A stretch of DNA of 64,000 nucleotides from Pantoea allii (GTDB taxonomy: Bacteria; Pseudomonadota; Gammaproteobacteria; Enterobacterales; Enterobacteriaceae). This document shows, in pieces, positions 1-64,000 of the stretch (position 1 is its first letter; every line of letters starts with the position of its first letter). The DNA lies in the NCBI RefSeq assembly GCF_002307475.1, contig NZ_NTMH01000003.1, positions 310,001 through 374,000 on the forward strand. The letters run 5' to 3'. Made by a program: the position numbers and the translations under genes. The notes below the pieces were generated by a model. It was not told the DNA's origin. It searched no databases and was given only the letters and a program-made list of their open reading frames with translations.

Positions 1-41
1 TTTATGGCATTCAGGCCTGAAATTGCGATATCAAAACTCAT
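1..41 (-). CDS. flgE: flagellar hook protein FlgE, N-terminal fragment
   Basis: Only the first 13 codons are inside the window. They read M-S-F-D-I-A-I-S-G-L-N-A-I, the N-terminal motif of hook proteins, which are exported to build the flexible joint between basal body and filament. An AGGATC ribosome site precedes the ATG at 41. It lies directly behind flgD, as in every flgBCDE operon, so identity rests on both motif and position. The rest of the gene is outside the window. Confidence 0.85.
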   Translation of the reverse strand, partial: MSFDIAISGLNAI

Positions 42-76
42 AATAGATCCTGGTTAACGTATAACTTGTTGATTGT

Positions 77-751
77 TTAGTCGTCGGGTTGGCCAAACTG
101 GGTAATCTTGTTGTAAGCGACCTCTCCCAGCCCGATGATATTCAACACCGTCGCGCTGCCATCCAGAGGAATGCGCACGTTGCTGACTCGTCCTCCGATT
201 TCAACCGGGACGTGACTTTTTTCGGCGTCGGTCATGAGCGAAATGCTGTATTTACCTTCACTCAATCCCAATGCCTGCGGATTAATGTTGAAATTGACGT
301 CGCCGACCTCTTGTCTGCCCAGCTCAATTTCGGTTTCCTTTCCTGTCTCATCTTTAAGGATCACCGTAACGGAATTGGCCGCATGATCGAGGGTGAATCG
401 ACCTTCAAGCGTGGTGACACCATCGCTATTGATCGTATCCGTCTGGACCATGACCTGTTGCCCAACCAGGTTGCCGGTTGTCAGGGTTTGCAGGTTGTCC
501 ATCAACACGGAATTGTTGGCCATAAGTTGAGTCAGGGTTTCCATAGACTGAACCTGAGTCAGTTGCGCAAGCTGCCCAACATATTCAGTACCGTCCGTCG
601 GATTTAAGGGGTCCTGGTTTTGGATTTGTGCGACCAGCAATTGCAAAAAAAGGCTGTTCATTCCTGCCGCACTGTTGTCATTTGCGGAAACGCTGCTGCT
701 ACTGCCATAGGCGGTAGTAACAGATTGAGTGGAAACACCATTCACGCTCAT
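77..751 (-). CDS. flgD: flagellar hook capping protein FlgD (Flag-2 type)
   Basis: FlgD caps the growing hook and is exported through the flagellar type III system. The 224-residue length is normal for the family. The conserved N-terminal block (about residues 32-75) contains the FLQLLVAQIQNQDPLNPTDG-type signature followed by QLAQLTQVQSMETL. A FLG/Ig-like C-terminal region holds the 'LSEGKYSISLMTDAE' stretch. The start at 751 follows the flgC stop by 3 bp and flgE begins 36 bp downstream, so it is part of the flgBCDE transcript driven by the sigma-54 promoter at 1607-1622. By synteny it corresponds to lfgD of the secondary flagellar system. Confidence 0.93.
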   Translation of the reverse strand: MSVNGVSTQSVTTAYGSSSSVSANDNSAAGMNSLFLQLLVAQIQNQDPLNPTDGTEYVGQLAQLTQVQSMETLTQLMANNSVLMDNLQTLTTGNLVGQQVMVQTDTINSDGVTTLEGRFTLDHAANSVTVILKDETGKETEIELGRQEVGDVNFNINPQALGLSEGKYSISLMTDAEKSHVPVEIGGRVSNVRIPLDGSATVLNIIGLGEVAYNKITQFGQPDD

Positions 752-754
752 CGG

Positions 755-1180
755 TTACGCCTCGCCGAGACGCAGCAGGCTTTGCTGCATACTTTTTACA
801 TTATTAAGCACGTCGACACTGGTTTCGAAATTGCGCGATGCCGACATCATGTCAGCCATTTCTTCCACCACGTTGATGCCGGGATACCAGACGTAGCCAT
901 CCTGGTTTGCCATAGGATGATTCGGTTCATAGCGCTGTAACGCATTGTCTGTTTCCACAATATCGAGTACCTGCACGCGCGCACCGGATAGCCCGTTGTG
1001 ATTCATCAACTCATCGTTTTTATAAACTGCAGCAAAAACCGGACGACGCGCTTTGTACACATCGCCCTCCTCCAGCGCAGGGGTTTCGGCATTAGCCAGA
1101 TTGCTGGCGATCGTATTCAGTCTCAGGGTTTGTGCCGTCATTGCTGAACCTGAAACGCGATAAATATCGGTAAAAGCCAT
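755..1180 (-). CDS. flgC: flagellar proximal rod protein FlgC
   Basis: FlgC is a rod subunit of the flagellar basal body, exported to the periplasm without a Sec signal. At 141 residues it has the usual length. The N-terminal 'LRLNTIASNLANAET' motif is the rod/hook signature, and the C-terminal 'ASRNFETSVDVLNNVKSMQQSLLRLG' helix is typical. It lies between flgB (19 bp upstream) and flgD (3 bp downstream). Nothing unusual was seen; lfgC of Flag-2 systems is the expected orthologue. Confidence 0.94.
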   Translation of the reverse strand: MAFTDIYRVSGSAMTAQTLRLNTIASNLANAETPALEEGDVYKARRPVFAAVYKNDELMNHNGLSGARVQVLDIVETDNALQRYEPNHPMANQDGYVWYPGINVVEEMADMMSASRNFETSVDVLNNVKSMQQSLLRLGEA

Positions 1181-1199
1181 TTCTCGTCACCTGAATTAA

Positions 1200-1550
1200 T
1201 TACTTACCTTCTATAGCCTGCTTCAGACCGGTAAATTTCATGTTCAAAAAAGCCAGGCTCATCTGATAGTCCTGAACATTTTTTGCAAATTCAGCCTGCT
1301 CCACATCAAGCGCAACCGTATTACCGTCCGAAGCGGGTTGCCAGGGCACGCGATACCTCTCTTGCGCCGAGGTGCCTGGGAAATAACCCTGTTGTGAACG
1401 TTGCATCTCCGCGGCAAAATCAATATCTTTAGCCTGGAAATGCGGCGTATCAACGTTAGCCAGGTTTGCTGAAAGCAGTTCCGCCCTGGAAAGTCGAAGT
1501 GCTACAGCTTGCGGATGAACGCCCAAAGCCTTTTCAAAACTAATACTCAC
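1200..1550 (-). CDS. flgB: flagellar proximal rod protein FlgB
   Basis: FlgB is the first proximal-rod protein. The 116-residue product has the short rod signature 'LSRAELLSANLANVDTPHFQAKDIDF' near residues 22-46. The start codon is GTG at 1550, with AAGGAG about 6 bases upstream. It is the first gene of the flgBCDE operon: a consensus sigma-54 promoter ends 57 bp upstream. It faces flgA divergently. Corresponds to lfgB. Confidence 0.94.
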   Translation of the reverse strand: MSISFEKALGVHPQAVALRLSRAELLSANLANVDTPHFQAKDIDFAAEMQRSQQGYFPGTSAQERYRVPWQPASDGNTVALDVEQAEFAKNVQDYQMSLAFLNMKFTGLKQAIEGK

Positions 1551-1606
1551 AACTCACTCCTTCGTGATAATGACCGCTGCGATAGCCTGTGCTGCCCCAA
1601 TTAATA

Positions 1607-1622
1607 AGCAAATATCGTGCCA
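1607..1622 (-). promoter_or_regulatory. sigma-54 promoter of the flgBCDE operon
   Basis: The minus strand reads TGGCACGATATTTGCT, which matches the sigma-54 consensus TGGCACRNNNNTTGCW at every defined position. Transcription would start near 1595, leaving a 45-nt leader before the flgB GTG. The window also encodes a LafK-like sigma-54 activator (12114-13148), as expected for lateral-type flagellar hierarchies. Confidence 0.88.
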
Positions 1623-1635
1623 GGTTATTAACATC

Positions 1636-2436
1636 ATGAATTATATAGTTTTTTGTAGGAAGTTCGTCGAAGAGAGGAAGTGTTTTTTCCGCAAGGAAGT
1701 CATCGTAATACTCAGCGTTGTTGGCCTGGCGGTGCCACCTGCTTCTGCCCAGTCGGTTAGCGCCTATAAACAAGTCTCTGTGCATGTGCGGCAAATGGCA
1801 GCAGAGGCGATTCGAAATGAGGCTAATCAGCAGCGCTGGCAGCGTTATCAGGCCAAATTAAACCTGTTTATCCCCGCTGAAGCTTCCCAACTTCCGCCCT
1901 GCGTTACGCCACTTAAGGCCACGCTTTCTGGAAGTGAGCGGCCTGACCTACGCCGGCTGCGCTATGACGTTCGCTGTGAAAGCGGCAAAGGTTGGGCGGT
2001 GCCTGTCACGGTAAAACCCGATATCTATATGCCGGTACTTGTGGCCAAAAACACCCTTGAACGTGGGCATATTGTTGGCCCTGCCGACGTCACCCAGAAA
2101 AAATTCAATATCACTCAAGTGCGCAGTGGTTACCTGACCCATCCTGACGATATAACCGGGCTTACACTGAAGCGCCGGGTGCGTGAAATGCAGGTGTTAA
2201 CCCCGAACCTGTTCGATTCTCCCGTACTCGTTGAGCGCGGCCAGCGGGTAACGATGATTGCTGAACAGGATGGTGTTGAAGCCCGCACCACCGGGATTGC
2301 CATCAAAAAAGGACGTAAAGGCGAAATGATTAAAATAAAAAATGAAAACAGCGAGCGTGAAGTGAACGCCATCGTGATCGGTATGGGGATGGTCAGAACC
2401 ACGCAGGCTGCCTCGCGTGAAAAAACAGGTGGCTGA
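1636..2436 (+). CDS. flgA: flagellar P-ring assembly chaperone FlgA
   Basis: FlgA is the periplasmic chaperone for P-ring (FlgI) assembly. The C-terminal SAF-like domain is clear: 'DIYMPVLVAKNTLERGHIVGPADV', then 'GLTLKRRVREMQVLTPNLFDSPVLVERGQRVTMIAEQDGVEARTTGIA...KGEMIKIKNENSEREVNAIVIGMGMV'. A hydrophobic segment ending 'VPPASA|QS' looks like a Sec signal. The start is uncertain: the only in-frame ATG downstream of the sigma-54 site is 1636, giving 266 residues with an unusually long n-region and a poor ribosome site. The frame also stays open up to 1564. Divergent from flgB and followed by flgM and flgN. Confidence 0.88.
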   Translation: MNYIVFCRKFVEERKCFFRKEVIVILSVVGLAVPPASAQSVSAYKQVSVHVRQMAAEAIRNEANQQRWQRYQAKLNLFIPAEASQLPPCVTPLKATLSGSERPDLRRLRYDVRCESGKGWAVPVTVKPDIYMPVLVAKNTLERGHIVGPADVTQKKFNITQVRSGYLTHPDDITGLTLKRRVREMQVLTPNLFDSPVLVERGQRVTMIAEQDGVEARTTGIAIKKGRKGEMIKIKNENSEREVNAIVIGMGMVRTTQAASREKTGG

Positions 2437-2541
2437 CGTTTAAGTTGACGCCCTCAAACGTCGCTTTGAGCAGGTAAGGCAAACGGAAGTCCAGCTTCCG
2501 CTTTGAGATGTGCATGACAGACCTGAACATGGAGCTACATG

Positions 2542-2814
2542 ATGAAAATAACATCGACCCAATATGCAATGACCCGCGCGATCAATCAGGCCAACGCTAC
2601 CACGCCTTCTCGCAGCGCAGGTCGTGAAGACATGAAAATTAGCCGTTCTGCCGCAATCGATCCGGTGATCGGAGAGGCTCAAACTAAACTCTCTGCTTTA
2701 CCAGAGGTGGATATGGCGCAGGTGGCTGCTGTTAAAGACGCCATTGCCAATGGGCAAATTAGCATTGATCTGGATGCATTGGCCCACGCCATCGAGCAAT
2801 ATCATCAGAGGTAA
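2542..2814 (+). CDS. flgM: anti-sigma-28 factor FlgM
   Basis: FlgM holds the flagellar sigma factor inactive until it is exported through a finished hook. This 90-residue protein has the disordered N-terminal half and a C-terminal helix region, 'VDMAQVAAVKDAIANGQISIDLDALAHAIEQYH', matching the sigma-28-binding part of the family. Two ATGs lie in tandem (2539 and 2542); the second is 7 bases from GGAG and is preferred. It stops 2 bp before flgN. Its sigma partner (a LafS-type factor) is not in the window. Confidence 0.88.
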   Translation: MKITSTQYAMTRAINQANATTPSRSAGREDMKISRSAAIDPVIGEAQTKLSALPEVDMAQVAAVKDAIANGQISIDLDALAHAIEQYHQR

Positions 2815-2816
2815 CC

Positions 2817-3254
2817 ATGAGTAACGCCACACAGTGCGTAAAACAGCTGGTGCAGGATATGGTTGAAGACAATCAAGCCTATGGCCAGCTTAAAGCCCTG
2901 CTCAGGGAGCAACGTCAGGCGCTGATTGCCCGCGATGTTGCTGAACTGGACCGGCTGAATCCGCAAATTTTTGCGCTTTATGAGCAACTCGCCCACAACA
3001 GCCAGCAGCGTTACCAGTTGCTGACCCAGTTGGGTATTCCTGCAAGCTCCAAAGGCTTGCGCCTGTTGTTCTCCCGCCTGCCTGCCAGGCACCAGGCTCA
3101 ACTTGACCCACTCTGGCAGTCGCTGGAAAGCGTGGCGACAGAATGCCAGGCCCTGAATGACGGTAATGGTCTTGTTGTCAGTATGCAGCAGGACATACTC
3201 CAGAAACTGGTTAACGTAGGTGAACCCGAGAACTGGCTTTATCAGCAGGTTTAA
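2817..3254 (+). CDS. flgN: flagellar export chaperone FlgN
   Basis: FlgN binds the hook-filament junction proteins FlgK and FlgL before export. The 145-residue all-helical protein shows the FlgN pattern: 'MVEDNQAYGQLKALLREQRQALIARDVAELDRLNPQIFALYEQL' followed by 'QRYQLLTQLGIP' and a C-terminal helical part. It starts 2 bp after the flgM stop, so the two are translationally linked. It ends the flgA-M-N run; the modification island follows. Confidence 0.88.
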   Translation: MSNATQCVKQLVQDMVEDNQAYGQLKALLREQRQALIARDVAELDRLNPQIFALYEQLAHNSQQRYQLLTQLGIPASSKGLRLLFSRLPARHQAQLDPLWQSLESVATECQALNDGNGLVVSMQQDILQKLVNVGEPENWLYQQV

Positions 3255-3439
3255 GCCCTATCCAGGTACAGCTGACATACCGGGCGCCAGTGTCGCATCA
3301 TTGGGCCGCGCGTTTTACCCGCCTTTTACTGATAAGCCGCTTAAAACGTCCTTTTCATTTTCTGTTTACCGGGGAGACGTCAGCACAGATTCTCCTGTCC
3401 GGCGAACGTTATCCGCACATTTATTCGATACAACATACT

Positions 3440-4102
3440 ATGCAATTTATTGACTGGGCGACCTTTTCTCAGGTGATCTATATTAATCTGCCGCACCGGC
3501 GCGATCGTAATTTCCGCATGAAACGTCATCTGAGAGAACTGAAGGCACCTAAAGAGAAGGTCTTACGCTTTGACGCTATACAGGCCAGCCCCGGTTCGGT
3601 GGGATGTGTAAAATCACATATTGCGGTACTGGAAATGGCTATCGCCCAGGGTTGGGAAGATGTTCTGATTCTTGAGGATGATTTTGAATTTACCCATGAT
3701 GCCCCCAGCCTGACGCGTCTCAATCTCTGGCTGCAAAGCCTGGGGAATGTCCACTGGGACGTGGCGTTTCTTGCAGCCAACTATCAACATGTTACCCCTT
3801 TGAAAAGTGTCGATTACCTGCTGCGCGTTAATCGGGCATGGTGTGCGTGTGCATATTGGGTTAAACAGCATTATTTTTCGCAACTGCTGGAAAATTTACG
3901 CCAGAGTCTGCGGTTTCTGGAACAGGGTGGCCAGCCACAACGCTATGCTCTGGATGTACACTGGTGGCAGTTAATGGCAAAAGATTGCTGGCTTGGCCTT
4001 TACCCTTGTGCAGGGTTCCAACAGGCTGACAGAAGTGATATTGAGCAACGCCATGTCGATTATCGCCCCCTGTTTTATAAATCACTGGAGGCTATATGTT
4101 AA
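3440..4102 (+). CDS. GT25-family glycosyltransferase, probable flagellar modification
   Basis: The product resembles family 25 (LPS beta-type) glycosyltransferases. It begins 'VIYINLPHRRDRN' (residues 12-24), has the 'GCVKSHIAVLEMA' block (55-67) and the acidic 'VLILEDDFEF' motif (75-84, EDD 79-81). The ATG at 3440 is chosen because the family motif starts close behind it; an in-frame GTG at 3290 would add 50 unrelated residues. No strong ribosome site precedes 3440. At 220 residues it is compact. It sits between flgN and a convergent fliB-like gene inside a flagellar locus, so glycosylation of the secondary flagellin is the natural inference. The sugar donor is unknown. Confidence 0.75.
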   Translation: MQFIDWATFSQVIYINLPHRRDRNFRMKRHLRELKAPKEKVLRFDAIQASPGSVGCVKSHIAVLEMAIAQGWEDVLILEDDFEFTHDAPSLTRLNLWLQSLGNVHWDVAFLAANYQHVTPLKSVDYLLRVNRAWCACAYWVKQHYFSQLLENLRQSLRFLEQGGQPQRYALDVHWWQLMAKDCWLGLYPCAGFQQADRSDIEQRHVDYRPLFYKSLEAIC

Positions 4103-4111
4103 CGCCGTTGC

Positions 4112-5059
4112 TTAAATCAATGACAATCCACACAGCAACATATAATCCGCACTGTCTTCACTGTCAGCCTCTGGGGTTTTATGCTGCTGCCAGCTAAACC
4201 AGGCGCTGGCCAGGATTACCAGATCGCGCGGCATCAACCGGTTATGATCTTCCAGCCACAGCGCGCACAACATTTTTAATTCAAATATCTGGCGAGTGAG
4301 TAACAGAAATGCATGACCATAATGTTGCCCACATCCACAGGGAAAGACCTCACCATAGAGACGATAAATCAACAGATTGCGTAAAATGTGGGGATGTTCG
4401 CTAAAGAATGTGTTGCTGGCAGCAAGGGTTTCCAGCGTTCGTAATCGTTGTTGCAATGCTGAAGGTGACATAACGGCCAGTTCGCTGAGTTTAAGCATCA
4501 TACTCATTTTTTGGGTCGCGGGTAGATTAAGGTTTAAACGAAGCGCCCCCATCTGTGCCAGGGCATCGATGCGATTACTTTCGATTGACGGCAACATCCC
4601 ATGTTGCTGCTCAAGAATGCCGTTATCCGCAAGTTGTGATAGTTGCTCCCCCATCGTGTCCAGCAGTTGCACGTCATGCTGCCCGTTGCTCTGGTGATGC
4701 TGGGCTTTACTAAGCAGCACGCCAATCGCATATAAACTGGTTTCTAAGGCTAATGCCGGGTGCACTGCCAGATTGATGCACTGTTGATTTAAATTTTCAT
4801 CCCATTGCGTCAGTTCGCGACGATCCTGACATGGGGTCTGGGTGGTATGCAGGATAAAGGCCTGAGGATTTAACAGGATTTCCGTTGCGGCAGTTTCGCA
4901 TCCTGCATTGAGGCTTTGCCGTTGCTGATTTTTAAGTTTAATGCTGACTCTCGGCCAGTCATCCTGCTCTGATGCCCGGCAAGAGGGACAACAACAGGGC
5001 GCTGGCATGGCATCGAAGCGAACAACATATTCTGGACGATAGTTTTCAATTAATTCCAT
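4112..5059 (-). CDS. fliB: FliB-like flagellin lysine-N-methylase
   Basis: FliB methylates surface lysines of flagellin. The C-terminal half carries the family-like run 'LRNLLIYRLYGEVFPCG...YGHAFLLLTRQIFELKMLCALW', and the N-terminus 'ENYRPEYVVRFDAM..PCCCPSC' occupies the place of the Cys-rich metal-binding motif. Two features are odd. The protein is 315 residues where Salmonella FliB is about 400, and the Cys cluster (C22, C23, C24, C27) differs from the usual C-x3-CC spacing. GGAG lies upstream of the ATG at 5059. It is the last gene of the fliE-J operon, 35 bp after the glycosyltransferase, and is convergent with the GT25 gene. Assignment is by motif and context. Confidence 0.65.
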   Translation of the reverse strand: MELIENYRPEYVVRFDAMPAPCCCPSCRASEQDDWPRVSIKLKNQQRQSLNAGCETAATEILLNPQAFILHTTQTPCQDRRELTQWDENLNQQCINLAVHPALALETSLYAIGVLLSKAQHHQSNGQHDVQLLDTMGEQLSQLADNGILEQQHGMLPSIESNRIDALAQMGALRLNLNLPATQKMSMMLKLSELAVMSPSALQQRLRTLETLAASNTFFSEHPHILRNLLIYRLYGEVFPCGCGQHYGHAFLLLTRQIFELKMLCALWLEDHNRLMPRDLVILASAWFSWQQHKTPEADSEDSADYMLLCGLSLI

Positions 5060-5094
5060 TTGTAATACTCCGGCCGCCCGTTAAGCGGCACTGA

Positions 5095-6501
5095 TTAGTG
5101 AGCTTTTTTTCGGAAAAACCAGTGAGTACAGTCGACAACCGCGCCATCAATGGGATCGGTTATTTCAGATAAAAAAGCGAAACCTGGCTGCAGACCAAGC
5201 CAGCAATGGTCCCGCATTTGCTCGGTCCAACAGGCATTCAGTGAACTCCCCTGCTGAATTGCCCGCTGGTAATGGGCAAGAAGCGTTGGGATATAGTTGC
5301 CATTAACGGCATAGGCGCAACCGCAGTCACCATCAGTAATCCGTGACACGCCAGGCAACGCGTTGAGGGGAACAACCCGATGATAGCGGCCACCCAGCAA
5401 GGTGACCTGCCAGTGAATATGCGGCAAACGGACTAACAGATGGTTAAGCGTCTTGAGCGATCGTTCTTTATGGACATAGCGTACCGCCGCGTCCAGCAGC
5501 AGTACGCTTGTCCAGTGGTGATGCAGTGCGTGCGTTAATACCTCACAGTGGTTTGCCAGTTCTGCTGTGCTGGCGTCAGCGGCGCGGCGTTTTGCAAACG
5601 GCACTATCTGCTGCGGATCAACCCCAAGCATGTTCAGTTTCTGCCGCTGCTGCTGCAGTGCTTCAGGCTGCGTGGCGTCATAAAGCACCGCGATTTTGTC
5701 AAAGGTTTGCCAGGCGACCACGGTGCTGAGTGGCGCCTGTCCCAGACGTCGATAGTGATTAAGCAAATTACGGTCGGTCACGAAGTCTTCCAGCGTTAAA
5801 TTCACCGGTTGTGACGACCCCAGCACAAAGTCCTTATCGTAAGTATTGGCGCTGTGAGAGATGCACAGAATGGCCTCTTTGGGGTCAATTTGCTGCACAG
5901 GGGTGGTGAAATTATTCAGAAATGCCTGCTCTTCAGCCAGCGTGGCACTGTCGTTATAGCGATGGTTCCTTAGGTAATTTCGGTGATAACCAAAGGTGCC
6001 GTTCAACGCGTGCCGTTCACCAAAAGAAACGGTGCGGTAGATTTTATCAAGATGGCTGTACCAGATATAAATCGTATCGCAGCCTGAGAAGCGCGCGTTA
6101 TTACGCTGCATCGACGCCACCTGGTGGCTGATTTTGCTGGGGGGATAATAGTCATCATCATCAAAACAGATAATGTATTCACCACGGGCCATATCATTGA
6201 GCATGTTGCGCTTTTTACCCAAATCCAGCCGAACCGGGCTGTGGACATAGCGCACATGTTGACAGGTGTGATCGACCAGCATCGCGATCAGATCTTCATT
6301 ACTTTCAGCAGAATCATCCAGAATAATCAGTTCGCGTTTGAGCGCGGGATAATCCTGATACTGATAGATATACAGAAGATAAGGTAAAAAGGCCCGACGA
6401 TTCCAGGTAGGGCATACCACACTGACAAAGGGTAATTCGCTGTGTCTTTTTTGCTGTCGGCGGTTAATCAGTGACCGCATCAGGGTTGGTGTTTCAGCCA
6501 T
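5095..6501 (-). CDS. two-domain glycosyltransferase (GT2 plus degenerate GT25-like domain)
   Basis: Residues 24-260 form a GT2 glycosyltransferase: 'FVSVVCPTWNRRAFLPYLL' (25-43), 'LIILDDSAES' (58-67) and the metal/nucleotide motif 'ICFDDDDYYPP' (111-121). Residues about 265-468 look like the GT25 protein encoded at 3440-4102: 'HWTSVLLLDAAVRY' (329-342) matches its 'GWEDVLILEDDFEF', 'HIHWQVTLLGGRYHRVVPL' matches 'NVHWDVAFLAANYQHVTPL', and 'DHCWLGLQPGFAF' matches 'KDCWLGLYPCAGF'. The acidic EDD is LDAA here, so the second domain is probably not catalytic. It starts 1 bp after the fliJ stop and is co-transcribed with export genes, which points to flagellin glycosylation. Confidence 0.78.
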   Translation of the reverse strand: MAETPTLMRSLINRRQQKRHSELPFVSVVCPTWNRRAFLPYLLYIYQYQDYPALKRELIILDDSAESNEDLIAMLVDHTCQHVRYVHSPVRLDLGKKRNMLNDMARGEYIICFDDDDYYPPSKISHQVASMQRNNARFSGCDTIYIWYSHLDKIYRTVSFGERHALNGTFGYHRNYLRNHRYNDSATLAEEQAFLNNFTTPVQQIDPKEAILCISHSANTYDKDFVLGSSQPVNLTLEDFVTDRNLLNHYRRLGQAPLSTVVAWQTFDKIAVLYDATQPEALQQQRQKLNMLGVDPQQIVPFAKRRAADASTAELANHCEVLTHALHHHWTSVLLLDAAVRYVHKERSLKTLNHLLVRLPHIHWQVTLLGGRYHRVVPLNALPGVSRITDGDCGCAYAVNGNYIPTLLAHYQRAIQQGSSLNACWTEQMRDHCWLGLQPGFAFLSEITDPIDGAVVDCTHWFFRKKAH

Positions 6502-6502
6502 C

Positions 6503-6940
6503 TTATTTCTGCCGTGATGTCTGTTGTCTCAACCAACTCTGCGTCGACAGCGCATCCGTGGTTTTTTGCTCACGTTGATCCTGGGCCTGTCTGAGCGTTT
6601 TCCTTCGTGCATCCATGACGTGCTCAATGCTCTTTTCCCGTCGAAACTCAGCCAGTAAATGGCGCTGTATTTTTTGCGCTTCGACGTTCGCCAGCGCCTG
6701 CTCCTGCTTTTGCCAGTCGATAACACGTTGCAGATTGCGTTTATACACCGACTGATTGCTCAACATCACCGCGTTTTCCTGGCTGGACTGCACGCTCTGC
6801 TTTAGCCCGGATAAAGCGTGAATGTTGTTTTCCAGGCGCTGGCAAAGTCGCTGCTGGCTGGCAAGTTTACGGGTAAGGTCGTTCACCGCGCGATGGCGCA
6901 GAAGGTGAAGTTGTTCAAGTGTGTGTATCAGTTTGCTCAT
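6503..6940 (-). CDS. fliJ: flagellar export protein FliJ
   Basis: FliJ is the coiled-coil stalk of the flagellar export ATPase. The 145-residue product is almost wholly helical and rich in Gln, Arg and Glu, with 'LRHRAVNDLTRKLASQQRLCQRLENNI' and 'RREKSIEHVMDARRKTLRQAQDQREQK' heptad-like stretches. Sequence identity within this family is low, so position is the main argument: it follows fliI by 6 bp in the order fliH-I-J. Corresponds to lfiJ. Confidence 0.85.
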   Translation of the reverse strand: MSKLIHTLEQLHLLRHRAVNDLTRKLASQQRLCQRLENNIHALSGLKQSVQSSQENAVMLSNQSVYKRNLQRVIDWQKQEQALANVEAQKIQRHLLAEFRREKSIEHVMDARRKTLRQAQDQREQKTTDALSTQSWLRQQTSRQK

Positions 6941-6946
6941 GATGAA

Positions 6947-8269
6947 TTATCCTGCTTTCGCCAGCATGTCCAAATCAGAAAGGGTTTTCTCCAGCGATGC
7001 CGCATCCTGCACCTCCTGCTGTAAAAAACGGGCAATCGCGGGAGCGAGATTGACGGCTTTGTCTGCCATTGGATCTGCGCCGGCGACATAACCACCCAAG
7101 GGAATTAGAGGCTTAATATTTTGATACTCTGCGTAGAGTTGCTTGAGCGTACGCGCGTTACGCTGATGTGAGATATCCGTGACCTGGCTCATACACCGGC
7201 TGATGGACTGTCCGATATCGATGGCCGGATAGTGCCCAGCCTCTGCAAGATGACGCGATAATACAATGTGTCCATCCAGTACCGCCCGAGCACAATCCAC
7301 AATGGGGTCCTGCTGATCATCGCCTTCAGCCAGCACGGTATAGATCGCGGTCATGGAGCCGCTGCTTTCGCTGTTTCCGGCGCTTTCTACCAGGCGGGGG
7401 ATCAGACCAAATGCCGAGGGTGGATAACCTTTAGTGGCTGGCGGCTCGCCCAGTGACAGTGCGATTTCACGTTGTGCCATGGCATAACGGGTCAGGGAGT
7501 CCACCAGTAACAAAACATCTTTGCCTTTGTCACGATAATAGCTGGCAATGGTGTGGCACAGCTCGGTGGCTTTGATTCGCATCAGCGGGGATTCATCGGC
7601 GGGTGCCGCCACAATAACCGACTTACGACGCCCGATTTCCCCCAGTGAGTGTTCAATAAACTCTTTGACTTCACGCCCACGTTCACCAATTAACCCGACC
7701 ACGACCACTTCCGCCTGGGTATAACGGGTAAGCATGCCAAGCAGCACGCTTTTGCCCACACCGCTGCCTGCCATCAGGCCAACGCGTTGGCCTTTACCGA
7801 TGGTGAGCAAACCGTTAATGGCCCGGACGCCAACATCCAGCGGCGCCACGACGGGCTGCCGACGCAAGGGGTGCACTTGTGTCACCTGTTGAGGAAGCAC
7901 GCTATCGCCTGAGAGTTTGCCTTTATCGTCAATCGGTTCGCCAATACCGTTGACCACCCGGCCCAACCACTGATCACCAATCAGAACCCCCTGCTGCTTG
8001 TCGAGAGGAAAGACACGTGCACCGGCAATGAGTCCGGAAGTGTGTTTAAAAGGCATCAGGAAGGTGACATCACGATCGAAACCCACCACCTGCGCATCAA
8101 TCAGTTGGCCATCAATGCCTTCAATCTGGCAGAACTGTCCAACCGCCAGACGACATCCGACGCACTCCAGTAAAATGCCGGCCACCCGTACCAGGCGCCC
8201 TGCCACTCTGGCGAGATGAATCTTATCGATAGAGCGTAAAGCCTGTTCGAACGCGTTATCACTCATCAT
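6947..8269 (-). CDS. fliI: flagellar export ATPase FliI
   Basis: FliI is the F1-beta-like ATPase that energises flagellar protein export. The 440-residue chain shows the Walker A site 'GLMAGSGVGKSVLLG', the 'VGLIGERGREVKEFI' loop, the Walker B-like 'DVLLLVDSLTRYAMAQREIALSLGEPP' block and the terminal 'IPLGGYVAGADPMADKAVNLAPAIARFLQQ'. Length is slightly short of the family average (about 450). It overlaps the 3' end of fliH by 11 bp. Corresponds to lfiI. Confidence 0.95.
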   Translation of the reverse strand: MMSDNAFEQALRSIDKIHLARVAGRLVRVAGILLECVGCRLAVGQFCQIEGIDGQLIDAQVVGFDRDVTFLMPFKHTSGLIAGARVFPLDKQQGVLIGDQWLGRVVNGIGEPIDDKGKLSGDSVLPQQVTQVHPLRRQPVVAPLDVGVRAINGLLTIGKGQRVGLMAGSGVGKSVLLGMLTRYTQAEVVVVGLIGERGREVKEFIEHSLGEIGRRKSVIVAAPADESPLMRIKATELCHTIASYYRDKGKDVLLLVDSLTRYAMAQREIALSLGEPPATKGYPPSAFGLIPRLVESAGNSESSGSMTAIYTVLAEGDDQQDPIVDCARAVLDGHIVLSRHLAEAGHYPAIDIGQSISRCMSQVTDISHQRNARTLKQLYAEYQNIKPLIPLGGYVAGADPMADKAVNLAPAIARFLQQEVQDAASLEKTLSDLDMLAKAG

Positions 8270-9002
8270 GGGTGTCCGGTAATAAGTTTTCTTTCAGCAC
8301 GTCCATGCACTGGTCCAGACGATGCTGGCAGCCGACGTCCATTTCTGTCGTGTCAGTGATGACCCGGCACTCACCTGGGGCAAGCGTCGGCTCGGCCATC
8401 AGCCCCCACTGGGCGGTTTTTTCCGGTTCAGCTTCGCTAATACGACGATATTCATCGCTACTGAGCAGCACTTTGATCTGTTCTGGTCGCTGCGGTAATG
8501 CCGCAAGGGCTTCTTCGACAAGCGTCAAAATCTGCGTGGGTTGCAGCGTTAATTCACAACGGATGACCTGGCGGGTGACTTTTTCTACCAGTTGCAGCAG
8601 TTCTTCCCGACGGCGCTGTTCGTAACTGGCCATAAACGACGAGACACTATGAATAAGATTGTCCAGCGGCTGGGCCGCTTCCAGAAACTGCTGGCGGGCC
8701 TGAACTTTTCCCTCTGCCAGTCCCTTACGCAACCCTTCTTCAACACCAAGGCGAACGCTTTCCTGATAGCCTTCTTCTTTGCCCTCCTCCATGCCTTGCG
8801 CGAAACCACGATTCATGCCCTCTTCAAAACCATGTTTCAACTGCGCATGGACGGCGGCACTGCCTTCTTCAGGCGATAACACATCACTCTCTGATGCCTG
8901 CCGGCGTTTACGCAATGGCGGGAATTTATGCAGGCGCGGTTTAACAACGGCATCACGACTGTCAGTGAGTGCACTCAAGGGTAAACTGTGCTTTTTAAAC
9001 AT
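8259..9002 (-). CDS. fliH: flagellar export ATPase regulator FliH
   Basis: FliH dimerises, inhibits FliI and docks it to the C-ring. The 247-residue product has the characteristic run of small-residue spaced repeats (GFEEGMNRGFAQGMEEGKEEG, about residues 57-78), which forms the GxxxG-rich helix of the family. A C-terminal FliH/YscL domain follows with 'VTRQVIRCELTLQPTQILTLVEEALAALP'. It begins 2 bp after the fliG stop and overlaps fliI. Corresponds to lfiH. Confidence 0.92.
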   Translation of the reverse strand: MFKKHSLPLSALTDSRDAVVKPRLHKFPPLRKRRQASESDVLSPEEGSAAVHAQLKHGFEEGMNRGFAQGMEEGKEEGYQESVRLGVEEGLRKGLAEGKVQARQQFLEAAQPLDNLIHSVSSFMASYEQRRREELLQLVEKVTRQVIRCELTLQPTQILTLVEEALAALPQRPEQIKVLLSSDEYRRISEAEPEKTAQWGLMAEPTLAPGECRVITDTTEMDVGCQHRLDQCMDVLKENLLPDTHDE

Positions 9003-9004
9003 GG

Positions 9005-10039
9005 TTACTCCATTGTCTTTTCTGCAAACAGCTGTACCTGGATTTCCCCTTCTTCCGCTAGTTGTCGTACGGTCATCATAATATCTTTACGAATCTGTTC
9101 GATTCGGCTTACAGGTACGGGCCCCATTCGCGCCGTTGTGGATTGCAACAGTGCCACCTGACGTTTCGGCATGACGTTGAAGATGGTCTGACGCAGAACC
9201 GGCTCGGTGCCTTTTAATGCCACAGCCCATTCCTCAATCGGAATCTCTTCCATCAGGCGTTGCAGGGTTGCCGGTGTCTGGCGGCTGAGGATAAAGAATT
9301 CGTACATCTCTTCTTCCAGTTCATCCACCACTTCGGCATCCCGTTCCCGCAGCTGATCCAGCAGTTGCTGCTGATTAGTCGGAATACGGTTAACGATGTT
9401 AGCCGCATGTTTGATGCCGAGAACTTTAGAACCATGTTCAGAAAGAACGGCGACACCGCGTTCAATCAGGCGGTCGAGTTCATCGATAACATCACGGTTA
9501 ATGTCATCAAGGCGGGCAATGCGCCAGACGATCTCATCCTGACGTTCCTGAGGCAGCACGCTGAGTACGCAGGCAGCCACATCCGGCGGCAGGAAGGCAA
9601 GAAATACCGCCTGCATTTGCAAATGTTCCTGCTCAATCAGTGCGGCCAGTTGGGGGACATCTACCCATTGCAAGCGCGCCATGCGATGACGTATTTCGTC
9701 ACCGTAAATACCGTTTATTACGCTGCTGGCAATTTCACCCCCAAGCGCTTTTTCAAGAATGCCGCGTAAGTAAGTACGCGATGCCCCATTGATGCCACTC
9801 TGCTCACGGTAATCATCAAAAAAGTTATTCATTGCATTGCGAGCATGATCGACCTTAATGCCATGCAAGCGTGCCATCGTGTCACTCAGCAACAGAACCT
9901 CATCCCGATTCATCTTTTGCATTACTCTGGCAGCGGCTTCTTCCCCCACACTGAGCAATAAAATGGCGGCCTGTTCCAGGCGGTTCCTTCCCGTTTTAAC
10001 ACTGCTTTTACTATTCTTGTTTATTAGTAGTTCGCTCAT
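9005..10039 (-). CDS. fliG: flagellar motor switch protein FliG
   Basis: FliG is the rotor protein of the C-ring that interacts with the stator. The 344-residue product has the N-terminal FliF-binding domain, a middle domain with 'LPQERQDEIVWRIA' (EHPQ-like region is altered to 'LIEQEHLQMQAVFLAFLPPDVAACVLS') and the C-terminal torque domain with 'EVVDELEEEMYEFFILSRQTPATLQRLMEEIP'. It overlaps the end of fliF by 29 bp, which suggests coupled translation. Corresponds to lfiG. Confidence 0.93.
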   Translation of the reverse strand: MSELLINKNSKSSVKTGRNRLEQAAILLLSVGEEAAARVMQKMNRDEVLLLSDTMARLHGIKVDHARNAMNNFFDDYREQSGINGASRTYLRGILEKALGGEIASSVINGIYGDEIRHRMARLQWVDVPQLAALIEQEHLQMQAVFLAFLPPDVAACVLSVLPQERQDEIVWRIARLDDINRDVIDELDRLIERGVAVLSEHGSKVLGIKHAANIVNRIPTNQQQLLDQLRERDAEVVDELEEEMYEFFILSRQTPATLQRLMEEIPIEEWAVALKGTEPVLRQTIFNVMPKRQVALLQSTTARMGPVPVSRIEQIRKDIMMTVRQLAEEGEIQVQLFAEKTME

Positions 10040-11702
10040 TACTGTTAACCCATTGTTTCAGCACTTCAGCAACACGTTCAGTTTCTTTCTCTGCCAACAT
10101 TTGCAGATATTCCACTTTGGTTTCCAGGCCGGAACTTTGCGGTGGCAGCTCGGTATCCTTATTGAATGCGGCCCCGGGCAGACCCTGAAGGCCCGCGTCA
10201 GTGGCGATCAGTTCTTTTGCTGGCGCTGTATCTGGAACGATGACGTCTTTCTCCTGGTTTTCGATAAGGTCATTTCGGCCAAAGCGTTGTGCCAGGGGGC
10301 GCACGCCAAATATCAGGGTGAGCAGTGCCAGGATGCCAATACCGCCATTTTGTCCCCAGTACTGAATTGACGGGTCCTGCCACCATTGCAGTTCCGGCAC
10401 TACATCGGTCGCCAGGTGAACAAACGCCATCTTGTTAAGGGTCAGCGAGTCTCCTCGGGCCTTTTCGATGCCTGCAGCCTCCTCAACCAGACGTGTCAGC
10501 GTGCTGAGTTGCTCTGGCGTCATTTTTGCTAAGGCCTCTGCGTTTTCGTTCAGCGCCACCGCGACGCGAAGTTTTTCCAGCTTGTAACCTGGATGGCGGA
10601 TATGGCGGATATCACGGTCAAACGCATACTTGCGTTGCTGCTGGCTACGACTGGAAAGTGAACGTGGGTCGTTGTTCTGCGGTTGCTGCTGAGATTGTTC
10701 CCCGGTCTGGGGCGCTGCTGGCACGGTCTGCTGGGCTGGCGCAGGTGACGGGTTAACGGGTCGATTGCTTAACGAACCCGGGATGCCAATCGCCAGTTCG
10801 TTGGTGCTGTTCTCCTGAGAGATATTTTCGTCGCTGACTTTTGGCTCTGAACCCAGGCGTTCTTGTGTCTCTTCTACACTGCTCATATCGACGGTGGGCG
10901 TCACGCTAATACTGTAGTTTTCACTGCCAAAAAGTGGATTAAGCAACTTAGCAATATTGGCCGTCGTTTCTTGTTTAATTCGCCCGGTCACATCCCGTGC
11001 CTGGCGCAGACTGGCAACGTTACTGGCGCCCTGCGGACCATTGTCAGACAGCAGATTCCCTGCCTGATCGACAACACGAACGCTGCTGGCTTGCATACCG
11101 GGCACCGAGCCAGCGACCAGTTGCACGATAGCCGCCACCTGTTGCTCATCAAGCTGTTTTCCATAGTGTAATTGCAGTACGACGGAGGCACTGCTTTGCG
11201 GCTTATGGGTTAACACAAATGAACTCGATTCACTCAGCCCCATATGAACCCGCGCTGATTCAACCGGATCAAGCGCCATAATGCTGCGTGCCAGTTCACC
11301 TTCCAGGCTGCGTTTATAACGGACATTCTGAACAAACTGGCTGCTGCCGAGCATCTCGTCTTTATCCATCAGCTCGTAGCCATCGGGCATCACCGCCGTA
11401 ATACCTTTAGCCGCCAGTGCCATACGCGCACGTGGTAACTGATTTTCCCGGATCAGAATCTGACCATTGTCGGGGTTAACGCGATAGGCAATGGCTTCCG
11501 CACCAAGAACCTCAACAACCTGGGCGACGGGAATGCGTTCCTGACTGCCGTAAAGTGGCACGTAGCCATGGCTGGTGCGCCAAAGGGAAAAAACAATCGC
11601 CATCCCCAGCAAAAAACCACCAACAGTAATGAGCCACTTTGGTTTTAGCAGGCCCACAGGAAGTGATGATTCTGAAAACTTTTCTTTTAACTTATTCAGC
11701 AC
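10011..11702 (-). CDS. fliF: flagellar MS-ring protein FliF
   Basis: FliF forms the MS-ring in the cytoplasmic membrane. The 563-residue product has an N-terminal membrane segment (about residues 24-43, 'WLITVGGFLLGMAIVFSLW') and the YscJ-type ring-building domain with 'VEVLGAEAIAYRVNPDNGQILI'. The second domain has 'QSSASVVLQLHYGKQL'. A low-complexity Gln/Pro linker is followed by a second membrane segment near 'WGQNGGIGILALLTLIFGV' and a C-terminal FliG-binding tail, 'YLQMLAEKETERVAEVLKQWV'. The fliE gene lies 9 bp upstream. Corresponds to lfiF. Confidence 0.95.
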   Translation of the reverse strand: MLNKLKEKFSESSLPVGLLKPKWLITVGGFLLGMAIVFSLWRTSHGYVPLYGSQERIPVAQVVEVLGAEAIAYRVNPDNGQILIRENQLPRARMALAAKGITAVMPDGYELMDKDEMLGSSQFVQNVRYKRSLEGELARSIMALDPVESARVHMGLSESSSFVLTHKPQSSASVVLQLHYGKQLDEQQVAAIVQLVAGSVPGMQASSVRVVDQAGNLLSDNGPQGASNVASLRQARDVTGRIKQETTANIAKLLNPLFGSENYSISVTPTVDMSSVEETQERLGSEPKVSDENISQENSTNELAIGIPGSLSNRPVNPSPAPAQQTVPAAPQTGEQSQQQPQNNDPRSLSSRSQQQRKYAFDRDIRHIRHPGYKLEKLRVAVALNENAEALAKMTPEQLSTLTRLVEEAAGIEKARGDSLTLNKMAFVHLATDVVPELQWWQDPSIQYWGQNGGIGILALLTLIFGVRPLAQRFGRNDLIENQEKDVIVPDTAPAKELIATDAGLQGLPGAAFNKDTELPPQSSGLETKVEYLQMLAEKETERVAEVLKQWVNSNERTTNKQE

Positions 11703-11711
11703 GAGAAGACC

Positions 11712-12092
11712 TTACAGCGAAGTATTCATGACTTCGTCGAGTGCGGTGGTGAGTTTATTACGGACCTGCATCATGGCTGAGAACATAACACTCGCTTTTT
11801 GTGTTTCAATCATGGCACCCGCCAGATCGTCGCTCTGCCCCATTTCAATCGCCTGCTGTTTTGCAGCGGCGGCATGTTGCACAGCGTCAACATTGTCAAT
11901 GGCCTGATTCAGCACCTGCGAAAAGGAATAAGCGCTCGTCGCCGCCGTCTCAGAAAAGGATGAGGCTGAAACCGTTGACGGTGCTGCCGGATGAATGCCT
12001 GATGACGCCAATGCAGCAGCCTGTTGCATTTTTGCCAGCATCGCCTGCTGGCTGGCCCCTATATCGAAACCGATGGTGTTAATCTTGTTCAA
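11712..12092 (-). CDS. fliE: flagellar hook-basal body protein FliE
   Basis: FliE joins the MS-ring to the proximal rod. The 126-residue product has a variable N-terminus and the conserved C-terminal helix 'YSFSQVLNQAIDNVDAVQHAAAAKQQ...ETQKASVMFSAMMQVRNKLTTALDEVMNTSL'. It starts 21 bp after the lafK stop and so may be read from the lafK transcript. No sigma-54 site was found in this short gap or in the last 100 bp of lafK. Corresponds to lfiE. Confidence 0.92.
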   Translation of the reverse strand: MNKINTIGFDIGASQQAMLAKMQQAAALASSGIHPAAPSTVSASSFSETAATSAYSFSQVLNQAIDNVDAVQHAAAAKQQAIEMGQSDDLAGAMIETQKASVMFSAMMQVRNKLTTALDEVMNTSL

Positions 12093-12113
12093 TGCTTCAA
12101 TCTCTTACGCCTG

Positions 12114-13148
12114 TTATGAGTAATATTCAGCGTCAATGCCTTCTTCACGCATCGATGCCAACCGGTAACGTAATGCACGTGGTGTAATGCCTAAGCACTG
12201 AGCCGTTTTCGATTTATTACCGTTATGGCGCTTCAGTAATTCAATAATGTACTGATACTCAGCCAGTCGGCCGTGGAGTTTTACATTGCTCATTGCGGAG
12301 GCTGGCACTGAAAGCTGTTCACGATATTCTGGCATTATGTCTGGACCGGGTTTTTCCAGTGACCTGCGTAAAGGAAGACCAAGATCACTGGCGGCGATCT
12401 CTTCACCATTACTTAAAATCATTCCGCGTTGAATAACATTTTCCAACTCACGCACATTGCCGGGCCAGTCGTATTCCAGTAAGACCTGACGCGCCTCATC
12501 GCTTAACTGCATATTCCCTTTATGGAAATCTTTGTATTTAGCAATAAACCTGAGTGCCAAAGGAATAATGTCTCGACGTCGCTCACGCAGCGGTTTGATA
12601 TGAATAGGCACAACGGAAATACGATAAAACAGATCCTGGCGGAAACGCCCTTCAGCAATCTCTTTTTGAAGATCTTTATTGGTGGAGGCTATTAGCCGAA
12701 TATCTAACGGGATGCGTTTATTACTTCCCAGCCGTTCGACTTCCTGCTCCTGCAAAACACGCAATAATTTTGCCTGTAACGCTAACGGCATATCGCCAAT
12801 TTCATCCAGCAATAATGTTCCGCCATTGGCTTGTTCAAACTTACCGGCAACGCCCGTCACTGCCCCAGTGAAAGCGCCCTTTTCATAACCAAACAGGACA
12901 GCTTCTAGCATGCTTTCTGGAATTGCGGCACAGTTAACCCCCACATAGGGTGCATCCGAACAGCCCGAGGCTTTTTCATGAATGTAACGCGATACGCACT
13001 CTTTTCCCGTCCCCGTCTCACCTGTGATGAGTACAGCAACATTGAAGTTCGCCACGCGGCGAGCTAATGAAAATACACTTAAGCTTTCTGGCGAACTGGC
13101 CACAAATTTGTTTTCATCGCGCACATCGCACTCATTCAAAAAACGCAT
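12114..13148 (-). CDS. lafK: LafK-like sigma-54-dependent flagellar activator
   Basis: This is a bacterial enhancer-binding protein that opens sigma-54 promoters. Walker A 'GETGTGKE' (43-50), the sigma-54 contact loop GAFTGA (91-96), Walker B 'GGTLLLDEIGD' (109-119) and the arginine region are intact. A Fis-type helix-turn-helix ends the protein ('NKSKTAQCLGITPRALRYRLASM'). The chain has 344 residues with only about 20 before the AAA+ domain, so there is no receiver domain and control is unlikely to be by phosphotransfer. It stands between fliE and the divergent fliM operon, the place of lafK in Flag-2 loci, and it can act on the promoter at 1607-1622. Confidence 0.88.
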   Translation of the reverse strand: MRFLNECDVRDENKFVASSPESLSVFSLARRVANFNVAVLITGETGTGKECVSRYIHEKASGCSDAPYVGVNCAAIPESMLEAVLFGYEKGAFTGAVTGVAGKFEQANGGTLLLDEIGDMPLALQAKLLRVLQEQEVERLGSNKRIPLDIRLIASTNKDLQKEIAEGRFRQDLFYRISVVPIHIKPLRERRRDIIPLALRFIAKYKDFHKGNMQLSDEARQVLLEYDWPGNVRELENVIQRGMILSNGEEIAASDLGLPLRRSLEKPGPDIMPEYREQLSVPASAMSNVKLHGRLAEYQYIIELLKRHNGNKSKTAQCLGITPRALRYRLASMREEGIDAEYYS

Positions 13149-13606
13149 AACGATCCACCACTCATCACTTTTCGTTTACCTTTCGCAGAGCTGAAAGCCT
13201 ATATCGCCTCAGGACAGCGAACGCATTTATAATGCAACCACTAATTCAAAAAAAGAGGGGAATAAGAATGATTGCCGAAGACTTCTTTTAATTTGTCTTA
13301 GTTTATCCATGCAAAACAACCTGTCGCGCTATTAATTGGTATTAATTTTTTAATCGTTTAAAATCAGTAATTTACGATTATAATAAGATGTGATTAATAA
13401 TTTAAGTATAATGAATTAATAATTCAGGGTTTATTGACCCGCTTATTAAAAAAGGGTTTAATTCACCTCTGTTATAAAACAAAAAGCAGTGAGACAGAAA
13501 AGCAATACTGGATAAGCACCCATAACAATTCCGGTTTGGAAAACCTGATCCAGGTCAAATCATCGGCATTGTAATTCATTGCTCATCATTTTCATGCGGA
13601 ACAAGT
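13149..13606. other. AT-rich divergent control region between lafK and fliM
   Basis: This 458-bp stretch has no convincing gene. It is much richer in A and T than its neighbours, especially 13320-13460. It must hold the promoters of lafK (minus) and the fliM-flhA operon (plus). I searched both strands for the GG-N10-GC core of sigma-54 promoters and found no match, so these top-level genes probably use sigma-70. A TATAAA-like -10 (about 13472-13478) is visible. H-NS silencing is possible given the composition but cannot be shown here. Confidence 0.5.
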
Positions 13607-14488
13607 ATGCACGTAGCGCCTCAAAGAATAAAAATATACCAGCGTCAGGAACTCACTGACATCGTGAAGCTTGATGTCAGTAAGCTTGGTCGGCCCTGGC
13701 ATAAATTACCGAAAGTGATGAATGATAACTTTGATATCTTTGATTCACGCATCAGTATTTATTTTCTCAAGAAGCTACGGGTTAATATTGCGTTAAAATC
13801 ATTGTCATTTAGTATCGATCAAGCCTATAAAAACACACAAATTTTCTCTACCTGTTTTGGTTCAATTGCCTTTGATATTGAACGCCCCCTTCTGCTGCAA
13901 ATACTTCATGACTATTATGGGCTCGGTAAAGACAACAACAATTTAACACCAGATATTAATCAGCCCGTAACAAAGACAGAAGGACGTTTAAAAACAAAAA
14001 TCGGCCTTGACCTTACTAACCTGCTCATTGATAGCGAAATTTTTGGTCAGGACATTGCAATAAAAAGTGACAGCACGACGGTAATGACGCAATGGGCATG
14101 GTGCGTAACTTTTACGCTTGAGGGCTATGAACATGGCAATTTTACCCTGTTATTCGATGACAACCATGTTGATCAGTTATTAGCCAAAATACGCGCACCG
14201 GAAAAAAATATGGCTGTCGCGCCGCAAACGCCACCGACTCAGGCACAACTGGAGCGACTGTTTCACAGCATGCCTTTGAAGTTAAACGGTAAGGTCGCAA
14301 GCCTGAATTTAACGATTGCTCAGTTATCAAAGATAAAACCCGGGGATATTATTCCTGTCCTTATTAATGATCCTGTCCCGGTTTTTATTGGGAAAGAGCA
14401 AATCTTTGATGCTGAAATCGCCGAAGACCGAGGCAAGTTATTTTTTTGTGAATTTAATGACAGAACTATCGAGAAATATCATGAGTGA
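13607..14488 (+). CDS. fliM: flagellar motor switch protein FliM without CheY-binding peptide
   Basis: FliM links the C-ring to chemotaxis signalling. The C-terminal FliN-like domain is recognisable ('MPLKLNGKVASLNLTIAQLSKIKPGDIIPVLINDPVPVFIGKEQIFDAEIAEDRGKLFF'), and the middle domain contains 'FGSIAFDIERPLLLQILHDYYG'. The chain is 293 residues against about 334 for E. coli FliM. The missing part is the N-terminus: it begins MHVAPQRIKIYQRQELTDIV and has no LSQxEIDALL-type CheY-P binding motif. The frame is open further upstream but encodes no such motif either. It overlaps fliN by 8 bp. Corresponds to lfiM. Confidence 0.87.
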   Translation: MHVAPQRIKIYQRQELTDIVKLDVSKLGRPWHKLPKVMNDNFDIFDSRISIYFLKKLRVNIALKSLSFSIDQAYKNTQIFSTCFGSIAFDIERPLLLQILHDYYGLGKDNNNLTPDINQPVTKTEGRLKTKIGLDLTNLLIDSEIFGQDIAIKSDSTTVMTQWAWCVTFTLEGYEHGNFTLLFDDNHVDQLLAKIRAPEKNMAVAPQTPPTQAQLERLFHSMPLKLNGKVASLNLTIAQLSKIKPGDIIPVLINDPVPVFIGKEQIFDAEIAEDRGKLFFCEFNDRTIEKYHE

Positions 14489-14882
14489 TGCACAACAAGA
14501 CCTTAGCCAGTCCCTGGATTTTGATGACCTGAACATTGGCGACATCGCACGCGAAAAAACAGTTGAAGGTAACATCCGGCTTGATATTCAGGAAAAACCA
14601 GACGTCGTCAATGAAAATGATGACTTACGCAAAATCGCGCTATTCAGTCGTATCCCGGTTAACCTGACGCTGGAAGTCGCTTCGGTCGAAATATCACTCG
14701 CAGATTTGCTAACGGTTAACCATGATTCAGTTATTGAACTGGATAAAATGGCAGGCGAAGCCCTGGATATTAAAGTCAATGGTATTTTATTCGGCAAGGC
14801 GGAAGCCGTCATGCTGAATGATAAATATGGTTTGCGTATCCTGGAGTTCAACAGTAACAATTTGGGCGAACTGACACGATGA
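14481..14882 (+). CDS. fliN: flagellar motor switch protein FliN
   Basis: FliN forms the bottom of the C-ring and docks the export ATPase complex. The 133-residue product has an acidic variable N-terminus and the conserved SpoA domain: 'FSRIPVNLTLEVASVEISLADLLTVNHDSVIELDKMAGEALDIKVNGILFGKAEAVMLNDKYGLRI'. The ATG at 14481 overlaps the fliM stop (ATGAGTGATG), and the gene overlaps fliP by 4 bp. An ATG at 14367 in the same frame lies inside fliM and is not used. Corresponds to lfiN. Confidence 0.93.
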   Translation: MSDAQQDLSQSLDFDDLNIGDIAREKTVEGNIRLDIQEKPDVVNENDDLRKIALFSRIPVNLTLEVASVEISLADLLTVNHDSVIELDKMAGEALDIKVNGILFGKAEAVMLNDKYGLRILEFNSNNLGELTR

Positions 14883-15631
14883 ATCCGTTGCGCAAAACCG
14901 GCACGTTTTCGCTGCTACTGTCTGGTTTGCTTTTTTCACCGTTGCTGTATGCCGCACAAGGCGATGTCACCCTGCTCAGTACCGCAGTCACTGAAGGGGG
15001 TCAGGACTACAACGTAAAGATTGAAATCCTGATTCTGATGACATTGCTGGGGCTGCTGCCGCTCATGGTATTGATGATGACCTGCTTTACGCGATTCATT
15101 ATCGTCCTGGCTATTTTACGGCAGGCGCTTGGCCTGCAACAAAGTCCACCCAATAAGATTCTCACCGGTATTGCACTGGCGCTGACGCTACTGATTATGC
15201 GTCCAGTCTGGACGACGGTTTATCAGGATGCCATCGTGCCATTTCAGCGCGATGAAATAACCCTGAAGCAGGCGCTTAGCAAAGCAGAAACGCCCTTTAA
15301 AAATTTTATGCTGTCACAAACCAATACAAAAGCCCTGTCCCAAATGATGACCATTGCCAGGGTGACAGGCGAACCGCAAGCACAAGATCTTACGATTATC
15401 ACCCCTGCCTATCTGCTGAGTGAGTTAAAGACCGCCTTTCAGATTGGTTTTATGATTTACATCCCCTTCCTGGTCATCGATTTAATTGTTGCCAGTATAT
15501 TGATGGCTATGGGGATGATGATGTTATCGCCGTTGATTGTTTCCCTGCCTTTTAAGCTGATGCTTTTTGTGCTGTGTGATGGCTGGACGCTGATTGTCGG
15601 CACCCTGACATCCAGCGTGCAGGGGCTTTAA
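14879..15631 (+). CDS. fliP: flagellar type III export gate protein FliP
   Basis: FliP is a core membrane component of the flagellar export gate. The 250-residue product has a cleavable signal-like N-terminus ('FSLLLSGLLFSPLLYAAQ'), then four membrane segments. The signatures are 'VKIEILILMTLLGLLPLMVLMMTCFTRFIIVLAILRQALGLQQSPPNKILTGIAL' and 'YLLSELKTAFQIGFMIYIPFLVIDLIVASILMAMGMMMLSP'. It overlaps fliN by 4 bp and is followed by fliQ after 2 bp. Corresponds to lfiP. Confidence 0.96.
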   Translation: MNPLRKTGTFSLLLSGLLFSPLLYAAQGDVTLLSTAVTEGGQDYNVKIEILILMTLLGLLPLMVLMMTCFTRFIIVLAILRQALGLQQSPPNKILTGIALALTLLIMRPVWTTVYQDAIVPFQRDEITLKQALSKAETPFKNFMLSQTNTKALSQMMTIARVTGEPQAQDLTIITPAYLLSELKTAFQIGFMIYIPFLVIDLIVASILMAMGMMMLSPLIVSLPFKLMLFVLCDGWTLIVGTLTSSVQGL

Positions 15632-15633
15632 TC

Positions 15634-15906
15634 ATGATCACAATGGACATTGCCGGCGATATTATGGCGGGAGGCATCAAGCTGGTGCTTATCATCTCTG
15701 CCGTGGCGATTATTCCCAGCTTGATTGTCGGCCTGTGCGTCAGCATCTTCCAGGCGACCACCCAAATCAACGAACAAACACTCAGTTTTTTACCCCGTCT
15801 GTTGGTGACGCTGACCGTGTTAATCGTTGGCGGAAAATGGATGCTTACCCAACTGGTGGATTTTACCGTCACGCTTTTTCAGCAGGCAGCGGCGCTGGTA
15901 GGTTGA
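15634..15906 (+). CDS. fliQ: flagellar type III export gate protein FliQ
   Basis: A 90-residue protein with two membrane helices, as in all FliQ/SctS proteins. The diagnostic stretch is 'LVGLCVSIFQATTQINEQTLSFLPRLLVTL' in the loop and second helix. It is part of the FliPQR export channel. The stop codon overlaps the fliR start (TGATGG) by 1 base. Corresponds to lfiQ. Confidence 0.95.
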   Translation: MITMDIAGDIMAGGIKLVLIISAVAIIPSLIVGLCVSIFQATTQINEQTLSFLPRLLVTLTVLIVGGKWMLTQLVDFTVTLFQQAAALVG

Positions 15907-16685
15907 TGGCGATGAGCATTGATATTCATACCCTGACAGACCCGCTACTGGCGCTGGTGTTTCCTTTTACCCGCATCATGGCATTTATCCACTTTTGCCC
16001 GGTACTGGATAACAGTGCATTTAGCCGACGAATAAAAATCGCGATGGCCCTGACGCTGGTCGTGGTGATAACGCCGATGCTGCCGGAAAAAATTCTGCCT
16101 GGCTCACTGCTCTCGGTGCGCACGATACTGTTAATCGGTGAACAACTGTTATGGGGTTTACTGTTTGGCATGGCGCTGCAGTTGGTTTTCGTTGCGTTAC
16201 AGACCGCCGGACATATTTTATCCATGAATATGGGATTGGGTATGGCCACGATGAACGATCCGGTTAATGGCAGCTCAACTACGGTTATTTCCCAAATCAT
16301 TTATACCTTCTGCGGATTGCTGTTTTTCGTTATGGATGGACATTTACTGGTCGTCACCATTTTATATAAAGGGTTTATCTGGTGGCCGATAGGAACAGCT
16401 ATTACCTCCCCGCAATTGATGTTTATTGCTCAGGGGCTAGGCTGGATCATGTCTTCAGCCACGCTGATTGCGCTTCCCACGACATTTGTGATGTTAATTG
16501 TGCAGGGCGGGTTCGGGCTGCTTAATCGCGTCTCCCCCACCCTTAATCTTTTTTCGCTGGGCTTTCCGATTAGCATGCTGTTTGGCCTGCTGTGTATTTC
16601 AATGATGATCACCAATATCCCTGATCATTACCTCAATCTGACCAATGACATTCTGGCAAGACTGGAAGCCATGAGGAATGACTGA
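15906..16685 (+). CDS. fliR: flagellar type III export gate protein FliR
   Basis: FliR completes the FliPQR export gate. The 259-residue protein has about six membrane segments. The family stretch 'GEQLLWGLLFGMALQLVFVALQTAGHILSMNMGLGMATMNDP' lies in the middle and 'NRVSPTLNLFSLGFPISMLFGLL' near the end. I start it at ATG 15906, overlapping the fliQ stop; an ATG at 15912 is equally possible. Upstream extension in this frame (to 15735) only repeats fliQ DNA. It overlaps flhB by 1 base. Corresponds to lfiR. Confidence 0.95.
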   Translation: MAMSIDIHTLTDPLLALVFPFTRIMAFIHFCPVLDNSAFSRRIKIAMALTLVVVITPMLPEKILPGSLLSVRTILLIGEQLLWGLLFGMALQLVFVALQTAGHILSMNMGLGMATMNDPVNGSSTTVISQIIYTFCGLLFFVMDGHLLVVTILYKGFIWWPIGTAITSPQLMFIAQGLGWIMSSATLIALPTTFVMLIVQGGFGLLNRVSPTLNLFSLGFPISMLFGLLCISMMITNIPDHYLNLTNDILARLEAMRND

Positions 16686-17818
16686 TGGCTGCGTCTGGTG
16701 ATAAAAGCGAAAAACCTACCGCGCAAAAACTACGTAAGGCGCGAAATAAAGGCGATCTTCCCCGTTCCAAAGATCTGACGATGGCTGCCGGCCTCCTGAC
16801 CTCTTTTATTACGCTGAGTGCTTTTTTCCCCTACTACAAACACCTGATTGAAGAATCATTTACCGCAGCAGGAACAATGGCAAGCCAGATCAAAGACGAC
16901 GATGTTCTCGGTCAGTTTCTGTTGGTTAACGTTTGGGTTTTGCTGCGTTTTATCGCCACGCTCACCCCGATTCCCGTTGCCTGCATTGTCGCCAGTCTGG
17001 TGCCGGGCGGTTGGTTATTTACACTGGAAAAACTCAAGCCTGATTTAAAAAAAATAAATCCGATCAGCGGATTAAAACGCATGTTTTCAGCCAGTCATTA
17101 TGTTGACGTCGGAAAAATGCTGCTGAAATGCGGCATTATTCTGGCCGTGCTCTATTGCATGATACACAACGCCCTGAATCCGCTGCTGCACCTTCAGCGT
17201 CTGAATCTGAATCAGGCCATTCATCAGGGGCTTGGCATTCTGCATGGTGTGCTGATCTACTTTATCGCCGTGATTATTGTCTTCGCGTTTTTAGACGTTC
17301 CGCTCAGTAAATTCATGTTTACAAAAAAAATGCGCATGACGAAGCAAGAGGTTAAAGAAGAGTACAAAAATAATGACGGTAATCCTCAGGTTAAAGGGCG
17401 TATTCGCCAGTTACAACGGCAGATGGCGATGGGGCAGATCAACCGTGCCGTTCCTGAAGCCGATGTGATTATTACTAACCCTACCCACTTTGCCGTTGCA
17501 CTTAAATATGACCCAGACAAGGCAGAAGCCCCCTATATTGTGGCAAAAGGCATGGATGATATTGCCCTTTATATCCGTGAAGTAGCCCAGCAGCACGAGG
17601 TGGAAGTCGTGGAATTTCCGCTGCTGGCGCGCGCTGTTTATCACACTACCCGCGTTAATCAGCAGATTCCGGCCCAGCTGTTTCGTGCTATCGCACATGT
17701 TCTGACTTATGTCATGCAACTGAAGTCATGGCGAACAGGCCAGTTGATGTCCAAACCCCATCTGAACAAACAAATAACGATTCCGAAAGAGGTACTTAAA
17801 GCCCATGGCGAACGGTAA
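16685..17818 (+). CDS. flhB: flagellar export switch protein FlhB
   Basis: FlhB switches export specificity from hook to filament subunits by self-cleavage. The 377-residue product has the N-terminal 'DKSEKPTAQKLRKARNKGDLPRSKD' motif and four membrane segments. The cytoplasmic autocleavage site NPTH is at residues 265-268, followed by 'FAVALKYDPDKAEAPYIVAKG'. The gene overlaps fliR by 1 base and flhA by 14 bases. Corresponds to lfhB. Confidence 0.96.
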   Translation: MAASGDKSEKPTAQKLRKARNKGDLPRSKDLTMAAGLLTSFITLSAFFPYYKHLIEESFTAAGTMASQIKDDDVLGQFLLVNVWVLLRFIATLTPIPVACIVASLVPGGWLFTLEKLKPDLKKINPISGLKRMFSASHYVDVGKMLLKCGIILAVLYCMIHNALNPLLHLQRLNLNQAIHQGLGILHGVLIYFIAVIIVFAFLDVPLSKFMFTKKMRMTKQEVKEEYKNNDGNPQVKGRIRQLQRQMAMGQINRAVPEADVIITNPTHFAVALKYDPDKAEAPYIVAKGMDDIALYIREVAQQHEVEVVEFPLLARAVYHTTRVNQQIPAQLFRAIAHVLTYVMQLKSWRTGQLMSKPHLNKQITIPKEVLKAHGER

Positions 17819-19901
17819 GTTACAGCAAATCCTTGCTCTAATCCGCAGAGGCAATATTGGCATTCCGATATTACTGCTTAGCGTGCTGGCAATGGTGATG
17901 TTGCCTTTATCACCCTTAATGCTGGATATTTTATTTACCTTCAATATTGTGCTGTCTGTGATTGTCTTACTGGTGGCGGTCAATATGCAACGTCCTCTGG
18001 ACTTTGCGGTCTTCCCGACGCTGCTGCTGATCACCACGCTCATGCGTTTGACCCTTAACGTCGCTTCAACACGCGTGGTATTACTGCATGGACATGAAGG
18101 CGAAGGTGCCGCAGGTCAGGTCATCGAGGCCTTTGGGCAGGTCGTGATCGGCGGTGATTTTGTCGTCGGTTTTGTCGTGTTTATGATCCTGATGATCATC
18201 AACTTTGTGGTTGTCACCAAAGGTGCAGAACGTATTTCCGAAGTCTCGGCGCGTTTTACGCTGGATGCATTGCCGGGTAAGCAGATGGCGATTGATGCCG
18301 ATCTGAATGCAGGATTAATTGATCAACAAAAAGCAAAAGCCCGTCGTAAAGAGGTCGCGAAAGAAGCGGACTTCTATGGCTCAATGGACGGCGCCTCTAA
18401 ATTTGTCCGTGGTGACGCCATCGCCGGCATCATGGTGCTGATCATTAACGTGATTGGTGGTATTTGCATCGGTATTTTTAAATACGATCTTGATGCCAGC
18501 CATGCCTTTCAGCAATATGTTTTACTCTCCATTGGTGACGGTCTTGCGGCACAGATCCCTTCCCTGCTGCTGGCAACGGCTGCCGCCATCATTGTTACCC
18601 GGGTGAGTGACGGCAACAATATCAGCGATGAGATAAAGACGCAGCTCTTAGCCAGGCCACAGGTGCTTTATACCGCTGCGTTTGTGATGTTTATTCTGTC
18701 CATTGTGCCCGGCATGCCCCACGTTGCGTTTCTGTGTTTTACCGCGCTGTTGTTGTTTGCCGCCTGGCGACAAAGTAAAGCGATTAAACCGGCGCAAGAA
18801 GACGTTGATTACGATGCGATTAACGCCGCGCTGAACGACGATAGTGCGACGAAGATCGGCTGGGAAAACATCCCCCTGGTTGAACCTATTGGTCTTAACC
18901 TGGGCTATAAGTTAGTGAGTCTGATTGACAGCAGTAAAGGGAATCCGCTTTCACAGCGTATCCGTGGTGTGCGTCAGGTCGTTTCTGAACAGTGCGGTAT
19001 CCTGTTACCTGAGATTCGGATTCGTGAAAACTTTCGCCTCAAACCCGCTCAATATGCCATCTATATTAATGGTATTCGCCTGTCGGTGGGCGAAGTCCAT
19101 GCGGATAAACTGATGGCGATTCCCGGCACAGAGTTATATGGCGAAATCGATGGCGTGCTCGATATCGATCCCGCCTACGGAATGGCAATTGTATGGATAG
19201 ATCCGAATCAAAAAGCACATGCGCTCAATCTTGGCTATCAGGTGGTCGATTGCGCCAGTGTGGTCGCTACCCACGTCAATAAAGTTGCCCGGCAATACTT
19301 ACCTGACCTTTTTAACTACGATGACATTACGCACTTACATGCGCGACTGGCACAGCAGGCGCCCAAATTAACGGAGGATCTGACCCACGCCCTGAACTTC
19401 AGTGTTCTTCTGCGTGTTTACCGTCAGCTATTGCTGGAGCAGGTTTCGCTAAAGGATATTGTGACAATAGCAGCCACTCTGCTGGAAAGTTCAGCGGTAA
19501 CGAAAGATCCCCTTTTACTCGCTGCTGATGTGCGCTATGCGCTACGTCGGGCCATCATCCACAGCATTAATGGCGATCGTAAACACTTATCGGCGTACAC
19601 GCTCGATAATAATTTAGAAAGTATATTGCTGAGTGCACTTAACCAGTCGCAGCAGGCGGGGAAAGTTGCGCTGGACAGTTTCCCTGTCGACCCCAATATA
19701 CTGACGCAGCTTCAAAACACCATGCCCATGATTCAGGAACAAATGAAAGCGAAAGGATTACCGCCGCTGTTACTGGTGACGCCACAGCTACGTCCGCTTA
19801 TTTCACGCTACAGCCGCTTGTTTGCGAGTGGCTTACACGTGCTTTCCTATAATGAAGTTCCTGATGACAGTGATTTAAACATTGTGGGCACCGTGGCATA
19901 G
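17805..19901 (+). CDS. flhA: flagellar export apparatus protein FlhA
   Basis: FlhA is the large export gate component. The 698-residue protein has eight predicted membrane segments in the first 330 residues and a large cytoplasmic substrate-docking domain. Signatures include 'PTLLLITTLMRLTLNVASTRVVLLHGHEG', the FHIPEP-region 'RFTLDALPGKQMAIDADLNAGLIDQQKAKARRKEVAKEADFYGSMDGASKFVRGDAIAG' and 'GDGLAAQIPSLLLATAAAI'. It is the last gene of the fliM-flhA run. A weak inverted repeat (CTGGCCA/TGGCCAG) follows but has no T-run. Corresponds to lfhA. Confidence 0.96.
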   Translation: MANGKLQQILALIRRGNIGIPILLLSVLAMVMLPLSPLMLDILFTFNIVLSVIVLLVAVNMQRPLDFAVFPTLLLITTLMRLTLNVASTRVVLLHGHEGEGAAGQVIEAFGQVVIGGDFVVGFVVFMILMIINFVVVTKGAERISEVSARFTLDALPGKQMAIDADLNAGLIDQQKAKARRKEVAKEADFYGSMDGASKFVRGDAIAGIMVLIINVIGGICIGIFKYDLDASHAFQQYVLLSIGDGLAAQIPSLLLATAAAIIVTRVSDGNNISDEIKTQLLARPQVLYTAAFVMFILSIVPGMPHVAFLCFTALLLFAAWRQSKAIKPAQEDVDYDAINAALNDDSATKIGWENIPLVEPIGLNLGYKLVSLIDSSKGNPLSQRIRGVRQVVSEQCGILLPEIRIRENFRLKPAQYAIYINGIRLSVGEVHADKLMAIPGTELYGEIDGVLDIDPAYGMAIVWIDPNQKAHALNLGYQVVDCASVVATHVNKVARQYLPDLFNYDDITHLHARLAQQAPKLTEDLTHALNFSVLLRVYRQLLLEQVSLKDIVTIAATLLESSAVTKDPLLLAADVRYALRRAIIHSINGDRKHLSAYTLDNNLESILLSALNQSQQAGKVALDSFPVDPNILTQLQNTMPMIQEQMKAKGLPPLLLVTPQLRPLISRYSRLFASGLHVLSYNEVPDDSDLNIVGTVA

Positions 19902-20084
19902 CCTCTTCTACAAAAAACCTGGCCACACCTGATGGCGGTTCTGGCCAGCTACCGGCGAATGCCCTCTCTGTCATACCGATCCTCTATATCCTTCTTGTGG
20001 CAGTGTGATTTTTATTTTCACAAGGTTAAGTACGCCAGGGGTTGTGTCGTTTTTTAATATATTCATTTATTTAATGAGGCTTAC

Positions 20085-20843
20085 ATGGAAAAAAGTTCAC
20101 ATTACGTGGTTCAGTGTATCGAAAAGAACAAAATCGATGCGGGTATTGATTTTATGATCCAGCCCATTTTTGATCTTTCCCGTGTCGCCTGTATCGGCGG
20201 CGAAGTACTGGTTCGGGGAAAACATCGCCGTAATGTTGTTCCACCTAATTTTTTCATCAGCCAACTTGAAGCGACAGGCGGCATATTACTCATGGGTGAT
20301 TATATTATGGTCCGGCTGTTCGAATTTATTGCTGAACAACCGCGAGAAATAAGGGATAAGCAGGTATTCACTCTTAATGTTTCTCAGGTTCAGTTAAACG
20401 ATAGCGCTTTTGCAGTTCGCGCGAACGGCCTGCTGGAGCAATATCAGATAACACCACAGCAGATTATATTTGAAGTCACCGACAGCGCTGAACAACCTGA
20501 GCAGACAATGATAGATAATCTTCAACAGCTAAGGGACGCGGGTGCTAATCTTGCCTGGGATGGCATAGACTGTCTTGATAAGCTAAAAAGAAAACTGGAC
20601 ACTTTTCAGCCTGATTATATTAAGCTGGACAGAAGTTGCCTTGCCAGTAATCACCTCAATGACACGTTCATGATGCTCGAATATCTGGATAGTTATGATT
20701 GCGATGTTATTGTCGAAGGTGTGGAGAACTATACTCACATTTCTACCATGCTTCATCGCGGGGTAAAATATGGGCAAGGTTTTCTTTTTTCTCGTCCTGT
20801 CAGTAAAGAGCAGTTTCAAAAAGAATACATGGTGCCTGTTTAA
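20085..20843 (+). CDS. EAL-domain protein with an altered catalytic motif
   Basis: A stand-alone 252-residue EAL domain, the fold of cyclic-di-GMP phosphodiesterases. Conserved features: 'GGEVLVR' (EVL for EAL), 'FTLNVS', 'IIFEVTDSAE', 'YIKLD', 'IVEGVE' and 'YGQGFLFSRP'. The usual metal-binding DDFGTG loop reads 'AWDGIDC': the second Asp is Gly and the loop is shortened, so activity is doubtful. No sensor, GGDEF or membrane part is present. It is on the same strand as flhA, 183 bp downstream, so a role in controlling the secondary flagellum or its switch to biofilm is a reasonable inference. It could act as a ligand-binding or protein-binding regulator. Confidence 0.8.
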   Translation: MEKSSHYVVQCIEKNKIDAGIDFMIQPIFDLSRVACIGGEVLVRGKHRRNVVPPNFFISQLEATGGILLMGDYIMVRLFEFIAEQPREIRDKQVFTLNVSQVQLNDSAFAVRANGLLEQYQITPQQIIFEVTDSAEQPEQTMIDNLQQLRDAGANLAWDGIDCLDKLKRKLDTFQPDYIKLDRSCLASNHLNDTFMMLEYLDSYDCDVIVEGVENYTHISTMLHRGVKYGQGFLFSRPVSKEQFQKEYMVPV

Positions 20844-20948
20844 CCCTTTCATCAGGTAATGATATGTCGCCTTGTCATCAGTAACGGGCGGGATATTTTG
20901 TCATGTTCAGCGTCGGATCAGATGACATTATTGTCTGATCATAAGCGT

Positions 20949-20972
20949 AAAAAAGGTGCGCCTTAGCGCACC
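20949..20972 (-). terminator. rho-independent terminator of malK-lamB-malM
   Basis: On the minus strand, GGTGCGC-TAAG-GCGCACC is followed by TTTTTT. It lies 31 bp past the malM stop and ends the malK-lamB-malM transcript. Confidence 0.85.
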
Positions 20973-21002
20973 AGGTGCAACAAATCAGCACTGTCGGGGG
21001 GT

Positions 21003-21923
21003 TTACCCCTTGCCTTTAACACTGCTGATAAATGTTTGCCGCGCGGACGTCGAGCCGAGCCGTTCGGCCTCATCCAGCAGTTTAAGCGCTTTATCAATAT
21101 TGCCCTGCGCCACCGCCTGGCGAATGTTGTCGTTGAAATAGCTTTCGGTGTCTTGCACAATCGGCTGCGCCTTCACGGCAGGTGCCGCAACGGGTGCGCG
21201 ACTGCTTACTGTCGCCTGACTGTTGCCTACCGTCACCGGCGCGGGGCCAGACGATCCAAACAGCGGCCCAACCAGTATCGATGAATCCTGGCGGGTACTC
21301 AGCTTGATTTTTAGCGTGCCAGACGTTGTATGACGGGCAATGGGATCGGGGATATCCGGTACCGCATGGCCTGTGCCTTTTGCATAGGCTTTTGCCGGAT
21401 CGAGCAGCGTCGTGGTTTGGGCAAGATCCTTCTCCGTGGTGAACACCAACAGATAGATTTTTTGCTGTCCGGGCACTGGCGTCAGCTTCATCACCCCTTC
21501 AAGCCGGTCGGCAGCCATCACTCCCGGTTGCTGATAAGAAAACCAACGGCTCGGAAACCAGGCAGCCGGACGCAGATTTTCATCCAGGATAAGCACATTG
21601 GGCGCAAAGACCTGGTTCTGCTGTACCTCACTGCTTAAGGTGATTGTTAGCTCACCCACATTGGCGGGCAGGCTGTAAGCGGCGACCGGGCCAGTGATAC
21701 CGGCAAGGTTCAGCTGGCTGTTATCCGGCGGTAAGGTTGTCACCTGCGGGCGAGACATATCCAATGGCTGCCAGTGAATGTGCTGCAGACTGGACACCGG
21801 AATAGCGGGCGCGGCAGAGACATCCTGCGGCATCAGATTGATCTCGGCGCTTGCCGTCACGCTGTGCCCTGCCAGCAGCAGCGTGCTCAGGCAAAGTGCG
21901 GTGAATGTTTTATACGTTTTCAT
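21003..21923 (-). CDS. malM: maltose operon periplasmic protein MalM
   Basis: MalM is a periplasmic protein of unknown molecular role encoded at the end of malK-lamB-malM operons. The 306-residue product has a Sec signal ('FTALCLSTLLLAGHSVTASA|E'), a variable Ala/Pro/Val-rich stretch near residue 230, and a conserved C-terminus 'SYFNDNIRQAVAQGNIDKALKLLDEAERLGS'. The ATG at 21923 follows GAGG and is preferred over one 12 bases upstream. It lies 86 bp after the lamB stop. Confidence 0.9.
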   Translation of the reverse strand: MKTYKTFTALCLSTLLLAGHSVTASAEINLMPQDVSAAPAIPVSSLQHIHWQPLDMSRPQVTTLPPDNSQLNLAGITGPVAAYSLPANVGELTITLSSEVQQNQVFAPNVLILDENLRPAAWFPSRWFSYQQPGVMAADRLEGVMKLTPVPGQQKIYLLVFTTEKDLAQTTTLLDPAKAYAKGTGHAVPDIPDPIARHTTSGTLKIKLSTRQDSSILVGPLFGSSGPAPVTVGNSQATVSSRAPVAAPAVKAQPIVQDTESYFNDNIRQAVAQGNIDKALKLLDEAERLGSTSARQTFISSVKGKG

Positions 21924-22009
21924 TTTTAACCTCAAAGAATGGCAGGCAATAGCCGCCGCGGCCTGAAAGTCATAGCGAAACGGTTAGCGTGAATGACTCA
22001 GCGAAGGGA

Positions 22010-24462
<2,453 letters not shown>

Positions 24463-24573
24463 AGTGCTTTCCTCTTTACTCGCTAATGCAGCCTGCACGG
24501 CAGCGGACAGATTCTGGTGCCCACTATGCGTCGCGCGCTTAGCCGCCACATCCTCCACCGGCGTGCTTTAGCT

Positions 24574-24594
24574 GGGGGAGGAGACGGGAGGAGG
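24574..24594 (+). promoter_or_regulatory. tandem MalT-like boxes
   Basis: Two direct copies of a MalT-box-like sequence, GGGGGAGGAG and GGGAGGAGG, spaced 12 bases apart start to start, in the malK-malE gap. MalT binds such repeats cooperatively in E. coli. A third candidate lies at 24747-24760, closer to malE. Confidence 0.65.
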
Positions 24595-24704
24595 AGAACG
24601 TCCCAGCGCGCGCGCGCCGCCCTGTGCCGCACTGTTTTTTGTGATCGGCAACGCAGTCTGGCCCCCACTTTTCTGTGAGCCATACCGTGATAACCCGTTC
24701 ACTT

Positions 24705-24720
24705 TGCAACAGCGATCACA
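24705..24720. promoter_or_regulatory. CRP-like site in the mal control region
   Basis: TGCAA-CAGCGA-TCACA matches one half of the CRP consensus (TGTGA-N6-TCACA) fully and the other half at three of five bases. Its central place between the divergent mal operons supports it. Confidence 0.5.
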
Positions 24721-24829
24721 ACTCAGCACGGGCAGGCGTAGACGTCAGGAGGATGAGAAGCCGGTCAGAACACGCAGAATGTGCTGCAAGCAACATGTTC
24801 GTTTCCGCTAACAGGATGGAGTGTTAAAG

Positions 24830-26014
24830 ATGAAAACCGGCACTAAAATTTTGGCGCTGTCAGCCCTCTCGGCAGTGCTGTTCTCGGCCTCCGCAGTGGC
24901 GAAGATAGAAGAAGGTAAACTGGTCATCTGGATCAACGGCGATAAAGGCTATAACGGCCTGGCCGAGGTTGGAAAAAAGTTTGAACAGGAAACCGGTATT
25001 CACGTCACGGTGGAGCACCCGGATAAGATGGAAGAAAAATACCCGCAGGTAGCCGCAACCGGTGACGGCCCCGATATTATCTTCTGGGCACACGATCGCT
25101 TTGGCGGTTACGCGCAATCTGGCCTGTTAGCGGAAGTCTCGCCAGACAGCAGTTTCCAGCAAAAAATCTTCCCCTTTACCTGGGACGCGGTGCGCTTCAA
25201 TGGCAAGCTGATCGGCTACCCGGTGTCGGTTGAGTCGCTGTCGCTGATTTATAACAAGGACCTGTTACCTGCTCCGCCGAAAACGTGGGAAGAGATGGCC
25301 GCACTGGATAAGACCCTGCGCGCAAAAGGCAAAAGCGCCATCATGTTTAATCTGCAGGAGCCCTACTTTACCTGGCCGCTGCTGGCCGCAGGGGGCGCTT
25401 ATGCCTATCAATTGACCGACGGACGCTATGACCTGAAAAACACCGGCGTCGACAATGCAGGGGCAAAAGCGGGTATGCAGTTCCTGATGGATCAGGTTAA
25501 AGCCAGGGTGCTGAACGCCGATACGGATTATTCCATCGCAGAAGCCGCCTTCAATAAAGGCCAGACGGCGATGACCATAAACGGCCCCTGGGCCTGGAGC
25601 AATATCGATAAAAGCGGGATCAACTATGGCGTTGCGCCGCTGCCGACGTTAAAGGGTAAGCCCACGAAGCCTTTTGTTGGCGTGCTGAGTGCTGGCATCA
25701 ATGCGGCCAGTCCGAATAAAGAGCTGGCAAAAGAGTTTCTGGAAAACTATCTGTTAACCGATTCAGGTCTTGAGGCGGTGAATAAAGACAAGCCGCTGGG
25801 CGCGGTCGCGCTGAAGTCCTATCAGCAAGTGCTGGAGAAAGATTCGCGTATTGCCGCCACCATGAACAACGCCCGCAACGGCGATATCATGCCCAATATC
25901 CCGCAGATGTCCGCGTTCTGGTACGCCATGCGCACCGCCACGCTGAACGCCCTGAGCGGTCGTCAGTCGGTTGATGCTGCGCTCAAGGATGCGCAGTCAC
26001 GTCTTAACAAGTAA
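24830..26014 (+). CDS. malE: periplasmic maltose-binding protein MalE
   Basis: MalE delivers maltose and maltodextrins to MalFGK2. The 394-residue precursor has a Sec signal, '[40 protein letters not shown]', and the ligand-site stretches '[13 protein letters not shown]' and '[10 protein letters not shown]'. GGAG is 8 bases before ATG 24830; a GTG at 24821 is too close to it. Compared from memory with E. coli MalE (396 residues) it is an obvious orthologue or paralogue but with many substitutions. First gene of malEFG. Confidence 0.95.
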
Positions 26015-26024
26015 ATCGTCTAAC

Positions 26025-26047
26025 GCAGGCCCGTTTTGCTGGCCTGC
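26025..26047 (+). promoter_or_regulatory. stem-loop between malE and malF
   Basis: GCAGGCC-N9-GGCCTGC forms a 7-bp GC-rich hairpin 10 bp after the malE stop and has no T-run. In E. coli a stem-loop (REP) element between malE and malF protects malE mRNA and raises MalE over MalF; this hairpin is placed to do the same. Confidence 0.55.
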
Positions 26048-26072
26048 AACCTGCCGTTAAGGAAATCGGGTT

Positions 26073-27611
26073 ATGTCAGAAAAACCGCAAACGGGACGGC
26101 ATCGTTCTCTGTTGAAAGGCGCACTGGTGGGCATTTGCTGTCTGCTGGTCGGTTACCTGCTGGTGCTGATGTACGCGCAGGGGGAATATCTGTTTGCCCT
26201 GCTGACGTTGGTCATGAGCGGACTGGGCATCTGGATTTATGCCAATCGTCGGGCCTACGCCTGGCGTTACGTTTATCCCGGCATCGCCGGAATGATGCTG
26301 TTTGTATTGTTTCCCCTGGCCTGCACGGTGGGCATTGCCTTTACCAACTACAGCAGCACTAACCAACTGACCCAGGAACGTGCGCAGCAGGTCCTGCTCA
26401 GCAGGCAATATCAGGACGGCGCGGGCCTGAATTTCAATTTGATTTCGGCAGGCGACCGCTGGCAGTTGGTTCTTACCGACAGCACGGATAACCGAACCTG
26501 GGTATCACCGGCGTTTGACATTGCTCGCGTAGCGCACCTCAAGATGGTCAGCGCCCCTGCGCCTGCGGGCGAACGGGCAAACTTACGGGTGATCACGACA
26601 CATCGTCAGGCACTGGCGAAGATTCGGGCTGAATTACCTGACGGTCGAGAGCTGGTCATGAGTTCTCTGCGCCAGTTTTCCGGGACGCGCCCGCTGTATG
26701 TGATAACGGAGAGTCAAACGCTAAAAAACCAGCAAAGCGGCGTGACCTATCGCGCAAATCTGGATACCGGTTTTTATCAGGCGGTGGAGCCAAATGGCCA
26801 TTGGGGGGAAGAACGCCTGAGTCCCGGCTTTACCGTCGGCGCGGGCTGGAAGAACTTTATTCGGGTGTTTACCGATGAGGGAATTCAAAAACCCTTCCTG
26901 GCGATCTTTGGCTGGACGATGATTTTCTCTTTGCTGACCGTGGTGCTGACGGTGGCGGTAGGCATGGTTATGGCCTGTCTGGTGCAGTGGGAGGCGTTAA
27001 AAGGCAAAGCGGTTTATCGCGTGATGTTGATCCTGCCTTATGCGGTACCCGCCTTTATCTCTATTTTGATCTTCAAAGGATTATTCAATCAGAGCTTTGG
27101 TGAGATCAACGTGATGCTCAACGCCCTGTTTGGTATCAAACCCGCGTGGTTCAGCGATCCCACGCTGGCGCGCGCCATGTTGATCATCGTGAACACCTGG
27201 CTGGGCTATCCCTACATGATGATTCTGTGCATGGGGCTGCTTAAGGCGATTCCGGAGGATTTGTATGAAGCCTCTGCGATGGACGGCGCCGGGCCGCTAC
27301 AAAACTTCTTTCTGATTACGGTGCCGCTACTGTTAAAGCCGCTGACGCCGCTGATGATTGCCAGTTTTGCCTTTAACTGTAATAACTTTGTGCTGGTGCA
27401 GTTACTGACGAATGGCGCACCCGACAGACTCGGTACCACCACGCCTGCGGGTTATACCGACCTGCTGGTGAACTACACGTGGCGTATTGCCTTTGAAGGC
27501 GGTGGTGGTCAGGACTTTGGTCTGGCGGCGGCTATCGCCACGCTGATCTTCCTGCTGGTTGGCGCACTGGCGGTGATCAATCTGAAAGCCGTGCGGATGA
27601 AATTTGATTAA
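26073..27611 (+). CDS. malF: maltose ABC transporter permease MalF
   Basis: MalF is the larger membrane subunit of the maltose transporter. The 512-residue protein has the N-terminal membrane segments ('GICCLLVGYLLVLMYAQGEYLFALLTL'), the large periplasmic P2 domain (about residues 93-275) that only enterobacterial MalF has, and the EAA coupling loop 'YEASAMDGAGPLQNFFLITVPLL'. Length matches E. coli (514). The ribosome site is AAGGAA. Second gene of malEFG. Confidence 0.96.
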   Translation: MSEKPQTGRHRSLLKGALVGICCLLVGYLLVLMYAQGEYLFALLTLVMSGLGIWIYANRRAYAWRYVYPGIAGMMLFVLFPLACTVGIAFTNYSSTNQLTQERAQQVLLSRQYQDGAGLNFNLISAGDRWQLVLTDSTDNRTWVSPAFDIARVAHLKMVSAPAPAGERANLRVITTHRQALAKIRAELPDGRELVMSSLRQFSGTRPLYVITESQTLKNQQSGVTYRANLDTGFYQAVEPNGHWGEERLSPGFTVGAGWKNFIRVFTDEGIQKPFLAIFGWTMIFSLLTVVLTVAVGMVMACLVQWEALKGKAVYRVMLILPYAVPAFISILIFKGLFNQSFGEINVMLNALFGIKPAWFSDPTLARAMLIIVNTWLGYPYMMILCMGLLKAIPEDLYEASAMDGAGPLQNFFLITVPLLLKPLTPLMIASFAFNCNNFVLVQLLTNGAPDRLGTTTPAGYTDLLVNYTWRIAFEGGGGQDFGLAAAIATLIFLLVGALAVINLKAVRMKFD

Positions 27612-27620
27612 GGAGTCGTT

Positions 27621-28511
27621 ATGGCGATGGTGCAACCCAAATCGCAAAAGTTACGTCTGTTGATGACGCATCTGCTGCTGCTGGCCTTTATCGCGGCAAT
27701 ACTGTTTCCGTTACTGATGGTGGTGGCAATTTCACTGCGCGCAGGCAATTTCGCCACCGGCAGTATCATTCCTGAACATATATCCTGGGAACACTGGCGG
27801 CTGGCGCTGGGTTTCAGCGTTCAGCATGCCGATGGCTCGGTTACGCCGCCGCCCTTTCCTGTTTTGCTGTGGCTGTGGAACTCGGTAAAGATTGCAGCCA
27901 TCAGCGCGATGGGCATTGTGGCGCTGTCCACGACCTGCGCCTATGCGTTTGCTCGCATGCGCTTTAAAGGTCGCGAAAGCCTGCTAAAAGGCATGCTGAT
28001 TTTTCAGATGTTCCCGGCGGTGCTCTCTCTGGTTGCGCTCTATGCCCTGTTTGATCGTCTGGGACAATACCTGCCGTTTATTGGGCTGAATACGCATGGC
28101 GGCGTGATCTTTGCCTATCTTGGCGGCATCGCGCTGCATGTCTGGACGATAAAGGGCTATTTTGAAACAATCGACGGTTCGCTGGAGGAAGCGGCTGCGT
28201 TGGATGGTGCGACGCCGTGGCAGGCATTTCGACTGGTGCTGCTGCCCCTGTCGGTGCCCATTTTAGCGGTAGTGTTTATTCTGGCGTTTATCGCTGCGGT
28301 GACTGAAGTGCCGGTGGCCTCGCTACTGCTGCGCGACGTCAACAGCTACACGCTGGCGGTGGGAATGCAGCAATACCTTAACCCGCAAAACTATCTGTGG
28401 GGCGATTTTGCCGCCGCCGCCGTTCTCTCTGCGATTCCTATTACCCTGGTGTTCCTGCTGGCGCAACGCTGGTTGGTGAACGGCCTGACCGCCGGTGGCG
28501 TGAAAGGCTGA
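27621..28511 (+). CDS. malG: maltose ABC transporter permease MalG
   Basis: MalG pairs with MalF to form the maltose channel. The 296-residue protein has six membrane segments and the EAA loop '[31 protein letters not shown]'. It ends with '[12 protein letters not shown]', the conserved C-terminus that reaches into MalK. It starts 9 bp after malF behind AAGGAG and is followed by a strong terminator. Confidence 0.96.
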
Positions 28512-28552
28512 TCTTGTCATTCTTGTAACGACCAGATGATAAGGCGCACTCT

Positions 28553-28575
28553 GGCGGCCAGTGGCCGCCTTTTTT
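28553..28575 (+). terminator. rho-independent terminator of malEFG
   Basis: GGCGGC-CAGTG-style hairpin (GGCGGCC/GGCCGCC) followed by TTTTTT, 41 bp after malG. The T-run touches the stop codon of the convergent sigma factor gene. Confidence 0.88.
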
Positions 28576-29137
28576 AGTCGTTATTTACCAGATCGTCGTA
28601 GACCGCACGCAAGCGCATACGCAGATACAGCACCGCTTTATGCTTGCGCGACAGCAAGGTCTGAACACTGATCCCGGTTGATTGTGACAGCGCTTTATAG
28701 CTGATCCCCTGTAGCTCCGTCTGGTCAAACACCTCAAACTGAGCGGGCGGAAGTTCGGATAATGCCTCTTCCAGCGCGTCCCAGAGCAGTGCTCTGAGGT
28801 AATCATCTTCTGGCGTTTGCGGAAGGCCAAACAGGGTTTCAGCCAGTTCGTTTTCTACCGCCTCCTCCTCATCGTTTTCCCTGAAGACGGAAAGCGGCAG
28901 TTCCCGCTTCTTACGCGCCCGGTCCGTCATTTCATTCCGCGCCGCCCGAAACAGCCAGGCGGAGATATTCTCAACCGGCTGTTCCACACCCATCAGCTGA
29001 CAGGTAATTTCCTGCAAAATATCCTCAGCCTCATCGCGTGCTGAGGTACGGGCGCGAATAAAAGAGTGGAGTTTTGTTCTGCAGAGCGTAAGCGCTTTTA
29101 TCCATGATGAGGTTTGCGATGCGCTGGCCTTCATCAT
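28574..29137 (-). CDS. ECF-type RNA polymerase sigma factor
   Basis: A 187-residue sigma-70-family protein of ECF size. Region 2 contains 'TSARDEAEDILQEITCQLMGVEQPVENISAWLFRAARNEMTDRARKK', and region 4 has 'LPPAQFEVFDQTELQGISYKALSQSTGISVQTLLSRKHKAVLYLRMRL' with a helix-turn-helix. An acidic insert (DEEEAVENE) lies between them. The ATG at 29137 directly follows the stop of the membrane protein gene, so the pair is translationally coupled. No classical anti-sigma factor is adjacent; the upstream membrane protein may have that role. Targets are unknown. Confidence 0.85.
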   Translation of the reverse strand: MMKASASQTSSWIKALTLCRTKLHSFIRARTSARDEAEDILQEITCQLMGVEQPVENISAWLFRAARNEMTDRARKKRELPLSVFRENDEEEAVENELAETLFGLPQTPEDDYLRALLWDALEEALSELPPAQFEVFDQTELQGISYKALSQSTGISVQTLLSRKHKAVLYLRMRLRAVYDDLVNND

Positions 29138-29557
29138 TTACTCAGTCCGGGCATCATGGCTGTCATTGGGAGACGGCGGCTGTTCGTTCCGGGCTTTATC
29201 CCGGCAATGGTGTCCCCGATGACCAAAACCGTCACGACGTTGCTTCATAAATGCGTCTCGTTGTTCTGGTGTCATCTGCATCCAGCGCTCATGCATACGG
29301 CGTCGGGCATGGCCAAACATCCCCGGCCTGATCCCCAATCCGCCAAACAGAATCCGGCACAGTAACAACAGCCCCGCAGCCTGCCAGAAACCGATCGTTT
29401 TGACCCCAATAATGGCGGGCAGTAAGGCGTTCCATAGTGACATGACCAGCAGACACAGCGCGACAATTAAAACGACACCGACGATCAATGGCTTCGCCAG
29501 TCGGTTTCTGCCCATACCACGGGCATGACGGAACGGATGGTTATCAATATCTCTCAT
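29138..29557 (-). CDS. small membrane protein coupled to the ECF sigma gene
   Basis: Function unknown. The 139-residue protein has two membrane segments (about residues 22-44, 'AKPLIVGVVLIVALCLLVMSLW', and 54-72, 'GFWQAAGLLLLCRILFGGL') and a basic, His-rich C-terminal tail. The tail holds 'MTPEQRDAFMKQRRDGFG', which recalls the LTxxQ motif of Spy/CpxP-type stress proteins. It is the first gene of a two-gene operon and its stop abuts the sigma factor start, so it may sense envelope or metal stress and control that sigma factor. This is inferred from arrangement only. Confidence 0.6.
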   Translation of the reverse strand: MRDIDNHPFRHARGMGRNRLAKPLIVGVVLIVALCLLVMSLWNALLPAIIGVKTIGFWQAAGLLLLCRILFGGLGIRPGMFGHARRRMHERWMQMTPEQRDAFMKQRRDGFGHRGHHCRDKARNEQPPSPNDSHDARTE

Positions 29558-29682
29558 ATCAGGGTGACCTCATCGGTAATTAACAATCCTGTGTGATGAG
29601 GTAGACGAATGAGGCGGCATAATATTGCTGACGTTGTAAAAAAAAGCGGCAGAAACGGGATGGTTGAGTTCATCACGATGTT

Positions 29683-29721
29683 AAAAAACAACGGTGCCGG
29701 TCAGCTATCGCCACCGGCACC
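29683..29721 (-). terminator. terminator of the alkaline phosphatase gene
   Basis: On the minus strand GGTGCCGGT-N11-ACCGGCACC is followed by GTTGTTTTTT. It lies 60 bp past the phosphatase stop. Confidence 0.75.
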
Positions 29722-29780
29722 GGGGGAAAGGCGTGGATCTGAAAAGCGTAAAACGCCCTGTTTTATATGACGTTGTCACA

Positions 29781-31394
29781 TCAGGATTTACTGGCCTGTC
29801 CGGGCGTGATTTTTTCAACCGCCTTTCCTTCCAGCACGGCCTTCACGACGGTAAAAACATCGGTGTTATCGATGTAATTGCCATCATTCAAACCGACATG
29901 TCTGGCATAGCCCGCATCGTGTCCACGTACACGTTGGGCAAAGGCTTCAGCCCCCACACCTTTCGCCCACAGCGGAACCAGTGCGTTGGAGTGATTACCG
30001 GTCGGACGGAAAGAAATACCGGGCATCACGCCTTTACCTTTATTGATGACAGGCTGGAACGCGGTAGTCTGCGCATCGGGCCCCATCGGCATACCGTTAT
30101 CGTGGTCCGTTGTCACGATCAGCAAGGTCTCATTCCAGTTACTGTTTTTCTCGACCCATTCAATGACGGAGGCAACGGCGTTATTAAAATCGGCGCTTTC
30201 TTCAATCAGACGACCGTATTCAACGCCCACACAATTGGGGTTATACGTATTGCCCCAGTCGCCTTTGCCGCTACAGGCGTTGCTGGTATGCGCAGACCAG
30301 TCGGTCGCCCCACCTTCTACCATCATGAAGAAGCCAGCCGGATTTTTACTCAGGTGCTGCATCGCGCCTCGGGTCATCATATTCAACGTTGGCACGGTGG
30401 TAATAAATGCATCGCCGGACGGGTTAGCTGCATCTTTACCGACAAACTCAGCCTGACGTCCCTGCTGCAGCGTACCGTTGGGTGCCACATTCGGCGATCC
30501 CAGCAGCGGGCCGTCATAGTTCAGAGAGCCATTAGCCAGTTGGGTGAACGCTTCTGTACTGCGCACCATTTTCCACGGCTGACCGCCTGCCGGTGCCAGC
30601 TTACCGGCACGCAGCTGATCCCACTCGGCGTTCGCCAGATAGCGGTTCGCATCAGCGCCACAGCCTGTCGTGGATTCATTGTGTGCCAGATGCTGGCAAT
30701 CCGTTCCGTTCACATTAAAACCGGGTAGCCCGGTTCCCATGATGAGATCGAGCTGACCGGCGGTGAGCATTTGTCTGGCGATCGCGTGGTAGTCATTACG
30801 TGACGCGTTTTGCGCCCCAAAGGCGGCTGGCGTAGCGTGCGAGAACGGCACGCTGGTGACTACGCCCGTGGCTTTCCCCTGCGCTTTGGCGGTGAGGGTG
30901 ATAAAGTCGACCGGCTTGCCGTTATTGTCGACGTTAATGGCGTTGTTATAGGTTTTTATCCCCGATGCCAGCGCGGTGCCTGCAGCAGCGCTGTCGGTAG
31001 GGTTAATGGCCAGATATTCATAGCCTTTAAAGGGCAGATCCCTGTTATCTGTTTTCGTGGTATCCCAGGCTTTCTGCGCATCGTAATTAACCAGGGATTC
31101 ATCGCTGTGTGTCGCCTTTTTCGAAGCATTAAGCGGATAGGTTGTCATGGCATATTTTGCCGGAAATCCGGCATAAGGCGTTTTGTCGCGCCCGCCATAT
31201 TGCCAGTATGCTGTTGCATCCCATGTTCCCCACCCTGCACCGTCGTTAATCATGACAATCACGTTTTTCGCTTTCATTTCGACGGCAGGTGCGGCGGCAC
31301 TGGCTGTCATACTGCCCAGCACCAGCAGGCACAGGCTTAATTGACGTCGTGAAAATGTTGCAGAGGCATTGTATTGACGAGGTTGGCGTGACAT
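29781..31394 (-). CDS. periplasmic alkaline phosphatase
   Basis: A phosphomonoesterase of the alkaline phosphatase superfamily. The nucleophile motif is 'INPTDSAAAGTALASG' (Ser after Asp), and metal ligands are recognisable in 'MMVEGGATDWSAHTSN', 'VTTDHDNG' and 'TGNHSN'. The N-terminus 'SRRQLSLCLLVLGSMTASAAA' resembles a secretion signal with a twin-Arg pair. The 537-residue chain is longer than E. coli PhoA (471) and belongs to a different subgroup, so I give no symbol. AAGGAG precedes ATG 31394; the frame stays open upstream to 31445. A near-consensus Pho box upstream indicates PhoB control and hence phosphate scavenging. Confidence 0.85.
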   Translation of the reverse strand: MSRQPRQYNASATFSRRQLSLCLLVLGSMTASAAAPAVEMKAKNVIVMINDGAGWGTWDATAYWQYGGRDKTPYAGFPAKYAMTTYPLNASKKATHSDESLVNYDAQKAWDTTKTDNRDLPFKGYEYLAINPTDSAAAGTALASGIKTYNNAINVDNNGKPVDFITLTAKAQGKATGVVTSVPFSHATPAAFGAQNASRNDYHAIARQMLTAGQLDLIMGTGLPGFNVNGTDCQHLAHNESTTGCGADANRYLANAEWDQLRAGKLAPAGGQPWKMVRSTEAFTQLANGSLNYDGPLLGSPNVAPNGTLQQGRQAEFVGKDAANPSGDAFITTVPTLNMMTRGAMQHLSKNPAGFFMMVEGGATDWSAHTSNACSGKGDWGNTYNPNCVGVEYGRLIEESADFNNAVASVIEWVEKNSNWNETLLIVTTDHDNGMPMGPDAQTTAFQPVINKGKGVMPGISFRPTGNHSNALVPLWAKGVGAEAFAQRVRGHDAGYARHVGLNDGNYIDNTDVFTVVKAVLEGKAVEKITPGQASKS

Positions 31395-31502
31395 AAAACT
31401 CTCCTTATGATTGCAGCAACCGCCTGAACGCAAAACAGGTTTCAAATGATTTCAAAAAATGTCTTTTTGTGACTTCGTGGCTGCGCAGTATTGCGGCACG
31501 GT

Positions 31503-31520
31503 ATGACAGTTTTATGAAAA
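31503..31520 (-). promoter_or_regulatory. Pho box of the alkaline phosphatase gene
   Basis: The minus strand reads TTTTCATAAAACTGTCAT, 16 of 18 matches to the PhoB box CTGTCATAWAWCTGTCAY. An AATACT -10-like hexamer lies 10 bp downstream (31487-31492), the spacing expected where the Pho box replaces the -35. The rest of the 31395-31970 gap shows no gene or other clear signal. Confidence 0.82.
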
Positions 31521-31970
31521 CCTTCGGTTGATGAACGGATTATTTCCTTAAGACAAATTTCGTATTTTTCACATCTTTTATTTATCAATCAATTACAGCC
31601 ATAAACCGGCTATTTTGCGATTTTCCTGGCAATGTAAAGCTCTGTAAGCCTGCTGCAATCCGCCTTTTGCGGCGCGCATTAATGCGCTCCCCGCTCAATT
31701 GTTTGTTTTGTGTTGATATTTTGTATCTGGATTTCACAACCTGTAAGCAGACACGAAAAACCTGCCATATTTCAGCTCAAGTGTGGCTGAAGCTTTCATA
31801 AGCATCTGATTAGCAAGAAAAGCCAAATTCGTTAACTCGAAAAGGTATTTTATAACTTTTGCCGACAGTCCTTAACATGCATGCGTTAATCGAACCCATG
31901 GCGAATTAATAAATCGATGGCGCTTAACAGGCGCGTGATGCTGTAAATTCAGATACTCAGGAGCACGAAA

Positions 31971-32279
31971 ATGAAAGCACTTGTTCAGGATATTTTGTCT
32001 ATCTTTTCTCCTCAGACAGTAAGCCCTGTTTTTATCCGCACTGGCTTATCCCAGGAAGAAAAAAATGCCATCAAGCCGATGGGCGTGACGACCGTGACCT
32101 GGGCAACGTCGATGGAAGAAATCACGGATGCACTGCTGCGCAAAGCGACTGAGGCCGGTGCGGTCGGCTATCACATTACCCACGTTGATTCCCATAAGCC
32201 GGGTAATGACCAGCAGCATATTCTGGAAGCGACAGCTACCCTGTATTCGCTTGATGAGAAGGCATTGCAGAGAGCCTGA
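31971..32279 (+). CDS. small DUF1471-like (YdgH/BhsA/McbA-type) protein
   Basis: The 102-residue product ends in a region like DUF1471, the domain of small enterobacterial stress and biofilm proteins: 'VTTVTWATSMEEITDALLRKATEAGAVGYHITHVDSH...HILEATATLYS'. Unlike BhsA, YdgH or McbA, which are exported, it has no obvious signal peptide; the first 37 residues are a separate, partly polar segment. GGAG precedes the ATG. It is monocistronic, with a hairpin terminator downstream. Function not known; the family assignment is by motif. Confidence 0.65.
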   Translation: MKALVQDILSIFSPQTVSPVFIRTGLSQEEKNAIKPMGVTTVTWATSMEEITDALLRKATEAGAVGYHITHVDSHKPGNDQQHILEATATLYSLDEKALQRA

Positions 32280-32320
32280 TTGTGACCGATCAATCTTCGC
32301 AACGCGTTATTCTACTCCCT

Positions 32321-32371
32321 GAACCCTGCTGTTATCATCGGCATTAACAGCAAGGGTTCATGCCCTCTTTT
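32321..32371 (+). terminator. hairpin terminator after the DUF1471-like gene
   Basis: GAACCC-TGCTGTTA and TAACAGCA-a-GGGTTC form a 14-bp stem with one bulge and a 10-nt loop. A short TTTT run follows after 8 bases, so termination is likely but not ideal. The remaining bases up to 32577 show no gene. Confidence 0.6.
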
Positions 32372-32577
32372 CCTGCTAACGCTGACAGGTTTCTCTTCAT
32401 ACAGCCCATGACTTATCTTCATATTGCACCTGTTGGTGTGATTTTATATGTATGCTGTAACTAAAGGCGGTAACCGTCATCATCAATAAATTGTTACGCT
32501 GCTATACGCACGCGTTTGCCAATCAGCCACTATAGTTTTCACCAGACTGTTAACCGAGCGCAGACAATGAGGTTTTT

Positions 32578-33678
32578 ATGAGCAAACTCTTTTCCCCCTT
32601 CTCTCTGGGTGAGTTAACCCTGGATAACAGGATCGTTATTGCGCCCATGTGTCAGTATTCGGCCGAAGAAGGTCGTGCGACCGCCTGGCATCGTATCCAC
32701 CTTGGCCATCTCGCCCTTTCGGGCGCAGGCTTGTTGATTATTGAAGCCACCGCCGTTGAAGATATTGGCCGAATCACTTACGGCGACCTGGGATTGTGGA
32801 ACGATGAAACCGAAACCGCGCTGGCTGACGTCCTGCACGATATTCGCCACTATTCCGACATGCCTATCGGGATTCAGTTAGGCCATGCCGGGCGTAAAGC
32901 CTCCTGTACCGTTCCCTGGGAAGGTGGCAAGCAGATTGCGCCTCAGGATGGCGGCTGGCAAACCCTTGCCCCCTCTGCCCTGTCGTTCAGTGATGGCGAG
33001 CATCTTCCGCTGGAAATGCAGGTCAGCGATCTTGAGCGCGTTAAAAATGCCTTTGTCGCGACGGCAAAACGCGCCGTTCGTCTGGGGATTGAATTAATTG
33101 AAGTTCACGCCGCCCATGGCTATCTGCTGCATCAGTTCCTTTCCCCGTTATCTAACGTGCGGAGCGATGAATACGGCGGCTCGCTGGAAAACCGGATGCG
33201 TTTTCCTTTAGAGGTGTTTAACGCGGTGCGCGAAGCCGTTCCGGCAGAGATTCCGGTTGGCGTACGGATTTCAGCCAGCGACTGGGTAGAGGGTGGATGG
33301 GATGTCAGCCAGTCCATCGCCTTCTCAAAGCAGCTTGAATCCCTGAACTGCGCCTATATTCACGTCTCCAGCGGTGGGCTGTCTGAACAGCAGCAGATCA
33401 AGGTCGGACCAAACTATCAGGTTCCCTTTGCGCGCGATATCCGCCAGCAAATTGGTATTCCGGTGATTGCGGTGGGATTGATTACCGAGCCGCAGCAGGC
33501 CGAGGCGATTTTGCAACAGGACGAAGCCGACCTGGTCGCACTGGCCCGTGGAATGCTTTATAACCCGCGCTGGCCATGGCACGCCGCGGCTGAATTTAGC
33601 GCCAACGTCAAAGCGCCACCACAATATCTGCGCTCAGAACCCCACGGGGCAAAAGGCACGCTGAAGCCAGACGAATAA
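32578..33678 (+). CDS. old-yellow-enzyme family NADH:flavin oxidoreductase (YqjM/XenA-like)
   Basis: An FMN-dependent ene-reductase of the thermophilic-like OYE class. Marks of this subgroup are 'APMCQYSAEEGRATAWHRIHLG' (the active-site Cys), 'HAGRKAS', 'VHAAHGYLLHQFLSPLSNVRSDEYGGSLENRMRF', 'VGVRISASDW' and 'DLVALARGMLYNPRWPW'. The 366-residue length is normal. Such enzymes reduce activated C=C bonds of enones, maleimides and other electrophiles using NAD(P)H. It stands alone, with no adjacent TetR or LysR regulator. Confidence 0.9.
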   Translation: MSKLFSPFSLGELTLDNRIVIAPMCQYSAEEGRATAWHRIHLGHLALSGAGLLIIEATAVEDIGRITYGDLGLWNDETETALADVLHDIRHYSDMPIGIQLGHAGRKASCTVPWEGGKQIAPQDGGWQTLAPSALSFSDGEHLPLEMQVSDLERVKNAFVATAKRAVRLGIELIEVHAAHGYLLHQFLSPLSNVRSDEYGGSLENRMRFPLEVFNAVREAVPAEIPVGVRISASDWVEGGWDVSQSIAFSKQLESLNCAYIHVSSGGLSEQQQIKVGPNYQVPFARDIRQQIGIPVIAVGLITEPQQAEAILQQDEADLVALARGMLYNPRWPWHAAAEFSANVKAPPQYLRSEPHGAKGTLKPDE

Positions 33679-33686
33679 CCTGTACG

Positions 33687-33707
33687 GGCCGCAACCTGGT
33701 TGCGGCC
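33687..33707. terminator. hairpin between convergent genes
   Basis: GGCCGCAAC-CTG-GTTGCGGCC, a 9-bp stem with 3-nt loop, fills the gap between the reductase and racemase-like genes. No T-run follows on either strand, so its role as a terminator is only probable. Confidence 0.5.
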
Positions 33708-34346
33708 TCAACGGTTGAGTTGATGATGACACTGCAGCAGCGCCAGATGAGGCCCTGACAGCGGCTGACGTTGCGGTGTAAAAAACTGCGCAACCGGTGC
33801 CATCGAACTTTGAGCCAGCACCACCTGCTCTGCGCCCTGCAGCCAGGCATCTTCTACCGCCGTACGCACACAGTGAAGATATCCCGCCTCATCACCCGCT
33901 TTAAATCGCTGCCAGGCATCCGGGATAAGCCGTACTTCAGGCGTCCGTCCGTTAGTGCAGAACAGTGCCCGTGTTGCGCCGAGCGTGGATTCAGCGGCAC
34001 AAAGCACCACCGTTTTTTTCTCATTGCTGTGCACGGCTTTTGCCAACATGCCGTCGGTACGCCAGACAGCGCAGGGTTTTTTGAGCGGAAAAAACGCGGC
34101 AGAAACCGGCCCAAGCGTTGAACAGGTGATCAGAATGACATCAAAATGCGGTTGCAGATCCTGCAGCAGCATCACCAGCCGATCGTAAAGCCCTGCCGTC
34201 AGGCCACCACTGGCTTCGGCTTCAGCCAGCAGGTGCGGCATGACCAGATGGCTGAGCTGCAGATGCGTCAGATTAAGCTGCCGGGCAGCATCGTCAAAGA
34301 TGGCGATATTGCTGGCGGCGGTATGTAAGCAGGCAATATTGATCAC
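33708..34346 (-). CDS. Asp/Glu/hydantoin racemase-family protein
   Basis: The 212-residue protein has the Asp/Glu racemase fold pattern. The first active-site Cys is in 'VILITCSTLGPVS' (about residue 75). The second lobe has 'AEQVVLAQSSMAPV', where true racemases have a second Cys; here Ser replaces it. That change suggests an isomerase or decarboxylase of the wider family, not a two-base racemase. It is convergent with the reductase gene and has no operon partners, so the substrate cannot be inferred. Confidence 0.7.
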   Translation of the reverse strand: MINIACLHTAASNIAIFDDAARQLNLTHLQLSHLVMPHLLAEAEASGGLTAGLYDRLVMLLQDLQPHFDVILITCSTLGPVSAAFFPLKKPCAVWRTDGMLAKAVHSNEKKTVVLCAAESTLGATRALFCTNGRTPEVRLIPDAWQRFKAGDEAGYLHCVRTAVEDAWLQGAEQVVLAQSSMAPVAQFFTPQRQPLSGPHLALLQCHHQLNR

Positions 34347-34904
34347 GTGTTGGCTCTTTGGCTAGAAAACGTTCCCCATCATGCCATGTGTTTATCCCGG
34401 CACCAACACCAGGCTTGCGCACGCAGAGATGTCCACTTTGGCAGACATGGGCATTCCCTGACGAATCCGCTAACCATCACGTCCGCTATCGCTGTTTAGT
34501 CGCTTATGCGGAAAGTGTGCGGCGCAGTACGGCGTTTAACGACGAATCCCGTTGACCTTAGCCACCATGAAAAAGAATGCGTGCGGTAGAGGTAAAAGCA
34601 AAAGAATAGCGGGGAAATTGCGTTAACAAGATCGGGCATCAGAATGGCAGTTGCTGTAGCGCTTGTGAAAAATTCCGTGGTTTAGCCGTTGCGCTGAGTT
34701 TTAAAAAAATCCGATGTGAGTCGTAAAACCCTGTTGGCTACAGGCAAGAATTCGCTTTATCGACAACGTAAATGAAAATATGCCATGCATTAACGTTTAA
34801 TTGATTGCCATAAAATTAGCGTCCATTGGCGATAGTCAGCTGCGCTTTGCTTCGCCTTAACTGAAACAAAGCGCCTGTAACGCGCGAAACTGAAAAGGCA
34901 GGCG
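34347..34904. other. gene-free stretch
   Basis: This 558-bp stretch carries no convincing coding frame, RNA gene, repeat or terminator. The open frames in it are short, lack ribosome sites and have no recognisable motifs. Confidence 0.5.
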
Positions 34905-35297
34905 TTAAGGTTGCCACGCGCCGTGCTGAAGCACGATCCGATAACCATCGTTGTCCTGAAAGGTTGCGCCGTTTTTCTCCCAATAAGGATTAAACGCGGT
35001 GACTCTCACAAAGCCTGCGCGCGTCAGGTCTGAGCAGCGCTGTTGCCAGTGGGTTTCATCCGGCAGATAAAGCACCAGAAGATCCTCGGCTGTCGAAGCC
35101 GGTTGTACCGGATGGTAATGACATTGGGTAAATTCCAGATGCCATGACAGGGTTTTATCGCCCAACATCACCCCGCTAAAACCCTCATGATCCGTGAATT
35201 CTCCCATGCGCGTGAGTCCCAGACCGGCACAATACAGGCTGCTGCTTGCGGCTACATCGCTCACGGGCCGCGCAATACGCATTTGCTGAATATTCAT
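34905..35297 (-). CDS. VOC (glyoxalase/bleomycin resistance) family protein
   Basis: A 130-residue single VOC domain with two beta-alpha-beta-beta-beta modules: 'MRIARPVSDVAASSSLYCAGLGLTRMGEF' and 'DLTRAGFVRVTAFNPYWEKNGATFQDNDGYRIVLQHG'. Members include glyoxalases, dioxygenases and resistance proteins. A His (in 'SWHLEF') and a later Asp/Glu pair may bind metal, but the reaction cannot be assigned. AAGGAG is 5 bases before ATG 35297. Divergent from the acetyltransferase gene. Confidence 0.8.
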   Translation of the reverse strand: MNIQQMRIARPVSDVAASSSLYCAGLGLTRMGEFTDHEGFSGVMLGDKTLSWHLEFTQCHYHPVQPASTAEDLLVLYLPDETHWQQRCSDLTRAGFVRVTAFNPYWEKNGATFQDNDGYRIVLQHGAWQP

Positions 35298-35367
35298 CAC
35301 TTCTCCTTGTTGAGTAAACAGGCTATTAATACGTCATTCAGATGACTTTATTACAGTGAGGTTTATA

Positions 35368-35931
35368 GTGCATCTTCAGACCGCGCGTTTGTTGCTCAGA
35401 GCTATGCGCCCTTCCGATGACAAGGATCTGTTCAGCATTTACGGCGACCCCGCGACCAATACGTTTAACCCCGCAGGCCCTTATCCTGACCTGGCCCACG
35501 CGCAAAAGGTGCTGGCCGACAGACTGGCGTCGTTTCAGCGTTACGGCTATGACAGCTGGGCGATAGCGACTCAGGATGCGCCAGAGATCATCATCGGCTT
35601 TGGTGGATTAAGCGTGCGTACTTATGGCGAAAGGACCGTCAACAACCTTGGCTACCGCTTCGCCACCCACGCCTGGGGCAAAGGGTTCGCTACCGAGTTG
35701 TCACGCTTCGCCGTTGACTATGGTTTTGGCGAACTGGGGCTGGAGACGATTTCAGCCTCGGTAAGACGCCCTCATCAGGCCTCAATACGCGTGCTGGAAA
35801 AAACCGGTTTGCGGTTTATCGACGAGATCTATGATGTCGACAATGCACCGCCCAGCCTGTTTTATTCGATTAATCACAAAGCGTGGCAAGCACTGAGGGC
35901 GGCGGGTAACACCCCCAGCGCCAGAGAGTAA
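35368..35931 (+). CDS. GNAT-family N-acetyltransferase (RimJ/RimL-like)
   Basis: The 187-residue product has the RimJ/RimL-type layout: 'LQTARLLLRAMRPSDDKDLFSIYGDPATNTF', then 'IIIGFGGLSVRTYGERTVNNLGYRFATHAWGKGFATELSRFAVDYGFGELGLETISASVRRPHQASIRVLEKTGLRF', which includes the acetyl-CoA loop (WGKGFAT) and the N-x-x-S-like motif. I choose the GTG start at 35368, which follows GTGAGG by 6 bases and begins the conserved HLQTARL. A GTG at 35356 is the alternative. The substrate is unknown. Confidence 0.82.
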   Translation: MHLQTARLLLRAMRPSDDKDLFSIYGDPATNTFNPAGPYPDLAHAQKVLADRLASFQRYGYDSWAIATQDAPEIIIGFGGLSVRTYGERTVNNLGYRFATHAWGKGFATELSRFAVDYGFGELGLETISASVRRPHQASIRVLEKTGLRFIDEIYDVDNAPPSLFYSINHKAWQALRAAGNTPSARE

Positions 35932-36082
35932 TAGCAGTTGTTCAACTGCTGAAACGCAGATTCTTAAGGCTCGCGCAGTGAAGGCGCCGACATCACGACG
36001 GCTAATAAGCTGGTTGATAACAACCTGAACAGCGGTCTCAGGTGATCAATGCGATTGCCGTGGTTGCTGCCAACAACGCAAG

Positions 36083-37177
36083 CTAGCCGCCAGATTCTCT
36101 GCACGCTTTTGGCCGCTTTTCGCCAATCGATCCCCGCACCACCATCCAGCTTTCAAACTCAGGTAACGCGCCGGCCGGTTGCTGTCGGATATGGCAGATC
36201 AGCCTGCGCGCAGCCTCTCTGCCCATCTCATACACTGGTTGCGCCACGACGGTAATCGCCGGCGTCATCAGTTCGGTCCAGGGAAAATCATCATACATCA
36301 CGAACGAGATATCCTTGGGGACGCGTAGCCCGCGTTTTGCCAGTCCGCGCAGTATCCCCATGGCAATGAGATTATCCGAGGCGATCAATGCGCTGGGCGC
36401 ATCGGAGAGTGCGAGCAGTTCAGTTAATATCTGCTCAATGCAGTCATTATTAATAGCATTCAGACGGACCAGGGCCGGATCGAGAACCTTTCCCGCTTCA
36501 TGGTGCGCATCAATCATGCCTTTAACACGTTGCGCGACAGGCGTGGGCCCCAGCGCCACAGAGTGGGAATAAGGTGTGGCGATGCGCATACTGGAAAGAT
36601 AAGCGATACGTTGGTGGCCGGCGTTCAGTAATAATTCCGTGGCATGCTTTGCCACGTTCAGAAAGTTTGCCTGAATCGTTTCCACCTCCAGCCCTTCGAC
36701 AGAGCGGTCAAAGGTCATCAGTGCCCGCCCTTCCACCAGCACCTGTTTCAGATGTTCATTATCCCGTGCCAGGGAGCTACAGGGCGCCACGATGATGCCA
36801 TCGACGCGTTTATCCAGCATCACACGTACGGCTTCCCGTTCCTCTTCCACGGTTTCATCACTGTTACTCAGAAGCAAATGAAAACCCGCCTGGCGGGCAA
36901 CATCGGCCATGCCACGTAATGCCAGCCCAAAATGGGGGTTTTCGATATCGCCCACGATGACGCCAAGGGTATTTGAACGCCCGGTGTTCATGCTGCGTGC
37001 CAGTTCATTGGGCCGATAGCCCAGCGTTTCCGCCGCCTGAGCCACACGGGTTTGTACATCTTCACTGACCGATCCATATCCGCCTAACGCTCTTGCTGCC
37101 TGCGCTTTGGAAACGCCTGCCTGGCGTGCAACATCCGCGACCGTCGGCCCCCGTAATTGAGGTTTTTTTGTTGTCAT
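36083..37177 (-). CDS. LacI-family transcriptional regulator
   Basis: A 364-residue LacI/GalR repressor. The N-terminal helix-turn-helix and hinge are 'PTVADVARQAGVSKAQAARALGGYGSVSEDVQTRVAQAAETLGYRPNELARSMNTGRSNTLGVIVGDIENPHF'. The recognition helix (SKAQAARALGG) is unusual for the family. The effector domain has 'GIIVAPCSS', 'MTFDRSVEG', 'ALIASDNLIAMGILRGL' and 'ISFVMYDDFPWTELM'. It is divergent from an ABC transporter operon; two identical palindromes in the 195-bp gap are its evident operators. The ligand is unknown. Confidence 0.9.
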   Translation of the reverse strand: MTTKKPQLRGPTVADVARQAGVSKAQAARALGGYGSVSEDVQTRVAQAAETLGYRPNELARSMNTGRSNTLGVIVGDIENPHFGLALRGMADVARQAGFHLLLSNSDETVEEEREAVRVMLDKRVDGIIVAPCSSLARDNEHLKQVLVEGRALMTFDRSVEGLEVETIQANFLNVAKHATELLLNAGHQRIAYLSSMRIATPYSHSVALGPTPVAQRVKGMIDAHHEAGKVLDPALVRLNAINNDCIEQILTELLALSDAPSALIASDNLIAMGILRGLAKRGLRVPKDISFVMYDDFPWTELMTPAITVVAQPVYEMGREAARRLICHIRQQPAGALPEFESWMVVRGSIGEKRPKACRESGG

Positions 37178-37254
37178 AATTATTTCGAATCACAAGTTGA
37201 TAACATCTGGATTGACGCTGCTTAAAGCGTGTGCTTAATATCATTATATCCACT

Positions 37255-37268
37255 TGAGACCGGTCTCA
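37255..37268. promoter_or_regulatory. palindromic operator 1 of the LacI-type regulator
   Basis: TGAGACCGGTCTCA, a perfect 14-bp palindrome with central CG, as bound by LacI-family repressors. It lies just past a candidate promoter (TTGACG at 37212, TAATAT at 37236), so binding would block initiation or early elongation. Confidence 0.85.
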
Positions 37269-37299
37269 CAACAAGCACCGGTTTCATTTTACGCCTCAC

Positions 37300-37313
37300 T
37301 GAGACCGGTCTCA
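37300..37313. promoter_or_regulatory. palindromic operator 2 of the LacI-type regulator
   Basis: A second exact copy of TGAGACCGGTCTCA, 45 bp centre-to-centre from the first, near four helical turns, so the two repressor dimers may cooperate or loop the DNA. It is 60 bp before the binding-protein start. Confidence 0.85.
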
Positions 37314-37372
37314 ATATAATATCACCGGCTAAGTGGACTCTGACGTTTCACCTGCACAATCGGAAGAGCTTT

Positions 37373-38194
37373 ATGACATCGCATAAACGTTTACCCTCTT
37401 TATCCGCAGCCCTGTTTGGCATTGCTGTAATGCTCTCAGCCAGCTTCAGTGCACACGCGGCAAGTGATAACAATCCGTATGGCTTAATCGAACCGGGGCA
37501 CCTGCGTGTCGCCAGTCTGGGTGATTCAAAGCCTTATACCTTTACGGACAAAAACGGCAATTTCACCGGTTTTGACGTCGAATTTTTCAGAAATGTGGCC
37601 CATCGCATCGGGATCGATAAGGTGGATTTCGTTGGGCAAGATTTCTCCGCCATCCTGCCCGCCGTCGCCAATGGGCAATATGACGCGGGCGTAGCCGCAA
37701 TCGGCATTACCCCCGCCCGTGAAAAAACCGTGGATTTCTCGACAGGTTATCTGGCGGGTTATTTGACGGTGTTAACGCGCAGTGATTCTGGCGTGAAAAA
37801 TGTCGAGACGCTGGCCCATAAGCGACTTGGCGTGATTCAGGGAACGCTGCAGGAAACCTATGCGCTGCAGCACTTTAAACAGACCGACCTGGTTCGGTTT
37901 CCTGACAACAACGCGGCGGTTTCCGCGCTGAATAACGGCACGCTTGATGCCACCTTCCTTGATTATGAAGCCGCCAAAGATTATGCCGCGCGCTTCAATC
38001 TGGTCATGGCCGCGAATATCCCTTCTTTTGATGCGCCTGCCGGGGTGGCGATAGCCAAAAACAAGCCAGCGTTCAAAGCGGCGCTGGATAAAGCCATTAA
38101 AGATGCGATGCAGGATGGCACCTGGGAAAAGCTCTATGAGAAGTGGTTCCCAGGCTCGCCGATGCCTGCACAGTACCTGCCCCAGCACCCTTAA
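37373..38194 (+). CDS. amino-acid-type ABC transporter substrate-binding protein
   Basis: A periplasmic binding protein of the polar amino acid (family 3) class. The 273-residue precursor has a Sec signal ('[18 protein letters not shown]') and '[37 protein letters not shown]', '[30 protein letters not shown]' and '[11 protein letters not shown]'. GGAAGAG precedes ATG 37373; the upstream extension of the frame covers the operators. It is first in a five-gene operon under LacI control. The ligand is not evident; an amino acid conjugate or opine-like compound would fit the enzymes downstream. Confidence 0.88.
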
Positions 38195-38267
38195 TCGCCG
38201 CGCACGTTGTGCGTGTGAATGTACCTGGTGATGGACCCTGTCTGTCACCCGCAAAAGAGAATCGGCT

Positions 38268-39074
38268 ATGGATCTCATTACTATTCTTTCGCGTACCTTC
38301 TTCGATATCCCTGCGATGATGGACGTCCTGCCCCAGTTGCTGGCAACGGGGCTGGTTAACACCATGATCATCTCGGTGTCGGCCACGCTACTTGGCACCT
38401 TTTTCGGCCTGATCCTGGCGCTGATGGGGATCTCACCTTCGCGCTGGCTGCGCCTGCCTGCCCGGCTGTATACCGACTTGTTTCGCGGCCTGCCTTCCAT
38501 CCTCACCATTTTGCTTATTGGTCAGGGGCTGGCGCGTTTCAGCTACCAGTTATTTGGCCCCACGCCTTATCCCCTCGGCATCTTTGCCCTAAGCCTGATT
38601 GCAAGTGCCTATATGGGTGAAATCTTTCGTGCGGGTATTCAGAGCATCGAACAGGGGCAGATGGAAGCCTGTCGGGCGCTGGGCATGAGTTATAGCCGGG
38701 CCATGCGGCTGGTGATCATTCCACAGGGCATCCGGCGTGTATTACCCGCCATCGTGAACCAGTTTATCGCCATCATCAAAGACTCTTCACTGGTGTATCT
38801 GCTGGGGCTGATGACTTATCAGCGAGAGCTGTTCCGGGTAGGCCAGGATGCTGCGGTACTCAGCGGCAACCTGTCTCCCCTGATGCTGGCCGGCCTGTTT
38901 TATCTGGTGATTACCGTGCCACTCACGCACGCCGTGAACCACATCGATATCCGTTACCGCACCGGACGCCGTCGTGCTGCGGCCCCTCAAAGCGGTTTAA
39001 AAGAAATCGATGAAGTGGATGTAAAACGGGCGGTCGCGCCCACTGCCTCTCTGACCAGCGGACAAGGACATTAA
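38268..39074 (+). CDS. amino-acid-type ABC transporter permease
   Basis: A 268-residue HisM/GlnP-type permease. It has five or so membrane segments, the N-terminal '[26 protein letters not shown]', the EAA loop '[49 protein letters not shown]' and a hydrophilic C-terminal extension of about 35 residues. Only one permease gene is present, so the channel is presumably a homodimer. It starts 73 bp after the binding protein and is followed by the ATPase gene after 1 bp. Confidence 0.92.
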
Positions 39075-39075
39075 C

Positions 39076-39822
39076 ATGGCAACCTCTTCTGCCTTTCATG
39101 GCGCAAGCCTTGAGCTGCGCAATCTGACCCTGGCATACGGCCCGATTGAAGTGCTGCGCAATGTGTCGTTAGCCATCGCCCCCGGCACCACGACCTGCAT
39201 TATCGGCCCTTCCGGTTCGGGAAAATCGACGTTACTGCGGGGCATCAACCGCCTGCATGAACCGAAAAGCGGCGATGTTTTACTCGCCGGCCGCTCGGTA
39301 TTAAAAGACAAACCCGATGCGCTGCGACTGCGCATCGGCATGGTGTTTCAACACTTCAATTTGTTCCCCGACCACAGCGCGCTGGAAAACGTGGCGCTGG
39401 CACCGTGGAAAGTCAAAGGCCAGCCGAAAGCGAAGGCGCTGAGCATTGCCAGGCAACGTCTGGCCGAAGTGGGATTAGCACAACGCACCGATCATCGACC
39501 GCGCGATCTTTCCGGGGGGCAGCAACAACGCGTGGCCATCGCCAGGGCGCTGGCGATGGAACCAGAAGTGATGCTGTTTGACGAAGCCACCTCCGCACTC
39601 GACCCCGAACTGGTGAAAGGCGTACTGACGCTGATGGCCGAGCTGTGTCAGCGCGGCATGACAATGGTGGTGGTGACGCATGAGATGGGATTCGCCCGAC
39701 GCGTTGCCGACCAGGTGGTATTTATGGACGAAGGCGAGATCGTCGAAGCCGGCACGCCCGAGCAACTGTTTGAACGTCCCCAGTCTGCCCGTTTACAGCG
39801 ATTTTTATCGGAGGTGCTCTGA
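39076..39822 (+). CDS. amino-acid-type ABC transporter ATPase
   Basis: A 248-residue GlnQ/HisP-type ATPase. Walker A is '[17 protein letters not shown]', the Q-loop '[23 protein letters not shown]', the signature '[19 protein letters not shown]', Walker B '[16 protein letters not shown]' and the switch '[14 protein letters not shown]'. All catalytic motifs are intact. It ends in a 1-base overlap with the next gene's start codon. Confidence 0.95.
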
Positions 39823-40895
39823 TGTCACATTCTACCGTTTCAGGCCCTGTCCGCACGGCGCTGGTGGGTTTTGGTATTGCCGGAAACGTCTTTCATGCCC
39901 CGCTGCTAGCGCACAATGCCGATTACCGGCTTGACGTGATTGTCAGTCGCGATGAACAGCGCGTGGCATCCGCCCAGCAAGGTTACCCGCAGGCACGGAT
40001 TGTGCCGGACTGGCCTTCGCTGATGCAGCTTATCGACAGCGGTGAAATCGCCCTGGATCTCATCGTGCTGGCCACACCACCTGCACAACATCGTGAACAG
40101 GCTTTGCAGGCCAGTATGCGCGACATTCATCTGGTGGTGGACAAACCCTTCGCCCCTGACGTCGAGGCAGCAGAAGCGATGATCAGCGCTGCCCGTCAAG
40201 CCAATACCTTGCTGACGGTCTTTCACAATCGCCGTTGGGATGGGGATTTTCTGACGCTTAAGCGCCTGGTGCAGGAAGAGGCGTTTGGCACTGTAAGAAG
40301 TTTTGAATCCCGCTTTGAATGGTGGCGACCTGAGGGGTTTGGCAACTGGCGTGACACGGTGTCCCTTGCGCAAGGCGGCGGCCTGCTGCTGGATCTCGGC
40401 AGTCATCTGATTGATCAGGCCATACAGTTATTCGGTCCGGTAGAGGAAGCCAGCGCCGAGTTAGCCCGCTATTCGGGCCAACAGTCGGACACCGACGAGG
40501 ATTGTTTTGTCTCCTTGCTGCATAAAAACGGCGTGCGTTCGCGGCTGTGGATGAATGGTCAGGCTGCCCTGAACGCCCCGCGCTTCCATCTGCTGGGCAG
40601 CAAGCGCGCCTTTACCCACTGGGGACTGGATAACCAGGAGCCACAGCTGGCTGTAGGCATGTCGCCCACGGACAACCAGTACGGCGTTACGCCGCCCGAA
40701 GGTTATCCCCGGATGGGGACCGCGGAGGAAAGCGATGTCGTTATCCTGGAGCGCGGTAACTATCCCGCATTTTATCAATTGCTTGCCAGTGCGCTTTTGC
40801 ATGGCGGCCCACCGCCTGTCGAGACAGATGAGGCGCTTGCGGTACTGAAGCTTATCGATCAGCTTCATCAGCAAAACCGCGTGCGTACTGCCTGA
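39822..40895 (+). CDS. Gfo/Idh/MocA-family NAD(P)-dependent oxidoreductase
   Basis: The N-terminal Rossmann fold 'RTALVGFGIAGNVFHAPLLAHNADYRLDVIVSRD' and the 'VDKPFAPDVEAAEAMISAARQANTLLTVFHNRRWDGDFLTLKRLV' block (with the catalytic-type Lys-Pro) are classic for this family. The 357-residue length is normal; YdgJ-type oxidoreductases are the closest kind that I recognise. Such enzymes oxidise polyols, inositols or sugars. It is translationally coupled to the ATPase gene, so it probably acts on the transported compound. Confidence 0.88.
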   Translation: MSHSTVSGPVRTALVGFGIAGNVFHAPLLAHNADYRLDVIVSRDEQRVASAQQGYPQARIVPDWPSLMQLIDSGEIALDLIVLATPPAQHREQALQASMRDIHLVVDKPFAPDVEAAEAMISAARQANTLLTVFHNRRWDGDFLTLKRLVQEEAFGTVRSFESRFEWWRPEGFGNWRDTVSLAQGGGLLLDLGSHLIDQAIQLFGPVEEASAELARYSGQQSDTDEDCFVSLLHKNGVRSRLWMNGQAALNAPRFHLLGSKRAFTHWGLDNQEPQLAVGMSPTDNQYGVTPPEGYPRMGTAEESDVVILERGNYPAFYQLLASALLHGGPPPVETDEALAVLKLIDQLHQQNRVRTA

Positions 40896-40926
40896 ACGGC
40901 GTAACTTTTTAACAAAGGAATCAATC

Positions 40927-42045
40927 ATGACTGAACAAGCTGTAGTCAAAACCGTTGTTGTACTGGGCGGTGGCGTGCTGGGCGTATCGACCGCCTGGCA
41001 ACTGGCCAAAGCCGGTGCCAGAGTGACGCTGGTAACCGAAGCGGAACTCTGCTCCGGGGCCTCGGGACGTTCACTTTCCTGGCTCAACTCGTCGGGCGAA
41101 CGGTCGCAACCTTATCATGCGCTAAGAATGGCAGGAATTGCGCGTTACCATACCCTGTTTGCACGCCATCCCGATCTCGACTGGCTGCGTTTTGATGGCG
41201 CGCTGTTCTGGGAGGAGGACGATGATGCGGGAACCCTGGCGCGCCATGATTACGAAAAAGCGCATGGCTATGAATCTCTCCTTGTCGATCACACCACAGT
41301 AAATCGTGTTGACCCTCAGGTGAACAGAACCGCCCTTACCCGTGTCGCGATTGCCAATCCGGGTGAAGGCTGGGTCAGCCTGCCCCATCTTATGGAACAT
41401 CTGATTCATGAGTTCAAAGCCTCAGGCGGCGAAGTCGTTGAGCATGCGGGAAAAGCAAGCGTGATCACCACTGCGGGGCGTGCGACAGGCATTCGTAGCG
41501 AAAAGCGCGGTGAGTTTAGCGCAGATTGTGTGCTTGTCGCCTGTGGCCCCTGGACACCCGAGGTGGTTGCGCCGCTTGGCGTGCACATTGCAAACGCGTC
41601 GCCTGTCGCCATGCTGGTCACCAGCACTGCACAAAATCAGGGTTTGCAGATTGTCATGAACACGCCGCGCGCGGCGATACGCCCCAATCCGGGCAACACG
41701 CTGGCGGTTGACCATGACTGGTACGAAGAGGATATCGTTGCGCATGCCGATGGTCAGTACAGCATTGATCAGGCGGTCATCAACCAGTTAATGGCGGAAG
41801 CCGGTAAACTGATTGGTGAGGGTAAACCCCTGGATGCAAAGAGCTGGAAAATCGGGTTAAAGCCGGTTCCGGGTGACGGGGAACCGGTTGTCGGGGAGCT
41901 GAAAAAAGTGCCGGGGTGCTTTGTTGCGTTTACCCATTCGGGCGCAACGCTGGCACTGATTTTGGGCGAGCTTCTCACCGATGAAATACTCAATGGTGTG
42001 CAACATCCGATGCTCGCCACTTTCCGGCCAGAAAGGTTTAGCTAA
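40927..42045 (+). CDS. FAD-dependent amine/amino acid oxidoreductase (DAO family)
   Basis: A 372-residue D-amino acid dehydrogenase/oxidase-like flavoprotein. The FAD-binding motif is 'TVVVLGGGVLGVSTAWQLAKAGARVTLVTEAELCSGASGRSLSWLNSSGER', and the C-terminal FAD loop is 'GLKPVPGDGEPVVGELKKVPGCFVAFTHSGATLALILGELLTDEIL'. It would oxidise a secondary or primary amine to an imine. With an amino-acid-type transporter and a Gfo/Idh/MocA enzyme in the same operon, breakdown of an N-substituted amino acid is a plausible but unproved job. AAGGAA precedes the ATG; the operon ends here. Confidence 0.88.
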   Translation: MTEQAVVKTVVVLGGGVLGVSTAWQLAKAGARVTLVTEAELCSGASGRSLSWLNSSGERSQPYHALRMAGIARYHTLFARHPDLDWLRFDGALFWEEDDDAGTLARHDYEKAHGYESLLVDHTTVNRVDPQVNRTALTRVAIANPGEGWVSLPHLMEHLIHEFKASGGEVVEHAGKASVITTAGRATGIRSEKRGEFSADCVLVACGPWTPEVVAPLGVHIANASPVAMLVTSTAQNQGLQIVMNTPRAAIRPNPGNTLAVDHDWYEEDIVAHADGQYSIDQAVINQLMAEAGKLIGEGKPLDAKSWKIGLKPVPGDGEPVVGELKKVPGCFVAFTHSGATLALILGELLTDEILNGVQHPMLATFRPERFS

Positions 42046-42491
42046 GCCCTTTCCAGCGTCATGGCGGCGATGCGGTGATGGCCGTTATGGCGCTGGATGA
42101 ACGCCCTGAAGCCTGTCACTGCCGTGCATGTCGTTACTGGCGCAGGCTTGATTTTGACTCGCCTGCAGAAAGAGACAAATATCAGGTCTGCTAATCTCGG
42201 TTTCAGCAGTTTTAGCGGCTGTATCTCACACCAGGGCTGTCACGGCGGTCCTGAAAAGCGCCACCGCCAACCCGCTTCGCGCGTTAAAGCACTGTCACGC
42301 CGCGCGGGTGATTCAGAGCAATCTGAATCGCCCCAGCAGAATCGCGCGCTGCTGCGTCGCGCGCCGGTCTTGCCCTTTCCCTCCTGCCTGTTAACCGCCA
42401 GCAGGGTTAAGCATCCTTTTTTCAGTCATCTACACTTTAGCCATTCATTCCCGGCAACCCCTAGCGGTTAGCCCATGCAAAGGACGACACT
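42046..42491. other. gene-free stretch with small hairpins
   Basis: No convincing gene in 446 bp. The longest frame (124 codons from 42097) has a composition unlike the neighbours and no motif. Two hairpins are visible: GATTCAGA-GCAA-TCTGAATC at 42310-42329 and TTAACC-N8-GGTTAA at 42391-42410, the latter followed by six Ts (42417-42422) and possibly ending the upstream operon. The curA promoter must also lie here. Confidence 0.5.
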
Positions 42492-43523
42492 ATGACTGAA
42501 CAATCGACAACAAATCACGCCTGGCTTCTGGCTTCACGCCCACAGGGTGAACCAACGGAAGAGAATTTCCGTTATGTTGCGCAGCCGACGCCGGAGATTA
42601 AAGACGGCGAGATCTTACTGCGGACGATTTATCTGTCACTGGACCCTTACATGCGTGGTCGCATGGATGAGGGAAAATCGTACGCGCCACCGGCTGAGCT
42701 GGATCAACCGATGGTCGGCGGTACGGTATGTCAGGTCGCTGCATCCAAAAACAGTGAGTTTAAAGAGGGCGACTGGGTACTTTGCCAAAGTGGCTGGCAG
42801 GAATATGCGGTTTCTGATGGCAAAGATGTTGCCCGTCTGGATAACAATCTGCCCCATCCTTCCTGGGCGCTGGGTATTCTGGGCATGCCCGGTTTTACCG
42901 CCTATATGGGATTAATGGACATCGGTCAGCCGAAAGAAGGTGAAACCCTCGTGGTCGCCGCCGCAACCGGTCCTGTGGGTGCCACTGTGGGTCAGTTAGG
43001 TAAAATGAAAGGCTGTCGCGTGGTGGGCGTGGCGGGCGGCGAGGAAAAATGCCGTCATGCTGTAGAAAACCTGGGGTTCGATGCCTGTATCAACCACCAC
43101 AGCCCGGACTTTGAAGAACAGCTTAAAAACGCCTGTCCGGACGGCATCGATATCTATTTCGAAAACGTCGGTGGCAAAGTGTTTGACGCCGTCTTCCCGC
43201 TGTTAAACACCGCCGCGCGCGTGCCGGTCTGCGGTCTGGTTTCCGCCTACAGCCAGAAAGCACTCCCTGCCGGTCCGGACAGAACCTCGCTGATTATGGC
43301 GGGCATCCTGAAACGTCGCATTCGTATGCAGGGTTTCATTATTTTCCAGGATTACGGCCATCGTTATCCCGAATTCCTGAAAGCCATGACGCCGTTGGTT
43401 GAGAGCAAAAAAATTCAGTATCGTGAACACGTGATTGAGGGCCTTGAACAGGCCCCCAAAGCCTTTATCGATATGCTGAACGGCAAAAACTTCGGAAAAA
43501 CCGTGGTTAAAGTCGCCTCGTAA
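42492..43523 (+). CDS. curA: CurA-like NADPH-dependent MDR-family reductase
   Basis: A 343-residue zinc-free medium-chain reductase. 'YLSLDPYMRGRMDEGKSYAPP', 'GMPGFTAYMGLMDIGQPKEGETLVVAAATGPVGATVGQLGKMKGCRVVGVAGG' and 'DIYFENVGGKVFDAVFPLLN' are the marks of the CurA/YncB/prostaglandin-reductase group, which reduce C=C bonds of enones (curcumin, alkenals) with NADPH. It is monocistronic and followed by a strong bidirectional terminator. Confidence 0.9.
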   Translation: MTEQSTTNHAWLLASRPQGEPTEENFRYVAQPTPEIKDGEILLRTIYLSLDPYMRGRMDEGKSYAPPAELDQPMVGGTVCQVAASKNSEFKEGDWVLCQSGWQEYAVSDGKDVARLDNNLPHPSWALGILGMPGFTAYMGLMDIGQPKEGETLVVAAATGPVGATVGQLGKMKGCRVVGVAGGEEKCRHAVENLGFDACINHHSPDFEEQLKNACPDGIDIYFENVGGKVFDAVFPLLNTAARVPVCGLVSAYSQKALPAGPDRTSLIMAGILKRRIRMQGFIIFQDYGHRYPEFLKAMTPLVESKKIQYREHVIEGLEQAPKAFIDMLNGKNFGKTVVKVAS

Positions 43524-43542
43524 ACCAGCCGATCCTGTAAAA

Positions 43543-43572
43543 ATGCAACGTCCCTGACGTTGCATTTTTTTT
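43543..43572. terminator. bidirectional rho-independent terminator
   Basis: ATGCAACGT-CCCTG-ACGTTGCAT with AAAA before and TTTTTTT after. It serves the curA transcript and, in the other direction, the sugar operon ending at 43571. Confidence 0.9.
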
Positions 43573-44431
43573 ATCTGATCGGGCGTGAGACGTGCTCTGC
43601 CGCAGCATCGTTGGCGGTTGCTACCGCGTGCGCAAGGCTGTTGCCATCATTAAGCGCCTTGCACAAGACGCCCATGAAGCAGTCACCCGCGCCGTGCGTG
43701 CTGACCAGCGTAATCTGACGGGCAGGCAGGCTGTGCGTTTCGCCGGCTTCGCTGAAAGCCACGCCATGTTCCCCTGCCGTGACCACAACACGACTGAAAC
43801 GTGATGCCAGCTGCTCTGCCGCCTGTCTGGCTGACAGCAGATCGGTCACCGCTACGCCGCTCATATCCCGGGCTTCAACCGCATTCACCACCAGCAACTC
43901 GACGCAGCGTTCAAATTCGGCAGAGAGCTGGCGAGCCGGGGCGGCATTAATGCATACCGGAATACGCTGCTGCCGCGCAGCCTGCGCCGCCGCCAGATTC
44001 ACCGCTTCCGGCACTTCATTTTGCAACACCAGCATCGACACATCCTGCCAGAAACCGGCCTGCATGAACGGCTCCGCCGCTATGTGCTGATTGGCATTGG
44101 ATACCACCACCGCACCATAGTCGCCTTCCGCGTCGGTAATCGCCACGCTCATGCCAGACGGGACATCGTTAATCGTTGCGACCGAATCGGTGTTAACCCC
44201 GGCCTGACGCAGCGTATTCAGTAAAAACACACCCTGTTCATCGGCCCCTACGGCCCCGATAAAACGTACATCTGCGCCAGCGTTGGCTGCCGCTATCGCC
44301 TGGTTACCGCCTTTACCACCAAACTTGTAGTGGCAGGCGTTTCCCATCACCGTTTCGCCCTTTTCAGGCCGATGATGGGCATCCAGCATAATGTCGTAAT
44401 GAAGACTGCCGGTAACTGCAATTTTACTCAT
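43571..44431 (-). CDS. PfkB/ribokinase-family sugar kinase
   Basis: A 286-residue ribokinase-like kinase. Motif 1 is 'GGKGGNQAIAAANAGADVRFIGAVGADEQG'; motif 2, 'THGAGDCFMGVLCKAL', contains the catalytic Asp (GAGD). It would phosphorylate the sugar or sugar derivative imported by the adjacent transporter. It is the last gene of a six-gene minus-strand operon, 2 bp after the RpiR-type regulator. Compared with ribokinase it is short at the C-terminus. Confidence 0.88.
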   Translation of the reverse strand: MSKIAVTGSLHYDIMLDAHHRPEKGETVMGNACHYKFGGKGGNQAIAAANAGADVRFIGAVGADEQGVFLLNTLRQAGVNTDSVATINDVPSGMSVAITDAEGDYGAVVVSNANQHIAAEPFMQAGFWQDVSMLVLQNEVPEAVNLAAAQAARQQRIPVCINAAPARQLSAEFERCVELLVVNAVEARDMSGVAVTDLLSARQAAEQLASRFSRVVVTAGEHGVAFSEAGETHSLPARQITLVSTHGAGDCFMGVLCKALNDGNSLAHAVATANDAAAEHVSRPIR

Positions 44432-44433
44432 GC

Positions 44434-45291
44434 TCAGAATTCCCGCAGATCCTGAACCGCATGCTGGGTTTTGATCAGGTTTTTCTCCGCCCGCTTTAAA
44501 TCCTTTTTCGCGATAGCCACGAACAGCGCATCCAGTATATTTAACTGGGCAATTCGTGATGCGGCATTTTCACCTAATAGATGCGATCCCTGAGAAGTTG
44601 AATTAAGTACCACATGCGCATGACGCGCAACAGGCGACTCGGCGTAATTCGTAATCACAATCACTCTGGCACCGTTACGGGCGGCTAATTTAACCGGATC
44701 GTTCACAGCACGCGTGGCACCGGAGTGACTGATGGCGATAACCACATCATCATCAGATAACACTGCCGCAGACATCAGCATTATATGGGCATCATCATAA
44801 GCGGTGGATTTAATCCCAATCTTAAGCATCTTGTGGGAAAGATCGCGCGCAACCGTTGCCGATCCGCCCACGGCATAAAGATCGATATGACGAGCCTTAA
44901 AAATAATCTCTGCCGCACGGTTAAATTCAGAGACATCTAAAACCGACAGGGTTTCTTCAATGGCCTGAATTGAGGTTCTGAATACTTTCGCCAGTAACTG
45001 TTCCGATGAATCATCGGGCTCAATTTCCGCATGCAAACCTGCCACTTCAGAGGCGTTATAATAAATTAAACTGCTTCTGAAATTTCTGAATCCTGTGAAG
45101 TTAAGCTTTTTCGTGATCTTAACCACCATTGCTTCCGATACACCGTTTTCCTGCGCGATCTCTTTTAACGACGTTTGTTCGGTAATATCGGTTCTGGCAG
45201 TGATTGCCTCAATAACCCGCCGTTCTAACGGCGTCAGTTGAGGTAATCGCATACGTATCTGAGCGCCAATGGCTCGCGGATCTTGCTTCAT
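44434..45291 (-). CDS. RpiR-family (HTH plus SIS domain) regulator
   Basis: The 285-residue protein has an N-terminal HTH_6 domain ('LTPLERRVIEAITARTDITEQTSLKEIAQENGVSEAMVVKITKKLNFTGFRNF') and a C-terminal SIS phosphosugar-binding domain ('IDLYAVGGSATVARDLSHKMLKIGIKSTAYDD', 'VVIAISHSGATRAVNDPVKLAARNGARVIVITNY'). Such regulators respond to sugar phosphates. Its gene overlaps the permease gene by 1 base, inside the operon it presumably controls. Confidence 0.92.
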   Translation of the reverse strand: MKQDPRAIGAQIRMRLPQLTPLERRVIEAITARTDITEQTSLKEIAQENGVSEAMVVKITKKLNFTGFRNFRSSLIYYNASEVAGLHAEIEPDDSSEQLLAKVFRTSIQAIEETLSVLDVSEFNRAAEIIFKARHIDLYAVGGSATVARDLSHKMLKIGIKSTAYDDAHIMLMSAAVLSDDDVVIAISHSGATRAVNDPVKLAARNGARVIVITNYAESPVARHAHVVLNSTSQGSHLLGENAASRIAQLNILDALFVAIAKKDLKRAEKNLIKTQHAVQDLREF

Positions 45292-46262
45292 TACTTGCCT
45301 CGGGTCGCTCGGTCAATCAACATCGCTATGATAATAATAAGACCCGTAGCGAGCAATTGATAAAACGCCTGAATATTAAGCAAGGTCAGACCGTTACGCA
45401 GCGCCCCCAAAATAATCACCCCAATCAGGGTGCCAAAGATACTGCCTTTGCCGCCCATTAATGACGCGCCGCCAATGGCCGCAGCGGCGATGGCGTCCAG
45501 CTCCCACAGGTTGCCGATGGTCGGTTCCGCCGCGCCCAGGCGACCAATCAGAATCAGCGATGCCAGAGAGGCCAGCATGCCTGAGATCACGTACACCGTG
45601 ACTTTGGTTCGTTTGACCGGCACACCGGCCACACGAGCCGCCTCTTCATTGCCGCCAATCGCCAGAATGTACTCACCCAACGGGGTTTTGTTCATTACCG
45701 TCCACAGGCAGAGGGCAATCACGGCCACCACGACGATGGGCGTTGGCACACCGAACACCGTGCTGTTAATCAGGCTGCGGAACGACATCGGAATACCAAA
45801 GACCGGATTGCCGCCGGTGTAGATCAGCGCGATGGCACGAAACAGCGACAAGCCGCCCAGCGTCACGATAAAGGGTTGCAGCCCGGCATAGGCGATAAGC
45901 GTACCGCTGAAAATACCGCTCAGTGCGCCAATGCCCAGCGTGGCGATAACCGCCAGGGGCACAGGCACGCCAGAGACCATGAGCGTTGCGCCAAACACGG
46001 CAGAGAGTGCGGCGGTTGGCCCGACCGATAAATCAATACCGCCTGAAATAATCACCAGCGTCATGCCCAGAGCAATCAAGGCATTAATCGAAGATTGCTG
46101 CAAAATATTCAACAGATTCGGGACAGTAAAAAATACCGGCGACAGGAAAGAGAATGTCACCACAATAATCAGTAAGCCAATTAAGGTTCCGGCATCGCGC
46201 AGGTTAAATTTCAACAGCGGTGATGCACGGCCAACCGGCTGCATATTTGTTTCAGTCGTCAT
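45291..46262 (-). CDS. ribose-type ABC transporter permease (RbsC-like)
   Basis: A 323-residue permease with about eight to ten membrane segments. Signatures are 'QQSSINALIALGMTLVIISGGIDLSVGPTAALSAVFGA', 'YILAIGGNEEAARVAGVPVKRTKVTVYVISGMLASLASLI' and 'GVIILGALRNGLTLLNIQAFYQLLATGLIIIIAMLIDR', all typical of the RbsC/AraH/XylH group. Follows the ATPase gene by 29 bp. Confidence 0.93.
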   Translation of the reverse strand: MTTETNMQPVGRASPLLKFNLRDAGTLIGLLIIVVTFSFLSPVFFTVPNLLNILQQSSINALIALGMTLVIISGGIDLSVGPTAALSAVFGATLMVSGVPVPLAVIATLGIGALSGIFSGTLIAYAGLQPFIVTLGGLSLFRAIALIYTGGNPVFGIPMSFRSLINSTVFGVPTPIVVVAVIALCLWTVMNKTPLGEYILAIGGNEEAARVAGVPVKRTKVTVYVISGMLASLASLILIGRLGAAEPTIGNLWELDAIAAAAIGGASLMGGKGSIFGTLIGVIILGALRNGLTLLNIQAFYQLLATGLIIIIAMLIDRATRGK

Positions 46263-46291
46263 AGTGATAACCTTTATAGAGAGGTGTTCGC

Positions 46292-47791
46292 TCAGGCAGT
46301 TTCGACATCTTTAATCGCAAAGCGGGCAATATTGTCTTCGGTAATCGCCTCGCCCTTTAACTCTTTCGTTATTTTTCCTTCCCGCATCACTAATACGCGA
46401 TCGGAGATGCGAATAATTTCCGTCATCTCTGACGAGACAACAATAATGGCTTTACCTGCCTGCGCCAGTCGTTCAATCAGATTATAAATTTCGGATTTGG
46501 CACCAATATCAATGCCGCGCGTGGGTTCATCAAATAAAAAGACTTTGGCATCCGCTGCGACCCAGCGTCCGATAATGACTTTTTGTTGATTTCCGCCACT
46601 CAGCGTACCGATGGTTTTTTCAATATCCATGGGGCGAAGTTTAAGGTCGCTCATGACATCGTGCGCCACCCGATTTAACCGGACTTTATTTATCACACCC
46701 GCCAGGGTGAACTGACGCATGGACGGCAGCGCCATATTCATCTTCACCGAGCGCGCTTTAATAATGCCCTCTTTTTTCCGGTCTTCCGGTACCAGACCGA
46801 TTCCGGCTTTTATGGCCGCGCTGATATTATGATTCGGGACGGGCTGACCATTGACCTGTACCGTGCCGCTGCTGCGCTTGTCGATACCGGCAATCAGCTT
46901 GAGCAACTCGGTGCGTCCTGCCCCGACCAACCCGGCAATGCCCAACACTTCCCCGGCGTTGACGCTAAAATTAGCGGGTAATATTTCGTTGCCACGCGCC
47001 AGATTTTCGACCCGCAACACTTCCTGTGCGGTCACGAAGGCGTTGTGATCGAGCCTTTCTATCTTGCGGCCGACCATTTTGGCGACGATGCTCTCTTCAT
47101 CTTCGTCACAGATATTCACCACCCCAACCTGTTTACCATCGCGCATGATGGTCGCCCGGTCGCAGACTCTGAAAATCTCGTTCATCTTGTGTGACACATA
47201 GATCAAGGACACACCCAGCGACTTGAGATCGGCAATCAGTTCAGCCAGCCGGTCAAATTCGCGCGGCGTCAGGCTGGATGTCGGCTCATCCATGGCGATG
47301 ATTTTAGCGTCATCCAGTAACGCACGAGCAATTTCGACGATCTGCTGCTGAGACACTTTAAGATCTTTGATCGGGCTGTTGGGATCGATCGTGGGATCAA
47401 GCCGTTTCAAAATCAGCGTGGCGCGCGACAGCTGGGCTTTTTTATCCACCCACCACCCTTTTGCTTTGGTCAGTGGGCGGCCCAGGAACATATTCTGCGC
47501 AACCGAGAGCTCTGGAACGTGTTGCAGTTCCTGGTGGATCATCGCAATCCCCGCATGACGGGCGCTGAGTGGGCTTTTCATCTGCACCGTCTGACCGTTG
47601 ACGCTGATTTCTCCACTGTCTGCGCCCCGCACGCCGGAAAGAATATTCAACAGCGTGGATTTCCCCGCGCCATTCTCACCAATCAGGGCATGCACTTCAC
47701 CGGGCTTCACAAAAAAGTCGACATTCTGTAAAGCTGCGGCGCTGCCGTAGGTTTTGTTGATGCCGCGCATCATTAAACGATACTGTTCCAT
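46292..47791 (-). CDS. ribose-type ABC transporter double ATPase (RbsA-like)
   Basis: A 499-residue protein with two nucleotide-binding domains. The first has Walker A 'GENGAGKSTLLN' and 'KVSQQQIVEIARALLDDAKIIAMDEPTSSL'. The second has a degenerate P-loop region 'GLVGAGRTELLKLIAG', as usual in this family, with 'LSGGNQQKVIIGRWVAADAKVFLFDEPTRGID'. It energises the RbsC-like permease. Starts 16 bp after the binding-protein gene. Confidence 0.94.
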   Translation of the reverse strand: MEQYRLMMRGINKTYGSAAALQNVDFFVKPGEVHALIGENGAGKSTLLNILSGVRGADSGEISVNGQTVQMKSPLSARHAGIAMIHQELQHVPELSVAQNMFLGRPLTKAKGWWVDKKAQLSRATLILKRLDPTIDPNSPIKDLKVSQQQIVEIARALLDDAKIIAMDEPTSSLTPREFDRLAELIADLKSLGVSLIYVSHKMNEIFRVCDRATIMRDGKQVGVVNICDEDEESIVAKMVGRKIERLDHNAFVTAQEVLRVENLARGNEILPANFSVNAGEVLGIAGLVGAGRTELLKLIAGIDKRSSGTVQVNGQPVPNHNISAAIKAGIGLVPEDRKKEGIIKARSVKMNMALPSMRQFTLAGVINKVRLNRVAHDVMSDLKLRPMDIEKTIGTLSGGNQQKVIIGRWVAADAKVFLFDEPTRGIDIGAKSEIYNLIERLAQAGKAIIVVSSEMTEIIRISDRVLVMREGKITKELKGEAITEDNIARFAIKDVETA

Positions 47792-47807
47792 ACGCTCTCC
47801 GCCAGGC

Positions 47808-48848
47808 TTATTGTTGCGCTAACAGTTGACGCAGCTTGTCCATGTCTTTGGTGGAAAATGCATCCGCATTCTCTTTGGTGATCAGCGCCTGCGGTGTGGA
47901 AACCACGCGTGAGATTTTCTGGCCGTTAATCAAACGCAGCATCACATCCATCGCCACTTCACCCGTCAGCACCGGGAAACTGTCCACGGTACCGGTCAGT
48001 TCACCGCGCTTGATGGACGCATAAGCATCGGAGATCCCGTCAGTACCAAATACGGCTACCTGTTTGGCTTTGTCCATCGAACGCACCGCTTCCACGACAC
48101 CCAGTGCCATGGTGTCGTTATTGGCGTAAAAGCCGATCAGGTCAGGATGCTGTTGCAGAATAGTGCTGGCGGCATTAAATGCCTGCTCACGGCTCCAGTT
48201 GGCCGGTACGCTGGCCACCACATTGAACTTGCCGTTGGCCTTCAGCGTTTCTTTAAATCCACTGGTGCGCTGTCCGGCAGCATAGACGCCAGGCTGGCCT
48301 TCAATCACCGCAACTTTGCCGCCCTGCGGATGGTGCTCGATAAACCATTTCGCCACCCGCACACCGTTGTCTTTCTGGACGTTACCGACGTAATGTTCGG
48401 CATCTGGCATCACCGCATCGTTAACGTTCACTACCGGGATTTTTTTACTGTTGGCGCTTTCCAGGGCAGGCTCAAGGTTAATGTCGGTTTGCGGGGAAAC
48501 CAGCAGGCCGTTATAGCCCTGGGAGATCATGGTTTCGGCAATCGACAGCTGCCCCAGTTGATCGTCTTCATTCGCTGCGGCCTGATAAGCCACGGTGATG
48601 CCATATTTTCTAGCGGCGTTCTGATAACCCTCGCCCAGCAAACGCCAGTATTCATTGGTCAGGGTTTTAGAGACACCACCGATTTTAAGCGATTTATCAA
48701 CTTTGGGCATCGCGCCATATTTACTGTCGAGCTGCGACCATTCGGTGCGATCCTGTTCGGTATCGGACTTGAGCGGCGCCATCTCTGCGGCATAGACACT
48801 GGCGCACAGCAGCGAGGAAGCGATGACGGCGAGTAAACGTTTTTTCAT
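47808..48848 (-). CDS. periplasmic sugar-binding protein (RbsB-like)
   Basis: A 346-residue precursor with a Sec signal ('KKRLLAVIASSLLCASVYA|A') and a periplasmic binding protein fold: 'LKIGGVSKTLTNEYWRLLGEGYQNAARKYG', 'SQGYNGLLVSPQTDINLEPALESANSKKIPVVNVNDAV', 'GFYANNDTMALGVVEAVRS' and 'VFGTDGISDAYASIKRGELTGTVDSFPVLTGEVAMDVMLRLI'. The ligand is a sugar that I cannot name. It lies between the isomerase and ATPase genes. Confidence 0.9.
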   Translation of the reverse strand: MKKRLLAVIASSLLCASVYAAEMAPLKSDTEQDRTEWSQLDSKYGAMPKVDKSLKIGGVSKTLTNEYWRLLGEGYQNAARKYGITVAYQAAANEDDQLGQLSIAETMISQGYNGLLVSPQTDINLEPALESANSKKIPVVNVNDAVMPDAEHYVGNVQKDNGVRVAKWFIEHHPQGGKVAVIEGQPGVYAAGQRTSGFKETLKANGKFNVVASVPANWSREQAFNAASTILQQHPDLIGFYANNDTMALGVVEAVRSMDKAKQVAVFGTDGISDAYASIKRGELTGTVDSFPVLTGEVAMDVMLRLINGQKISRVVSTPQALITKENADAFSTKDMDKLRQLLAQQ

Positions 48849-48913
48849 TTTTTCAGCCTTTTATTATGCATTTGTAGGGTAAGATTTTGCTGTTCTGCAG
48901 CTGACGCCGTGCG

Positions 48914-49894
48914 TTAACGCGCCAGCATAATGTCGTTGACGATTTGCTGTGAGGCGACAGCGTCCTGACGGCTTATCGCCTCCATCAATGCGGGATTATC
49001 GTTAAGCTGGTCGCAAAGCTTGAGTAATCGCGTCACGGTGGCGATGTTGATTTCTGCTTCGCGCACCGGATCCAGCCCGCTGGCATCCGGGAAGGTGTCA
49101 AAATAGTAGGCACCCTGATAACCATCGCGCTGCATCTGCCACAGAAACTCCAGCGTGGCGCGCGGATTAACCGATGCCGCCATCAGCCCGTCATCCCGTT
49201 TGCCCCAGCCGTCATTCAAATCCAGCCCCAGCAGCATTGAACGACGTGCCACCATGGCCGCCGCCCAGGCAGGAATTTCATTGGCGAACAGGACATGGGC
49301 AAAATCCAGCGTGATGCCCAGATTAGGGCTACCGGCTTCTTCTACGGCCAGCAGGCAGGTTGTCACGTTAGGAAAGATGCTGTAGGCGCGAGGCTCATTG
49401 GGTTTGTATTCAATGCTCACATCCACGTCCGGCGCATAGTCGGCGATTTCACGCACCGCACTCACCGCGTCCTCCCAGATTTTTTTGTAATCGACCTGGA
49501 AGCAGTAGTCGAAACCGTCCTGCCCCATCCATAACGTCATTAACCGGGAGCCAAACTCGCGGCCGGTATCGATGCCGCGCTTGGTCAGATCAATCGCCTC
49601 ACGACGAATCTTTGCGTCGGGATGCGTAAACGCACCGATTTTGAACTGCGGTGCATCCCAGCGCATCTGCATGCCGTTGACCGCCAGGCCCGCGTCGTCG
49701 ATAGCCTGGCGCAGGGTTTTCACATCACTGGTCAGGTGCTGGGGATAGTTGAGATCCAAATGCGTTAAGCCTTTAACCTTGCCCGCGCGCGCAACCATTT
49801 GCAGTACAGAGGGTTTGCCCTGCAAATCTGGCCAGTAGAGATGTGCCCCTGAAGCGAATGAGTTAAGACGTGTAGCAAACTTTAAATCTGACAT
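48914..49894 (-). CDS. TIM-barrel sugar isomerase/epimerase (xylose isomerase-like)
   Basis: A 326-residue AP-endonuclease-2/xylose isomerase-like barrel. Probable metal ligands lie in 'VDVSIEYKPNEPRAYS' (Glu), 'NLGITLDFAHVLFANE' (Asp, His), 'LLGLDLNDGWGKRDDGLM' (Asp) and the late 'YYFDTFPD'. The ATG at 49894 is 9 bases from AAGGA; a TTG at 49903 has no room for a ribosome site. It is the first gene of the transporter-kinase operon, so it should interconvert the imported sugar before the PfkB kinase acts. Confidence 0.83.
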   Translation of the reverse strand: MSDLKFATRLNSFASGAHLYWPDLQGKPSVLQMVARAGKVKGLTHLDLNYPQHLTSDVKTLRQAIDDAGLAVNGMQMRWDAPQFKIGAFTHPDAKIRREAIDLTKRGIDTGREFGSRLMTLWMGQDGFDYCFQVDYKKIWEDAVSAVREIADYAPDVDVSIEYKPNEPRAYSIFPNVTTCLLAVEEAGSPNLGITLDFAHVLFANEIPAWAAAMVARRSMLLGLDLNDGWGKRDDGLMAASVNPRATLEFLWQMQRDGYQGAYYFDTFPDASGLDPVREAEINIATVTRLLKLCDQLNDNPALMEAISRQDAVASQQIVNDIMLAR

Positions 49895-49937
49895 GAGGCT
49901 CAATCCTTAGTAACAGGGTTGTAATGTACTTTCCTTT

Positions 49938-49955
49938 TTCACAACTAAATGTGAA
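49938..49955. promoter_or_regulatory. palindromic operator candidate upstream of the sugar operon
   Basis: TTCACA-ACTAAA-TGTGAA is an 18-bp inverted repeat 43 bp upstream of the isomerase start. The half-sites face the opposite way from a CRP site, so it is more likely an operator for the operon's RpiR-type regulator. The rest of the 49895-50247 gap, which also carries the catalase promoter, shows no gene. Confidence 0.5.
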
Positions 49956-50247
49956 GTTATAATAGAATTTACTCTTTACGCGATAACGCGCAACCGTTGT
50001 TGTGGGGGAAATAAGTAAATTGCGAGAGCGGTCACGTATTAATCACCTCAGGCAACAACCTGTGGTGGTCAGTCAAAATGACACAACCTCTGCGTCAGCA
50101 AGGCGTTGCGGGGACAGGTGCGGGAAGGCGTCAGAAACGGGCAGGCGCCGTAAAAATGCACATCGGCGCGAGATCGGCCGTTGCTGTGTCCAGATTTACG
50201 CTACGCTTACTCCATGCATTACCCTTACAAAAATGGAGACAATTTCA

Positions 50248-51714
50248 ATGAGTCATGATGAGCGTAAACCCACCACAACAGACGCTGGTATCCCCGTCGC
50301 TAGCGATGAACACTCGCTTTCCGTCGGTCCCGACGGTCCGCTGGTGCTTCACGACCACTACCTGATTGAACAAATGGCCAACTTCAACCGCGAGCGCATT
50401 CCTGAGCGGCAACCCCATGCGAAAGGAAGCGGCGCGTTTGGCTTTTTTGAGGTGACTGAAGATGTGAGTCGCTACACCAAAGCCAAAGTCTTTCAGCCGG
50501 GCACGAAAACCGACGTCGTGATGCGTTTTTCAACGGTGGCTGGCGAGCGCGGCAGTCCGGATACCTGGCGCGATCCACGTGGATTTTCCATTAAGTTTTA
50601 TACCAGCGAAGGCAATTACGACATGGTGGGCAACAATACACCGGTGTTCTTTATTCGCGATCCCATGAAGTTCCAGCATTTTATCCGCTCGCAAAAGCGC
50701 CGCGCCGATAACAATCTGCGTGACAACGACATGCAGTGGGATTTCTGGACCCTGTCACCCGAATCCTCACACCAGGTCACCTGGCTGATGGGCGATCGCG
50801 GTATCCCTAAAAACTGGCGTCATATGAATGGTTATTCCAGCCACACCTATATGTGGGTGAATGACCAGGGTGAGAAGTTCTGGGTGAAATACCACTTCCA
50901 TACCGATCAGGGCATTGAAAACCTGACGCAGGAAGAAGCCGACAAGCTGGCAGGGGAAGATGGCGATTACCACACGCGTGACCTGTTCATGTCTATCAAA
51001 AACGGCCATTTCCCGAGCTGGACGCTGTATATGCAGATCATGCCGTTTGCCGACGCTGACCACTATCGTTACAACCCTTTCGATTTGACCAAGGTCTGGC
51101 CGCACAGTGATTATCCGCTAATCAAAGTCGGCAAGCTGACGCTCAACCGGAACCCGACCGATAACCATGCGCAGATTGAACAGGCCGCTTTCGAGCCCAA
51201 TAATCTGGTGCCTGGCATTGGACTCAGCCCGGACAAGATGCTTCTCGGTCGCGTGTTTGCCTATGCCGACGCCCACCGCGCACGACTTGGGGTGAACTAT
51301 AAGCAGATTCCGGTTAATGCCCCGCAGTCGCCGGTGAACAGCTACAGCAAAGATGGCGCGATGCGCATGAACCCGGTGTCCGATCCGGTTTATGCCCCTA
51401 ACAGCAAAGGTGGCCCCGCCGCCGATGGCGATCGTTATCCGACCGACTCTGTCTGGTCTGCCAGCGGTGATATGGTGCGTGCTCCTTACACTTTGCGTCG
51501 GGACGATGACGACGTCGGCCAGGCAAATACCTTAATCAACAAGGTGATGGATGACGCCGCGCGCGACAGGCTGGTGAATAATGTCAGCGGGCATCTGCTG
51601 AACGGCGTTGAAGAACCGGTGCTTTCACGTGCCTTTGCCTACTGGCGCAATATCGATCAAACCATCGGCGACCGTATCGCCAGCAAGGTGCAGGAAGCGC
51701 GCGCTAAGCGCTAA
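50248..51714 (+). CDS. katA: monofunctional haem catalase (small-subunit, clade 3 type)
   Basis: The 488-residue enzyme disproportionates hydrogen peroxide. Catalytic His lies in '[17 protein letters not shown]', the Asn region in '[18 protein letters not shown]' and the haem-ligand Tyr in '[15 protein letters not shown]'. '[28 protein letters not shown]' is the standard block. GGAGA precedes ATG 50248; the frame stays open to 50002 without homology. It differs from E. coli's own catalases (KatE, KatG) and is of the size found in Klebsiella, Proteus and many others. Monocistronic with its own terminator. Confidence 0.94.
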
Positions 51715-51724
51715 CCCGCACGCC

Positions 51725-51750
51725 AAACGGTGGCGTTCGCCACCGTTTAT
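51725..51750 (+). terminator. terminator of the catalase gene
   Basis: AAACGGTGGC-GTTC-GCCACCGTTT followed by ATT, starting 10 bp past the stop. The stem is strong, the T-run weak. Confidence 0.75.
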
Positions 51751-51767
51751 TGGCTTTTCTGACGTTC

Positions 51768-52397
51768 TCAGCCATGTCTGGCACAAAACTGCTCAATGTC
51801 GTCTGACTGAAAATCGGCCAGGTTTGCCATGATTTTTTCCAGCGGCCAGTTCCACCATGCAATGTGCTGTAACCGGCTTGCAATGGCCGGATGAAAGCGA
51901 ACGCGAATCGGTTTTGCTGGCACACCGCCGACCACGGTATAAGGCGCAACGTCTTTCGTCACCACCGCACCCGCCGCCAGGACCGCCCCATCGCCTACCG
52001 TCACGCCCGGCAGCACAATCACGCCATGGCCTATCCAGACGTCGTTGCCAATCACTACCCGGTCCTCACGGCGCGCCGTGAAAAAACCGTGGTCGCGCGT
52101 CGCGTCAGCATCATAATACTCTGGGCAATAGGTAAAGCGGTGTTGTGATGCCCGATCCATAGGATGGTTGGGCGCGCCAATACGCACCTGATTGGCGATG
52201 GCGGTGAAGCGGCCTATTTCGGTATCGGCTATGCAGCAGTGCTCGCCGACGTAAGAGAAATCGCCAATGGCGCTGTACTCAAGGTAACTGTGCGCCAAAA
52301 TTTCACACTGCGCCCCAACCTCGGTTTCACGCATACGTACGCTGGTGTCAATTTCGGTCTGCTGAAGCCTGGCGGGTTTGACTGCGGCAAGTGACAT
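51768..52397 (-). CDS. left-handed beta-helix (hexapeptide) acetyltransferase, phosphonate-type subgroup
   Basis: A 209-residue hexapeptide-repeat acyltransferase. '[52 protein letters not shown]' contains the catalytic-type His, and '[55 protein letters not shown]' the beta-helix coils. The closest group I recognise is the hexapeptide transferase often found in phosphonate (phn) operons, related to CatB-type acetyltransferases. No phn gene is nearby. GGGAG precedes ATG 52397; upstream extension of the frame (to 52553) would run into the toxin terminator and is rejected. Confidence 0.82.
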
Positions 52398-52500
52398 GAA
52401 AAACTCCCGGATCTGGTCTGATGTCTGGATAAGTCGTGCCTTTCGGGCGCCTGATTGCCGCGCCACTGTAGCCGGGAAAGATGACAGGCAATTGACAACG

Positions 52501-52526
52501 AAAAAGGCGGAGTGGTTAGCTCCGCC
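52501..52526 (-). terminator. terminator of the TisB-like toxin transcript
   Basis: On the minus strand GGCGGAG-CTAACCA-CTCCGCC is followed by TTTTT, 17 bp past the stop of the small peptide gene and before the acetyltransferase gene. It shows that the small gene has its own transcript. Confidence 0.85.
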
Positions 52527-52542
52527 TTGGTCAAAGTTCCGG

Positions 52543-52632
52543 TTAGTTTGCATGACCGGTCAGTTGCATAAGGGCAACGATGATCTGCAAGATGATCCGG
52601 ATAATCTCCAGAATCAGCTTTGTCAGTTCCAT
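52543..52632 (-). CDS. TisB-like SOS-induced hydrophobic toxin peptide (29 aa)
   Basis: A 29-codon frame starting at ATG 52632 behind AAGGA and ending TAA at 52543. The peptide starts [16 protein letters not shown] and continues [13 protein letters not shown]: a single amphipathic membrane helix with polar residues K5, E9, R12, Q16 and Q23. E. coli TisB is also 29 residues, and its core LILKLIVAALQL aligns with [12 protein letters not shown] here. The leader is long (about 210 nt). Upstream lies a LexA palindrome (52847-52862), downstream a terminator (52501-52526), and a divergent antisense RNA gene lies beyond. By analogy it would insert in the inner membrane and collapse the proton-motive force during SOS. 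The homology is judged by eye. Confidence 0.8.
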
Positions 52633-52712
52633 CACTTTCCTTCTCCCACAACAGGAGCGCGCTGTTCAGCAGCCGGGGCTTTACCCTTACCCGCCGGGTG
52701 CCTGAGCACATC

Positions 52713-52731
52713 TTTGTGGAGAGGGCTGAGC
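52713..52731 (+). repeat. 19-nt repeat, copy 1 (toxin leader, sRNA target)
   Basis: TTTGTGGAGAGGGCTGAGC on the plus strand. It repeats at 52909-52927 with one change. The toxin mRNA is read from the minus strand and so carries the complement, about 115-130 nt from its 5' end and 80 nt before the start codon: the predicted target of the divergent RNA. A second short match, TTACCCGCCGGG, occurs at 52687-52698 and 52946-52957. Confidence 0.85.
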
Positions 52732-52846
52732 GGCACTCATGGTTTAAGCCACAGGTCAGCACCACCTGTTACCTGCCGGGATTTATGTAACCGTGCTCCC
52801 CTGGAAGCAGTCAGTTAACCATGAGGCGATGCCCAACACTCAACAC

Positions 52847-52862
52847 CTGTATAAATATACAG
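52847..52862. promoter_or_regulatory. LexA (SOS) box
   Basis: CTGTATAAATATACAG is a perfect 16-bp palindrome and fits the LexA consensus CTG-N10-CAG with an AT-rich core. On the minus strand it contains the candidate -10 elements (TATATT or TATACA) of the toxin promoter, so LexA would repress the toxin directly. Toxin transcription would start near 52840-52847. Confidence 0.9.
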
Positions 52863-52876
52863 CATTTTGGCTAAAC

Positions 52877-52905
52877 TTGAAGTCTGCGGCGGCACTCTTT
52901 ACAAT
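52877..52905 (+). promoter_or_regulatory. sigma-70 promoter of the IstR-like antisense RNA
   Basis: TTGAAG (52877-52882), exactly 17 bp, then TACAAT (52900-52905). The start would be near G52912, placing the repeat sequence at the very 5' end of the RNA. The promoter lies outside the LexA box, so constitutive expression is expected, as for E. coli IstR-1. Confidence 0.72.
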
Positions 52906-52908
52906 CTG

Positions 52909-52927
52909 TTTGTGGAGAGTGCTGAGC
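52909..52927 (+). repeat. 19-nt repeat, copy 2 (5' end of the antisense RNA)
   Basis: TTTGTGGAGAGTGCTGAGC, identical to copy 1 but for G to T at position 12. Read into RNA from the plus strand it can pair with the toxin leader as two blocks (8 and 7 bp after the predicted start) around one mismatch. Confidence 0.85.
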
Positions 52928-53006
52928 ACCTCGTTCGCCATCCGGTTACCCGCCGGGCAACGAACACAAGAAAAAAGGATTTGGCATCACGCCAAATCCT
53001 TTTTTT
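52912..53006 (+). ncRNA. IstR-like antitoxin small RNA (predicted)
   Basis: About 95 nt from the predicted start at 52912 to the end of the T-run at 53006. It has three parts: a 5' segment complementary to the toxin leader, an internal stem closed by GTTCG (52933-52937) and CGAAC (52960-52964), and a terminator hairpin. It is divergent from the toxin gene and does not overlap it, so pairing is in trans. E. coli IstR-1 has the same layout with its 5' end as the antitoxin segment. Predicted from sequence signals only. Confidence 0.72.
52971..53006. terminator. bidirectional terminator (antisense RNA and sugar dehydrogenase gene)
   Basis: AAAAAA-GGATTTGGC-ATCAC-GCCAAATCC-TTTTTTT. The T-run ends the plus-strand small RNA; the A-run ends the minus-strand operon that stops at 53025. 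Confidence 0.92.
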
Positions 53007-53024
53007 ATGCCTGCTGTTTACCGC

Positions 53025-54326
53025 TTAGTTTGCCGAACTGACGCGCCAGATGGAATCACCCGCATCATCTGCGATGATTAAACCGCCCTGTTTGTCACTG
53101 GCCAGGCCGACCGGTAAGCCGCGCACCTCTTTTTCATCTTCGGTTAAAAAGCCCGATACCACGGTTTGCGGTTGCCCCACCGGTTTTCCATTCTCGAACT
53201 TCACCCAAACCACTTTGTAGCCGTTAAGCGGTTTACGGTTCCAGCTACCGTGCTCGCTGATAAATGCGCCGCCGCGATACTGTGGCATATTCTCCGCGCC
53301 ATAGAACAGCAATCCCAACGGGGCGACATGCGAGCTTAGTGCATAGTCAGGCTTGATCGCTTTTTCGACCAGGTCTGGACGCTGCGGCTGTGCCCGTACA
53401 TCCACATGTTGACCAAAATAGCTGTAGGGCCAGCCATAGAAGCCGTTCTCTTTCACGGAGGTCAGGTAATCAGGCACGAGGTCCGAACCAATTTCGTCAC
53501 GCTCGTTAATCACCGCCCACAGCTGCTTCGTCTGGGGTTCCCAGCCAAGACCGGTGGGATTTCGCAAACCGCTGGCGTAGATACGACTGGCACCGCTGGC
53601 GGCATCCACTTCCAGAATGGCGGCGCGGCGATATTCTGCGCCGATGCCGTTCTCGGTAATGTTGCTGTTGGAACCCACGCCAACATAGAGTTTACTGCCG
53701 TCCGGACTGGCGAGTAGCGCTTTGGTCCAGTGGTGGTTGATCGGGCCGCCAGGTAACTCGGTGACCCGTTGCGGAGCGGTCCGAATTTCGGTTTGTCCTT
53801 CGGTATAAGGGAATTTCACCAGGCTGTCTGCGTTGGCGACATACAAGGTGTTACCCACCAGCTGCATACCAAACGGGGCGCTCAGGTTGTCAATAAAGCG
53901 GTGCTGTTCCCATTTTCCGTTAACGTTACGCAGCAGGGTAATGCGGTTGCCGCCCTTACCACCTTTCCCCGAGGCATTTTTCACCAGACCGGTGATTAAC
54001 TCTTTGGGTTTGGTCGTGGGTTTGGGCATGCCGTTGGATTCGGCAATCAGAATATCGTTATTGGGCAGCACATAAACCTGACGCGGATGCTGAAGATGGT
54101 CAGCAATCTTCTCAATCTTCAGGCCCTGCGCCACCGTGGGTTTTTCACCGTTCTTCCACGGCACGCCTTTAGGCACCTGCATTGGCGGCACCATAAAGTT
54201 TTTGGCTTCGGGTAATTCGGGATTGGCACCCGTTTGCTTTTGCGGATCGATTGTCGCACCGGTATCACAACCCGTCAGCAGGGCCATCATCGTCAGCGCA
54301 ATAAGGGAATGTTGCGGCATTTTCAT
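53025..54326 (-). CDS. PQQ-dependent sugar dehydrogenase (sorbosone dehydrogenase-like) lipoprotein
   Basis: A 433-residue six-bladed beta-propeller protein of the glucose/sorbosone dehydrogenase family. The lipobox 'ALLTGC' ends at Cys20 and is followed by Asp at +2, which in enterics keeps lipoproteins on the periplasmic face of the inner membrane. Family blocks include 'LQHPRQVYVLPNNDILIAESNG', 'APFGMQLVGNTLYVANADSLVKFPY', 'INHHWTKALLASPDGSKLYVGVGSNSN', 'YASGLRNPTGLGWEP' and 'GAFISEHGSWNRKPLNGYKVVWVKF'. It would oxidise a sugar using PQQ; a pqq operon lies at the end of this window. Operon with the membrane protein upstream. Confidence 0.85.
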   Translation of the reverse strand: MKMPQHSLIALTMMALLTGCDTGATIDPQKQTGANPELPEAKNFMVPPMQVPKGVPWKNGEKPTVAQGLKIEKIADHLQHPRQVYVLPNNDILIAESNGMPKPTTKPKELITGLVKNASGKGGKGGNRITLLRNVNGKWEQHRFIDNLSAPFGMQLVGNTLYVANADSLVKFPYTEGQTEIRTAPQRVTELPGGPINHHWTKALLASPDGSKLYVGVGSNSNITENGIGAEYRRAAILEVDAASGASRIYASGLRNPTGLGWEPQTKQLWAVINERDEIGSDLVPDYLTSVKENGFYGWPYSYFGQHVDVRAQPQRPDLVEKAIKPDYALSSHVAPLGLLFYGAENMPQYRGGAFISEHGSWNRKPLNGYKVVWVKFENGKPVGQPQTVVSGFLTEDEKEVRGLPVGLASDKQGGLIIADDAGDSIWRVSSAN

Positions 54327-54338
54327 TATGGCTTCTCC

Positions 54339-54746
54339 TTAAGCAGTACGTTGACGCAGTGCAAGTTGCACATTCGCCAGCAGCAGCAGTATCACGACCA
54401 GCGTCGACAGCACAGCCGCCGTCGGCACCACGGCATAAGCATCACGGCTGTGAATAAAGGCATTGGCGATAGCCAGAAGAACGGCAACCAGGGAGAGCCA
54501 GAAATGGGTTTTCTCGGGTGCGGTACTGCCGCGAAACATATAAACCAGACTAATTACTCGGGGCAGGATGGCCATCACCAGGCCGATGGCAATCAGCCAG
54601 CTGGCACTGATTGACCAGAGAATGATATAGGTCTTCATATAGATGATGTCGAACAACCAGGCTGCCACAAAAAAGCCAAGCGGCACGGGTTCCAGAAGAG
54701 CATAAAGCGTCACGGCAACGGCCGATCGTCCAGAGGTATTGCGCAT
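54339..54746 (-). CDS. four-helix membrane protein (DUF2231-like) paired with the sugar dehydrogenase
   Basis: The 135-residue protein has about four membrane segments ('LYALLEPVPLGFFVAAWLFDIIY', 'YIILWSISASWLIAIGLVMAIL', 'FWLSLVAVLLAIANAFIHS', 'VVPTAAVLSTLVVILLLLANVQLAL'), a layout like DUF2231 proteins. His in 'AFIHSRDA' could bind haem. GGAG is 6 bases before ATG 54746; other in-frame ATGs at 54752 and 54758 are closer to it. It lies 12 bp upstream of the dehydrogenase gene, so it may take electrons from that enzyme to the quinone pool. This role is inferred from pairing only. Confidence 0.65.
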   Translation of the reverse strand: MRNTSGRSAVAVTLYALLEPVPLGFFVAAWLFDIIYMKTYIILWSISASWLIAIGLVMAILPRVISLVYMFRGSTAPEKTHFWLSLVAVLLAIANAFIHSRDAYAVVPTAAVLSTLVVILLLLANVQLALRQRTA

Positions 54747-54899
54747 TTTCATCTCCATTTTCAATAATAATACCGCTCAGGCACAGCGCATTACGTTTCC
54801 ATCGCGCGGTAAACCTGCCTGTAAAATATTAGTAAACCTGAAGGAAAATGAGGGTTTTAATTCACATTCGTGGTGTTTTTTACTGCAACCGCGTTGCAG

Positions 54900-55331
54900 T
54901 TAGGGATGTGGCGGCAGAAAGCGGCCCGGATAATCTGCCTGAATAGCCTGTTGAGCCGGGTGGCGGCCAAACCACCTGTAGCGGTTTAGCGCAATACAGT
55001 CGTAAAAACAATTACTGATGCGCGGGGGAAACCAGCGCAGCACACTCAGCGCCCGCCACGGCATCGGTAGCTGCTGCATAACACGCAGCACCGCCTGTGC
55101 CCGCAGCCAGTGCCGATCGCCACGGATATAGACGATGGTATTGATATTGTCCTCCGGCAACCCCGCCCACTTCAGCAGCGCTTTGCCCTGCTCACTTTGC
55201 ACTGCAGCAAAACGGACCTGCTGCGCCAGTCGATGGCGCAGCAGGAAACTCACCCAGCCTGTACAGAGTTTGCAAACGCCATCATAAAGCACGACGCTCT
55301 CGCCCGTTTGCAGATAAGGCGGCTGTGGCAT
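54900..55331 (-). CDS. DCC-family (DUF393) thiol-disulfide oxidoreductase-like protein
   Basis: A 143-residue protein with the DCC motif 'VVLYDGVCKLCTGWVSFLLRHRL' (C-x2-C after D-G-V) and 'VRFAAVQSEQGKALLKWAGLP', 'YDCIALNRYRWFGRH'. The fold is predicted to be thioredoxin-like; functions are poorly known. The ATG at 55331 has GAGGAG upstream and overlaps the kinase-like gene by 50 bp. It ends the PTS operon, though its link with sugar use is not obvious. Confidence 0.82.
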   Translation of the reverse strand: MPQPPYLQTGESVVLYDGVCKLCTGWVSFLLRHRLAQQVRFAAVQSEQGKALLKWAGLPEDNINTIVYIRGDRHWLRAQAVLRVMQQLPMPWRALSVLRWFPPRISNCFYDCIALNRYRWFGRHPAQQAIQADYPGRFLPPHP

Positions 55332-55923
55332 GCTGCTTCTCCTCGGTATTATCCTCATCAGAAGCAGTATAGCCTGCCCGGCCCAGAGACTGAGCCAGCC
55401 ACTGGATCACGGCGTGCTCGTCGATAGCACTGGCATTGACCTTTAACAGCGGCCCCAGTCCCATCGGCTGCGCTTCCTCAGCCAGACGACGCAACTCAGG
55501 AAGGTACTCAGCACCGGGATGACCCGGCATGCGTTGCGTCAGCCGCGCCTGGTAGCGTGCTACGGCGGCATCCGGTGAGATCTGCATCCATACCTCCAGC
55601 ACGTCATTCACGCCAGCCCGCTGTAATCCCTGCTCCAGGACCGTTTTAGGCTGAAAGCCAAACCAGGCATCAATCAGGAATACGCAGTCGCTGGGCGACT
55701 GGCCGATGATATTCCAGATAGCCTGATAAGCCGCACAGCCCAGCTGTCGGTTGCGCTGGCGATCGACCGGCGCAAAGCTGGACATAAACGGCTCCTTCAG
55801 GCTGTCCAGCGTTAACACCGGCAAGGAAAAACGCTGTGACAACGTGCGGGCCAGCGTGCTTTTCCCGGAGGCAGGAATCCCGTTAACTAACACCACGCGC
55901 TTTATGTCAGTCTCACTGGTCAT
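55282..55923 (-). CDS. P-loop nucleotide kinase-like protein of the PTS operon
   Basis: The 213-residue protein has Walker A 'VVLVNGIPASGKSTLARTLSQRF' (GIPASGKST) and a chloramphenicol-phosphotransferase/zeta-toxin-like layout with 'VLTLDSLKEPF' and 'DCVFLIDAWFG'. The C-terminal 40 residues are polar and overlap the DCC gene. The start overlaps the IIA stop by 4 bases, so it is translated with the PTS genes. It may phosphorylate a small molecule related to the imported sugar, but its substrate is unknown. Confidence 0.7.
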   Translation of the reverse strand: MTSETDIKRVVLVNGIPASGKSTLARTLSQRFSLPVLTLDSLKEPFMSSFAPVDRQRNRQLGCAAYQAIWNIIGQSPSDCVFLIDAWFGFQPKTVLEQGLQRAGVNDVLEVWMQISPDAAVARYQARLTQRMPGHPGAEYLPELRRLAEEAQPMGLGPLLKVNASAIDEHAVIQWLAQSLGRAGYTASDEDNTEEKQHATAALSANGRERRAL

Positions 55924-56357
55924 AGGATCTCCATTACTTCCGCAACGCTGCTGGCACGCCGTAATTTTACCAGCGTCTCTTCATCCTCAAGCATACTGAC
56001 AATGGCACGAATGCCCTCTTCTATGTGCGCATTACTGTCGCGGGCACCAAACATGATCACAATATCCGCCTTATCGCTTCCCTCAAACGAGATGGGTTCC
56101 GCCAGCAATACCATGCTGAAGCAGTCACGGATAACACCCGTTTCCGGGCGGGCATGGGGAATAGCGATACCTTCTTCAAACACGTAATAGGCACCATGCG
56201 TCAGCGTATTATCAATGACCGCCTGAGGATAAGAGGCATGAACATAACCGCCCTCCACCAGCGGTTTTGCCGCCATGGCAATCACCTGCCGCCAGTCCCT
56301 GGCGGCAATGCCTACCTGAACAGCATTGGCTTCCTGTAATAACTGTTTAATGGTCAT
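55920..56357 (-). CDS. PTS IIA component (fructose/mannitol superfamily)
   Basis: A 145-residue IIA domain. The phosphorylated His is His68 in 'YYVFEEGIAIPHARPETGV', and 'AEPISFEGSDKADIVIMFGARDSNAHIEEGIRAIVSMLEDEE' is typical of SgaA/UlaC-type IIA proteins. It passes phosphate from HPr to the IIB protein encoded at 58892-59206. It lies 9 bp after the small 89-residue gene. Confidence 0.92.
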   Translation of the reverse strand: MTIKQLLQEANAVQVGIAARDWRQVIAMAAKPLVEGGYVHASYPQAVIDNTLTHGAYYVFEEGIAIPHARPETGVIRDCFSMVLLAEPISFEGSDKADIVIMFGARDSNAHIEEGIRAIVSMLEDEETLVKLRRASSVAEVMEIL

Positions 56358-56366
56358 TACTGCTCC

Positions 56367-56636
56367 TTAAACTGATTTACGCACCAGATTACGTAATTCA
56401 TCAATTTTCACAAAAAGAGGATCAATGTCATCCCGGTAACGGCGGCTTTTCGCAAACAGGGATAATGCACGATTATATTCCAGCATTAATTGTTTCTGCG
56501 TTTCAATATCGCCTGAATTAATCGCCAGTTTCGCTTCCAGCGCCGTTATTTTTTCACTGACACTTTCTGCCTGACGATCCCGTTCTGCATCATCTGGGGC
56601 ATTATTTCCCCCTTTCTTTTTCATGAATCCAAACAT
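56367..56636 (-). CDS. small helical protein inside the PTS operon (unknown function)
   Basis: I do not recognise this 89-residue protein. It starts MFGFMKKKGGNN, then is charged and helical: 'ERDRQAESVSEKITALEAKLAINSGDIETQKQLMLEYNRALSLFAKSRRYRDDIDPLFVKIDELRNLVRKS'. This looks like a coiled-coil hairpin. It has GGAG upstream of the ATG and stands between the aldolase and IIA genes with conserved-looking spacing, so it is probably a real gene with a role in this PTS. Confidence 0.65.
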   Translation of the reverse strand: MFGFMKKKGGNNAPDDAERDRQAESVSEKITALEAKLAINSGDIETQKQLMLEYNRALSLFAKSRRYRDDIDPLFVKIDELRNLVRKSV

Positions 56637-56702
56637 AGCGTCTCCTGCCCCGAAAAGCGCCAGGGCACCTCAGGTTTATTCACGTCGGGATAATAAAAGT
56701 GC

Positions 56703-57545
56703 TTAACGGAACAGCTGCATTTTCTCAACTAATACATTGGTGACGGCATTATTGGCAGGCACAAGGAAATTACGCACGCTGTCATTGACTTTGCCTTTCT
56801 CAAACGTCGCTTTGCACTGGGCAACCCACTGCACATTCATTTCCGTACCTACGTTAACTTTTTCGATACCGCTGCCCACGGCCAGGCGCATGTCCTCGTC
56901 ACTGACCCCGGTTCCGCCGTGCAGGACCAGCGGCGTTCCCGTGGCAGCCGTGATCTCCGCCAGGCGTTGATGCTGGATGTGGGCTTTACCGGTGTAAAGG
57001 CCGTGAACGGTACCGATGGAGATGGCCAGCATGTCCACGCCGGTTTCATCCACAAAGCGTTTCGCATCCTCGACCGTGGTAAATACGATATCGCTCATTT
57101 CCACACATTTTCCGTCTTCAGAACCGCCGATCGCGCCCAGCTCAGCCTCGACGGAAACATTCACGGGACGGGCCATATCAATCACCCTGCGGGTATTCGC
57201 GATATTCTCTTCCAGCGATAAATGTGAACCGTCATACATTACTGAACTGAATCCGGCATTAATTGCCGTCTGAATCGCGTCTAAATCGGAACAGTGATCC
57301 AGATGCAGACAGGTCGGAATATTTTTACTTTTGGATAATGACTTAATGGCATCAACCAATAATTCGTGTCCCAGATATTTCGCGGTCCCGGTTGATATTT
57401 GAATCATCAGTGGACTGTGCGTATTTTCTGCCGCTTTAAAAAAGGCCGGCAACATCTCAAGACAGTGTAAATTAAACGACCCTACCGCTTTAAATTCGCG
57501 TTCTTTGGCAATTTTCAGCAATTCGGTAAAGTTATAAAGTTTCAT
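56703..57545 (-). CDS. class II ketose-1,6-bisphosphate aldolase (GatY/KbaY/Fba-like)
   Basis: A 280-residue zinc-dependent aldolase. Zinc and catalytic motifs: 'IPTCLHLDHCSDLDAIQTAINAGFSSVMYDGSHLSLEENI', 'VSVEAELGAIGGSEDG', 'DMLAISIGTVHGLYTGK' and 'TPLVLHGGTGVSDEDMR'. It would split fructose- or tagatose-1,6-bisphosphate to triose phosphates. ATG 57545 overlaps the IIC gene by 14 bp; upstream extension in the frame lies within IIC and is rejected. The operon also encodes the kinase that would make its substrate. Confidence 0.92.
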   Translation of the reverse strand: MKLYNFTELLKIAKEREFKAVGSFNLHCLEMLPAFFKAAENTHSPLMIQISTGTAKYLGHELLVDAIKSLSKSKNIPTCLHLDHCSDLDAIQTAINAGFSSVMYDGSHLSLEENIANTRRVIDMARPVNVSVEAELGAIGGSEDGKCVEMSDIVFTTVEDAKRFVDETGVDMLAISIGTVHGLYTGKAHIQHQRLAEITAATGTPLVLHGGTGVSDEDMRLAVGSGIEKVNVGTEMNVQWVAQCKATFEKGKVNDSVRNFLVPANNAVTNVLVEKMQLFR

Positions 57546-58899
57546 GCACGTTTTCCTCACGGGGCTTAGTGGATTTTCCGTTAACAAACCAGGCGATGGC
57601 GGTAACAAAAGCAACGAATACGGCGACAAACAGCCAGTTATGCTGGAAAGCATGTCCCAGAACCAGACCGGTACTGATCACGTCGGAATCACTGAAGGTC
57701 ACGCCGGTGAAGCCGTAGCTTTCCAGCATCGGTACCAGAATGGCGGGCAGGAAGGTAATAAATAATCCGTGGACGAATCCACCAATCATTGCCCCGCGCC
57801 GTCCACCCAGTGCGTTACCAAATACGCCTGCTGTACCGCCGGCAAAAAAGTTGGTCAGCAAGCCGGGCAGAATCATCGCCAGACCAAACATTGGGAAGAC
57901 CAGCATGCCCACAACAGAGCCGAGCGTGGTCGCAAGAAAGCCGACGATGACCGCGTTAGGCGCATAAGGGAACATGACCGGGCAGTCGAGTGCAGGTTTG
58001 GCATCCGGCACCAGTCGCATCGCAATGCCGCGGAAGGCCGGGACCAGTTCATTCAGCAGCAGTCTCACGCCGCTGTATAAAACAAAGACGCCCGCCACAA
58101 ACTGGATAGACTGCATAAAGGCATACATCAGGTAGTTGGTACCACTGCTGTACTGGGCGATAAAGGCTGGACCTGCCGCCACAGCGGGAATCAGGTACAT
58201 CGGCACCATGACCACCGCCATCGACAGATAGGTGTCCTGCAAAAACTTAAAGTTATCGGGGAGTTTTAAATCTTCCGTTGAGCGTGAGCCTCGGCCGACG
58301 ACTTTCGCCACCGCCGCCGTGAGCAGATAACCGATAGTGCAGAAGTGGCCGAGCGCGACGTCATCCGAGTCCGTGATACGACGCACCACCGGCTGGGCCA
58401 GTGCCGGCATCACCACCGCCATGATGCCGCCGAAAATACCGCCGGTCAGAATTAACGGTAATCCGGTCAGACCAGCTTTGTAGCCGATCACGGCCCCGAT
58501 GGTTGCCATCCACAACAGCGCCTGGCCGGTGAGGAAGATGTATTTGAACGGTGTCAGGCGCGCAATGATGATATTGACGATAAAGATCACCAGTAGCGTC
58601 ATGGCCACTTCCGAGCCCAGCTCACGGTTTGCCAGCCCGGCAATCGCGGCCACGTCGGTGATGTAGCCCTGCATGCCGAAACCGTGGGTAAAAATGCTGT
58701 TAAGGAAGGTAAGCGCACCCACAATAATGTTGATGCCCGCCATCATGATCAAGAAGCCCAGAAGGGTTTTAAAGGTCCCTTCCACGACCTTCCCGGCCGA
58801 TTTTTTTTGCAGGACCAGTCCGATTAGCGCAATAAACGCGATCAGAATAGACGCCTGCCCCAATAAGTCTTTAACCAGAAAATTGATTACACTATTCAT
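57532..58899 (-). CDS. PTS IIC component, UlaA (SgaT) family
   Basis: A 455-residue membrane permease of the ascorbate-type (AG superfamily) PTS, with about eleven segments. Recognisable blocks: 'GFLIMMAGINIIVGALTFLNSIFTHGFGMQG', 'GLPLILTGGIFGGIMAVVMPALAQPVVRRITDSDDVALGHF', 'GYLLTAAVAKVVGRGSRSTED' and 'AGGTAGVFGNALGGRRGAMIGGFVHGLFITFLPAILVP'. ATG 58899 is 9 bases from GAAGG. It overlaps IIB by 8 bp. The substrate is unlikely to be ascorbate, because the operon has an aldolase and phosphofructokinase and no ula-type decarboxylase or lactonase. Confidence 0.92.
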   Translation of the reverse strand: MNSVINFLVKDLLGQASILIAFIALIGLVLQKKSAGKVVEGTFKTLLGFLIMMAGINIIVGALTFLNSIFTHGFGMQGYITDVAAIAGLANRELGSEVAMTLLVIFIVNIIIARLTPFKYIFLTGQALLWMATIGAVIGYKAGLTGLPLILTGGIFGGIMAVVMPALAQPVVRRITDSDDVALGHFCTIGYLLTAAVAKVVGRGSRSTEDLKLPDNFKFLQDTYLSMAVVMVPMYLIPAVAAGPAFIAQYSSGTNYLMYAFMQSIQFVAGVFVLYSGVRLLLNELVPAFRGIAMRLVPDAKPALDCPVMFPYAPNAVIVGFLATTLGSVVGMLVFPMFGLAMILPGLLTNFFAGGTAGVFGNALGGRRGAMIGGFVHGLFITFLPAILVPMLESYGFTGVTFSDSDVISTGLVLGHAFQHNWLFVAVFVAFVTAIAWFVNGKSTKPREENVHETL

Positions 58900-59206
58900 G
58901 ATTAGCAACCTTCACATTACGTTCTTTTAAGAAAGCCACGATCTTTTGCTCAATTTCAGCTTTATCGGTGAGTTTATTTAATATAATTACGCGTTTAATT
59001 TGCTCTGGTGTGGCGTCGGCATTTAAGACATCCGCAAAGGCTTTTTGCGTTAAAATCATGTCGGATTTAAATGCGTTAGCTTCTGAAATCGTGGTGTGAT
59101 CGATATCGGCTTCAATCTCCAGTTTTTTTAAAACTGATTTCGCACTCATTTCGATAGCGAAACTTGATCCCAGACCGCAACCACAGACACATAAAATTTT
59201 CAGCAT
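58892..59206 (-). CDS. PTS IIB component, SgaB/UlaB type
   Basis: A 104-residue IIB protein. The phosphocysteine is Cys8 in 'MLKILCVCGCGLGSSFAIEM', followed by the usual 'ADIDHTTISEANAFKSDMILTQKAFADVL'. Phosphate passes from IIA to this Cys and then to the sugar. It begins 9 bp after the kinase stop. Confidence 0.92.
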   Translation of the reverse strand: MLKILCVCGCGLGSSFAIEMSAKSVLKKLEIEADIDHTTISEANAFKSDMILTQKAFADVLNADATPEQIKRVIILNKLTDKAEIEQKIVAFLKERNVKVANHE

Positions 59207-59215
59207 GTTTTCTCC

Positions 59216-60196
59216 TCACAATATATGCAGTTGTTTAGCGAGTTTATAATGGTGCCCTTCTGTATCGACCAGGCGTTTTTTCATGCTTATTAAGTCAATC
59301 GGAATAGGCTTATTGCTGCCATTAATAATGACGGCTTTATTACGCATCCCGGATTGAATACAACGGACGACTTCACTTGCCATAATGGTGCCCTGATAAA
59401 TCTCCTCACAGGTGGGGTCGCCATTACGCAGCCCATAGCCGACGATCGTTTTGCGAATACGCACGCCGATCAACGGTTCAAGTTGCTTGATTAATGTATC
59501 AATCGCGCCCTGAAATCCCGGTGAATATTCTCGTGTGTAACCTTCTGAACAGAGGATTACCACGCTGTTCTGTTCGCTGAGCCGCTGAGTGATGCGTTCT
59601 GCCAGCACGCCAGTGGGAATCTGGCACTCCGGGATCAGCGCAAAATCGGCATTGGATTTTATGGCGGACTGTAGCGTCAGCTCACCACAATAACCGCCGA
59701 GCAGTTCCACCATAAACACACGTCCGGTTAAGGCCCGACCGGTGTTTCTCAGCTTTGCCACCTCTTTTAAAACCTGCTCACAGGCGGTGGAAAAACCCAC
59801 GGTGTAATCACTGCCGTAGACATCGTTATCAATGGTCATTCCGATGCCAAAACAGTTGACGCCAAATTCACTCAGCGTGTGCAGAAATTGCAGCGACCCG
59901 TCACCGCCAGCCAGAATTAATACATCAATGCGTAATGTTTTTAACTGCCGGGCAATGGTTTCATATTCGCTGCGAATTAATTTTCGCGCAGTTCTGCCCG
60001 ACTGCATTACCGGAATGGACGTGATGGAAAAATCCAGTAAATCACGCTGCGATTTTTCCTGACAGACATTATCCAGCAGTCCAGGAATGCCGCCATTAAA
60101 TAACACCATTTCCGCCTGGGTCATTCTGCCCACCTGGAAAATGAAATTATTAATGCCGGTTACGTCGCCGCCGCTAATTACCATTCCGATTCTCAT
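59216..60196 (-). CDS. ATP-type phosphofructokinase family kinase
   Basis: A 326-residue PfkA-like kinase. 'IGMVISGGDVTGINNFIFQVGRM' replaces the usual GGDAPGMNAAIR. 'VLILAGGDGSLQFLHTL' (GGDGS), 'GMTIDNDVYGSDYTVGFSTACEQVLKEVAKLRNTGR' with the catalytic TIDND, and 'MVELLGGYCGELTLQSAI' follow. The altered first motif suggests another ketohexose phosphate, such as tagatose-6-phosphate, in place of or besides fructose-6-phosphate. AAGGAAG precedes ATG 60196. It is first in the PTS operon. Confidence 0.88.
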   Translation of the reverse strand: MRIGMVISGGDVTGINNFIFQVGRMTQAEMVLFNGGIPGLLDNVCQEKSQRDLLDFSITSIPVMQSGRTARKLIRSEYETIARQLKTLRIDVLILAGGDGSLQFLHTLSEFGVNCFGIGMTIDNDVYGSDYTVGFSTACEQVLKEVAKLRNTGRALTGRVFMVELLGGYCGELTLQSAIKSNADFALIPECQIPTGVLAERITQRLSEQNSVVILCSEGYTREYSPGFQGAIDTLIKQLEPLIGVRIRKTIVGYGLRNGDPTCEEIYQGTIMASEVVRCIQSGMRNKAVIINGSNKPIPIDLISMKKRLVDTEGHHYKLAKQLHIL

Positions 60197-60331
60197 CCTG
60201 ACTTCCTTCTGGCTTAATGCGTCTGACGCTATTGTTTCGGGATAACAGACTGATATTTGCAATTAAGATCACAAAAATGAGAGGAATTTATTTAGGTGAT
60301 GTATTGACAGCGCGTACGGATGGCTTATTTA

Positions 60332-60347
60332 TGTGAAAGAAATCACA
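60332..60347. promoter_or_regulatory. CRP site of the PTS operon
   Basis: TGTGA-AAGAAA-TCACA: both half-sites match the CRP consensus exactly. It lies about 136 bp upstream of the kinase start codon, so the operon is probably cAMP-CRP activated. Confidence 0.8.
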
Positions 60348-60684
60348 TTTTAATCGCAAAGGTGGGTTGTAAGCTTATCCTTTTAAAACAACGAGTTAAA
60401 TATGACGATGCCCCTCGCTTTTCTGTCAACGTTTTATCGCGCAGGCGTCGATAAAATCACGATGCAAATTTGTGATTTTCGCCTCATTTTTTTAGGTACG
60501 GCAGAGGATTAATTTTACGCGGGACGTGCTCAGGCTTTTTCAGCCGCCGAAAATAACGTGATGAAGTGCTTTTTTTTCAGACAATGCTGGCGCTTTTTGA
60601 GCCGGTTTCGGTCGCCGCCGACTCGTTCAGGGCCTGACAACGCTGAATGCAGACGCTGCCGGGTTGCCCGTAGCCAGGCCAGGC

Positions 60685-60713
60685 AAAAAAAAACCCGGCA
60701 CCTGAGTGCCGGG
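60685..60713 (-). terminator. terminator of the yceI-like gene
   Basis: On the minus strand CCCGGCAC-TCAG-GTGCCGGG is followed by nine Ts, 20 bp after the stop. Confidence 0.92.
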
Positions 60714-60733
60714 CTGAGAACGCAAACGCAGAA

Positions 60734-61318
60734 TTACTTCGCGTACGCTTCGGTAGAGAGCGTCAGTTTCACGTCATCACTGACCGCTGGCACGTACTTG
60801 TCCAGTTTGAAGTCTGAACGTTTGATGGTGCCGGTGGCATCAAAACCAATGGCCTGCTTCTTCACCATCGGATGCTCGCCCTGCTTGTTCAGCGTGGCGT
60901 GCAGTGTGACAGGTTTGGTAATGCCTTTCAGGGTGAGGTTCCCTTCTACATCGAACTTGTTATCGCCTTTGGCGATGACTTTAGTACTGCGGAAGGTGGC
61001 GCTGGGGTATTTCGCAACGTCGAAATAGTCCGCACCTTTGAATTCTTTGGTCAGGGCAGCGACATGGCTGTCAATTTTACTTACCGGCAGGGTAACGTCG
61101 ACACGCGACTGCTCAGGTTTGCTGCTGTCAAACACCAGGGAACCTGTAGCATCTGGAATATCAGCGGTAGGATGCGAAAAGCCGAAGTGCTCCCAGCTCA
61201 TCACTACAGACGTATGCTGTGGGTCGAGTTGATAATGCATGGCTTCTGCCTGAGAAGCAGGGACATACAGCGCAGCAGCCGCGAGCAGTGGCAGAGTTAA
61301 ACGTTTTACATTCTTCAC
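60734..61318 (-). CDS. yceI: YceI-family periplasmic protein
   Basis: A 194-residue lipocalin-like protein with a Sec signal ('LTLPLLAAAALYVPASQAEA|M'). The YceI domain is clear: 'YQLDPQHTSVVMSWEHFGFSHPTADIPDATGSLVFD', 'AALTKEFKGADYFDVAKYPSATFRSTKV', 'VEGNLTLKGITKPVTLHATL' and 'AIGFDATGTIKRSDFKLDKYVP'. The fold binds isoprenoid chains such as polyprenyl quinones. It stands alone, between the PTS control region and pqqF, with its own terminator. Confidence 0.9.
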   Translation of the reverse strand: MKNVKRLTLPLLAAAALYVPASQAEAMHYQLDPQHTSVVMSWEHFGFSHPTADIPDATGSLVFDSSKPEQSRVDVTLPVSKIDSHVAALTKEFKGADYFDVAKYPSATFRSTKVIAKGDNKFDVEGNLTLKGITKPVTLHATLNKQGEHPMVKKQAIGFDATGTIKRSDFKLDKYVPAVSDDVKLTLSTEAYAK

Positions 61319-61436
61319 TTTCTATTCCTTATTTTATGGCGTCCATCTGAGTTTGGGGCATATACACGCGAATAAAAAGTGAAGAGATTTGGCGTAAACA
61401 ATCAAATTTATTCAGCAATATCACTGAGTGATTATT

Positions 61437-63713
61437 TTAATTCTTACCTTTAGTGTAGAGAATGCGCCAGCGGTGTCGGCAGGTTAACAATCGTTGATGC
61501 AGCTGTTGCACCGCTTCCTGAGTCAGTGAGGCGACCTTTTCAGGCTCAAGGTTGGTCAGGCCGTTCGCCTGACGCAGGGCTGCCACCTCGGGGTCTTCTT
61601 TCATCCCCATGAGCTGAGTTTTGATCGGGTTGATATCACATTGTGCAACGCCAGGGGTCATGTCATGCAGGAAGGCTTCACAGAACTGAATCAATGTTGA
61701 TGCCGGACAATCCGGCGACTGTAAGGCAAAAAGAAGGCCATCGGTGTCCACACTGCGATGGTAGCGGCAGCTGACCACATAACCTACCGGCTGCTCAACG
61801 CGATAGCGCTGGTAAAAACGCGGCTCACAGATCAGCGCCAGAGCACGAAGCGCTGCCAGTTGCTGCCCGTCGTCCAGGGGAATAAACAGCAAAACAGCAC
61901 TGTCATCCGTCGCCTGGGGGATACAGGTTTCACCGGCAACCGATGCGGGAGCCGGACGCGTCGGGGAATTCACCTTAAGCACACTGAGTTGCTGCGCCAC
62001 GATCCGCTGCTGGTCAGCATCACCGCCCAACAGGACAGCACGCCAGCCTGCAGGCTCCACAGAGGTAGCCAGTTGGTAAGGCAGTTGCCGCAGCAGCTCG
62101 CGTATCGCAATGCCCGGTATGTGTGGTGAGGATGCCCTGGCTGGCTGGCTCAGGCGTTGCAGAAGCTGCGCCAGCGCCGCGCTGAGCAGTGTCTTGTCTG
62201 ACGGCAGCTGCAGCCTGAGTTGCCAGACGCCCTGAACGTCGCGCCACTCGCCGCTAGCGGCAAAATGGCGTAACACCGCAAAGACGGGCCGTAAGGCATG
62301 GTCATATGCCGGGCCCGCCGCCAGCGTGGTAAACAGCTCGGGGCGCAGCACCAGCGTACCCGGCGACGTATCCGGCGCGATGTGCGGCAGAACCGCCACA
62401 TCCGTGGGCGCATCACTGAGTGGGAAAGGACTTTGCTGCGGGTAAAATGACCAGCTAACCGGCGGGCAACGGTGCGCTGGCACCTGCCAGGTTGCCAGCG
62501 CGAGTTCATAGCCCTGTATAAGGCGCTTTTCAGCCTGCGTATCGGCGGTACAAAAAAGCGTGGTCGCGGCAGGGGTGGACAATTCGCTTAATAAGGCAGA
62601 GATATCAGGACATTCACCCACGGCCGCAAAGCCCAGTGCACGGGCCTGCAGTTGCATCAGTGGCGATTGCGCAGCCAGCCGTTGCTGTGCAAGCTGCCAG
62701 TAATGTTGCCGTTGCGCCGTGGTGGTACGGCTTAACGCCTGCAGAAACGCATTCAGGAGTGCCATCACAGGCGCAGGCTGCTCGCTGACGACCGTTATCG
62801 CCAGCCAGTCGGTCGTGTCAGATCGATAAAGCCATTTCACCTGCAGGCCGGTCGCGATGTTGCGCGCATGGAGCGAGGCCAGTAAGCCACCCGGCGCCTC
62901 ATCAAGTAAAAATTCCCGCACCAGAGTGACACTGTCACGAAATCCGGCAGGTAACAACCAGCTTTGCCACAGCGCGGACGGCCCTTCCTGCTGCAAGGCC
63001 AGGCTCCGGTCGGGGGACAGCTGAACCGGTTGCGGGGCGATGCTGGCACGCTTGCGCAGCTGCAATGGACGTGGGGAAAATGCGGCGGTAAAGGTTTCTG
63101 CCAGATCGGTGAGCGCTTCCAGAGACTGTGGCCCCTGGAGCCACAACGTCATATTCTCGGGGTGATAAAAACGCTGATGAAAGGCCCACAATGCAGCATG
63201 CAATTCTGTGACGTTGTCACCAAACGCTGCCCTGTTGCCCGTCTGGAAGCGCTGAAATACGGCGGGGAACGTCACCGGCGTGAAGATAGCGGCTTCCGCC
63301 CGCGCCGGAGCATGGTGCTGCAGCAGCCGGTATTCCGCATCAATAACGCCAATCTCCTGGCGTATAGCCTCAAGGGTTAATCGTGGCGCACTCAGCATAT
63401 CCTGCAGGCGCAGCAGGCCTTCGCTAAAATTCTCAGGCGCGACTTCAAAAAAGTACGCGCTCTGGCGGGCCTGGGTACTGGCATTCACCTGCCCCCCGCA
63501 GGCCTGAACCCAACTCATCAACCGCCCGTCATTTGGCCAGCGCTGACTGCCGGTAAAAAGCAGGTGCTCAAGCAAATGCGCCAGGCCGGGCCAGCTATCC
63601 GGCTCATCATGGCTGCCTGCCGCGACGCTCACCAGTGCCGCTGACTGACTGGCCTCCGGCTGGTGGATGAGTGTCACCTTCAGTCCGTTGAGTTGCAGGC
63701 AACGTGTGTGCAT
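61437..63713 (-). CDS. pqqF: coenzyme PQQ biosynthesis metalloprotease PqqF
   Basis: PqqF is the M16-family zinc protease thought to process the PqqA peptide. The inverted zinc motif HLLEH is at residues 46-50 ('WPGLAHLLEHLLFTGSQRWPNDG'), with the downstream Glu region 'EIGVIDAEYRLLQHH'. The 758-residue length fits Klebsiella-type PqqF. Its ATG overlaps the pqqE stop by 1 base (TAATG), giving the order pqqE-pqqF found in Klebsiella. It ends the operon. Confidence 0.93.
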   Translation of the reverse strand: MHTRCLQLNGLKVTLIHQPEASQSAALVSVAAGSHDEPDSWPGLAHLLEHLLFTGSQRWPNDGRLMSWVQACGGQVNASTQARQSAYFFEVAPENFSEGLLRLQDMLSAPRLTLEAIRQEIGVIDAEYRLLQHHAPARAEAAIFTPVTFPAVFQRFQTGNRAAFGDNVTELHAALWAFHQRFYHPENMTLWLQGPQSLEALTDLAETFTAAFSPRPLQLRKRASIAPQPVQLSPDRSLALQQEGPSALWQSWLLPAGFRDSVTLVREFLLDEAPGGLLASLHARNIATGLQVKWLYRSDTTDWLAITVVSEQPAPVMALLNAFLQALSRTTTAQRQHYWQLAQQRLAAQSPLMQLQARALGFAAVGECPDISALLSELSTPAATTLFCTADTQAEKRLIQGYELALATWQVPAHRCPPVSWSFYPQQSPFPLSDAPTDVAVLPHIAPDTSPGTLVLRPELFTTLAAGPAYDHALRPVFAVLRHFAASGEWRDVQGVWQLRLQLPSDKTLLSAALAQLLQRLSQPARASSPHIPGIAIRELLRQLPYQLATSVEPAGWRAVLLGGDADQQRIVAQQLSVLKVNSPTRPAPASVAGETCIPQATDDSAVLLFIPLDDGQQLAALRALALICEPRFYQRYRVEQPVGYVVSCRYHRSVDTDGLLFALQSPDCPASTLIQFCEAFLHDMTPGVAQCDINPIKTQLMGMKEDPEVAALRQANGLTNLEPEKVASLTQEAVQQLHQRLLTCRHRWRILYTKGKN

Positions 63714-64000
63714 TACAGAATCCGCGTTTTATAAATCAGCTGAGAGTTGCTGCGATTGCGGAACTGTAGCTGGCCGATTTTGATGTCGCTACAGTCAGCT
63801 TCACGGCGCGCATCAAGAATTTTACCGTGGTGCGGGGATTTACTGCACACCGGATCGGCATTGTCTGCATCGCCGGTAAGCATAAAGGCCTGGCAGCGAC
63901 AGCCGCCAAAATCTTTCTCTTTTTCATCACAGGAGCGACAAGGCTCCGGCATCCAGTCAAAGCCCCGATAGCGATTAAAGCCAAACGAGTGGTACCAGAT
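63713..64000 (-). CDS. pqqE: PqqA peptide cyclase PqqE, C-terminal fragment
   Basis: The last 95 codons of pqqE; the gene continues beyond the window. It reads '[28 protein letters not shown]' and '[29 protein letters not shown]', the SPASM region whose Cys residues bind auxiliary iron-sulfur clusters. PqqE is the radical SAM enzyme that joins Glu and Tyr of PqqA in the first step of PQQ formation. Confidence 0.94.

Follow-up and report, generated by a model that had tools for sequence, protein, structure and literature searches.

A pseudo-glycosyltransferase domain, of GT25 fold and fused to a GT2 glycosyltransferase, is a real and widely conserved component of the Flag-2 loci that carry the type of fusion here called class I. 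One such fusion is encoded in the window, that is, the whole stretch of 64,000 nucleotides of Pantoea allii DNA that was analysed, and it would be a two-domain glycosyltransferase of the modification region of the Flag-2 (lateral flagella) locus. Judged from its sequence, it is on balance probable that the GT2 half acts as a flagellin-modifying enzyme and that the class I pseudo-GT25 half serves as a non-catalytic docking or assembly domain.

In the accessible text of PMC6993521, the part of the Flag-2 locus between lfiJ and lfgN is defined as variable region 1 (VR1), and its FliB-like genes are named LafV. In the window the LafV gene is placed between the fusion and a stand-alone GT25 gene, and the features to which we refer are the following.

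5095..6501, minus strand: GT2::pseudo-GT25 fusion gene, class I, 468 aa (open reading frame and translation).
5752..6438, minus strand: GT2 domain of the fusion, residues 22-250 (Pfam PF00535, 63.1 bits).
5107..5718, minus strand: GT25-fold domain of the fusion, residues 262-465, without catalytic residues (homology and motif comparison).
5485..5493, minus strand: D337-A338-A339 of the fusion, at the position of the EDD metal site (alignment).
5659..5685, minus strand: LYDATQPEA of the fusion, residues 273-281, where INLxxRxDR is expected; the motif is lost.
5548..5550, minus strand: H318 of the fusion, kept in 36/36 class I rows and in 39/40 others (class II and GT25s not fused to GT2).
4112..5059, minus strand: LafV (FliB-like), 315 aa, codirectional with the adjoining fusion (NCBIfam Lys_methyl_FliB, 67.3 bits).
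4979..4996, minus strand: CCCPSC of LafV, residues 22-27, which holds CxCxxC.
3440..4102, plus strand: stand-alone GT25, 220 aa, canonical motifs intact (Pfam PF01755, 29.4 bits).
3674..3682, plus strand: EDD motif E79-D80-D81 of the stand-alone GT25, which an alignment matches to an EDD of human COLGALT1.
6503..6940, minus strand: lfiJ (fliJ), VR1 boundary gene, whose relatives adjoin the fusion in most fetched loci.
2817..3254, plus strand: lfgN (flgN), the second VR1 boundary gene (Pfam FlgN, 84.4 bits).

The VR1 set reported in the accessible part of the same paper (BMC Genomics 2020), GT2-1 to GT2-10, GT25-1 to GT25-4 and LafV, shares with the window the locus, the gene families and the proposed role in flagellin modification. 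In contrast, GT2 and GT25 are given there as separate dbCAN families and LafV as a methylase, whereas the window has a GT2-GT25 fusion; in that part of the paper neither such a fusion, nor an inactivated half, nor the loss of the FliB cysteines is described. A literature search returned no paper on inactive (pseudoenzyme) glycosyltransferase domains in flagellin glycosylation. With regard to flagellin, nine Flagellin_N matches above the cut-off were found in the genome of the window. They are spread over seven contigs, and contig C57 carries two of them, about 6-11 kb past the left end of the window; some of these matches may be extra flagellin copies, and the weakest is perhaps a hook-associated protein.

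The GT2 half of the fusion matches PF00535 and has the acidic residues D62-D63, D114-D117 and E190-E191, which we take to be catalytic and which are invariant in 39 of the 39 rows of the two classes of fusion described below. The C-terminal half gives no match to PF01755 in a Pfam scan at E up to 1. It is homologous to GT25 across the whole domain: residues 4-214 of the stand-alone GT25 align colinearly with residues 262-464 of the fusion (27% identity over 211 aa by BLASTP; 88 bits and E 1e-24 as a single comparison, two further matches of the pair being insignificant), and a profile-profile comparison between 16 GT25s not fused to GT2 and 21 fused domains gave a probability of 100 and an E value of 1.7e-44 over 207 columns. 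The blocks HW-x-V, CAY and CWLG-x-P are common to both proteins, and E79-D80-D81 of the stand-alone enzyme is aligned to D337-A338-A339 of the fusion, which has neither EDD nor INLxxRxDR. When the whole genome was searched with the fusion, the best other match was the stand-alone GT25 (E 1.6e-20), followed by three weak matches (E about 1e-4) that are confined to the GT2 half. The predicted structures of the fusion and of the stand-alone GT25 (mean pLDDT 86.4 and 92.9; 82-98 per ten residues in the GT25-fold domain of the fusion, falling to 69 at its extreme end) have matching topologies, with the main strands and helices in the same order. Up to residue 161 of the stand-alone protein these are offset by 258 residues; past a gap of 8 residues the later elements match with small differences. 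The initial annotation had described a GT2 enzyme fused to a GT25-like domain that resembles the separate GT25 block by block and has lost its acidic motif, and this description is confirmed, with similarity found at both the sequence and the fold level and with DAA in place of EDD.

A search for the fusion in other Flag-2 loci was carried out with peptide patterns from the window's own protein, so that close relatives are favoured among the 26 loci fetched (L006-L031), in which the similarity spans both halves or the greater part of them; a 27th, L032, matches part of the GT2 domain only. Within the family to which the organism belongs, 49 of 392 genomes match the fusion at E up to 1e-20, and by open-frame length these are divided into 24 short fusions (class I, the window genome included), 23 long fusions (class II) and two orphan C-terminal domains. 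Class I, the type found in the window, consists of GT2 and a GT25-like domain in roughly 460-510 aa, counted from the first possible start codon. Class II, which includes E. coli, consists of GT2, GT25 and a TagB-like domain in roughly 810-890 aa; this label was assigned by length (>700 aa) for the motif counts and the pairing table, and by length or a TagB-like match for the motif listing and the LafV cysteine counts. The name TagB-like follows the naming in the accessible text of PMC6993521 and weak Pfam scores, since PF04464 gave 15.8 and 18.8 bits in two class II proteins, under the cut-off of 22.1. In E. coli, the GT2 part of the window was matched at the DNA level in 667 of 5,426 genomes; in the two loci that were opened the GT2 domain of the class II enzyme (823 aa) is 56% identical to that of the window, the GT25 domain is homologous, and the protein adjoins a cytidylyltransferase-like gene. 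Class II proteins (L034:4065-6536, E. coli AHB5, and 21 other distinct domains) could add several units to one glycan. Orphan, diverged GT25-like domains of class I type, with 35-39% identity, are found in two genomes (L101:7573-8379 and L102:7603-8382); no fliJ, flgN or lafV match was detected around them within the 16 kb read, and they are possibly remnants of deleted Flag-2 loci.

The state of the GT25 motifs separates the two classes completely or nearly so. Among distinct sequences, EDD is present in 0/37 class I and 22/22 class II domains. For the final DR of INLxxRxDR the counts are 0/37 and 22/22, and for the SDI motif 0/37 and 20/22; compared with the window, class II has intact EDD and DR motifs and an additional TagB-like domain. 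In the same count EDD is present in 21 of 25 members of the stand-alone group, which takes in fragments and the orphans L101 and L102. The first position of EDD is D in 35 of the 37 class I sequences, and the second and third are variable (DAA, DAS, DAT, DAD, DST and others). Deep-branching members of class I have partial remnants, namely EED (L031), SDD (L059) and DDR (L061), which at the level of sequence fit a stepwise loss from an EDD ancestor. Outside the fusions, a non-fused GT25 of Intestinirhabdus alba (L021:10139-10903) is independently without EDD, having DEG, and without INLxxRxDR.

Residue retention was compared between 36 class I rows (the 37 above without L027, which is cut by a contig end) and 40 rows chosen as intact, 22 of class II and 18 not fused to GT2; the terms stand-alone and non-fused mean not fused to GT2, and 8 of these 18 rows come from the start of longer ORFs (541-645 aa). 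The 40 rows leave out the fragments and orphans L101, L102, L044, L053, L076, L107 and L108 and the degenerate L021. In numbering of the stand-alone GT25, R23, R43 and D200 are retained in none of the 36 class I rows, N16, E79, Q194 and S199 in one each, D80 in 3, D22 in 5, R20 in 6 and D81 in 12. H60, A67, W72, W106, W175, W184 and P189 are present in 36/36, and the CAY block is kept in 33-35 of the 36. On average, 17 conserved polar positions are retained at 28% in class I and 22 others at 76%. Three residues specific to class I are nearly fixed in the fusion numbering: D337 (34/36), V343 (35/36) and H460 (34/36). In the active GT25-type domain of COLGALT1 the metal is bound at an EDD core (PMC13382579, accessible text), and the profile of non-fused GT25s aligns its own EDD with an EDD of COLGALT1 (E 6.4e-8), from which we infer that the two motifs are probably the same residues. 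The conserved residues that class I mostly lacks are those expected near the nucleotide and the metal, and those kept are core ones.

In the reading that we favour, the GT2 half would put a sugar on Flag-2 flagellin or on its glycan, a target suggested by the location of the gene. The ancestor of the GT25-fold half would be an active GT25 domain, by then part of a fusion with GT2. Class I would be one old lineage in which this domain gave up the residues presumed to bind the sugar-nucleotide and the metal while its core residues stayed, and in which it may have been retained for docking, dimerisation or acceptor presentation. Its most likely client would be the codirectional neighbour LafV and/or flagellin, and further sugars, where added, would come from exchangeable cargo genes, e.g. 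the stand-alone GT25 at 3440-4102. We infer the flagellin target, the GT2 activity and the docking role; of the earlier proposal that one copy had been converted to a binding or scaffold domain, the non-catalytic conversion is made probable by the loss of motifs, and the docking function is offered as an interpretation.

An unlikely alternative is that the GT25-like half is a decaying relic, kept merely through its fusion to a useful GT2 after elongation became dispensable. It would agree with the many class I loci that have other cargo glycosyltransferases or TagB-like genes that could replace the domain, with the diverged orphan copies outside flagellar loci in two genomes (L101, L102), and with an evolution of the domain about 2.5 times faster than that of GT2 (mean distance 0.96 vs 0.39). 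However, the frame is open in most class I loci, the exceptions being L028 and L031/L106, where it is split, and L027; the seven core residues are invariant, and the residues specific to class I are nearly fixed. Moreover, in the 28 class I pairs that fall within the dS limits (NG86), omega of the dead domain is well below 1 in every pair, which indicates that the domain is under purifying selection, although less constrained than GT2: its values are 0.07-0.52 vs 0.04-0.27 for GT2 and are the higher of the two in 28/28 pairs. In the 8 class II pairs within the limits, omega of the intact GT25 is 0.09-0.36. The frame of LafV is also split in L010 and L028. Split frames such as these point to an ongoing loss of the module in some species, or else to assembly errors.

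Rather improbable, too, is the view that in class I the domain has remained a glycosyltransferase that works by a different chemistry, for instance without metal or with DAD in place of EDD. GT-A enzymes without DxD exist and provide a precedent, and in class I D is found at the first position in 34/36 rows and at the third, mostly as DAD, in 12/36; residual metal binding by some members is therefore possible. Against this view, INLxxRxDR, R43, Q194 and SDI have been lost as well, positions 2 and 3 vary among relatives, and the accessory domain of LH3 is inactive though it retains DAD (PMC13382579, accessible text).

The origin of the fused domain was examined with a maximum likelihood tree of 63 GT25 domains, from which S_L044, S_L053, S_L076 and I_L027 were left out. 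Class I (36), class II (10) and the non-fused domains (17) each lie on one side of a branch, with supports of 97/83, 99/92 and 100/99, respectively, and with long branches among the deep class I rows. When the two GT25 copies of the window were constrained together the log-likelihood changed by -197 (p-AU 9.6e-39). That the stand-alone GT25 was duplicated inside the island, fused, and now forms a heteromeric pair with its copy is highly improbable, despite the presence of both kinds at the same locus in the window, L006, L018, L019, L021, L023, L026 and L108 (the second GT25 being degenerate in L021 and broken in frame in L108), given that the sister relation is rejected, that intact GT2-GT25 fusions exist, and that most class I genomes searched show no second GT25, as detailed below. 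The duplication within the island proposed by the initial annotation is rejected by the tree and the AU test. A quick tree of the GT2 domain also splits class I from class II (support 97), and therefore both halves were probably inherited together. Because intact fusions exist in class II, the most likely order is that the fusion arose before the inactivation, which would have taken place in one lineage; this is probably the reverse of the earlier sequence of duplication, fusion and conversion. The direction of change, from intact to dead domain, is the parsimonious one. The nearest relatives of the stand-alone GT25 of the window are those of L026 (70%) and L018 (60%), both in VR1. Its relatives occur in 11 of 61 genomes of the genus, the window's included, and in the 11 loci from the other ten genomes no fliJ, flgN or lafV match was found within 1.5 kb. 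From this placement in and outside VR1, the stand-alone GT25 is best seen as exchangeable cargo rather than as a parent of the fused domain.

As for the proposed pair, the profile of the non-fused GT25 family was run on 44 whole genomes with fusions, 22 of them class I (out of 24, leaving out G140, which is cut by the contig, and the window's own). Besides the fused domain, no GT25 match was found at E up to 1e-5 in 16 of these 22; other GT25 matches are present in the remaining 6 (G630, G606, G422, G546, G493 and G447). In addition, the spacing between LafV and flgN is merely 25-64 bases in the class I loci L022/L111, L103 and L112. With these two observations, a GT25-GT25 heteromer is rejected as a general rule, and a pairing of the fused and the stand-alone GT25 is possible where a genome has both, as in the window.

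The fusion and lafV are codirectional neighbours in all 59 rows that have both genes, 38 of class I and 21 of class II, a count in which L107, a class II locus broken into two ORFs, is taken as class II, and L022/L111, L031/L106 and L020/L115 are each the same locus twice. The rows L027, L091, L092, L101 and L102, without both genes, stand outside these 59; in the class II loci L091 and L092 LafV was not found, and the pairing is not universal. The class II enzyme adjoins a LafV in most loci, as the class I fusion does; in contrast, gene order and orientation are opposite, fusion-lafV in the direction of lfiJ in class I and lafV-fusion in the direction of lfgN in class II. LafV may be a real partner of the fusion. 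Partial Mantel correlations between the domain and LafV are 0.51 with linear controls and, with quadratic controls, 0.37-0.46 in class I and 0.10 in class II; the domain and flgN reach 0.47 in the same test, hence this co-variation is not specific and is not used as evidence.

Every LafV scanned scores below the NCBIfam cut-off for FliB (85 bits), with 67.3 bits for the window and 41 bits for E. coli. The similarity of the window LafV to the FliB profile starts at about position 99, and the first residues of LafV align with FliB; on the other hand, LafV lacks about 72 of the residues that separate C27 from C103 in FliB. The CX4CX3CC motif of Salmonella FliB binds a [4Fe-4S] cluster, and methylation is lost in a quadruple alanine mutant of this motif, according to the accessible text of PMC8598068. 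LafV does not have this motif, but CxCxxC in class I and none in class II. As reference we used 12 canonical FliB proteins with at least 4 cysteines in their first 80 residues (the other 8 of 20 candidate ORFs are other proteins), which share 8 conserved cysteine columns, and these were compared with 55 distinct LafV rows, without identical copies and without 7 ORF fragments no longer than 280 aa (L010, L028, L037, L042). CxCxxC is kept in 34/34 class I rows, the window's included, and class I LafV has 3 of the 8 columns plus one cysteine of its own (CxCxxC and a later cysteine), whereas class II LafV has 0 of 8 in 21/21 rows, L107 included. The label of flagellin methylase is therefore doubtful for class II LafV, that of the two E. 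coli loci included.

Structurally, the whole predicted fusion is matched best by human COLGALT1 (GLT25D1; PDB 9evj, 9evk, 8zgc, 9u7h), across both domains and with their order unchanged (Foldseek E 4.6e-17, TM 0.47). VIA alignment gave a Z of 19.5 over 380 residues with an rmsd of 7.3, single GT2 structures reaching nearly the same Z; with such an rmsd over both domains their packing probably differs from that of COLGALT1. The VIA-align list is mostly of single GT2 domains, so that the absence of other GT25 entries from it carries no meaning. According to the accessible text of PMC13382579, the C-terminal GT25-type half of COLGALT1 is catalytically active, the N-terminal half dimerises, and the protein acts in complex with the lysyl hydroxylase LH3. 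The order of a GT2-like and a GT25 fold is thus common to both, and the EDD of the GT25 half is absent from class I: COLGALT1 has an active GT25 half, whereas the class I fusion has an intact-looking GT2 and a dead GT25 half. By analogy, the class I fusion looks like a mirror image of COLGALT1, a likeness of arrangement and not of membership.

What stands out most is that the GT25 half and LafV are in reciprocal states: class I combines a dead GT25 with some LafV cysteines, and class II an intact GT25 with none. This reciprocity falls on the one deep split between the classes and thus represents one evolutionary contrast and no causal proof. It is conceivable, if doubtful, that fusion and LafV form one flagellin-modifying complex whose partners have traded roles between lineages. 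If so, in class I the GT25 half would be a dead dock and LafV, with its shortened cysteine set, may bind a cluster, and in class II the GT25 half would be active and LafV, without cysteines, a dead docking partner; such a complex, with reciprocal pseudoenzymes, would correspond in bacteria to the lysine-glycosylating complex of LH3 and COLGALT1 and would probably have arisen independently. The findings also carry a warning, as LafV, called a flagellin methylase in Flag-2 loci, is without the FliB cluster motif. Finally, the two classes make up a natural series of one two-domain enzyme at one flagellar locus, in which the GT25 half is intact in class II and dead in class I, and therefore the function of a pseudo-glycosyltransferase domain is directly testable.
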